IMG/VR virus record: IMGVR_UViG_3300044824_000335 | Coordinates: 1-31,451 of that record | Origin: a virus | Reading direction: 5' to 3' (one strand) | DNA length: 31,451 nt | Part shown: positions 1-31,451 of the stretch, in pieces | How positions within the stretch are numbered: position 1 is the first letter of the stretch | How the letters are laid out: each line of letters starts with the position of its first letter | Translations under genes and position numbers: made by a program | Notes under the pieces: generated by a model | The model's input: only the letters and a program-made list of their open reading frames with translations | What the model was told of the DNA's origin: nothing | Databases searched by the model: none

Positions 1-363
1 ATGGCGACACAGAATGTTCTTTCTACAATGTTGGCCCCTTTTGCTTCTATTCTGACATGTCTAAAAACCCTGTCAGATGAGGCTGAGTCAAACTCTGCTA
101 TATTTGCTCAAGTGGCCACAATGGTAATGGCGGTGTTGGGTTTTAACCTTGCAGCAGCCCAGGTCAATATCTTACTGCCGGCTATGAAGGCATCTGATGA
201 CCTGATTGATCTATTGGCTGCCCTGGCCAATAACCAACCAGTCACTGCGGCGCAAGTACAAGCTGCTCTCACCGATCTGGGCGCTGCTTGCCCTCTTCTG
301 GCGCCTATACTGTCTAACCCCCAGGCAGTGGCCTTTATCAACAATCTGGTGGTCCAGGGTTAG
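1..363 (+). CDS. Hypothetical phage-region protein (120 aa)
   Basis: I do not recognise this protein. The frame opens with ATG at the first base of the window, so the true start could lie further upstream and the gene may be partial. The 120 visible residues are rich in Ala, Leu and Asn and look mostly helical, with a moderately hydrophobic stretch around residues 38-60. There is no clear signal peptide and no catalytic motif. The stop TAG is followed about 30 bp later by the first heptad-repeat module. Its position upstream of spike and packaging genes suggests a phage accessory or structural protein, but that is inference from location only. Confidence 0.6.
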   Translation: MATQNVLSTMLAPFASILTCLKTLSDEAESNSAIFAQVATMVMAVLGFNLAAAQVNILLPAMKASDDLIDLLAALANNQPVTAAQVQAALTDLGAACPLLAPILSNPQAVAFINNLVVQG

Positions 364-390
364 CGGTCTATGAGGATTATTTGAAAAGAT

Positions 391-458
391 AGTAATCAGT
401 AATCAGTAATCAGTTTTGGCCTTTACTGATCACTGATTACTGATTACTGATAACTGGG
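391..458. repeat. Heptad-arm intergenic module 1
   Basis: The left arm is AATCAGT units, the linker is pyrimidine-type (TTTTGGCCTTT), and the right arm is ACTGATT/ACTGATC units. The arms are reverse complements, so the transcript could fold into a long hairpin. It is the first module seen in the window. Confidence 0.9.
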
Positions 459-475
459 ATCAAAATGGAAGCCCG

Positions 476-634
476 ATGAGCAAAACCATCAAGCTCGCCC
501 TCATCTATACTCTATCCTACCTCGGCCTGATCGGGCTGCTGGTGACGCTGCACTTCGGCTGGCGGGCCTCCTGGCCCATAGACCGGTACGCCGGGAAACT
601 CCTTCCTGCTTATCTGGCGCAGATGGTCCACTAG
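476..634 (+). CDS. Small membrane protein, or leader of the downstream spike
   Basis: This 52-codon frame encodes one hydrophobic segment (about residues 5-26, beginning KLALIYTLSYLGLIG), followed by a short basic and hydrophobic tail, and ends in TAG at 632-634. It is too short for most gene callers. The frame continues without interruption past the amber codon into the beta-helix protein downstream. It could be a free-standing holin- or anchor-like membrane peptide, or the N-terminal anchor of the spike separated by an amber codon. The region before the ATG holds no strong Shine-Dalgarno sequence. A similarly small hydrophobic protein is encoded at 13973-14182. Confidence 0.45.
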   Translation: MSKTIKLALIYTLSYLGLIGLLVTLHFGWRASWPIDRYAGKLLPAYLAQMVH

Positions 635-3457
635 GCCGCCGACCCTACTTATTACATCAACGCCGACACCGGCAACGATTCAAACACTTCCACCCAGGCC
701 CAGAGCCAGTCAACTCCCTGGAAGACCGGCCCCCAAATTGCGCCTTCGGCTGGTGATTCGGTCCTCTACGCTTGCGGCACGACGGGGCTTTATCCTGGAC
801 AGGGCGCAAGTGTAGAGTATATCAACGGCACTGCGGGCCTTCCCATTACCTTTGGCAGTTACGGCACCGGCACACAACCCACCTTTACTACTTCAATGGT
901 AATTACCAATTCCGGATGGACCAGTTTGGGGGGTGGCATCTATTCTCTTGCTATTGGCAGTCAGTCACCCCCCGGCGTAGCTGGTGGAGGATGGGTAACT
1001 AACGTCAGCTGTATGGTCTTGGAGGACAGATTATTAATTGCGGCGGCTACTGACGACACCCTGGCGACAGCCGCCAATAGCTCTACGGCGACTCCCCGTT
1101 GGTTCTATAACGGCTCAGGAACTCTTTATTACAAACCGACTACTGGTACTCCGATTAATCACGAGATTCGCATTAACGGGGTTGGGGCCGATGATTGTTT
1201 TCCACTCTACAATGGAGGCCCAGGTAACCCGATAAACTATTTTAACTTTCAGAACCTGGCTTTCTTTGGGTCAGGCTACGCTTTTAATTCCACAGGAGGT
1301 GGGGGCTGCAATTATATTAATTTCCAAGGTTGTAATTTCAATAATCTCGGAGTCGGGATTTATTTATATGCTCATGGCCAGGGCATAGCCATAACTGCTG
1401 TCGGATTAACCACTTATACGATAACCGTAAATGGGATTGCCTGTTCCTATACTTCCGGGGCACTTGACAGTGCACAGACAATAAGCACCGCACTGCTGGC
1501 GGCGATTAACGGTAGTTCTCAGGCTAATGTTGTTTGGGCCATGCAGGAGGCCGCATCAACTCCACCCTATACTTTGGCCATAATTGGCAGAACAACCCCT
1601 GCAACTGTAACGCTTAGTGCCCACCTTGCTTTTGTTCAAGCGGCTGTTCCCAATACCCATGTTAGCATAACCGGTAGCACCTGGAATTATTGTGCCGATA
1701 ATATCTACTTTGCAGGTCAAGATGACAACAACAATGGTGAGGGGTCTAATCTGTGGTGCTCAGTTATCGGCTGCAAGTTTCTCCATACAAATCAGATACC
1801 AGGCGGCGGTGGCGGGGCTACCGGCTTTGACTCCGACGGGATATCCTGCCAGAATATGCAGAACGCCTTGATCCAGGGCAATGAAATCTCCGGCATGGTT
1901 AGTGGCTGCGGGATTGATTTATGGACTGGAGGTAATTTTCCGGCCACCGGCAATACAGTAAATAGAAACTATATCCATGACCTTACCGGCCCAAGTGGGG
2001 CAGCAATAGCGGCGGGCGGCGGCGGTTCCAACCTGAACAGTTATCAATTTACTTATAACCTCCTGGTTAATTGCCCCGGCGGGGCCTTCAATCTTCATGC
2101 CAGCCAATGGTCAACTACTCCCAGCGTGGTTGAAAATAACACGGCAGTAAATTGCGCTGGGGGTGCTTACTGGAATGGCGGAGATTATTTCACCGTCAAG
2201 AATAATATCTTCCTGGATTGCGGCCCCTATCCCCTGAACATGTCCTCCACCATCGGCCACAACGTCTCCGACTATAACGATATTTACCCAGTGCTGGCGA
2301 ACGTCTGCCAATATAACAACTCCCCCTGCACCTTCGCAAGTTGGCAAGGGCAAGGTCTGGATACTCATTCTCTGACTACGTATCCCGAATTTGTCGGATA
2401 TACTCCTTTAACATTATCTGGCTGGTCATTAACTGCGGGTTCCGGAAGTGCAACTATCGGCCAAAACTCTGCCAGCTATGGGAATGGCACCGCAAATACC
2501 TATTCTGGGGAGACTGACACAGAGTTAAGGGAAAATGACCCAGCTTATTCTTATAGTGGTAATAATAGTATCACTGTTGATGCGCCATCGGCGGGTAACT
2601 GGTGGAATGGGTTGATAAAATTTACGGGGATAAGCAACTTGTCCGGCAAGACCATAACATCGGCAACACTTTACCTAAATGCGGTGCAGGCTGGCAGCAC
2701 GGATACAATAACGGTAAAAAGGTGTCTGGACAATTGGACTTCCAGTGCTACTTGGAATACTTACAATGGCACTAATAGCTGGACTACTGGTGGAGCTATG
2801 GGTAGTGGGACTGATGAATCTGCATCCACTACTTGCACATTAAGCAATGGCGGATCTGGTGTTATATATTCTGGCGGTGGTTCCCAATTAGTAACTGATA
2901 TTCAGAATATTATTAATTCCATCAATCCTAATTATGGGTGGGTTCTACAACACACAACAACCAATGATGGGGTTAGTCGGAGTTTTGCTGGCTGTCTTAT
3001 GACTATCGGCAATGGATATTTTTGCCCCTACCTGAGTGTTACTTATTCCATTCAGTATTATTATACTTATCAGGTTGCATCTGCCTACTGTGATGCAATC
3101 ACCGAGAATGGTGCAGTATTGACTGCCCAATCCTCCATCGCCAACGTCGAGGCCAACGCCGGTAGCTGGTACTGGGACGGCACTTACGTCTACATCCACG
3201 CCAGCGGCGGCAGCAACCCGGCCACCAACGGGAAGACTTATCAGGCGGTCAATGTGAATCCGGCCAGCGCCGCGAGCCTGAAAATAGCGCAGGCGTCTCC
3301 TTGCCGGAACGCCGGGACAAATGTGGGCCTGACTGCTGATTATCTTGGTTGGGCCGTTCCCTTTCCGCCCAGCGCTAACCCGGCGATAGGGGCTTATGAA
3401 AGCCCTGCCGGCGGGGGGAAAGGAGGACTGACCCTGGGCCTGGGGTTAAGCAACTGA
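635..3457 (+). CDS. Parallel beta-helix / DNRLRE spike-like protein; first ATG at 896
   Basis: The first ATG is at 896 (853 aa), but the same frame is open back to 635, directly after the TAG of the upstream ORF. Those extra 87 codons begin AADPTYYINADTGNDSNTST, the usual opening of secreted right-handed beta-helix proteins, so the true protein probably includes them. Segments rich in Asn and Gly (NNYIN, GNEISG, NRNYIHDL, ENNTAVN) at roughly residues 100-450 are typical of pectate-lyase-like coils. A Thr/Val-rich domain is inserted near 160-260. Residues about 535-720 (LIKFTGIS, ITSATLYL, ATWNTYNG, NYGWVLQ) match a DNRLRE-type domain. GC is visibly lower than in neighbouring genes. A phage spike or adhesin is likely; enzyme activity is not shown. 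There is no in-frame ATG, GTG, TTG or CTG between 635 and 895. Confidence 0.7.
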   Translation, partial: AADPTYYINADTGNDSNTSTQAQSQSTPWKTGPQIAPSAGDSVLYACGTTGLYPGQGASVEYINGTAGLPITFGSYGTGTQPTFTTSMVITNSGWTSLGGGIYSLAIGSQSPPGVAGGGWVTNVSCMVLEDRLLIAAATDDTLATAANSSTATPRWFYNGSGTLYYKPTTGTPINHEIRINGVGADDCFPLYNGGPGNPINYFNFQNLAFFGSGYAFNSTGGGGCNYINFQGCNFNNLGVGIYLYAHGQGIAITAVGLTTYTITVNGIACSYTSGALDSAQTISTALLAAINGSSQANVVWAMQEAASTPPYTLAIIGRTTPATVTLSAHLAFVQAAVPNTHVSITGSTWNYCADNIYFAGQDDNNNGEGSNLWCSVIGCKFLHTNQIPGGGGGATGFDSDGISCQNMQNALIQGNEISGMVSGCGIDLWTGGNFPATGNTVNRNYIHDLTGPSGAAIAAGGGGSNLNSYQFTYNLLVNCPGGAFNLHASQWSTTPSVVENNTAVNCAGGAYWNGGDYFTVKNNIFLDCGPYPLNMSSTIGHNVSDYNDIYPVLANVCQYNNSPCTFASWQGQGLDTHSLTTYPEFVGYTPLTLSGWSLTAGSGSATIGQNSASYGNGTANTYSGETDTELRENDPAYSYSGNNSITVDAPSAGNWWNGLIKFTGISNLSGKTITSATLYLNAVQAGSTDTITVKRCLDNWTSSATWNTYNGTNSWTTGGAMGSGTDESASTTCTLSNGGSGVIYSGGGSQLVTDIQNIINSINPNYGWVLQHTTTNDGVSRSFAGCLMTIGNGYFCPYLSVTYSIQYYYTYQVASAYCDAITENGAVLTAQSSIANVEANAGSWYWDGTYVYIHASGGSNPATNGKTYQAVNVNPASAASLKIAQASPCRNAGTNVGLTADYLGWAVPFPPSANPAIGAYESPAGGGKGGLTLGLGLSN

Positions 3458-3482
3458 CCGATAATTGTAAAAGGAGATCGCC

Positions 3483-3887
3483 ATGAAAAAAATAATTTCC
3501 ATATTTGGCATTTTGTTCCTCTCTGCCTTTTTTTCTGCCGCCTGGGCGGCCAATGCCACGACCATCTCCACCGGCGGCCTCTATATCAGCATAATTTTAG
3601 ACGGCTCCACTGATTGGAACGGCATGGCTGACGGCAAGATGCCCAACGGCGCCGGCCTGGTCGCCATCAAGTTTTTCCCCAGCGCGGTCAACGACGTTTT
3701 AGTGGTCCGGAATTATTCACCTACCGGCCCGGAAATATTTCACGGCAAGGATATCCTGGGCGGGGGGCTGGCCGACAGCGGCTTTCACGGCCGCGTCTGC
3801 TATCCCTATATCGCGGCCAGCGACTGCACCCTGGCCACCCCGGCCAATGCCCGGGTGATCATGATCTTCGACCAGATTACTAAATGA
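3483..3887 (+). CDS. Small secreted protein of unknown function (134 aa)
   Basis: A strong ribosome-binding site (AAGGAG) lies 7 bp before the ATG. Residues 1-22 form a textbook Sec signal peptide: MKK, a hydrophobic core, then an AWA cleavage site before ANATTIS. The mature part of about 112 residues has two cysteines (CYPYIAASDC) that could form a disulfide after export. It resembles small virion-associated proteins that report a position-dependent scalar (an ILDGSTDW-like start and VIMIFDQ end), but I cannot name the family. It follows the spike gene after 25 bp with no repeat module between, so the two are probably co-transcribed and may act together. It is one of seven signal-peptide proteins in this window. 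Confidence 0.75.
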   Translation: MKKIISIFGILFLSAFFSAAWAANATTISTGGLYISIILDGSTDWNGMADGKMPNGAGLVAIKFFPSAVNDVLVVRNYSPTGPEIFHGKDILGGGLADSGFHGRVCYPYIAASDCTLATPANARVIMIFDQITK

Positions 3888-3890
3888 GAA

Positions 3891-3982
3891 AGTGATCAGT
3901 TATCAGTAAACAGTAATCAGTGGCCGCGTTGCCCTGGTTTTTGCCTTTACTGATTACTGATTACTGATCACTGATCACTGAT
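3891..3982. repeat. Heptad-arm intergenic module 2
   Basis: The left arm has GATCAGT, TATCAGT, AAACAGT and AATCAGT units. The pyrimidine linker contains a GGCCGCGTTGCCCTGG interruption, and the right arm runs into the terminase start codon, leaving no Shine-Dalgarno space. Confidence 0.9.
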
Positions 3983-5629
3983 ATGGACGAACTGACCCTC
4001 AAAAAGAAGTTCACCAAGAAGGAGTTCCAGGCCCGGGCCGACGAGATCCTGGGGCGCCTGTTCCGGGAGGTCGCGGCCTTCGCCGACGTCTCCGAGGCCG
4101 CCAAACAGGCCCGCCGCGCCCGCAGCCGCACCGACCATTTCTATTTTTTCGAGACCTACCTGCCCCACTACTTCAACGAGCCCCCGGCCCCCTTCCACCA
4201 CGACCTCATCGCCCAGGTGGACCGGCGCCCCGGCATAGGTGAGGTGGTGACCCCCGCGGTCACCGCGGCCCCCCGGGGGTTCGCCAAGTCCACCCTGGTG
4301 AGCTTCGGCTATTCCCTGCACCAGATCGTCCACAAGCTGCGCCATTTCATCATCCTGGGCTCCGACACCGAGGACCTGGCCAGCGACCTCACCGGCTACC
4401 TCTACCTGGAGCTGCTCTACAACGAGCGGCTCAAGTGCGATTTCGGGGAGCTGGTGCGGGACAACTGGGCGGTGAACGACTTCGTCGCCCTGAACGGCGT
4501 CCGCCTCATGGCCCGGGGCCGGGGCCAGCGCCTGCGCGGCCTGAAGCACAAGCAGCACCGCCCCGACCTGGTCGTCCTGGACGACATGGAAAACGACCAG
4601 AACGTGCGCTCCCCCGAGCTGGTGCGCAAGCTCCTCGACTGGGTCACCGGCGCGGTCTACCCGGCCCTGGAGACCGACGGCAGCCTCTTGTGGATCGGCA
4701 CCATCCTGGCCCGCAAATCGGCCCTCTACATCGCCATCCACTCCGAGGAGGAGCCTTACGCCAACTGGCGCCGCACCCTCTACCGGGCCATCCAGCCCGA
4801 CGGCGCCGCCCTCTGGCCCGACAAGTTCCCCCTGGCCGTGCTCGCCAAACAGAAGGCGGCCATGGGGACGCTCGCCTTCAACCGGGAGAAGATGAACGCC
4901 CCGGTGAACGAAGGCGGGGTCTTCCAGGAGCAGTGGCTGCGCTACTATGACCCGATGGAACTCGCCGGCAAGGAGCTCGTCGTCTCCGGCTTCTTCGACC
5001 CCTCCATCAGCACCAACGAGAGCGCCGACTACAAGGCCATCCTCACCGTGGGCCTGGACTGCAAGGAGATGATCTACTACGTCCTGGACGCCTACATCCG
5101 CAAGAACAGCCTGGACGAGGCCCTGCGGGCCCTGTTCGTCCGCCACCAGGACTGGCGCTACTGGCTGCTGGGGATCGAAGACAACCTCTTCCAGCGGCTG
5201 CTGATGCGGGAGGTGGAGCAGATGGGCCGGGAGCGCCACATCACCCTGCCGTCCCGGGGCGTCACCCAGAAGGCCAACAAGGAGACCCGCATCTCGCGGC
5301 TCTCCTCCTGGGTGGAGCGGGGGCAGATCCGCTTCTGCCCGGGCCGGGGCGACCAGGACCTGCTCATCGAGCAGCTCCTCTATTTCCCCAGCAAGACGGT
5401 GCACGACGACGGCCCCGACGCCCTGGAGGGGGCGATCTCCCTCCTGGAGGGCGGCGCCGGCCAGGGCCTCTTCGATTATTACAAGACGGAATACGAGAAA
5501 CTCCATCCGCCGCCGGGAATGCCGGAGGCGGAGGCGGAAGCCTGGGTGGCCCACGCCCAGGAGTCCAAGCAGCAGAAGGCCATGGCCGCGCTGGAAAGGG
5601 AACGGCTCGGGCTGAGCAGTAACCAGTAA
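3983..5629 (+). CDS. terL: Phage terminase large subunit
   Basis: This is the DNA-packaging motor ATPase and nuclease that pumps phage DNA through the portal and cuts it. The 548-aa length is normal. The ATPase domain shows a Walker A-type motif APRGFAKST near residues 96-104, Walker B LVVLDD near 196-201 and a coupling motif LLWIGT near 235-240. The RNase H-like nuclease domain shows the acidic residues FDP (D339), GIED (E399) and DDGPDALEG (D475-D479). All key residues are present, so it looks functional. The ATG directly abuts the repeat arm (CACTGATATG) and there is no convincing Shine-Dalgarno. The stop TAA lies inside the next repeat module: the last residues SNQ are encoded by AGTAACCAG. 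No small terminase subunit is recognisable upstream. Confidence 0.93.
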   Translation: MDELTLKKKFTKKEFQARADEILGRLFREVAAFADVSEAAKQARRARSRTDHFYFFETYLPHYFNEPPAPFHHDLIAQVDRRPGIGEVVTPAVTAAPRGFAKSTLVSFGYSLHQIVHKLRHFIILGSDTEDLASDLTGYLYLELLYNERLKCDFGELVRDNWAVNDFVALNGVRLMARGRGQRLRGLKHKQHRPDLVVLDDMENDQNVRSPELVRKLLDWVTGAVYPALETDGSLLWIGTILARKSALYIAIHSEEEPYANWRRTLYRAIQPDGAALWPDKFPLAVLAKQKAAMGTLAFNREKMNAPVNEGGVFQEQWLRYYDPMELAGKELVVSGFFDPSISTNESADYKAILTVGLDCKEMIYYVLDAYIRKNSLDEALRALFVRHQDWRYWLLGIEDNLFQRLLMREVEQMGRERHITLPSRGVTQKANKETRISRLSSWVERGQIRFCPGRGDQDLLIEQLLYFPSKTVHDDGPDALEGAISLLEGGAGQGLFDYYKTEYEKLHPPPGMPEAEAEAWVAHAQESKQQKAMAALERERLGLSSNQ

Positions 5630-5726
5630 CCAGTAATCAGTAATCAGTAATCAGTAATCAGTAACCAGTAATCAGTTTTTGCTTTTACTGATCACTGGCC
5701 ACTGATCACTGATCACTGGTTTACTG
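5615..5726. repeat. Heptad-arm intergenic module 3
   Basis: AACCAGT/AATCAGT units, a pyrimidine linker (TTTTTGCTTTT), then ACTGATC/ACTGGCC units. The left arm begins inside the terminase coding sequence and provides its stop codon. Confidence 0.9.
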
Positions 5727-5741
5727 AAAGAGGGAGAGCCG

Positions 5742-5984
5742 ATGGCTAAAAAGACAGTCACCAAAGAAGATCTGATCGAGATTATCGAGAAGGCTGTCGA
5801 GGAAAGGGAGGCGCTCCTGGAGCGCATCGCCGAACTGGAGGGCCAGAAGGACCCCACCCGGACGATTAAAGAACTCCGGAAAGAGGTGCTCCGTGAGCGG
5901 ATCCAGGGGCTGGAGGCCCAGATCGAGCTGGGGCGCGTCCTCAAGGAGAAGGCGGAAGCGGAGCTGGCCGCCCTGGGAGAGTAA
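5742..5984 (+). CDS. Small coiled-coil protein between terminase and portal (80 aa)
   Basis: The start is supported by an AGAGGGAGAG-type ribosome-binding site. The protein is highly charged and almost entirely helical: a heptad-like pattern (LIEIIEKAVEEREALLERIAELE) covers residues 10-35, and a second coil (LEAQIELGRVLKEKAEAELAAL) covers 55-78. No enzyme motif is visible. Its place between terminase and portal would allow a role in packaging or portal assembly, but an equivalent is not known to me. It lacks the helix-turn-helix expected of a small terminase, so I do not call it that. The stop codon overlaps the first unit of the next repeat module. Confidence 0.75.
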   Translation: MAKKTVTKEDLIEIIEKAVEEREALLERIAELEGQKDPTRTIKELRKEVLRERIQGLEAQIELGRVLKEKAEAELAALGE

Positions 5985-6136
5985 ACAGTAAACAGTAATC
6001 AGTAAACAGTAATCAGTTTCCACTTTTTGGGTTTTTTGCTTTTTGTTTTTGCTTTTACTGATTACTGGCCACTGATTACTGGCCACTGATTACTGGCCAC
6101 TGATTACTGATCACTGACCACTGACCACTGACCACT
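5982..6136. repeat. Heptad-arm intergenic module 4
   Basis: AAACAGT/AATCAGT left arm, a long pyrimidine linker (TTTTTTGCTTTTTG), and a long right arm of ACTGATT, ACTGGCC and ACTGACC units running right up to the portal ATG. Confidence 0.9.
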
Positions 6137-8527
6137 ATGGAACGCGACTCCGATACCGGCATCCTGAAAAGGGCCCAGGCCCTGCGGACGCCCATCGACC
6201 CGGCCTTCGCCGACCTGGCGGCCGGCGGCATGCGCACCCTGCCGGCGCCCCAGCAGTCCGAGGACTGGTTCGGGCCGTCCGTGCCCATCCAGCCCCAGGC
6301 GCCCCCTGAGGCCGCGGCCCGGGCCTACGATTTCCCGGTGGGCTACAACCTCACCATCCAGCCCCGGGCCGGCTACCTCCCCTTCGAGCTGCTGCGCAAC
6401 CTGGCGGAATCCCACGACATCACCCGGCTGTGCATCGAGACCCGCAAGGACCAGCTCGTCAAGCTCAAGACGAGCATAAGGGGCAAGGAGGGCGCCGACG
6501 TGGCCCCGGACGACAAGCGGGTCCAGGAGATCGAGGCCTTTCTGCGCTTCCCCGACCGGCTCCATTCCTGGCAGGCCTGGCTCAGGATGCTCATGGAAGA
6601 TGTTTTTGTCATCGACGCCCCGGCCATCTACCCCCGCCAGAACCTGAACGACAAGCTCTACGCCCTGGAGATCGTGGACGGCGCCACCATCAAGCTGGTG
6701 ATCGACGGCAACGGGCGCACCCCGGTGCCCCCGGCCCCGGCCTACCAGCAGATCATCCACGGCATCCCGGCCACCGAATACACCGCCGAGGAGCTGGTCT
6801 ACGTCCCCCGCAACCCCCGCTCCTGGAGGCTCTACGGCTACTCCCCGGTGGAGCAGACCATCATGATCGTCAACATCGCCCTGCGGCGCCAGCTCTTCCA
6901 GCTCAACTTCTACATGGAGGGCAGCATCCCCGAGGGCTTCGCCGAGTGCCCCCAGGAATGGTCGGCGGCGCAGATCGGGGAGTTCCAGGGCTACTGGGAC
7001 GCCCTCTTGAGCGGCAACCTGGCCATGCGCCGGCGGATGATCTTCGTGCCCTCCGGCGCCAAGCCCCTGTTCCCCAAGCTGGAGGGCCTCAAGGACGAGT
7101 TCGACGAATGGCTGGCCCGGGTGGTCTGCTACTGCCACTCTCTCCCTCCGACCCCCTTCGTGCGCCAGATGAACCGGGCGGTGGCCCAGTCGGTCCAGCA
7201 GACCGCCCTGGAGGAGGGCCTGCAGCCCCTGATGCAGTGGATCAAGGACCTGATGGATTACATCATCTGGCGCTACTGGGGATTCTACGACCTGGAGTTC
7301 GCCTGGCAGGAGGAAGAGTCGGTGGCCCCGGACGTCCAGGCCACGATCGACGCCTCGGACGTGGCCGCGGGCATCGTCACGCGCCGGGAGATACGCACCA
7401 AGCGGGGCCTGGACGACGACGGCATCCCCAATTTCATCATCATCCCCGGCATCGGGCCGGTGCTGCTGGACGACATCGGCAAGGAGCAGCCGGAGCCGGG
7501 AGGACCGGACGCGGCCAGTGACCAGTTGCCAGTGGCCAGTAAAGACAAAGACAAAGAAAAAGGCAAAGGCAAAGAAGCGGAAGTGGCCAGTGACCAGTTG
7601 CCAGTGGCCAGTAAAGACAAAGACAAAGAAAAAGGCAAAGGCGAAGAACCGGAAGTGGCCAGTAAAGACAAAAGCAAAAAACTGGATAAGGCCGCTAAAA
7701 AAAAAATGAAGATCGAGCCCATAGATAGAGACCGGCCGCCCATGGCCCAGGCCCGGGCCGACATCAAGAAGCTGTTTCAAAAGGCTTTCGAGGCCGATCT
7801 GCCGGCCGCGGCGGCCAGCCTCGCCAAAGGTCTGGGGCTGAAGAAAGTTATCAGTGATCAGTGGCCAGTGGCCAGTAAAAAAGGCCAAGGCGGCGAAAAA
7901 TCACTGATTACTGATCACCGGTTACTGAAAACTGACGATGATGAAAAGATCGATAAGCTCCTGGCCGACCTGGACCTGGCCGGCATCGCCGCCACCCGCA
8001 AGGAGGTTGCCGCCATCCTGGCCCAGGCGGCCCAAAACGGCGGCCTGGCGGCCTTTGTCCAGCTCGACTTCGAGGACTCCGCCATCACCAGCCAGGTCAA
8101 CAAGCTGGCGGTGGAGTGGGCCGAAAACCGGGCCGCGGAGCTGGTGACCAAGATCGAGGAGTCGACCCGTGATTACCTGCGGGCCGACGTCACCCAGGCG
8201 GTCCAGGAGGGCTGGAGCACCGCCCGGCTGAGCGGCGTCCTCCAGGATAATTTCGGCTTTTCGGCAGGGCGCTGCGACATGATCGCCCGCACCGAGATCG
8301 CCAAGGCCGACGTGCAGGGCAACATGATGGCCTACAGGGCCAGCGGCCTGGTGAGCGGCAAGAAGTGGATCCTGGGCTCGGAGCACCCCCAGGACGACGA
8401 GTGCAACGGCAACGCCGACGAGGGCGTGATCCCCCTGGACCAGGACTTTTCCTCCGGGGACGACGCACCCCCGGCGCACCCCAACTGCGAGTGCGACGTG
8501 ATCCCGGAGCTGGGAGAGAAAGAGTAA
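6137..8527 (+). CDS. Portal protein fused to MuF/SPP1 gp7-like domain, with repeat-encoded linker
   Basis: Residues 1 to about 455 are a portal protein, the dodecameric ring at the packaging vertex. They show the ITRLCIETRKDQ region, WLRMLMEDVFVIDAPAIY, a YGYSPVEQTI motif near 233, and the PPTPFV-QMNRAVAQ region near 340. Residues about 610-796 match the MuF/SPP1 gp7 head-morphogenesis family, with RTEIAKAD near 718 and the C-terminal motif PPAHPNCECD. The two parts are normally separate or directly fused genes. Here they are joined by Lys-rich sequence that is a translated form of the intergenic heptad repeats (residues about 459-511 and 571-600). A 72-bp (24-codon) unit is repeated about 2.2 times inside it. 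Reading stays open throughout. The start abuts the repeat arm with no clear Shine-Dalgarno. Confidence 0.9.
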   Translation: MERDSDTGILKRAQALRTPIDPAFADLAAGGMRTLPAPQQSEDWFGPSVPIQPQAPPEAAARAYDFPVGYNLTIQPRAGYLPFELLRNLAESHDITRLCIETRKDQLVKLKTSIRGKEGADVAPDDKRVQEIEAFLRFPDRLHSWQAWLRMLMEDVFVIDAPAIYPRQNLNDKLYALEIVDGATIKLVIDGNGRTPVPPAPAYQQIIHGIPATEYTAEELVYVPRNPRSWRLYGYSPVEQTIMIVNIALRRQLFQLNFYMEGSIPEGFAECPQEWSAAQIGEFQGYWDALLSGNLAMRRRMIFVPSGAKPLFPKLEGLKDEFDEWLARVVCYCHSLPPTPFVRQMNRAVAQSVQQTALEEGLQPLMQWIKDLMDYIIWRYWGFYDLEFAWQEEESVAPDVQATIDASDVAAGIVTRREIRTKRGLDDDGIPNFIIIPGIGPVLLDDIGKEQPEPGGPDAASDQLPVASKDKDKEKGKGKEAEVASDQLPVASKDKDKEKGKGEEPEVASKDKSKKLDKAAKKKMKIEPIDRDRPPMAQARADIKKLFQKAFEADLPAAAASLAKGLGLKKVISDQWPVASKKGQGGEKSLITDHRLLKTDDDEKIDKLLADLDLAGIAATRKEVAAILAQAAQNGGLAAFVQLDFEDSAITSQVNKLAVEWAENRAAELVTKIEESTRDYLRADVTQAVQEGWSTARLSGVLQDNFGFSAGRCDMIARTEIAKADVQGNMMAYRASGLVSGKKWILGSEHPQDDECNGNADEGVIPLDQDFSSGDDAPPAHPNCECDVIPELGEKE
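7513..7668. repeat. Heptad/purine-linker repeats inside the portal-MuF gene, 72-bp tandem unit
   Basis: Units GGCCAGT, GACCAGT and TGCCAGT plus an AAAGACAAAGACAAAG linker start at 7513, 7585 and 7657, a 72-bp period. They encode ASDQLPVASKDKDKEKGKG twice in frame. Confidence 0.9.
7847..7935. repeat. Complete heptad module inside the portal-MuF gene
   Basis: A left arm (TATCAGT, GATCAGT, GGCCAGT), an AAAAAAGGCCAAGG linker and a right arm (ACTGATT, ACTGATC, ACTGAAA) are all present and translated as residues about 571-600 without a stop. Confidence 0.9.
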
Positions 8528-8719
8528 TCAGTAAACAGTAAACAGTAATCAGTAAAGGCAAAAGCAAAAGAAAGTTTTCAGTTATCAGTGGCCAGTAATC
8601 AGAGGCCAGTGGTCAGTGGCCAGTGATCAGTAAAGGCAAAAACAAAAACAAAAACTGGTTACTGGTTACTGATTACTGATTACTGATTACTGATTACTGA
8701 TTACTAATCATTGATCACT
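8525..8719. repeat. Heptad-arm module 5 (double)
   Basis: Two successive left arms with purine linkers (AAAGGCAAAAGC, then AAAGGCAAAAAC plus AAAAAC copies) and one long right arm. The 8590-8705 part is an inverted copy of 9625-9750 and a direct copy of 14790-14920. Confidence 0.9.
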
Positions 8720-8737
8720 TAAAAAAGGAGAAAGAAG

Positions 8738-9334
8738 ATGAAAAGACTTGCCGCTTTATTTTGCCTTATTCTGGTCCTGCTGCTGGCGGCTTCCCAGGCA
8801 ATGGCGCAAACCACCACCGTGGTCCTCAAGGCCCCGGCCGGCGTCACCCAGTTCATCGGCCCCGACGGCAGCGTGGTCACCCCGGACGCCAACGGGCACG
8901 TGACCGCCCTCCTGACCCAGGAGCAATATTTTGCCGCCGCCGGCTTCCAGGAATATACCACCTACATGCTCCAGCAGGCGGCCATGAACCAGATGGTCTT
9001 CGTGATCTCCCCGGCCACCCTGACCACGGGCCACGGCTCCGCGGCCAACCGCACCGTGACCGTCACCCTGAAGAACGCCGCCGGGGAAGTCCACACCTGG
9101 TACAACCGGGCCGTGACCTCCGGGGTTTCCATCGCCGTGGCCCACACCGGCGGGGGGACCGGCACCGCCACCATCGTCTCCACCACCCTGACCTTCGTCA
9201 ACGGGGTGGCGACGGTGGTCATCACCGAGGGCGGCTCGCCCCTGGCCACCGACACCGACACCCTGACCATCCCCGCCGAGACCATCTGCGGGTTCAGCGT
9301 CACCGGGGTCACCAGCGTGGAGACCTATAGCTAA
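8738..9334 (+). CDS. Secreted LKAPxGVT-domain protein (198 aa)
   Basis: A good ribosome-binding site (AAAAAGGAGAAAGAAG) precedes the ATG. Residues 1-23 are a Sec signal peptide (MKRLAALFCLILVLLLA, cleavage after AMA). Residues about 27-70 (VLKAPAGVTQFIGPDGSVVTPDANG) match a short domain found in small phage head proteins. The same domain is the whole of the next gene, which has no signal peptide. Residues 90-198 are Thr/Val-rich beta structure (RTVTVTLKNAAGEVHTWYNRAVTSG, TLTFVNGVATVVITEGG) resembling an immunoglobulin-like or decoration domain. The position between portal and protease and the shared domain suggest a virion-surface protein; the signal peptide is unexpected for one. Function unproven. 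Confidence 0.75.
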   Translation: MKRLAALFCLILVLLLAASQAMAQTTTVVLKAPAGVTQFIGPDGSVVTPDANGHVTALLTQEQYFAAAGFQEYTTYMLQQAAMNQMVFVISPATLTTGHGSAANRTVTVTLKNAAGEVHTWYNRAVTSGVSIAVAHTGGGTGTATIVSTTLTFVNGVATVVITEGGSPLATDTDTLTIPAETICGFSVTGVTSVETYS

Positions 9335-9335
9335 A

Positions 9336-9366
9336 TGTAGGGCGGGAAAGCGCAGCGCATCCCGCC
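9336..9366. repeat. REP-like palindrome, TGTAGGGCGGG type
   Basis: TGTAGGGCGGG...CCCGCC forms an imperfect stem between two genes. Related TGTAGGG palindromes occur at 20937 and 30768. It may also act as an mRNA hairpin. Confidence 0.65.
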
Positions 9367-9384
9367 ATCCTCAAGGAGAATCGG

Positions 9385-9609
9385 ATGGAAAGATTTATCA
9401 TTTTGAAGGCCCCCCCCGGAGTGACCGTTTTTGTGGGCCCTGACGGCAATAGGGTCCAGGTGTACGCCTCGGGCAAGATCGCGGTCCCTGAAAGCCAGTT
9501 AGATTTCTTTCTTGAGGCCGGATGCAGGAAGGCTAAAGGCGTGCGGGAAACGGCCCCCGAAGCTGAAATGCCTGCGGGCAAAAAAGTTTCGAGAAAAAGA
9601 GGGAGCTAA
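9385..9609 (+). CDS. Small LKAPxGVT-domain phage protein (74 aa)
   Basis: The start has AAGGAG 8 bp upstream. Residues 5-50 (FIILKAPPGVTVFVGPDG, then VPESQLDFFLEAGC) form a compact domain clearly paralogous to residues 27-70 of the preceding secreted protein. Similar small proteins in other phages sit beside capsid or head genes; their biochemical role is not known to me. The C-terminal 20 residues are basic (GKKVSRKRGS). It is separated from its paralogue only by a REP-like palindrome, so the pair probably arose by tandem duplication or import followed by gain or loss of the export signal. Confidence 0.75.
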   Translation: MERFIILKAPPGVTVFVGPDGNRVQVYASGKIAVPESQLDFFLEAGCRKAKGVRETAPEAEMPAGKKVSRKRGS

Positions 9610-9611
9610 AT

Positions 9612-9760
9612 TCAGTAATCAGTGATCAGTAATCAGTAATCAGTAATCAGTAATCAGTAACCAGTAACCAGTTTTTGTTTTTGTTTTTGCCTTTACTGAT
9701 CACTGGCCACTGACCACTGACCACTGGCCTCTGATTACTGGCCACTGACCACTGATTACT
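9612..9760. repeat. Heptad-arm module 6
   Basis: Left arm of AATCAGT then AACCAGT units, linker TTTTTGTTTTTGTTTTTGCC, and a long right arm carrying the variant ACTGGCCTCTGATT. It is the inverted copy of most of module 5. Confidence 0.9.
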
Positions 9761-9785
9761 TGTCTTGCAAGGAAAGGGGATAGCC

Positions 9786-11072
9786 ATGAAACTGTTCGCC
9801 CAGCTCACCAAGGTCGACGCCGCGGCTGGCATGATCTACGGCCGCATGACCGAGGAAATCCCGGACGCGGCAGGCGAGATCCTCGATTACGAATCCTCCA
9901 AGCCCAATTTTAAGCGCTGGAGCGACGAGATCGCCGAAGCCACCGGGGGGCTCTCCCTGGGCAACGTCCGTGGGATGCACGGCCAGGTGGCCGCGGGCAA
10001 GCTCACCGAGATCAGCTATCTTGACGAGCAGAAGGCCATCGACGTGGCGGCCAAGATCGTCGACGCCGCCGAGCTGGAGAAGTGCATCGAGGGCGTCTAC
10101 ACCGGCCTGTCCATCGGCGGCTCCTACGCCAAGCGCTGGAAGGACGGCAACCTGATGCGCTACACCGCGCTGCCCAAGGAAGTCTCCCTGGTGGACAACC
10201 CCTGCCTGAAGACGGCCCGCTTCACGTTGGTGAAGGCCGACGGCTCCGTGGAAAAGCGGGAGTTTTCCGACACGGAGCGCAAGGAGCTGGCCGACAAGGG
10301 CCACGCCCTCCCGGACGGCTCCTTCCCCATTGTCAACCGGGAGGACCTGGAAAACGCGGTGCACGCCTACGGCCGGGCCAAGGATAAGGAGGCGGCCCAG
10401 AAGCACATCATCTCCCGGGCCCGGGCCCTGAAGGCCACCGACCTGCTCCCCGCGAACTGGGAAGGGAGCACCAAGGAGGAAAAGGCGGAGAGCACTTCCG
10501 CCCTGGCCAAGGCGGCCGCCCGCCACTCCGGCGGCGACCTCAGCAAGATTCAGGAAATCCACAACCACTCCGTGGCCCTGGGCGCCGACTGCCCGGCAGC
10601 GGAAAAAAGAGAGGTGAGCGAGATGCAGAAATCAGAGGTTGAACAACTGATCGAGGCGCGCCTGGGGAAGGTGGAACAGGCGCAGGCCCAGGGCCTGGAG
10701 AAGCTGGAGAAGGCCCACGCCGAGGCCCTGGAGAAGCTGGAGAAGGCCCACGCCGAGGCCCTGGAGAAGTTGGAGAAGGCCAACGCCGAGGCCCTGGAGA
10801 AGTTGGAGAAGGCCAACGCCGAGGCCCTGGCCAAGAAGGAAGAAGAGGTCGCGGCCCTGAAAAAGGACCTGGAGCTCGTCAAGGCCAACACCCCCAAGGG
10901 GGGGGGCCCGGCCCTGCGGGTGGTCAGCAAGTCCCAGGACCTGGGGCAGGATGACCCGGCCGCCAAGGTCGAGACCGTCAAGAAGGCCGACGGCAGCGTC
11001 GACCACGAGGCCACCGCCAAAGAGCAGATGAAGGCGGCCCTGGCCAATCCCTTCATCATCGGACGGCAATAG
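9786..11072 (+). CDS. Prohead protease-like protein with coiled-coil scaffold tail
   Basis: I chose ATG 9786 (428 aa), which follows AAGGAAAGGGGATAG, over the in-frame ATG at 9765. The N-terminal about 160 residues resemble phage prohead serine protease-type proteins: a conserved His in NVRGMHGQ (about residue 65), a Ser in YTGLSIGGS (about 109) and a closing EVSLVDNPC segment. Residues about 160-225 (FSDTERKELADKGHALPDGS to LPANW) match a small domain frequent in phage proteases (DUF6582-like). Residues about 285-370 are a coiled coil of near-identical 11-residue units (EALEKLEKAHA), suited to a scaffold. It should mature and template the capsid encoded next. Active-site assignment is by motif only. 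Confidence 0.82.
   Translation: MKLFAQLTKVDAAAGMIYGRMTEEIPDAAGEILDYESSKPNFKRWSDEIAEATGGLSLGNVRGMHGQVAAGKLTEISYLDEQKAIDVAAKIVDAAELEKCIEGVYTGLSIGGSYAKRWKDGNLMRYTALPKEVSLVDNPCLKTARFTLVKADGSVEKREFSDTERKELADKGHALPDGSFPIVNREDLENAVHAYGRAKDKEAAQKHIISRARALKATDLLPANWEGSTKEEKAESTSALAKAAARHSGGDLSKIQEIHNHSVALGADCPAAEKREVSEMQKSEVEQLIEARLGKVEQAQAQGLEKLEKAHAEALEKLEKAHAEALEKLEKANAEALEKLEKANAEALAKKEEEVAALKKDLELVKANTPKGGGPALRVVSKSQDLGQDDPAAKVETVKKADGSVDHEATAKEQMKAALANPFIIGRQ
10623..11072 (+). CDS. Probable nested scaffold protein (internal start)
   Basis: Inside the protease gene an in-frame ATG at 10623 is preceded by GAGGTGAGCGAG, a better Shine-Dalgarno than most genes here possess. Translation from it would give a 149-residue protein (MQKSEVEQLIEARLGKVEQ onward) made only of the coiled-coil and C-terminal part. 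A protease gene containing an in-phase scaffold gene is well known (lambda C/Nu3, Mu I/Z). This is inference from the site and the family precedent; expression is not shown. Confidence 0.5.
   Translation: MQKSEVEQLIEARLGKVEQAQAQGLEKLEKAHAEALEKLEKAHAEALEKLEKANAEALEKLEKANAEALAKKEEEVAALKKDLELVKANTPKGGGPALRVVSKSQDLGQDDPAAKVETVKKADGSVDHEATAKEQMKAALANPFIIGRQ
10690..10826 (+). repeat. 33-bp in-frame tandem repeat (hendecad coiled coil)
   Basis: About four 33-bp units encode (EALEKLEKA[HN]A) in tandem. Eleven-residue periodicity fits a hendecad coiled coil and can change in copy number by slippage. Confidence 0.85.
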
Positions 11073-11074
11073 AA

Positions 11075-11210
11075 AGTGATCAGTGATCAGTAATCAGTGA
11101 TCAGTAATCAGTAATCAGTAAAGGCAAAAACTGGCCACTGGCCACTGACCACTGACCACTGGCCACTGACCACTGACCACTGACCACTGATTACTGATAA
11201 CTGATAACTG
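11075..11210. repeat. Heptad-arm module 7
   Basis: GATCAGT/AATCAGT left arm, linker AAAGGCAAAAAC (purine type), and a long right arm of ACTGGCC and ACTGACC units. Confidence 0.9.
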
Positions 11211-11231
11211 GTTTCAAAAGGAGATGACAAA

Positions 11232-12764
11232 ATGGATGCAAACCAAATCGCGGCAACCCTGGAACTGATCAAGGCCCAGCTGGCCAACCCCAGCCCGGAG
11301 CTGCTCAAGGCCTTCACCCAGAGCTCCGTGGCCACCGTGGGCCTGCAAGCCTACAACCTGGAGGCCCCGGCCAAGAACCTCTTCCCCTACCTGACGCCCC
11401 TGGTCGATTCCATCCCCCGGAGCGTGGGGGGTTTCGGTTCCCAGGCCAGCTGGAAGGCCATCACCGGCGTCAACGTCAACAACCTCTCCCTGGGCGTGGC
11501 CGAGGGCAAGCGCGGCGGGGTGGTCACCACCTCCACCCAGGAATATTTAGCGGTCTACCGCTTCCTGGGCCAGGACGACTACGTCACCGAGCAGGCCTGG
11601 CGGGCCGCGGTGAACTACCAGGACCTCCGGGCCACCGCCCGGCTCAACCTCCTGAAGGCGGTGCGCCTGGGCGAGGAGCTCCTGCACCTGGGGGGCAACG
11701 GCACCGCCCTGGTGCTGACCCAGCCCACCGCGCCCACGGTGGTCGACGACGCCTCCGCCGGCACTCTCGGGACTTCCACCGAATATGACGTGGCGGTGGT
11801 GGCCCTCACCCTGGAAGGCCTCTACTTCGCCGGAGGCCCCGGCGTCGCCGCGGCGGCCACCAAGATCTTCCAGACCATCGCCCGGGGCAACGCCGGCCCC
11901 TACGGGGGCAGCACCCCCATCAACGGCGGCTGCTCCCTCGCCTCCGGCATCACCAATCATACAACCGCCAACAACAAGACCGCGGTGAATTGCTACACCC
12001 CGGTGGTCCCCGGCGCGGTGGCCTACGCCTGGTTCATCGGCACCAGCGGCGCCGCCACCCTGGCGGCCATCACCACCATCAACTCCGTCATCCTGGGCGC
12101 GGTGGGGGCCTCCACCCAGACCCTGGCCAGCCTCACCGCGGCGGATTACTCCCTCAACGCCCTGGTCTATGACGGCCTGCTCTACCAGGCCTGGAAGGCC
12201 AACTCCGGCGCCTATATCGCCAACCAGGCCACCGGCACTCCGGGGGTGGGCACCCCCCTCACCGGGGACGGCAAGGGGGGCGTGGTGGAGATCGACGCCG
12301 TCCTGAAATACATGTGGGACAAGTGGCGCCTGGGCCCGGAGCAGATGTGGGTGAACAGCCAGGAGGCCCAGAACATCACCCAGAAGATCCTCACCGGCAC
12401 CGGCGCGACCGCCAGCCAGTCCTTCCACTTCATGTTCCAGGCGGACCAATCGGAGCTGGTGGGCGGCATGGTGGTGGACAGCTACCTGAACAAGTTCGGG
12501 GCGGGCCTGGGCGGCGGCAAGAAGATCAAGATCCGCCAGCACCCCAACATGCCGGCGGGCACCATCCTGTTCGACACCCTGATCATCCCTTACCCCCTCT
12601 CCAACGTGGCCAACGTCCGGGAGATGGACCTGCGCTTCGATTACATCGCGGTGGATTGGCCCAAGGTGCAGTGGGCCGATGAGTTTGGCGTCTACTTCGA
12701 CGGCGTGCTGAAGCACTACTTCCCGCCGGCGATGGCCATCCTCACCAACATCGCCAACGGATAG
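11232..12764 (+). CDS. Major capsid protein, HK97-fold (510 aa)
   Basis: AAAAGGAGATGACAAA precedes the ATG. The position directly after protease/scaffold, the length and the pattern support a major capsid protein. N-terminal residues 1-40 are helical, followed by PAKNLFPYLTPLVDSIPR and a gene body with FLGQDDYVTEQAWRAAVNYQDLRATARLNLL (extended loop and spine helix region). A typical C-terminal half follows (MWVNSQEAQNITQKIL; NMPAGTILFDTLIIPYPLSN; VQWADEFGVYFDGVLKHYFP). Between about 160 and 320 a Gly/Ala/Thr-rich beta stretch (EYDVAVVALTLEGLYFAGG to YAWFIGTSGAATLAAI) reads like an inserted surface domain. No clear maturation-cleavage site could be assigned. Confidence 0.85.
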   Translation: MDANQIAATLELIKAQLANPSPELLKAFTQSSVATVGLQAYNLEAPAKNLFPYLTPLVDSIPRSVGGFGSQASWKAITGVNVNNLSLGVAEGKRGGVVTTSTQEYLAVYRFLGQDDYVTEQAWRAAVNYQDLRATARLNLLKAVRLGEELLHLGGNGTALVLTQPTAPTVVDDASAGTLGTSTEYDVAVVALTLEGLYFAGGPGVAAAATKIFQTIARGNAGPYGGSTPINGGCSLASGITNHTTANNKTAVNCYTPVVPGAVAYAWFIGTSGAATLAAITTINSVILGAVGASTQTLASLTAADYSLNALVYDGLLYQAWKANSGAYIANQATGTPGVGTPLTGDGKGGVVEIDAVLKYMWDKWRLGPEQMWVNSQEAQNITQKILTGTGATASQSFHFMFQADQSELVGGMVVDSYLNKFGAGLGGGKKIKIRQHPNMPAGTILFDTLIIPYPLSNVANVREMDLRFDYIAVDWPKVQWADEFGVYFDGVLKHYFPPAMAILTNIANG

Positions 12765-12904
12765 TGATCAGTGGTCAGTGGCAAAGGCAAGTAATCAGTA
12801 ATCAGTAATCAGTAATCAGTAAAGGCAAAAACTGACCACTGACCACTGACCACTGACCACTGACCACTGGCCACTGATAACTGGTTACTGATTACTGATA
12901 ACTG
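12764..12904. repeat. Heptad-arm module 8
   Basis: Left arm of GATCAGT, GGTCAGT and AATCAGT, linker AAAGGCAAAAAC, and a right arm mainly of ACTGACC units. It is closely similar to modules 7 and 11. Confidence 0.9.
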
Positions 12905-12912
12905 GGGGTTTA

Positions 12913-13125
12913 ATGTTGCTCCGGGTCCCCAATCCGGCCATCCGCACGGTGACCATCCAGCGGGATTACAAGGTGGTTGACGGGGTGGTGGACGTCCCCG
13001 ACTCCGTGGCACCCATGCTGATCGCGGGCGGCTATCTGCCCCTGGATGGCGAGGCTCCGGAAACCCCGGACCTGGACCCGGGGCGCCGGCGCCGGGTGGG
13101 TATCCGGCACACGATTAAAATATGA
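12913..13125 (+). CDS. Small head-region protein (70 aa)
   Basis: The ATG follows GGGGGTTTA, a weak ribosome-binding site. The N-terminal 45 residues (LRVPNPAIRTVTIQRDYKVV, then GVVDVPDSVAPMLIAGGYLP) have the layout of the LKAPxGVT-type small proteins at 8738 and 9385: a beta strand, a variable loop, then VP and a short helix. The C-terminal 20 residues are Arg-rich. It lies between capsid and connector, where phages often encode a small head completion or decoration protein; I cannot assign it further. The TGA stop is the start of the first GATCAGT-like unit. Confidence 0.7.
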   Translation: MLLRVPNPAIRTVTIQRDYKVVDGVVDVPDSVAPMLIAGGYLPLDGEAPETPDLDPGRRRRVGIRHTIKI

Positions 13126-13232
13126 TCAGTAATCAGTAATCAGTAAACAGTAATCAGTTTTTTCTCTTTTGACTTTGCCTTGGTTTTTGCTTTGCTTTTA
13201 CTGATTACTGGCCACTGATCACTGATAACTGG
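13123..13232. repeat. Heptad-arm module 9
   Basis: AATCAGT/AAACAGT left arm, a long pyrimidine linker (TCTTTTGACTTTGCCTTGG...), and an ACTGATT/ACTGGCC right arm. The linker and adjoining arm recur exactly in module 10. Confidence 0.9.
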
Positions 13233-13250
13233 TTTTTAAGAGGACACTAA

Positions 13251-13796
13251 ATGGACCTGACCACCCTGGCCAACGTCAAGGCCTGGCTGAACCTCACCGT
13301 CGATATTAGCGACGCCCTGCTGGTGCGCCTCATCGCCGGGATCAGCGCCTGGGTGCAGTCCTACCTCAGCCGCCAGGTCCTCTCCCAGAGCTACGCCGAG
13401 GTGCGGGACGGCCACGACACCCAGGTGCTGTACTTCAGGGAGTACCCGGTGACCGCGGTCTCCGGGGTCACGGTGGACGGCGTGGCCATCCCCCCGGCCC
13501 CCGACACCGTCACCCCGGGCTACCGCTTCACCCTGGGCCGGCTCATCTTGCAGGGCTATCGCTTCACCCGGGGCTGGGGCAACGTCACCCTGGATTACAC
13601 CGCGGGCTATGATGCCGCGCCCCCCGACCTGGAGCAGGCGGTCATCGAGCTGGTGGCCTTCCGCTTCAAGGAGCGGGGGCACATCGGCGACCAGAGCGTC
13701 GCCTTCCAGGGCCAGACCACGAGCTTCACGGTGGCCGAGCTGCCGCCCTCGGTCAAGGCGGTGCTGGATAAATGGAAAAAGGTGGTGCCGGGGTAG
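13251..13796 (+). CDS. Head-tail connector protein (gp6-like)
   Basis: An AAGAGGAC ribosome-binding site precedes the ATG. The 181-residue protein has the hallmarks of the phage head-tail connector (gp6/DnaT-like) family: an N-terminal helical part LTTLANVKAWLNLT plus DALLVRLIAGISAWVQSYLSR (residues 3-43), a beta domain with YFREYPVTAVSGVTVDGVAIP (60-85), GWGNVTLDYTAGYDAAPPDLEQAVIELVAFRFKERG (107-143), and a C-terminal helix. It forms a ring below the portal. The order capsid, small protein, connector is standard. Confidence 0.88.
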   Translation: MDLTTLANVKAWLNLTVDISDALLVRLIAGISAWVQSYLSRQVLSQSYAEVRDGHDTQVLYFREYPVTAVSGVTVDGVAIPPAPDTVTPGYRFTLGRLILQGYRFTRGWGNVTLDYTAGYDAAPPDLEQAVIELVAFRFKERGHIGDQSVAFQGQTTSFTVAELPPSVKAVLDKWKKVVPG

Positions 13797-13800
13797 AAGA

Positions 13801-13953
13801 TAGTGATCAGTGATCAGTGATCAGTGATCAGTAAACAGTAATCAGTAATCAGTAATCAGTAATCAGTAATCAGTAATCAGTTTTTTCTCTTTTGACTTTG
13901 CCTTGGTTTTTGCTTTGCTTTTACTGATTACTGGCCACTGGCCACTGATCACT
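13801..13953. repeat. Heptad-arm module 10
   Basis: Four GATCAGT units, AAACAGT and a run of AATCAGT, then the same pyrimidine linker as module 9, and an ACTGATT/ACTGGCC right arm. Confidence 0.9.
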
Positions 13954-13972
13954 TTCTAAGGGGAGAACGCCT

Positions 13973-14182
13973 ATGCTGAAAAAGGTTCTTCACGCCCTGT
14001 TCTACCTGGCCAAGGCCTACCTGCTCCTGGTGGGTCTGATCGTCACCGTGATGGTGGGCCGCCAGCTTTATCTCGACCGCCAGGGCAGCAAGATCCCGAT
14101 GGTCCGGGCGCAGCTCAATTTAGTGCTGCCGCCTGCAACCTTTACTAACCGGCCCGGTCAATCAGTGACCGGTAAACAGTAA
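13973..14182 (+). CDS. Small single-pass membrane protein (69 aa)
   Basis: AGGGGAGAACGCCT precedes the ATG. Residues 7-28 (LFYLAKAYLLLVGLIVTVMVG) form one transmembrane segment with a Lys-rich N-terminus and a basic QLYLDRQG stretch after it. No cleavage site is evident. It could be a holin-like, anchor or superinfection-type protein; nothing decides between them. The last residues (QSVTGKQ) are encoded by the following heptad module, which also provides the TAA, so the original C-terminus may have been lost. It resembles the ORF at 476-634 in size and topology. Confidence 0.65.
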   Translation: MLKKVLHALFYLAKAYLLLVGLIVTVMVGRQLYLDRQGSKIPMVRAQLNLVLPPATFTNRPGQSVTGKQ

Positions 14183-14284
14183 TCAGTAATCAGTAATCAG
14201 TAATCAGTAAAGGCAAAAACTGACCACTGACCACTGACCACTGGCCACTGACCACTGATAACTGTTTACTGATTACTGATAACT
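14160..14284. repeat. Heptad-arm module 11
   Basis: AATCAGT left arm overlapping the end of the membrane-protein gene, linker AAAGGCAAAAAC, and an ACTGACC/ACTGATA right arm. It is very similar to module 8. Confidence 0.9.
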
Positions 14285-14306
14285 AAGGAAAAGAAGGAGA
14301 ACGCAA

Positions 14307-14768
14307 ATGAAGAACAAGCTGAGAATCCCCCTACTGGCAATAGCCTTCATCCTGGCCCTGGTGGTTACCAGCTCCGGTACCAGCTTCGTGCTGGCCACCA
14401 CCGAGCGCCACTCTGCCGGTGCGGCCATCGCAACCGACACGAACTCCGGCCACCTGAGAATCTACACCGGGGCCGATACCAACGGGCCGAATGGGGCGGT
14501 CACCGGCACCCTCCTGGTGGACTGGACGCTCAACGCCACCAACACGGATACCGGCGGGGTCATCACTCTGGGGACCGTGAGCAACGTCAATGCCTCCGCT
14601 ACGGGGACGGCGGGTTATTTCCGCATACTCAAATCCGATGGTTCTACGGCTATTGCCGATGGCGACGTGGGCACTTCGGCTACCAGCCTGGTGCTCAACA
14701 CCACCAGCATCGTCTCAGGCGGCCCCTGCTCCCTGAGCGGGACGATCACGGTGCCCGCGGGGACCTAA
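14307..14768 (+). CDS. Secreted virion-type protein (153 aa)
   Basis: AAGAAGGAGAACGCAA precedes the ATG. Residues 1-30 form a signal peptide or N-terminal membrane anchor (LLAIAFILALVVTSSG). The mature part (HLRIYTGADTNGPNGAVTGT, LLVDWTLN, ATGTAGYFRILKSDGST, DVGTSATSLVLNTTSIVSGG, TITVPAGT) matches a family I recall as common in tailed phages, which normally starts directly with the LRIY segment and lacks any export signal. Its role is thought to be structural (head or tail decoration). A signal on such a protein is unusual. It begins a run of five signal-peptide genes. Confidence 0.75.
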   Translation: MKNKLRIPLLAIAFILALVVTSSGTSFVLATTERHSAGAAIATDTNSGHLRIYTGADTNGPNGAVTGTLLVDWTLNATNTDTGGVITLGTVSNVNASATGTAGYFRILKSDGSTAIADGDVGTSATSLVLNTTSIVSGGPCSLSGTITVPAGT

Positions 14769-14779
14769 GAAGTGAAAAA

Positions 14780-14925
14780 AGTAATCAGTGATCAGTGGTC
14801 AGTAATCAGAGGCCAGTGGTTAGTGGTCAGTGGCCAGTGATCAGTAAAGGCAAAAACAAAAACAAAAACTGGTTACTGGTTACTGATTACTGATTACTGA
14901 TTACTGATTACTGATCACTGATCAC
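14780..14925. repeat. Heptad-arm module 12
   Basis: This is a direct copy of module 5 (shared variant AATCAGAGGCCAGT and AAAAAC-repeated linker) with one extra GGTTAGT unit. Confidence 0.9.
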
Positions 14926-14942
14926 GGGAAAGGGGTGAAGGT

Positions 14943-15833
14943 ATGAAAAAGATTATGAAGTGCTTTGCAGCCCTGACGCTGGCAGCCCTCCTGGCCTTCC
15001 CCGTCTCGGCGGCTGATTGGCCGATTCTGAGCGATGGGGGGAACCAATATACTGCGGGGGCGGCGACCGCCAGTTCTCTGGGCACGAGTGTTGCCGCAGG
15101 CTCTCCCGCTAATTCGCTGGGTTCCTGGGTGCAGTTAGTCGCCGCCGGTTCCAACCCCGGGGGTGTGCTGATCTTATTTGTTGAGAACACTACCTCTAGC
15201 CAAAGAAGCGTGATGCTAAATATTGGCATAGGGCCTTCAGGAAGTCAGGTAATAGTAGTTCCGCAGTTATATTGCGCAATGGGTCCATACGCTTTGGCGC
15301 AGGCTGTTCTTCCTATTTATATCCCTCCTGGGGTAGCGTTATGGGTCCAATCTCAAGGGGTCGTCGCCGCCTCCGCCGTTTATGTCACCGCCAGTTTGGT
15401 TATGCCCGGATTCATGCCATCAACACCCTTCCAGCGAGTCACCGCATACGGGGCAAGTTCTTTAACGAGTCAAGGCATAACTGTTGACCCGGGCGGCACC
15501 GTCAATACTAAAGGAGCCTGGACTGAGATATCTGCATCTATTGCCAACCCCACAAAGATGCTGTTGATGGGTGTGGGACAATTAGCGACCTCCGGAGCGG
15601 CCGTTCTTTGTCAGTTGGTAGATATCGGCGTGGGGCCTTCATCCGGAGCGGTGACCACTATAATCAGCAATATTCCTGTTTACAATAATGGCAGTTATAT
15701 CGTATTGCCTTGTTTTGTTGGTCCTTTCCCGGCAACCATCCCAGCCGGGTCAAACCTTTGGGGCCGCAGCCAGTGTAATAACAATGGTGCAACCGTTAGA
15801 TTACTTAGCATCGCCCTCTACGGGATTGATTAA
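14943..15833 (+). CDS. Secreted two-domain virion-type protein (296 aa)
   Basis: GGGAAAGGGGTGAAGGT precedes the ATG. Residues 1-23 are a clear Sec signal peptide (KCFAALTLAALLAFPVSA, then ADWP). The mature protein contains two related beta-rich domains in tandem. The first (about 55-155) has GSWVQLVAAG, MLNIGIGPSGSQVIVVPQL and LPIYIPPGVALWVQSQ. The second (about 180-290) has GAWTEISASI, VDIGVGPSSGAVTTIISNI and FPATIPAGSNLWGRSQ. This duplicated layout occurs in phage structural proteins of unknown role, likely jelly-roll-like. GC is lower from about 15180 onward. The next gene follows after only 9 bp, so translation is probably coupled. Confidence 0.75.
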   Translation: MKKIMKCFAALTLAALLAFPVSAADWPILSDGGNQYTAGAATASSLGTSVAAGSPANSLGSWVQLVAAGSNPGGVLILFVENTTSSQRSVMLNIGIGPSGSQVIVVPQLYCAMGPYALAQAVLPIYIPPGVALWVQSQGVVAASAVYVTASLVMPGFMPSTPFQRVTAYGASSLTSQGITVDPGGTVNTKGAWTEISASIANPTKMLLMGVGQLATSGAAVLCQLVDIGVGPSSGAVTTIISNIPVYNNGSYIVLPCFVGPFPATIPAGSNLWGRSQCNNNGATVRLLSIALYGID

Positions 15834-15842
15834 GGAGGAGTT

Positions 15843-16241
15843 ATGCCGACAGTGAGACGCCTTTTAACGATCATCGGCATCTTATTGCTGCTTTTATCCG
15901 GGACCGCCCATGCCCTCACCGTGGTCACCAGCGGCAACCAGACAGCGGACGGCAGCGAGGATTACCTGTTTGCCTCCAACACCACCGCCGGGACATATAT
16001 CCTGGTGGTCGATACCACCAACATGGTGAACGGCGAGACCGTCGTCTTGAAGATTTACTCAGGGGCTAATTCTTCTTCATTGATTCTTGCTTACCAGGCC
16101 ACCTATGTCAACGCCCAGACGGAGCCGTTGAAGTTCAGCGTGCCTGTCCCTTCGGACCAGGCTATCCGCTGTTCTTTGACCCAATCGGTTTACGTATCTT
16201 CATACAAGACTTTCTACTGGAAATTCTTGAGCATCCCATGA
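15843..16241 (+). CDS. Secreted virion-type protein (132 aa)
   Basis: A perfect AAGGAGGAG lies just before the ATG. Residues 1-24 are a Sec signal peptide (LLTIIGILLLLLSGTAHA). The mature 108 residues (TSGNQTADGSEDYLFASNTT, AGTYILVVDTTNMVNGETVVLKIYSG, AYQATYVNAQTEPLKFSVPVPSD, FYWKFLSI) match a small family I recall as frequent in phage structural modules, usually without a signal. Its C-terminus overlaps the next gene by ATGA, and the previous gene ends 9 bp upstream; no repeat modules separate these three genes. They probably form one translational unit and act together. Confidence 0.78.
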   Translation: MPTVRRLLTIIGILLLLLSGTAHALTVVTSGNQTADGSEDYLFASNTTAGTYILVVDTTNMVNGETVVLKIYSGANSSSLILAYQATYVNAQTEPLKFSVPVPSDQAIRCSLTQSVYVSSYKTFYWKFLSIP

Positions 16242-17335
16242 TCAAACGGTTAGCCATCATCTGTCTTATTCTATCAATTCTCTTCGCCGGGACCGCCCAG
16301 GCGACGGTGCAGACCGAGGCGTACTATATTCCCTTTTCTATTGCAACATTATCCGGAGCATTGAATCAAGTAACGGCCTCGCTTACCGGCAGCGTGGTCG
16401 ATTTCGCCGGCGCTTTGTCCGGGGCCTTGACCCAAGTCACCGCGGCCCTCTCGGCCACCATCACTTCATCGGGCATTACTGCTACCCTGGCCGGGGCGCT
16501 GACCCAGATTTCCGGGGCTATTACGGGAAATACCCTGGTCTCGACCCTGTCCGGGGCGTTGACGCAGGTGTCGGCGGCCTTAACCGGGAATCATGGGGTA
16601 GGAACTACTCTGTCAGGAACTCTCACTCAAGTGTCAGGGGCCTTGAGCGGGTCCTCCCTGGCGGCAACTTTATCGGGCGCTTTGACCCAAGTTTCCGCGG
16701 CTCTCTCGGCTACCTTCAATTTAGCGAACATTACGGCTGCCCTGTCCGGGGCGCTGACGAAGGTGTCGGCTTCCCTGACGGGGGCGCACGGGGTGACGAG
16801 CACCGTCGCCGGGGCCTTGGCCCAGGTTTCCGCTTCCCTGACCGGGGCGCACGGCGTGGCCGGGGCCATCTCAGGCTTGCTGACCCAGGCCAGCGCAGCC
16901 CTGAGCGGCTCTTCGCTGGTCTCGACTTTGTCTGGGGCCTTGACGCAGTTGACCGCGGCCCTCACCGGGGCGCACGGGGTGGCAGCCCATGTCTCGGGTG
17001 CGCTGGCCCAGGTAAGCGCCGCTTTTTCAGCCACTACCGTAATTACCAACTTTGTGGCCGCCCTCTCTGCCAACCTGGTCCAGGTTACTGCGGGCCTGAC
17101 CGGGGGACACGGGGTCGGCGGCGTCTTAACCGCGTCGTTGAACCGGATAAACGCCGTCCTCTCCTGCGGGCACGGGGTAGCCGCGGCCTTGACCGCAACC
17201 CTGGAGCAGTTCAGCTTCAAGGGACTGGCCGGTATTTTTCAGCGCGTGGTCAGGTTTCTCTACGTGCTCCTTATGGGCCCGGAAAACCGGACGCTGCCCC
17301 TGGGGTTTGACAACCGGGTGCTGGTAGTTCAGTGA
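16238..17335 (+). CDS. Secreted repeat protein with about 14 SGALTQVSAALTG units
   Basis: The start overlaps the previous stop (ATGA), implying coupled translation. Residues 1-22 are a Sec signal peptide (LAIICLILSILFAGTAQA). Residues about 30-325 hold roughly 14 units of about 20 residues, consensus T-L-S-G-A-L-T-Q-V-S-A-A-L-T-G, often followed by xHGV. The alternation of small and hydrophobic residues suggests a fibrous trimeric stalk. The C-terminal 35 residues (RVVRFLYVLL, then ENRTLPLGFDNRVLVVQ) resemble the end of phage structural proteins. Its last codons and TGA stop are shared with the first repeat unit of the next module. A fibre or stalk role is inferred. Confidence 0.72.
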   Translation: MIKRLAIICLILSILFAGTAQATVQTEAYYIPFSIATLSGALNQVTASLTGSVVDFAGALSGALTQVTAALSATITSSGITATLAGALTQISGAITGNTLVSTLSGALTQVSAALTGNHGVGTTLSGTLTQVSGALSGSSLAATLSGALTQVSAALSATFNLANITAALSGALTKVSASLTGAHGVTSTVAGALAQVSASLTGAHGVAGAISGLLTQASAALSGSSLVSTLSGALTQLTAALTGAHGVAAHVSGALAQVSAAFSATTVITNFVAALSANLVQVTAGLTGGHGVGGVLTASLNRINAVLSCGHGVAAALTATLEQFSFKGLAGIFQRVVRFLYVLLMGPENRTLPLGFDNRVLVVQ

Positions 17336-17636
17336 TCAGTGATCAGTGGCCAGTGATCAGTAAAGGCAAAGGCAAAAGAAAGTGATCAGTGATCAGTGGC
17401 CAGTGATCAGTAAAGGCAAAGGCAAAAGAAAGTTATCAGTGATCAGTGGCCAGTGATCAGTAAAGGCAAAGGCAAAAGAAAGTTATCAGTGATCAGTGGC
17501 CAGTGATCAGTAAAGGCAAAGGCAAAGGCAAAGGCAAAGAATAGGGATGATCTTACTGATTACTGATTACTGATTACTGGTTACTGATTACTGATTACTG
17601 GTTACTGATTACTGATTACTGATAACTGGTTACTGG
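17331..17636. repeat. Heptad module 13 with four 50-bp tandem units; 317-bp gene-free stretch
   Basis: Units at 17331, 17381, 17431 and 17481 are 50 bp each: GATCAGT, GATCAGT, GGCCAGT, GATCAGT, then AAAGGCAAAGGCAAAAGAA. A right arm of ACTGATT and ACTGGTT follows from about 17554. The stretch between 17336 and 17652 holds only this. Confidence 0.93.
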
Positions 17637-17652
17637 AAAAAAAGGGAAGGCC

Positions 17653-18033
17653 ATGAAAAGACCCTTTAGGAAACGGTGCGCCTCGGCGCTACTCTGCGGC
17701 CTACTGCTTCTGTCCCTGGCTCTCACGGCCCGGGCCGACAACTCCTTCGAGCGCCGACCCGACGGCTGGTACGCCCCGGCCAAGCCCGCGGCCGCGGTCC
17801 TGGACTATTCCATCGACTACACCCTCTGGCTGGCCGGCGACACCATCTCCAGCAGCGCCTGGACCTTCGACGCCGGGATCACCGGGATCCCGGTCAGCAT
17901 CGGGTCGCCCTATGCCAAGGCCACCACCTGGCTCTCCGGGGGCACGGCCGGGACCACCTATAACGTCACCAATACCATCACCACCGCCGCGGGCCGCACC
18001 GAGGTGGTGGTCTTTAAGGTCTACGTGTACTGA
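17653..18033 (+). CDS. Fibre-tail adaptor-like protein with signal peptide (126 aa)
   Basis: GGGAAGGCC precedes the ATG. Residues 1-28 are a Sec signal peptide (ALLCGLLLLSLALTARA before DNSF). Residues 42-126 (AVLDYSIDYTLWLAGDTISS, SAWTFDAGIT, ATTWLSGGTAGTTYNVTNTI, TTAAGRTEVVVFKVYV) closely follow the phage fibre-tail adaptor family, in which the DPxxxLDYxIDW segment normally stands near the N-terminus of a cytosolic protein. Here that domain is preceded by an export signal. It lies between the repeat-fibre gene and the tail completion gene, consistent with a virion role. One of the best examples of the signal-peptide anomaly. Confidence 0.8.
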   Translation: MKRPFRKRCASALLCGLLLLSLALTARADNSFERRPDGWYAPAKPAAAVLDYSIDYTLWLAGDTISSSAWTFDAGITGIPVSIGSPYAKATTWLSGGTAGTTYNVTNTITTAAGRTEVVVFKVYVY

Positions 18034-18037
18034 AAGG

Positions 18038-18181
18038 ACAGTGATCAGTGATCAGTAAACAGTAAACAGTAAACAGTAATCAGTAATCAGTAATCAGTTT
18101 TGCCTTTACTGATCACTGGCCACTGATCACTGATCACTGATCACTAATTACTGGCCACTGGCCACTGACCACTGGAAACTG
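18038..18181. repeat. Heptad-arm module 14
   Basis: GATCAGT, AAACAGT and AATCAGT left arm, short pyrimidine linker TTTTGCCTTT, and ACTGATC/ACTGGCC right arm. Confidence 0.9.
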
Positions 18182-18185
18182 ACTT

Positions 18186-18656
18186 ATGATCCGCGCGGAA
18201 ATCATCGGGGATGAGGCGGTCATCGCCAGCCTGGGGGCCATCCCGGACCGGGTGACCGGCCTGGTGCGCGCCGCGGTGGAGGCAGAGGCCATCGCCCTCA
18301 CCGCCTACGTCAAGGAGCAGAAGCTCTCCGGCCAGGTACTGCGCAACATCACCGGGACGCTCAGGCGCAGAACCAATTACGCCATGACCGGGGACCTCAG
18401 CGCCAGCGTGGGCACCAACCTGGTCTACGCCGCCATCCACGAATACGGCGGCCAGACCCGGGCCCATATCATCGAGGCCAAAAACGCCAAGGCCCTGGCC
18501 TTCCAGATGGGCGGCGACACCATCATCCGCAAGCTGGTGCACCACCCGGGCTCGCGCATGCCGGAGCGCTCCTTCCTGCGCTCCAGCCTGAGGGAAAGCC
18601 GGGATAGAATCCTGGCGGCCATCCAGGCCGCGGTGGCAGAGGGGATTAAAGGATAG
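18186..18656 (+). CDS. HK97 gp10-like tail completion protein
   Basis: The 156-residue protein matches the HK97 gp10 / virion-morphogenesis group, which joins tails to filled heads. Features are the N-terminal EIIGDEAVIASLGAIPDRVTG (residues 5-25), a helix of small residues, GTLRRRTNY and SASVGTNLVYAAIHEYGGQT (residues 57-95, the hallmark YAxxHEYG motif), PGSRMPERSFLRSSLRESRDRI (119-140) and a C-terminal helix. The ATG sits after ACTGACTT, with no Shine-Dalgarno visible. The order connector, gp10-like, terminator, tail tube is standard for siphoviruses, although a block of signal-peptide genes has been placed between connector and gp10. Confidence 0.88.
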   Translation: MIRAEIIGDEAVIASLGAIPDRVTGLVRAAVEAEAIALTAYVKEQKLSGQVLRNITGTLRRRTNYAMTGDLSASVGTNLVYAAIHEYGGQTRAHIIEAKNAKALAFQMGGDTIIRKLVHHPGSRMPERSFLRSSLRESRDRILAAIQAAVAEGIKG

Positions 18657-18894
18657 TGATCAGTGATCAGTGGCCAGTGATCAGTGAGAGACCAGTGATC
18701 AGTGATCAGTGGCCAGTTATCAGTAAAGGCAAAGTCAAAAGAAAGTTATCAGTGATCAGTGGCCAGTGATCAGTAAAGGCAAAGGCAAAAGAAAGTTATC
18801 AGTGATCAGTGGCCAGTGGCCAGTAAAGGCAAAAAGCAAAAACCTGATTACTGATTACTGGTTACTGATTACTGATTACTGATTACTGATAACT
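18656..18894. repeat. Heptad module 15 with three 50-bp tandem units
   Basis: Units at 18694, 18744 and 18794 repeat the same 50-bp element found at 17331. A right arm of ACTGATT units follows from about 18845. Confidence 0.92.
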
Positions 18895-18915
18895 GGGAAC
18901 CGGGAGCTATGAAGC

Positions 18916-19347
18916 ATGAATAGAGAAGCAATCATGGAGGCGCTCTTTGCCCTCGTGAGCGCGGCAACCGGCTTCGTCACCGTCAGCCGCCGGGCCCGCT
19001 GGGCCAAGGACGTCACCCCCGACGAGCAGCCCGCCCTCTTCCAGGAGGAGGGGACCGGCGAGACCGTCAAGTACCAGGTGGAGGGCGGCCCTCCCCTTTA
19101 CTTCATCTATGTGGACCTGGGCTTTTACGCCCGCATCCCCGAGGACGAGCCGCCGGGGCCGGTGATCAACCCCCTGATCGACGCGGTGTGCGCCGCCCTG
19201 GCCCCCGGCCCGGCCCAGGAGCGCCAGACCCTGGGCGGCCTGGTCTACCACTGCCGCATCGACGGCAGGATCTTGAAGGCCCTGGGAGAGGTGGACGGCC
19301 AGGCCGCCGTCCTGATCCCGGTGGAAATCGTGGTTTTGGGAGGATGA
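18916..19347 (+). CDS. Tail terminator-like protein (143 aa)
   Basis: GGGAGCTATGAAGC provides the ribosome-binding site. An ATG at 18909 is closed by TAG after four codons. The sequence (NREAIMEALFALVSAATGFVTVSRR, DVTPDEQPALFQEE, PPLYFIYVDLGFYARIPEDE, NPLIDAVCAALAPG, ERQTLGGLVYHCRIDGRIL, AVLIPVEIVV) fits a family found in siphoviruses directly before the tail tube gene and usually regarded as a tail terminator, which caps the growing tube. The size is normal. Position between gp10-like and tail tube genes supports this. Confidence 0.8.
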   Translation: MNREAIMEALFALVSAATGFVTVSRRARWAKDVTPDEQPALFQEEGTGETVKYQVEGGPPLYFIYVDLGFYARIPEDEPPGPVINPLIDAVCAALAPGPAQERQTLGGLVYHCRIDGRILKALGEVDGQAAVLIPVEIVVLGG

Positions 19348-19352
19348 CAAAG

Positions 19353-19530
19353 GCAGTAAGCAGTAAACAGTAAACAGTAATCAGTAATCAGTAATCAGTA
19401 ATCAGTAATTAGTAATCAGTAATCAGGTTTTTGCTTTTTGCCTTTACTGGCCACTGGCCACTGATAACTGATCACTATCTTTGCTTTTGCCTTTACTGAT
19501 CACTGGCCACTGATCACTGATTACTGATCT
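19353..19530. repeat. Heptad-arm module 16 (double right arm)
   Basis: AAACAGT/AATCAGT left arm, pyrimidine linker, ACTGGCC/ACTGATA arm, a second linker (ATCTTTGCTTTTGCCTTT) and a second right arm. The block recurs at 23575 and 25345. Confidence 0.9.
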
Positions 19531-19576
19531 TCCAGGGAACTGGCAATTGGTAAATAAAGCTAAAAGGAGTTGAAAC

Positions 19577-20335
19577 ATGGCTAAGGTCTATTGGTTTGGC
19601 ACCGGCAACATGTATTTCATCCCCCCGGTCGTCTCGCCCGCGGTCCCCAACCCCATAAAGTGCGGGGTGCTCCAGGAGGGCAGCGTCGAGTTCGCCTTTA
19701 CCGCCAAGGAGGTCTACGGCCAGAACCAGTTCGCCGAGGCCGTCTTCCGGGCCCAGGGCAAGATCACCGGGAAGTCGAAGCAGGCCGACATCAAGATGAG
19801 CGTCTTCCAGAACTTCTTTGGGAGCACCCCTCCGGCCACCGGCCAGATCGTGCCGGTGGTGGCGGAGGCGCAACTCATCGCTGACACGCCGGGCCCCTAC
19901 ACGGTCACCGTGACCAACCACACCGCCTTTAAGCAGGACCTCGGCGTGGTCTACGCCGCCACCGGCGTCCCCTTCACCCGGGTGGCCGTCGGCGACGAGG
20001 CCGCGGGGGCTTACAGCATGGTCGAGGCCACCGGCGTCTATACCTTCGCGGCGGCGGATAAAAAGACGAACATCCTGATCGATTATCTCTACACCTCCTC
20101 CCTGGTAGGACAGACGCTCACCATCGTCAACCAGCTGGCGGGCCTGGCGCCCAGCTTCATGTGCGTGCTGAACAATATCACCGGGGTCAACGGCGCGGTG
20201 ATGATCCTCAACAACTGCATGAGCAACAAGCTGGCCTTCAGCACCAAGGTGGGGGACATCACCATCCCGGAGTTCGACTTTATGGCCGCCGTGGATGCCG
20301 CCGAAAACATCGGCCTCATCTCGCTGCCGTATTAG
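19577..20335 (+). CDS. Major tail (tube) protein (252 aa)
   Basis: AAAAGGAGTTGAAAC precedes the ATG. Features expected for a tail tube subunit are MAKVYWFGTGNMYFIP at the start, GVLQEGSVEFAFTAKEVYGQNQF (residues 34-56), KITGKSKQADIKMSVFQNFF (61-80), and a C-terminal KVGDITIPEFDFMAAVDAAENIG segment (about 224-246). Position between terminator and chaperones agrees. The central region (about 95-175) with YTVTVTNHTAFKQDLGVVY may be a small inserted beta domain projecting from the tube. Identification rests on context and motif pattern. Confidence 0.83.
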   Translation: MAKVYWFGTGNMYFIPPVVSPAVPNPIKCGVLQEGSVEFAFTAKEVYGQNQFAEAVFRAQGKITGKSKQADIKMSVFQNFFGSTPPATGQIVPVVAEAQLIADTPGPYTVTVTNHTAFKQDLGVVYAATGVPFTRVAVGDEAAGAYSMVEATGVYTFAAADKKTNILIDYLYTSSLVGQTLTIVNQLAGLAPSFMCVLNNITGVNGAVMILNNCMSNKLAFSTKVGDITIPEFDFMAAVDAAENIGLISLPY

Positions 20336-20418
20336 CCAGTAAACAGTAATCAGTAAACAGTAATCAGTAAGCAGCAAAGACAAAAACTGATCACTGGTTA
20401 CTGATTACTGATAACTGG
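20336..20418. repeat. Heptad-arm module 17
   Basis: AAACAGT/AATCAGT left arm, purine linker (AAAGACAAAAAC), short ACTGATC/ACTGATT right arm. Confidence 0.88.
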
Positions 20419-20434
20419 CAATTTGGAGATCTTA

Positions 20435-20833
20435 ATGGCTGATCAAAACCTGGAAGGCGTGCCCCTGCGCCTGGGCGGCCGGGATTATATCCTGCCGCCC
20501 CTGAACCTGGCGGCCCTGGAGAAATACTGGCCGATGATCGAGGCATGGGGGAAGGGGGAGCCGGTTAACCCCCTGCAGCGCCTGCTTGAGGGCGCTGAGA
20601 TACTCCACACGGCGCTTTCCCGTAATTATCCGGATCTCACGCTGGCCGAGGTCAAGGAGGCCCTGGATCTGATCAACTTCAAGCCGGTCCTGGACCGCAT
20701 CTTGGATGTCTCGGGCCTGGTGAGTAAGCCCCCGGGGGAACAGTTGGCGGGGAGCGTCCCGACTGGGGCCTCATCCGTGCCCGGGTCGCCAGCCTCACCG
20801 GCTGGACCTGGGAGTACATCGGCGAGCGGCTGA
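20435..20833 (+). CDS. Tail assembly chaperone, short (G-like) product
   Basis: The start at 20435 follows TTTGGAGATCTTA and removes four residues from the longest frame. The 132-residue protein (VPLRLGGRDYILPPLNLAALEKYW, LLEGAEILHTALSRNYPDLTLAEVKEALDL) fits the tail assembly chaperone family encoded between tube and tape measure genes. Its last 30 residues become Ser/Pro/Gly-rich (TGASSVPGSPASPAGPGSTS), typical of a reading frame that is only marginally coding, because the ribosome is meant to shift frame before it. It binds the tape measure protein during tail assembly in studied phages. Confidence 0.82.
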   Translation: MADQNLEGVPLRLGGRDYILPPLNLAALEKYWPMIEAWGKGEPVNPLQRLLEGAEILHTALSRNYPDLTLAEVKEALDLINFKPVLDRILDVSGLVSKPPGEQLAGSVPTGASSVPGSPASPAGPGSTSASG

Positions 20834-21042
20834 CGCTTCCCCGCCTCTACGAGCTGGAGCGCTACTGGAGATTGCACCCCCCGGTGGGGGACCTGGTGGC
20901 CGCCTACCTGGGCTATAAGGCCCCTGCCGACGCGGTTGTAGGGGCGGCGTCTCGCCGCCCGGAACCTCCGCGCGGTGGCCAATACGGCACCCTCGACGAG
21001 CTGGTCGCCGATTTCCGCAGCGTCGGGGGACAAGTGAAGTAA
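20435..21042 (+). CDS. Tail assembly chaperone, long (GT-like) product by -1 frameshift
   Basis: A -1 shift at the heptamer C-CCG-GGG (20731-20737) would join the chaperone to the overlapping frame, giving GERPDWGLIRARVASLTGWT, WEYIGERLTLPRLYELERYW, HPPVGDLVAAYLGYK and a tail ending GGQVK before TAA at 21040-21042. The extension carries a sequence strongly typical of the T part (DWGLIRARVASLTGWTWEYI). It has no start codon or ribosome-binding site of its own, and its frame is closed by TAA at 20725, just before the slip site. This arrangement is conserved in siphoviruses. Inference is strong from layout, but the shift is not demonstrated. A REP-like palindrome is inserted in the extension. 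Confidence 0.78.
20731..20737 (+). promoter_or_regulatory. Probable -1 ribosomal frameshift site
   Basis: CCCGGGG in zero frame as C CCG GGG fits the X XXY YYZ slippery pattern. It lies within the only overlap allowing the fusion, after the TAA at 20725 in the -1 frame and before the TGA of the zero frame. Confidence 0.6.
20937..20960. repeat. REP-like palindrome inside the chaperone extension
   Basis: TGTAGGGGCGGCG TCT CGCCGCCC has an 8-bp perfect stem and belongs to the TGTAGGG group also seen at 9336 and 30768. It encodes VVGAASRRP in frame. Confidence 0.75.
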
Positions 21043-21178
21043 ACAGTTATCAGTAATCAGTGGCCAGTAATCAGTAATCAGTAATCAGTAATCAGTGGCC
21101 AGTAATCAGTAATCAGTAATCAGTAATTAGTTTTTCCCTTTACGGCTCACTGCTTACTGCTCACTGCTCACTGGCCAC
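21040..21178. repeat. Heptad-arm module 18
   Basis: AATCAGT/GGCCAGT left arm, pyrimidine linker (TTTTTCCCTTT), then a diverged right arm (GGCTCACTGCTTACTGCTCACTG). The first units overlap the TAA of the chaperone extension. Confidence 0.85.
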
Positions 21179-21188
21179 GGGGGTTAAC

Positions 21189-23504
21189 ATGAGCGACGAC
21201 GAAATCAAAGTGCTCATAAGCGCCCAGGCCGATCAGCTCAAATCCGGCATGGACGACGCCAAGTCCGCGGTGAGCGACGCCACCGGCCAGATGAAGGACG
21301 GCCTGGACCAGCTCGGCGACTCCTCCTCCAACAACTTCTCCCAGGTCCTCAGCGGCGTTTCCGAATTGAAGGCCGCCTTCGTGGGGCTGGCCGCCGCGGT
21401 GGGCGCCGGCGCTTTTTTAAAGGGCGCGGTGGACCAGTACGTCGACATGAACCTGGAGTCCAAGAAGCTCGCCAACCAGATGGGCATCAGCGTCCAGGCC
21501 GCCGCCGCCCTGAACAACGCCTACGAGCGCATGGGCGTCAGCAGCGAGACCGTCTCCCAGGCGCTGCGCATGCTGGAGCGCAACCTCAAGACCAACGGCG
21601 CCGCCGTGGTGGACATGGGCAAGCAGGTGGGGGTCAACATCGACCTCAACGCCGGCCTGGAAGACATCTATTTCAAGGTCACCGGGGCCCTGGGGAAATA
21701 CGAGGTGGGCCACCAGCGCAACCAGGCGGCCCTGGCGGCCTTCGGCGCCCGGGTGCAGGACATCAACAGCCTGCTCCTGGTGAACCAGCAGGACGTGGAG
21801 GCCAGCGCCGAGCACCTGGCCAAGCTGGGGCTGGCGCTGGACGACGTCTCCGTGAACAAGGCCCGGAGCTTCAAGGCGGGCATGCACGACGTCGGCCTCG
21901 AATTCGACGCCTTGAAATATAAGGTCGGGGAATTGGCCATCCCCATCCTGTTGAAACTGGGGCAGGCGGTCATCTGGGTGACGGAGCAGTTCAAGGCCAT
22001 GATGACGGCCCAGGGCAGCGCCGAAGGCGGCATCGGGGCCCTCGGCGGCTATGGGGCGGGAAAGGACCGGCAACTCACCTATCCCCAGGCAGCCGCGGGC
22101 GGCGCGGGCGGCGGGGGCGCCGAGGGCGCTTCCTACACGCCCTTTGATAAGAGCAAGAAGGGCGCCGGGGGGGAGGGCCCCGCCGGGCTCCTGCAGCAGT
22201 GGAAGGACGAGCTGGAGCAGATCAAGACCGCCGAAAACCAGTACCTCGATTTCTCCAAGGAGGCGGAGAAGGAGTTCTGGGAGTCGAAGCTGGCCCTGTG
22301 CGCCGCGGGATCCAAGGACTATATGGCGGTCAGCCGGGAGATCTACAACGCCGATAAGGCCCTGGCCCAGGACGCCGCCAAGGAGCAGATCACCGCCCTC
22401 GACCGGCAGATGACCTCGGAGAAGAGCAACTGGGACGCCAAGAAGGCCCTGATGGCCCAGGAGGTCTCCTTCGTCAAGACCACCTACGGCGCCCAGAGCT
22501 CCGAGTACCGGGCCGTCCTCAACAAGCAGGCCCAGTTCGACGAGGAATACGACAAGCACCAGCGGCAGCTGGCGCAGTCCCGCCTGGACAATGAGCTGAA
22601 GCTGGGGCAGATGCGCATCGCCGCGGCCCAGGAGGAGGTGAAGTTCAAGGAGAGCATGGGGCAGATCAGCACCTCCGCCGCCCTGGAGCAGGAGAAGGCC
22701 CTCACCCAGCAGTCCCTGGCCCTGGAGCAGCAGCACATCGCCCAGTCTAAGGCCGTCTGGACCGGCTATTACCAGGAGCTGCAGAAGCTGGAGCAGCAGG
22801 AGGCCGAATTCAAGGAGAAGAAGCTCCTGGAGGTGCAGAAGGCCAACGAGCAGGCGGCCCAGAAGCAGCTGCAGGACATCAAGAGCGCCATCGCCCCCAT
22901 CGATTCCGCCATCAGCGGCATGGTCAACGGCTTCATCCAGGGCACCCTCACCATGCAGAAGGCCATGCAGCAGTTCACCACCGCCATCCTCACCGCCTTC
23001 GTGGGCGCCATCGAGAAGATGCTCACCACCTGGATCGCCAACCAGCTGCAGATGCTCATCTACGGGCAGATGGCGCAGAAAGCGGATGTCATGGCAACGG
23101 TTTCAGCCTCCGCCGCTGAGGCAGGGGCGGCGGCGGTAGCCTCAGTGTTTGCGGCGCTCCCTTTTCCGGCCAATGTTGAGGCAGCTCCCGGGGTCGGGGC
23201 GGCGGCGGTGGCCGAGGTTCTGGCCTTTGGCACCATAGCCAGCGCCCAGGGCGGATGGGACGTGCCCGCCGACGCCCTGGCCTTTGTGCATAAAAAAGAG
23301 GTGGTGCTGCCCTCGGACCTGGCGGACAACTTCCGCAGCGGCGCCCCGTCCGGAGGCGCCGGCGCCCCGGGCGGGGGCGCCCCGGTGAATATCAATATCA
23401 ACGCCCTGGACGGCGCCGACGTGAGAAGAGTCCTCCTGGCCAACCCCAGCGCCCTGGCTGCGGCCATCAGGAACGTCGGCCGCAACGCGGTCCCGGTATC
23501 GTAA
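21189..23504 (+). CDS. Tail tape measure protein (771 aa)
   Basis: GGGGGTTAAC precedes the ATG. This protein sets tail length and is threaded through the tube. The N-terminus (ISAQADQLKSGMDDAKSAVSDA) is the usual tape measure start, a small hydrophobic patch (AAFVGLAAAVGAGAFLKGAVDQY) covers residues about 57-82, and a long helical coiled coil rich in Gln/Glu/Lys runs from about 325 to 580. A hydrophobic segment (FIQGTLTMQKAMQQFTTAILTAF) lies near 580-610. The C-terminus has the common GGWDVPADALAFVHKKEVVLPSDLAD and PVNININALDGADVRR elements. By the rule of about 1.5 angstrom per residue, the tail would be near 115 nm. Intact. Confidence 0.92.
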   Translation: MSDDEIKVLISAQADQLKSGMDDAKSAVSDATGQMKDGLDQLGDSSSNNFSQVLSGVSELKAAFVGLAAAVGAGAFLKGAVDQYVDMNLESKKLANQMGISVQAAAALNNAYERMGVSSETVSQALRMLERNLKTNGAAVVDMGKQVGVNIDLNAGLEDIYFKVTGALGKYEVGHQRNQAALAAFGARVQDINSLLLVNQQDVEASAEHLAKLGLALDDVSVNKARSFKAGMHDVGLEFDALKYKVGELAIPILLKLGQAVIWVTEQFKAMMTAQGSAEGGIGALGGYGAGKDRQLTYPQAAAGGAGGGGAEGASYTPFDKSKKGAGGEGPAGLLQQWKDELEQIKTAENQYLDFSKEAEKEFWESKLALCAAGSKDYMAVSREIYNADKALAQDAAKEQITALDRQMTSEKSNWDAKKALMAQEVSFVKTTYGAQSSEYRAVLNKQAQFDEEYDKHQRQLAQSRLDNELKLGQMRIAAAQEEVKFKESMGQISTSAALEQEKALTQQSLALEQQHIAQSKAVWTGYYQELQKLEQQEAEFKEKKLLEVQKANEQAAQKQLQDIKSAIAPIDSAISGMVNGFIQGTLTMQKAMQQFTTAILTAFVGAIEKMLTTWIANQLQMLIYGQMAQKADVMATVSASAAEAGAAAVASVFAALPFPANVEAAPGVGAAAVAEVLAFGTIASAQGGWDVPADALAFVHKKEVVLPSDLADNFRSGAPSGGAGAPGGGAPVNININALDGADVRRVLLANPSALAAAIRNVGRNAVPVS

Positions 23505-23510
23505 AAGGAG

Positions 23511-23675
23511 AGTAATCAGTAATCAGTAAGCAGTAATCAGTAATTAGTAATCAGTAATCAGTAAACAGTAATCAGTTTTTTGCTTTTTGCCTTTACTGGC
23601 CACTGGCCACTGATAACTGATCACTATCTTTGCTTTTGCCTTTACTGATCACTGGCCACTGATTACTGATAACTG
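23511..23675. repeat. Heptad-arm module 19
   Basis: AATCAGT left arm, pyrimidine linker and double right arm. About 85 bp are identical with module 16. Confidence 0.9.
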
Positions 23676-23685
23676 GTAACCGGCT

Positions 23686-24282
23686 ATGAGCAACAGCGTC
23701 TTCCCGACATTCAAAACCCTGGGCTGGCCCTTCACCCGCCGGGCCCTCTGGCACACCCTGAGCAACGAGGCCGAAAGCGGCCGGGCGGTGCACGTCAGGC
23801 TCTGGTCCGCCCCCCTCTACGAGTGGGACCTGCAATATAACGGCCTCAGCCTCGCCGACCAGGCCTCCCTCTGGGGATTTTACAACGCCCGCAGCGGCGC
23901 CTTCGACGACTTCCTGCTCAGCGACCAGACCGACAACTTCGCCCCGGGGGCGCAGCTGGGCGTCGGCGACGGCGTCACCAAGGCCTTCCAGTTCTGCCGC
24001 GCCCAGGGCGGCTACGTGGAGGCCCAGTACGACGTCCAGCAGACCCCGACGCCCCCGGTCATCTACCTGAACGGCGCGGTCCAGGCCGGGACCGCCTACT
24101 CCATCTCCTACCTCGCCTCCGGGATACTCACCTTTGTCACCGCGCCCGGCTCCGGCGTGGTGATCACCGCGGATTTCTATTTCTACTACCGCGCCATGTT
24201 CACGGAGGACAAGCTGGAGCTGGCCGCCATCCTCCAGGGCGCCGCCACCGGCAAGCTCACCCTGCGGATGGTGCGGACGTGA
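23686..24282 (+). CDS. DUF2460-like distal tail protein (GTA gp12-type)
   Basis: There is no clear Shine-Dalgarno; GGTAACCGGCT precedes the ATG. The protein (FPTFKTLGWPFTRRALWHTL, RLWSAPLYEWDLQYNGLS, DQASLWGFYNARSGAFDDFLLSD, GDGVTKAFQFCRAQGGYVE, VIYLNGAVQAGTAYSI, DFYFYYRAMFTEDKLELAAIL) has the standard DUF2460 pattern. Members form the distal tail ring in siphoviruses and in gene transfer agents. The 198-residue length is normal. It directly follows the tape measure gene, and the next three tail genes are the expected partners. Confidence 0.87.
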   Translation: MSNSVFPTFKTLGWPFTRRALWHTLSNEAESGRAVHVRLWSAPLYEWDLQYNGLSLADQASLWGFYNARSGAFDDFLLSDQTDNFAPGAQLGVGDGVTKAFQFCRAQGGYVEAQYDVQQTPTPPVIYLNGAVQAGTAYSISYLASGILTFVTAPGSGVVITADFYFYYRAMFTEDKLELAAILQGAATGKLTLRMVRT

Positions 24283-24288
24283 GAGAAA

Positions 24289-24403
24289 GTTATCAGTTAT
24301 CAGTAATCAGTAAAGGCAAAGGCAAAACAAAGGCGGAATTTCTTGGAACTGATTACTGATTACTGATTACTGATTACTGATTACTGATCACTGATCACTG
24401 GTC
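24289..24403. repeat. Heptad-arm module 20
   Basis: Short left arm (TATCAGT, AATCAGT), purine linker AAAGGCAAAGGCAAAACAAA with a unique GGCGGAATTTCTTGGA interruption, and an ACTGATT/ACTGATC right arm. Confidence 0.88.
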
Positions 24404-24411
24404 ACCGACTT

Positions 24412-25281
24412 ATGAAGACCGCGGACGCTGGACTAATCGCCTTCCTGGCCGTCAACCGCCAGTTCTGCCAGGCCGACCTCTTCGACTTCGCCATGGCCGA
24501 CGGCTCCCACCTCTACCTCACCAGCGCCAACGTCAACATCGTCTCCGGCGGCCACACCTACCTGGCCACCGGCCCCTACATTCAGCGCAGCAAGCTCAAG
24601 ACGGTGCGGGGCACCCAGGTCGACACCCTCACCCTCACCTGCTTCACCTCCCAGGCCACCCTGCTGGACGGCATCGGCTTCCAGCAGGCCCTCCTGGAAG
24701 GCGCCCTGGACGGCGCCACGGTCACCATGAGCCGCCTGATCTTCGCCTCCTGGGCCAACCCGGCGCAGTTCAACCCGGTGGTCCTCTTCGCCGGCCGCGT
24801 CGCCGACCTGCCGGTGGTGGACTACGCCCAGATCCAGATCAACGTCAAGTCGTGGCTGGAACTGCTGGACCAGCAGGTCCCCTGGCAGCTCTACCAGGCG
24901 CCCTGCGCCTACTGCCTCTACGACGCCAACTGCGGCGTGGCCCCGGGCTCCTTCGCCCAGGGCGGCTATGTCCAGGCGAGCGCGGGCAACAGCGCCGTCG
25001 CCTTTCTGACCAACCTCAACCAGCCCGACGGCTGGTTCACCCTCGGCAAGATCCAGATGGTCTCCGGGGCCTGCGCCGGCCAGCTCCGGGCCGTCAAGGC
25101 CTATGCCGGCGCGGTGGTCACGGCCATGGTCCCCTGGATCGGCGGCCCGCCGGCCGCGGGCGACGGCTTTACCATTTGGGCCGGCTGCGACCGCCAGATG
25201 AGCACCTGCGAGAACAAGTTCAGCAACCTGGCGAATTTCGGGGGCCAGCCCTTCATCCCGGCCCCGTCTACAGTAATATAG
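24412..25281 (+). CDS. DUF2163 / BR0599-type tail protein (GTA gp13-like)
   Basis: The ATG follows ACCGACTT with no Shine-Dalgarno. The N-terminal part (LIAFLAVNRQFCQADLFDFAMADG, YIQRSKLKTVRGTQVDTLTL) is DUF2163-like. The C-terminal half has the BR0599 cysteine pattern: APCAYCLYDANCGV (residues about 163-176) and WAGCDRQMSTCENKFSNLAN (about 258-277), ending with FGGQPFIPAP. These cysteines are thought to bind metal in the tail hub of gene transfer agents and related phages. It stands between the DUF2460 and NlpC/P60 genes, the canonical GTA-like order. Length 289 is normal. Confidence 0.88.
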   Translation: MKTADAGLIAFLAVNRQFCQADLFDFAMADGSHLYLTSANVNIVSGGHTYLATGPYIQRSKLKTVRGTQVDTLTLTCFTSQATLLDGIGFQQALLEGALDGATVTMSRLIFASWANPAQFNPVVLFAGRVADLPVVDYAQIQINVKSWLELLDQQVPWQLYQAPCAYCLYDANCGVAPGSFAQGGYVQASAGNSAVAFLTNLNQPDGWFTLGKIQMVSGACAGQLRAVKAYAGAVVTAMVPWIGGPPAAGDGFTIWAGCDRQMSTCENKFSNLANFGGQPFIPAPSTVI

Positions 25282-25286
25282 AAGGA

Positions 25287-25499
25287 AGTAATCAGTAATC
25301 AGTAATCAGTAATCAGTAATCAGTAATCAGTAATCAGTAATCAGTTTTTTGCATTTTGCCTTTACTGGCCACTGGCCACTGATCACTGATCACTATCTTT
25401 GCTTTTGCCTTTACTGACCACTGACCACTGACCACTGACCACTGACCACTGATCACTGATCACTGACCACTGACCACTGATCACTGATCACTGATCACT
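25287..25499. repeat. Heptad-arm module 21 (double right arm)
   Basis: Eight or so AATCAGT units, pyrimidine linker, ACTGGCC/ACTGATC arm, second linker, and a long run of ACTGACC/ACTGATC units. Confidence 0.9.
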
Positions 25500-25509
25500 T
25501 GGAGTTGAA

Positions 25510-25953
25510 ATGACAATCATCGAATCAGCCCTGCGCCAGGCCATCATCTCCGAGGCCGAGTCCTGGATCGGCACCCCCTTCCACCACGAGGCCATGGTCA
25601 AGGGCGCCGGGGTCGATTGCGGCATGCTGCTGGTGGCCGCCTACCGGGCTGCCGGCCTCCTCCCGGAGTTCACCCCGGAGCACTACGCCTTGCAGTGGCA
25701 CCTGCACCGCACCCGGGAGCAATATCTGGAATACCTGGCGCAGTTCGGCGGGGAGATCCCCGAGGGAGAGGAGGGCCCGGGCGACGTGGTCATCTGGAAG
25801 CTGGGGCGCGCCTACAGCCACGCGGCCATCATCACGGCGTGGCCGGAGATCATCCATTCCCTGGCGGGCCAGGGGGTGGTCCGGGACCGCGCCGACCTGC
25901 TCCTCCGGCTGCAGGGGCGCCCCCGCAAATTCTTCAGCTATTGGCACTTATAA
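25510..25953 (+). CDS. NlpC/P60-family tail-tip cell-wall peptidase
   Basis: CACTTGGAGTTGAA precedes the ATG. The 147-residue protein matches the phage NlpC/P60 group (GTA gp14-like), which cleaves peptidoglycan peptides during DNA entry. The catalytic Cys is C37 in GVDCGML, the His is H104 in AYSHAAII, and the third polar residue is H116 in IIHSLAGQG. WIGTPFHHEAMVKGAG precedes the Cys as usual. All catalytic residues are present. It follows the DUF2163 gene as expected; its usual downstream neighbour, the hub gene, is now separated from it by a methyltransferase cassette. Confidence 0.9.
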   Translation: MTIIESALRQAIISEAESWIGTPFHHEAMVKGAGVDCGMLLVAAYRAAGLLPEFTPEHYALQWHLHRTREQYLEYLAQFGGEIPEGEEGPGDVVIWKLGRAYSHAAIITAWPEIIHSLAGQGVVRDRADLLLRLQGRPRKFFSYWHL

Positions 25954-25961
25954 GGAAATGT

Positions 25962-26713
25962 CTTTTTGTGGGAATTATATACTTGACTCCCGAAACTTGA
26001 GAAACCCATGATCTGGCCTGACGACTACCTAATCCCCGGAATTGAGCCGTACCACGTTGAGGACGCCGGGATAATCTATTGTGCCGATTGCCGGGACATC
26101 CTGCCCCACTTGCCCAAGGTGGATTTGGTGCTGACTGATCCGCCGTATGGATTGTACTATGAATATGACCAGTATCAAGATTCTGAGCAAAACCTAATTG
26201 ATTTAATAAATAAAGTGTTTCCATTGTTGACCGCCGATAGAATCATGCTGACTTGCGGACACACAAATATATGGAAGTACCCTCCCGCTACTTGGGTTAT
26301 GTGCTGGTATTATGGAACGACTAACGCCCTAAACAGTTGGGGATTTACTTCTTGGCAGCCAATTCTCTGCTATGGCAAGGATGCTTATTTAGCGAATGGG
26401 AAAGGCGCAAGAATGGATGTGATTAAAGACTCACGTTCGCCGGACCCAGAATTGAAAAACAAAAAACATTCCTGCCCAAAACCAATTAGCTTCGTTAAGA
26501 AACTGCTTATTCGGGGAAGTGTCAATCCATTAGATATAGTTCTTGACCCATTTTTAGGGCTGGGAAGTACGGCGGTAGCCGCCAAGGAATTAGGCCGCAA
26601 GTTTATCGGGATTGAGATTAGCGAGGAGTACTGCCAGATCGCAGTTAAACGACTGAGACAGGGGATGCTTGATTTTGGATAAAGGGAGTCAAATATATAA
26701 TTCCCCTTTTTGT
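25962..26713 (+). mobile_element. Transposon-like cassette carrying a methyltransferase (TIRs and 8-bp target duplication)
   Basis: A 736-bp element (25970-26705) begins GGGAATTATATACTTGA and ends with the inverse TCAAATATATAATTCCC. The 22-bp terminal inverted repeats (25970-25991 and 26684-26705) match at 21 of 22 positions. The direct repeat CTTTTTGT sits immediately outside each end (25962-25969 and 26706-26713), the signature of a target site duplication. No transposase is inside. The element is AT-richer than the phage, and removing it restores the linker TCTTTTTGTCTTTTGACTTT seen in other modules. An 8-bp duplication and GGG ends recall IS1595-type elements and mobile insertion cassettes, but the family is not proven. 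Confidence 0.88.
26008..26682 (+). CDS. DNA methyltransferase, beta class (N6-adenine or N4-cytosine)
   Basis: The 224-residue protein has the catalytic motif TDPPYG (residues 43-48) near the N-terminus and the AdoMet-binding motif DPFLGLGST (180-188) near the C-terminus, with IGIEISEEYCQIA after it; this order defines the beta class. HSCPKPISFVKKLL (154-167) matches the usual HPTxKP region. It would methylate a short DNA target, protecting DNA or altering regulation; the target cannot be read from sequence. GC is clearly lower than in flanking genes. It is the sole gene of the cassette and stops two bases before the right inverted repeat. No restriction partner is present. Confidence 0.9.
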   Translation: MIWPDDYLIPGIEPYHVEDAGIIYCADCRDILPHLPKVDLVLTDPPYGLYYEYDQYQDSEQNLIDLINKVFPLLTADRIMLTCGHTNIWKYPPATWVMCWYYGTTNALNSWGFTSWQPILCYGKDAYLANGKGARMDVIKDSRSPDPELKNKKHSCPKPISFVKKLLIRGSVNPLDIVLDPFLGLGSTAVAAKELGRKFIGIEISEEYCQIAVKRLRQGMLDFG

Positions 26714-26776
26714 CTTTTGACTTTACTGATCACTGATCACTGATCACTGACCACTGACCACTGACCACTGGTAACT
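26706..26776. repeat. Heptad-arm module 22, right half only
   Basis: Pyrimidine linker (TTTTTGTCTTTTGACTTT) and right arm (ACTGATC, ACTGACC). A left arm is missing; the methyltransferase cassette inserted at the linker start. Confidence 0.88.
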
Positions 26777-26779
26777 GAA

Positions 26780-29755
26780 ATGAGCCTCTTCGGCACCAGC
26801 GCCTCCAAAGCCAAGGGCACCCCCCAGCAGCCCCGCCAGGTCCTGGGCTACCAGGTGCAAAGCTCCTGCCAGGGCGCGGTCATCGCCCTGGTCTACGGCC
26901 AGCAGCGCATCCCCGGCAACCTGCTCTGGGCCGCCAATTTTGTGGCCAGTCCCCAATACACCACCACCAGCGGCGCCGGCGGCGCCGGCGGCGGCAAGGG
27001 CGCCGCCCCCTCCTCGTCCACCACCACCCTCTCCGGCTACCTCTATTACATGGACCTGATCATCGGCATCTGCCTGGGCCCCATCGCCGGCGTGGCCACC
27101 GTCTACGACGGCGCCACCCCCTACGCCCCCGCCGACTGGTTCGACCTCATCAGCCTGGGCGGCCGCCCCGCTTCGCCCTGGGGCTATCTCAGCGCCCACT
27201 ACCCCCAGCAGGCCCTCGCTTATTCCGGCATCGCCGCGGCCTGCAAGGCGCAGCTCTACCTGGGGGACAGCGCCCAGCTCCCCTCTTTCAACTTCGAGGT
27301 CCAGGGCCTGAAACAGTTCAACCCCGCCGGCGGCATCCTGGACGCCAACCCCGCCGATATCCTCTACGATTTCCTGACCAACCCCAACTACGGCTGCGGC
27401 TGGCCCGCGGCCCTGGTGGGCGACCTCACCCAATACTCGGACTACTGCATCGCCAACTCCATCTTCCTCAGCCCCCAGCTCACCTCCCAGGAAGCCGCCT
27501 CGGCCTTCCTCGATTATCTCATGCAGCTCTCCAACTCCGAAATCGTCTGGTCCGGGGGGCAGCTCAAGGCGGTGCCCTACGGCGACACCCCGGCCACCGG
27601 GCCCGCCGCGGTCCAGGTCACCAGCTATTATTACATCCCCGGGGGATCTCCTTATACCATCACCGTCCCCAACTGGCTGGCCGACTATGAAGTCATGGAA
27701 ATGCAGCAGACCGGGGTCGGCAGCAACCTCTGGGAGAATTACGCCCCCCTGGCCGCCGGCGCCGCCCCTCCGGCCCCCGGCTATTACTCGGTGGCCGCCG
27801 GCGTCTACACCTTCAACGCCGCCCAGGCCGGGGTCTACGTCGGCATCACCTACTGGTCCTCCCCGGCCGGGATGGCCCCGGTGACCTTTACCCCCAACGT
27901 GGTCCCGCAATACAACCTGGGCACGGACGACTTCATCGCCGACAAGGACCAGCCCCCGGTGACCGCGGCCCGCAAGGCCATCTCCGACGCCTATAACTGG
28001 TTCCAGGTCGAATACTACGACCGGGCCAACAGCTACGACCCCACCATCGCCGACTGCAAGGACCAGAACGCCATCGCCCTCTACGGCCCCCGCATCCAGA
28101 CCAACGTCGAGGGCCACGCCATCACCAACGGCCCCCTGGCCCAGTTCATCGGCCAGACCCTGCTGCAAAAGTCGCTCTACATCCGCAACACCTACAAATT
28201 CAAGGTGGACGGCCGCTATTTCCTGCTGGACCCGATGGACTGGGTCTCCCTCACCGTCCCCAACTTGGGGCTCTCCGGCGCCATGTGCCGCATCATCTCC
28301 ATCGAGGAAAGCGACGACGGGTCGCTCGCCTTCGAGGTGGAGGAATGGCCCGAGGCCGCCGGCACCCCCGCCATCCACACCATGCAGGCCCCGGCCGGCC
28401 TCCAGCTCAACCTCAACGCCGACCCCGGCAACGTCAATCCGCCCATCATCTTCGAGGCCCCGGCGCTGCTCACCCAGGCCGGCTATGAGGTTTGGGTGGC
28501 CGCCTGCGGCGGCCTCGATTGGGGCGGGGCCGAGGTCTGGATCAGCTACGATAACATCACCTACAAGCGGGCCGGTCTCATCTCCAACCCCTGCCGCATG
28601 GGGGTCCTGGCCGCCCAGCTCGCCTCCGGCAGCGACCCCGACACCGTCGACTCCTGCCTGGTGGACCTGACCGAGTCCCGGGGCGTCCTCCTTTCCGGGA
28701 CCCAGCAGGACGCCGACCTGATGGCCACCGCCTGCTACGTGGACGGCGAGGTCATCAGCTACGAGACCGCCGCCCTCACCGCGCCCTATAAATACACCCT
28801 GGGCGCCTACCTGCGCCGGGGCGCCTACCTGACGCCCATCACCGCCCACGCCCAGAACAGCGCCTTCTGCCGCCTGGACCAGGCCGTCTTCAAGCTCCCC
28901 TTCCAGGCCGCCAACATCGGGCAGACCCTCTATATCAAGTTCCTGAGCAACAACCTCTGGGGCGGCGCCACCCAGGAGCTTTCGGAGGTCGAGCCCTACA
29001 CCCATTACCTCAGCGGCGCCTCCATGACCGCCGGGCTGCCCGCCATCACCGGGCTCGCCTCCTTCTACCAGGCCGGGCAGATTTCCCTAATTTGGAATCA
29101 GGCCGCCGACCCCCTGGCCGCCTACCGCCAGATCGATTACGAGGTGCGCAAGGGCACGGCCTGGGCCATCGCGGAGATCGTCGGCCGCACCAGCTCCCCC
29201 AACTGCCCCTGCTTCGGCAACGGCACCTATTGGGTGGCCACCCATTACAACGGCTTCTACGGGGCCGCTTCCTCCATCGTGGTCACCAACTCCAGCGTCT
29301 TCGCCACCATCCTGGCCTCCTACGACGACTACGCCAACGGCTGGCCCGGGACCATGAGCGGCGGCGTCTTCAAGGACGGCAACGGCTACCTGGAGATCTC
29401 CGGGGGCGGCCCCGGCTATTACACCATCGCCGCCGCCCAGCTCGTCAACCTCGGGAGCTGCCAGCTGGTCACCGTGGCCGCCAATTACCTGTTCGAGAGC
29501 GTGCTGTCCACCGCCCTTGTCAGCACCTGGACCGATTGGGACTCCATCCCGGACGTGGACGGCCTGACCGCGGGCAATGCGGACGTCCAGGTACAGATCC
29601 AGGTCTCCACCGACGGCACGAATTGGGGCGACTGGCAGGAGCTGCACCCGGGCCAGTATTACGCCTGGAAGATCAACCTTAGGCTGGTCTTCACCATCTA
29701 CCAGGCCGGGGTCACCCCCATTGTCTCCGAGTTCAACTGGCAGGTGGGCCATTGA
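26780..29755 (+). CDS. Tail hub / tip attachment protein (GTA gp15 / J-like, 991 aa)
   Basis: The ATG abuts the repeat arm (GGTAACTGAAATG) with no Shine-Dalgarno. The N-terminal about 550 residues resemble the phage tail hub group: GYQVQSSCQGAVIALVYGQQRIPGNLLWA (residues 24-52), NPADILYDFLTNPNYGCGWP (190-210), LPVPY-type KAVPYGDTP, KDQPPVTAARKAISDAYNWFQVEY (390-415), TYKFKVDGRYFLLDPMDWVSLT (470-492) and a RIISIEESDDGSLAFEVEEW segment. The C-terminal 400 residues contain further beta domains that would contact the host or fibres. It assembles under the distal tail and opens for DNA exit. The longest gene in the window after the tip cluster. Confidence 0.85.
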   Translation: MSLFGTSASKAKGTPQQPRQVLGYQVQSSCQGAVIALVYGQQRIPGNLLWAANFVASPQYTTTSGAGGAGGGKGAAPSSSTTTLSGYLYYMDLIIGICLGPIAGVATVYDGATPYAPADWFDLISLGGRPASPWGYLSAHYPQQALAYSGIAAACKAQLYLGDSAQLPSFNFEVQGLKQFNPAGGILDANPADILYDFLTNPNYGCGWPAALVGDLTQYSDYCIANSIFLSPQLTSQEAASAFLDYLMQLSNSEIVWSGGQLKAVPYGDTPATGPAAVQVTSYYYIPGGSPYTITVPNWLADYEVMEMQQTGVGSNLWENYAPLAAGAAPPAPGYYSVAAGVYTFNAAQAGVYVGITYWSSPAGMAPVTFTPNVVPQYNLGTDDFIADKDQPPVTAARKAISDAYNWFQVEYYDRANSYDPTIADCKDQNAIALYGPRIQTNVEGHAITNGPLAQFIGQTLLQKSLYIRNTYKFKVDGRYFLLDPMDWVSLTVPNLGLSGAMCRIISIEESDDGSLAFEVEEWPEAAGTPAIHTMQAPAGLQLNLNADPGNVNPPIIFEAPALLTQAGYEVWVAACGGLDWGGAEVWISYDNITYKRAGLISNPCRMGVLAAQLASGSDPDTVDSCLVDLTESRGVLLSGTQQDADLMATACYVDGEVISYETAALTAPYKYTLGAYLRRGAYLTPITAHAQNSAFCRLDQAVFKLPFQAANIGQTLYIKFLSNNLWGGATQELSEVEPYTHYLSGASMTAGLPAITGLASFYQAGQISLIWNQAADPLAAYRQIDYEVRKGTAWAIAEIVGRTSSPNCPCFGNGTYWVATHYNGFYGAASSIVVTNSSVFATILASYDDYANGWPGTMSGGVFKDGNGYLEISGGGPGYYTIAAAQLVNLGSCQLVTVAANYLFESVLSTALVSTWTDWDSIPDVDGLTAGNADVQVQIQVSTDGTNWGDWQELHPGQYYAWKINLRLVFTIYQAGVTPIVSEFNWQVGH

Positions 29756-29757
29756 GG

Positions 29758-29852
29758 CCAGTGAACAGTAATCAGTGATCAGTGGCCAGTGGCCAGTAAA
29801 GGCAAAACTGATTACTGATCACTGATTACTGATCACTGATTACTGATCACTG
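29758..29852. repeat. Heptad-arm module 23 (last)
   Basis: Short left arm (GATCAGT, GGCCAGT), linker AAAGGCAAA, right arm alternating ACTGATT and ACTGATC. No further modules are seen downstream. Confidence 0.9.
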
Positions 29853-29870
29853 GCTATAAGGAGAAAACCC

Positions 29871-30716
29871 ATGTCTCAAAATGCCCTTGTAGTGCCCGAC
29901 GGCACCGGGGCCGCGGTCCGCGCCAATATCAACCTGGCCCTGGACACGCTCAACACCCTCAACTCCGGCCCCGGCGCGCCCTCCAACCCCGAGGCCTACA
30001 TGCTCTGGGCCGACACCGGCACCGGCTACCTGAAGCAGCGCAACGGCGCCAATAACGCCTGGGTGGCCATCCAGCCCCTCGACCCCAGCGTCCCCTTGAG
30101 CACCAACGCCGGGAACGCCTACAGCATCACGCTTTCCCCGGCCATCACCGCCTACGTGGGCGGGGTGGTCTATAAATTCCTCCCCAACGCCGCCAGCACC
30201 GGCGCCGCCACCCTCAGCATCAACGGCCTGGCGGCCATCCCCATTTCCCTGGCAGGCATACAGGCCAATCAGCCGCTATTTCTCGTCTATGACGCCACCG
30301 ATGTGCTTTTCCTGGCGCTCGGGATACCATCGGCGCCGGCCGCTCCCGTTCAGGGCGTTCCACATGGGATGCAGCTCTTCACCTCCTCCGGCACCTGGAA
30401 CTTACCCTCTGGGATAACCAAAGTCTGGGTGATAGCAATCGGCGGTGCTGGGTCGCAGAATAACGGTAGTTATGTTGAAGGAATTATAGCAGTCTCAGGT
30501 AATGCAACTGTTACTGTTGGTGCCGCCGGTCAGAATTCTTCTTTCGCAGGTAGCACAACCCTTCAAGCAGACTACGGTAATAATGGTGGCTCTGGTGGTT
30601 CTATTATCGTGCCAGGCAACGGCCTCAATAATCTTAATGTTGTCTGCGGCCAAATGTGGGGACAGATGGTAGGCAATCCAGGGAATTCGCAGGGTTGCGT
30701 CTTAGTTTACTGGTAA
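29871..30716 (+). CDS. Tail fibre / receptor-binding protein (281 aa)
   Basis: ATAAGGAGAAAACCC precedes the ATG. The N-terminal part (NALVVPDGTGAAVRANINLALDTLNTL, PSNPEAYMLWADTGTGYLKQRNGANN) is a common start of phage fibre proteins that attach to the hub. Residues about 85-160 are a beta-rich stalk (GATLSINGLAAIPIS). The C-terminal domain from about residue 165 (MQLFTSSGTWNLPSGITKVWVIAIGGAG) is a Gly/Asn-rich adhesin ending QGCVLVYW. Base composition changes to a lower GC from about 30,400, so this receptor-binding end was probably imported. A 16-codon relic of another C-terminus follows. Confidence 0.82.
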   Translation: MSQNALVVPDGTGAAVRANINLALDTLNTLNSGPGAPSNPEAYMLWADTGTGYLKQRNGANNAWVAIQPLDPSVPLSTNAGNAYSITLSPAITAYVGGVVYKFLPNAASTGAATLSINGLAAIPISLAGIQANQPLFLVYDATDVLFLALGIPSAPAAPVQGVPHGMQLFTSSGTWNLPSGITKVWVIAIGGAGSQNNGSYVEGIIAVSGNATVTVGAAGQNSSFAGSTTLQADYGNNGGSGGSIIVPGNGLNNLNVVCGQMWGQMVGNPGNSQGCVLVYW

Positions 30717-30763
30717 ACTATGGCAACGGAGGCACCGGCGGCGCAGTCCTCGTGATCTGGTAA
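30713..30763 (+). pseudogene. Relic of an older fibre C-terminus
   Basis: In another frame the bases overlapping and following the fibre stop encode VNYGNGGTGGAVLVIW and TAA, a typical Gly-rich fibre end parallel to the CVLVYW end of the active gene. Its GC-rich codons match the phage backbone rather than the new C-terminal domain. Confidence 0.5.
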
Positions 30764-30767
30764 GTCG

Positions 30768-30790
30768 TGTAGGGTGGGCACTGCCCACCA
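30768..30790. repeat. REP-like palindrome, TGTAGGGTGGGC type
   Basis: TGTAGGGTGGGCACTGCCCACCA has an 8-bp perfect stem (30773-30780 with 30782-30789). It is the same group as 9336 and 20937. Confidence 0.75.
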
Positions 30791-30810
30791 TTTCCTTAAG
30801 GTTCTTGTAG

Positions 30811-30833
30811 CCGCAGGCTTTAGCCTGCGTTTA
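30811..30833. terminator. Palindrome CGCAGGCT-TT-AGCCTGCG followed by a short T run
   Basis: A perfect 8-bp stem with 2-nt loop (30812-30829), followed by TTTAACCC, closes the tail gene run. It could be a weak terminator or a dispersed REP-like repeat (TAGCCGCAGGC type). Confidence 0.45.
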
Positions 30834-30857
30834 ACCCAATCCAGGAGGATCACCATC

Positions 30858-31070
30858 ATGCCAGCAACAGGCAGCGCGGCAATCTCGATTGACCCCACGG
30901 CAGGGGCCCAGCTCACTCAAACGATGACGGCGCCCTTGGCGGATATTTTCGCAGCTATCGCCAAGGCAGGCGGGGAATTGTTCACTGTGGAAATTGCCAA
31001 CGTCCCGGGCTGGCAGCTCCAGGTTAATTGCATCCCGGCCCCTGATCCAGCGCCAGCGCCGGCGCCCTGA
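30858..31070 (+). CDS. Small protein of unknown function (70 aa)
   Basis: The start at 30858 has a strong AGGAGG at 30843; the longer frame from 30774 would translate the palindromes and is rejected. The protein (TGSAAISIDPTAGAQLTQTM, TAPLADIFAAIAKAGGELFT, VEIANVPGWQLQVNC) is mostly acidic and ends in a Pro-Ala repeat (PAPDPAPAPAP). No known motif was recognised. It is the last + strand gene and may be a late phage accessory or a host gene. Confidence 0.6.
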   Translation: MPATGSAAISIDPTAGAQLTQTMTAPLADIFAAIAKAGGELFTVEIANVPGWQLQVNCIPAPDPAPAPAP

Positions 31071-31107
31071 ACTGGCTTCACCTCAGCCCCGTGGCGAAGA
31101 CATTTGG

Positions 31108-31133
31108 GGGGAGGCAATGGTTTATGCCTCCCC
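31108..31133. terminator. GGGGAGGCA hairpin between convergent genes
   Basis: A perfect 9-bp stem GGGGAGGCA / TGCCTCCCC with 8-nt loop ATGGTTTA. No T run follows on either strand, so Rho-independent termination is uncertain, but its place between convergent genes fits. Confidence 0.45.
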
Positions 31134-31247
31134 GTACCTCTATCACCCTAAAAAGGGCGCTCACCGCGCCCTCATCCTCCCAAAAATCCAACAGTCGTTT
31201 GATTTTTCGCTCCATCTTTTTTTCGCCATTTCTCGCGTTTCTGCCCC

Positions 31248-31451
31248 TCATTTCTCGCGTCCCGCTTTACGGGGCAGGGCCTTCTCCAGGTAGTTCAGGG
31301 CCTCCCCATACTTCTGCTCCTTCGCCATGACGGCCGCGAGATTGTTCAGGACCAGGGGGTTATTGGGGTCCTGCTTCAGAAGCTTTTCGAAGATGGACTT
31401 GGCCTGGTCCAGCTTGCCCGCCTCCAGAAGATCATAGCTCGAAACCAGCAT
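31248..31451 (-). CDS. TPR-repeat protein, 3' part
   Basis: The reverse-strand frame runs from the window end to TGA at 31248. It holds two tetratricopeptide-type helical hairpins: AGKLDQAKSIFEKLLKQDPNNP (residues 11-32) and VLNNLAAVMAKEQKYGEALNYLEKAL (34-59), with the conserved Ala/Gly, Leu and Pro positions. An ATG coincides with the last three bases, so the gene probably extends beyond the window. TPR domains bind partner proteins; the specific role is unknown. Opposite orientation to all phage genes and absence of heptad modules suggest host chromosome. Confidence 0.75.
   Translation of the reverse strand: MLVSSYDLLEAGKLDQAKSIFEKLLKQDPNNPLVLNNLAAVMAKEQKYGEALNYLEKALPRKAGREK

What the first reader, a model, noticed from the sequence alone, without database searches (positions are those of the whole stretch)
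13973..18033. Accessory island between head connector and tail completion genes
Connector and gp10-like genes are usually neighbours; here 4.4 kb with six genes, five having signal peptides and one a membrane segment, stands between them, bounded by modules. This is a natural place to look for a new function.
Basis: partly seen in the sequence, partly recalled or inferred. Interest (0 to 1): 0.55.

Follow-up and report, generated by a model that had tools for sequence, protein, structure and literature searches.

The report
Phage fibre cassette with export signals
Between two head-tail joint genes, this Mu-like phage carries an extra set of fibre and decoration genes, five of which begin with the tag bacteria use to send proteins out of the cytoplasm, whereas the relatives found in unrelated phages lack that tag, which suggests that the phage makes this part of its attachment gear outside the cytoplasm.

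Summary
In detail: 4,389 bp (13797-18185) separate connector and gp10-like genes and carry six ORFs, five with Sec-type signal peptides (SPs) and one with a membrane segment. The island is accessory: the gap is 50 bp or less in 99 of 113 loci surveyed, and the nearest relatives (75-76% capsid identity) have no such genes there; other assemblies of the same virus carry them.

The function is not blank. 17653 is a Gp77 fibre-tail adaptor (Pfam 1e-21; PDB 8jou). 14307 belongs to the family of a phage 7-7-1 tail-fibre-complex protein, probably its garland. 14943-15843 is a gene pair that unrelated phages carry side by side. Outside homologues found here lack the SP (14307 0/10, 14943 0/10, 15843 0/8, Gp77 0/2). 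Phage L089 has TM-14307-repeat-Gp77 upstream of its connector, again with SPs.

Best reading: a mobile adsorption/decoration module of a Mu-like phage, exported by Sec and assembled outside the cytoplasm. Hint: an SP-bearing domain of L089 is, in L010/L009, built into the connector. Whether the proteins join virions or stay on the host envelope is not shown; SPs were called by my own rule, not SignalP or experiment. New variant of a known kind.

The parts
13251..13796 (+). left border: head-tail connector (gp6-like adaptor)
   Evidence: PHROG 442 1.9e-33; Pfam Phage_connect_1 2.1e-9
13973..14182 (+). 69-aa single-membrane-segment protein (TM69)
   Evidence: homologue in L089 next to the 14307 homologue; no Pfam or PHROG match
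14307..14768 (+). SP + garland-type virion structural protein (PHROG 3758)
   Evidence: PHROG 3758 5.2e-18; profile matches PDB 9rkv_A 1.7e-14 and 44nx_B 3.9e-12; 10 outside homologues without SP
14943..15833 (+). SP + two tandem similar beta-rich halves
   Evidence: outside homologues start just past the SP; no Pfam, PHROG or PDB sequence match; weak fold model
15843..16241 (+). SP + single beta-sandwich domain; directly follows 14943
   Evidence: alignment A2; model pLDDT 79.3; neighbour of 14943 homologues in eight outside loci
16238..17335 (+). SP + repeats of about 20-21 residues (shaft-like by inference)
   Evidence: repeat count; weak matches PHROG 3590 3.6e-4 and minor tail PHROG 17035 5.3e-3; L089 homologue 665 aa
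17653..18033 (+). SP + Gp77 fibre-tail adaptor domain
   Evidence: Pfam PF23148 1.1e-21, 77.5 bits against cut-off 27; PDB 8jou_D 1.1e-10
13797..13972 (.). heptamer repeat array in the gap
   Evidence: 99 array bases
14183..14306 (.). heptamer repeat array in the gap
   Evidence: 86 array bases
14769..14942 (.). heptamer repeat array in the gap
   Evidence: 89 array bases
17336..17652 (.). heptamer repeat array in the gap, with 50-bp higher-order repeats
   Evidence: 182 array bases; family D7
18034..18185 (.). heptamer repeat array in the gap
   Evidence: 124 array bases
18186..18656 (+). right border: gp10-like tail completion protein
   Evidence: Pfam Phage_tail_S 3.3e-7; PHROG 26 3.7e-12
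8738..9334 (+). outside the island: SP protein between portal and protease, same property
   Evidence: SP in window virus, L008/L011 and L009/L010
3483..3887 (+). outside the island: SP protein before the terminase, shared with L089

Best explanation
The island is a mobile adsorption/decoration cassette of a Mu-like transposable phage: a garland-type protein, a tandem beta-domain pair, a repeat (shaft) protein and a fibre-tail adaptor. Shown: the cassette is accessory; two members belong to families with solved virion structures; the 14943-15843 pair sits side by side in other phages; and in this lineage each of the five proteins begins with its own Sec-type signal sequence that the outside homologues found here lack. 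Inferred: the products are exported by Sec late in infection, fold and partly assemble in the periplasm, and dock on virions at lysis through the adaptor and garland surfaces, giving an extra adhesion layer at neck or tail. Not shown: the docking, the place on the virion, and that the signal sequences work.
For: Gp77 and PHROG 3758/garland-type family matches. SPs are clean prefixes in alignments and lacking in outside homologues: 15843 0 of 8, 14943 0 of 10, 14307 0 of 10, Gp77 0 of 2. L089 has four members with SPs at another place, upstream of its connector. SP is less conserved than the mature part yet keeps its layout in 5 of 6 usable ortholog comparisons. An SP-bearing product of L089 is 43% identical to a ~235-residue insert inside the connector of L010 (L009 has the same long connector), so the same kind of domain sits in a neck protein elsewhere. 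SP enrichment.
Against: No experiment; SPs called by a home-made rule with a 2.9% background. Tailed phages assemble in the cytoplasm as far as known (recalled), and XepA, an exported phage protein, is absent from mature particles (PMC6834076). 14943 and 15843 have no PHROG match and no PDB sequence match. In 8738 of the window against L010 the SP is slightly more alike than the mature part (0.64 against 0.59). Several outside homologues are near copies of one another, so independent cases are fewer than the counts.
Confidence: 0.42

Rival explanations
1. Exported but never on the virion: fibre/decoration domains given signal peptides are displayed in the periplasm or on the host surface late in infection, where they mask receptors on the dying cell and debris or help lysis, as XepA is proposed to do.
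For: SPs on all five; XepA of PBSX is exported during phage development and absent from mature particles (PMC6834076, passages); XepA is the best-scoring, though tied, fold match of the 15843 model (Z 9.8, rmsd 5.7, 110 aligned).
Against: The tail adaptor and garland-type domains are kept; one exported domain is built into a connector in L010/L009; profile comparison with YomS gives no link.
Confidence: 0.33
2. The hydrophobic N-termini do not work as signal peptides: they are uncleaved docking or membrane-touching segments of proteins that are assembled into virions in the cytoplasm.
For: Family membership is virion-type; no SignalP or experiment was available.
Against: Charged n-region, hydrophobic core and AxA site in each of the five; sequence drifts while the layout stays; outside homologues do without the segment.
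Confidence: 0.12
3. A run of unrelated exported morons (host-envelope or lysogenic-conversion genes) collected at a permissive site, with no common machine.
For: The site takes other insertions: L170 has two minus-strand ORFs there, one with an SP-like start by eye; L023 has four SP-like ORFs between portal and protease; the island gaps, except those inside 14943-16238, hold repeat arrays.
Against: Members match virion families and recur together: four in L089, 14943-15843 in eight outside loci.
Confidence: 0.08

Closest known systems
Gp77 fibre-tail adaptor of Ralstonia phage GP4 (PF23148, PDB 8jou)
   Same: 17653 carries the domain over residues 44-123 (77.5 bits; 8jou_D 1.1e-10)
   Different: 17653 has an SP in front; the solved chain has 93 residues and matches from its residue 7; GP4 is a podophage
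Garland protein gp014 of phage 7-7-1 (PDB 9rkv) and Milano virion-associated protein
   Same: 14307 family profile matches 9rkv_A 1.7e-14; Milano 42% over residues 26-148
   Different: SP in front; a Mu-like phage; that 9rkv_A is the garland chain is my inference from its length and the model's label
XepA/YomS of PBSX and SPbeta
   Same: works-like lead: exported late phage protein (XepA); tandem and single beta-sandwich, like 14943 and 15843; best-scoring though tied fold match for 15843
   Different: no sequence link to YomS; no Sec signal peptide of XepA itself is mentioned in the passages that I saw
LSH1 'extra structural module' gp34-36
   Same: optional co-occurring structural genes, one matching 8JOU_g (PMC13243795 section 16)
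   Different: lies downstream of the lysis module; 'signal peptide' does not occur in the main text

Membership tests
Gp77 fibre-tail adaptor (PF23148) | domain match above Pfam's curated cut-off | tested here: met
   17653-18033: 77.5 bits, cut-off 27
Gp77 fibre-tail adaptor (PF23148) | joins a fibre to the tail in the particle | not testable with these tools
   needs particles
PHROG 3758 / garland-type protein | sequence-profile match to a solved tail-fibre-complex chain | tested here: met
   9rkv_A 1.7e-14, 44nx_B 3.9e-12
PHROG 3758 / garland-type protein | dimers around tail fibres | not testable with these tools
   needs particles; description from PMC12796354 section 10
XepA/YomS | sequence relation | tested here: inconclusive
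   hhalign A2 against YomS: probability 0.1, E 0.43; a single YomS sequence, XepA not compared by sequence
XepA/YomS | C2-like beta-sandwich fold | tested here: inconclusive
   15843 model Z 9.8, rmsd 5.7, tied with unrelated rows; 14943 model too weak
Sec-exported protein | n-region, hydrophobic core, AxA site | tested here: met
   five of six island ORFs by a home-made rule; SignalP not available
Sec-exported protein | cleavage and export | not testable with these tools
   needs experiment
Mu-like transposable phage | Mu-type transposase and GemA | tested here: met
   second contig of the same virus, G409: transposase PHROG 310 3e-30, GemA PF06252 2.4e-15; Mu F domain in the window's portal ORF 6e-8

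The most novel reading that the evidence does not exclude
A tailed phage that makes part of its virion outside the cytoplasm: a whole optional adsorption module (adaptor, garland-type protein, shaft, beta-sandwich pair) is exported by Sec, matures in the periplasm and is added to particles at lysis; export signals have been put in front of fibre and decoration domains more than once.
Probability: 0.3. Interest if true: 0.87.

Novelty: new variant of a known kind. Interest (0 to 1): 0.6.

Why it matters
Fibre, garland and decoration proteins of tailed phages are treated as cytoplasmic parts. A whole module carrying Sec signals, with outside homologues that lack them, makes a clean test possible: do tailed phages use the periplasm as an assembly compartment, or turn virion domains into host-envelope proteins? 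Either answer would change how 'signal peptide = moron, not virion' is used when phage genomes are annotated.

Tried and rejected
A new defence or toxin system: nothing in the Pfam and PHROG results suggests one; PADLOC and NCBIfam were not run. Assembly artefact: rejected, other assemblies carry the island whole (L007) or in part (L088, L096, L201). L004's long gap rests on a 25-bit gp10 match and is not counted as an island by me; L056 (1619 bp) shows no convincing gene set, and L170 (1995 bp) has two minus-strand ORFs. XepA/YomS by sequence: no link found. The 14943 fold: model too weak to name. Host: the best capsid relative in genome contigs is 49% identical (80 of 99 relatives kept); a Gp77 profile found nothing in 395 genomes of the phylum of a Geobacteraceae genome, which without a positive control shows little. 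Heptamer arrays as a host mark: the pattern rings in 33 of those 395 genomes, but by my count the reversed control rings in 38, so this is no evidence of a host. The third gene of the SP-less block, and a Gp77-like last gene in L097, resemble the window genes only by eye; no profile supported that. Near copies (L097/L098; L093/L094/L095) make the independent outside cases fewer than the raw counts. tblastn of 17653 in named phages gave one weak match, Microcystis phage Mae-JY22, E 5e-3. Literature check for SP-bearing fibre or neck proteins of tailed phages: searches (12 of 38 listed; 5 of 5; 15 of 41; 0 found; 6 of 109), listings only; I saw no such report there. The library holds open papers only.
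Full report
Observation. The window is a viral record of 31,451 bp with a head-to-tail morphogenesis cluster on the + strand. Connector 13251-13796 and gp10-like 18186-18656 are identified by PHROG and Pfam. Between them are 4,389 bp with six ORFs. Five begin with signal-peptide-like N-termini; the first is a 69-aa protein with one membrane segment. Some of those 53 lie in host flanks. The rule is not SignalP.

The virus. A second contig of the same virus (G409, reached through the 3483 gene at 100%) extends it to the left and carries a Mu-type transposase (PHROG 310, 3e-30) and GemA (2.4e-15). The relative G001 (L008, 44 kb, capsid 76%) has the same transposase family. So this is a Mu-like transposable phage. 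Its host is unknown: the closest prophage capsid in genome contigs is 49% identical.

Accessory state. Capsid-related loci came from viral contigs (83 distinct), bacterial genomes (80) and three named phages. Of all 188 records held at that time, 113 had recognisable capsid, connector and gp10 genes in order, the window and its copy L007 included. The connector-gp10 gap is at most 50 bp in 99 of 113, 51-150 in 3, 151-500 in 6 and more than 500 in 5. The five are the window, L007, L056, L170 and L004 (the last rests on a weak gp10 call). The nearest relatives L008 and L011 (306 bp) and L010 (190 bp) have no island genes there, and Gp77 and PHROG 3758 were not found in the seven records searched, four relatives' contigs and three named phages; three of the contigs are short, so genes elsewhere could be missed. 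The island is an addition in this lineage.

What the proteins are. 17653 is a Gp77 fibre-tail adaptor: Pfam 77.5 bits, PDB 8jou_D 1.1e-10. 14307 is PHROG 3758, virion structural (5.2e-18); a profile of seven members finds PDB 9rkv_A (1.7e-14) and 44nx_B (3.9e-12). 9RKV is the 'Tail fibers' model of phage 7-7-1 (PMC12796354, passages). The chain has 141 residues, as has gp014, which the paper names as the garland protein around the tail fibres (section 10 read; gene length); that identity is my inference. The direct BLAST match of 14307 in 7-7-1 is gp012. 14943 has two tandem similar halves and 15843 one beta-sandwich; neither family has a PHROG match or a PDB sequence match, and 14943 has no Pfam match (15843 was tested against Pfam as a single protein, where SpaA_3 at E 0.16 lies below its cut-off). 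16238 has 11 copies of a repeat core, mostly 20-24 residues apart, and only weak matches to PHROG 3590 and a minor-tail family.

The signal peptides are extra. In profile searches over the loci held, homologues outside this phage group lack an SP: 15843 0 of 8, 14943 0 of 10 (one truncated, one with an uncertain start), 14307 0 of 10, Gp77 0 of 2 (one a weak, 22-bit match). Some are near copies of one another. Within the group each row that covers the N-terminus has one: the window virus in its assemblies, and L089 (14307, repeat protein, Gp77). In the alignments the SP is a clean prefix: VSA^ADWPIL against M-GDWPATL for 14943, AHA^LTVVTSGNQT against M-PSLEASGTQA for 15843 (cleavage sites placed by eye), and about 22 extra residues for 14307. 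Ribosome-binding sites precede the SP-including starts of 14307, 14943 and 15843. SP against mature identity between orthologues: Gp77 27% against 60%, 14307 56% against 71%, 3483 50% against 71%, 8738 43% against 59% (window-L008) and 46% against 80% (L010-L008), but 64% against 59% for 8738 window-L010; a seventh pair, the repeat protein, did not align well enough. Drift with a kept layout is what working SPs show; one pair of six goes the other way.

Synteny. 14943 and 15843 homologues are neighbours in all eight outside loci (L097, L098 and L100-L104 in the window's order, L099 reversed). Inside the window the block 14943-15843-16238 has no repeat array between its genes, whereas the other island gaps do. 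L089 has TM69, 14307, the repeat protein and Gp77 together, upstream of the connector, without arrays and without 14943-15843. Its genes at the portal and capsid position look different by eye, while its tail-tube gene matches the window's (272.8 bits). So the cassette occurs in two phage types and two positions and is built from sub-blocks.

Same property elsewhere. 8738, between portal and protease, carries an SP in the window virus, L008/L011 and L009/L010 (the L008 and L011 copies fail the stricter rule). Its C-terminal domain follows what I read as the capsid gene, without an SP, in L210 and L211. 3483 carries an SP in the window and L089. G001 has four SP-like ORFs just before its terminase, one lipoprotein-like by eye, one with a tail-fibre-type repeat by eye whose only PHROG match is to a deacetylase family over 66 residues near its end. 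L210, another phage, has an SP-like 130-aa ORF directly before a connector-like gene (by eye; no PHROG match; no Pfam match).

Link to the virion. In L010 the connector is interrupted by about 235 residues (flanking connector parts 71% and 88% identical to L008's); L009, from another sample, has the same long connector. The insert is 43% identical to L089's SP-bearing 6109 product. The same kind of domain is thus exported in one phage and part of the neck protein in another. This is the best hint that the exported domains belong on particles. It looks LamG/ConA-like to me; Pfam gives no match for the L089 protein.

Mechanism. Shown: an optional cassette of virion-family proteins with SP-like N-termini. 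Inferred: late expression from its place in the morphogenesis cluster, Sec export, periplasmic folding, docking on particles at lysis via adaptor and garland surfaces. The main rival keeps the proteins in the envelope. XepA is its precedent: exported during phage development and absent from mature particles (PMC6834076, passages), and the best-scoring though tied fold match of 15843 (Z 9.8, rmsd 5.7); a comparison with YomS gives no sequence link. The data do not separate the two; I put 0.42 on the first and 0.33 on the second.

Literature. Of nine searches, five (listings only, partly capped) were aimed at exported or SP-bearing virion proteins and showed no report of this. LSH1's optional 'extra structural module' (PMC13243795, section 16 read) is the closest published parallel that I saw; 'signal peptide' does not occur in its main text. 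Of PMC10491603 (Milano neck) I saw passages.

Noticed in passing
window 364-29870, 23 of 29 gaps between genes: Heptamer arrays (CAGTNNN / ACTGNNN) fill 2,287 of 4,854 intergenic bases. L008 uses mainly another heptamer (GAGCAGT); L089's contig stretches have none. A genome search gave no excess over its reversed control (33 against 38 of 395 genomes).
   Followed up: partly
window 7516-7880 (portal ORF 6137-8527) and L008 7415-7490: Heptamer units lie in frame inside the portal gene, and in L008 the hydrophobic core of the 8738 homologue's SP is itself written in heptamer units, so the arrays can supply Leu-rich signal-peptide sequence.
   Followed up: partly
L010 5081-6325 and L009 9264-10502: Connector gene with an in-frame insert of about 235 residues related to an SP-bearing protein of L089.
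   Followed up: yes
window 8738-9334 and 9385-9609: Neighbouring genes share a small domain (KAPxGVTxFxGPDG); the first has an SP, the second does not.
   Followed up: partly
L210 6656-7048: SP-like 130-aa ORF directly before a connector-like gene in another phage.
   Followed up: partly
L023 6353-8845: Four SP-like ORFs between portal and protease genes; two look like paralogues.
   Followed up: no
L170 12392-14296: Two minus-strand ORFs inserted between connector and gp10, one with an SP-like start by eye.
   Followed up: no
window 26008-26682: DNA methyltransferase gene (PHROG 67, 7e-43) inside the tail module, in a stretch of lower GC.
   Followed up: no
window 31248-31451, minus strand: A tetratricopeptide-repeat ORF runs off the right end, perhaps host DNA beside a prophage.
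   Followed up: no
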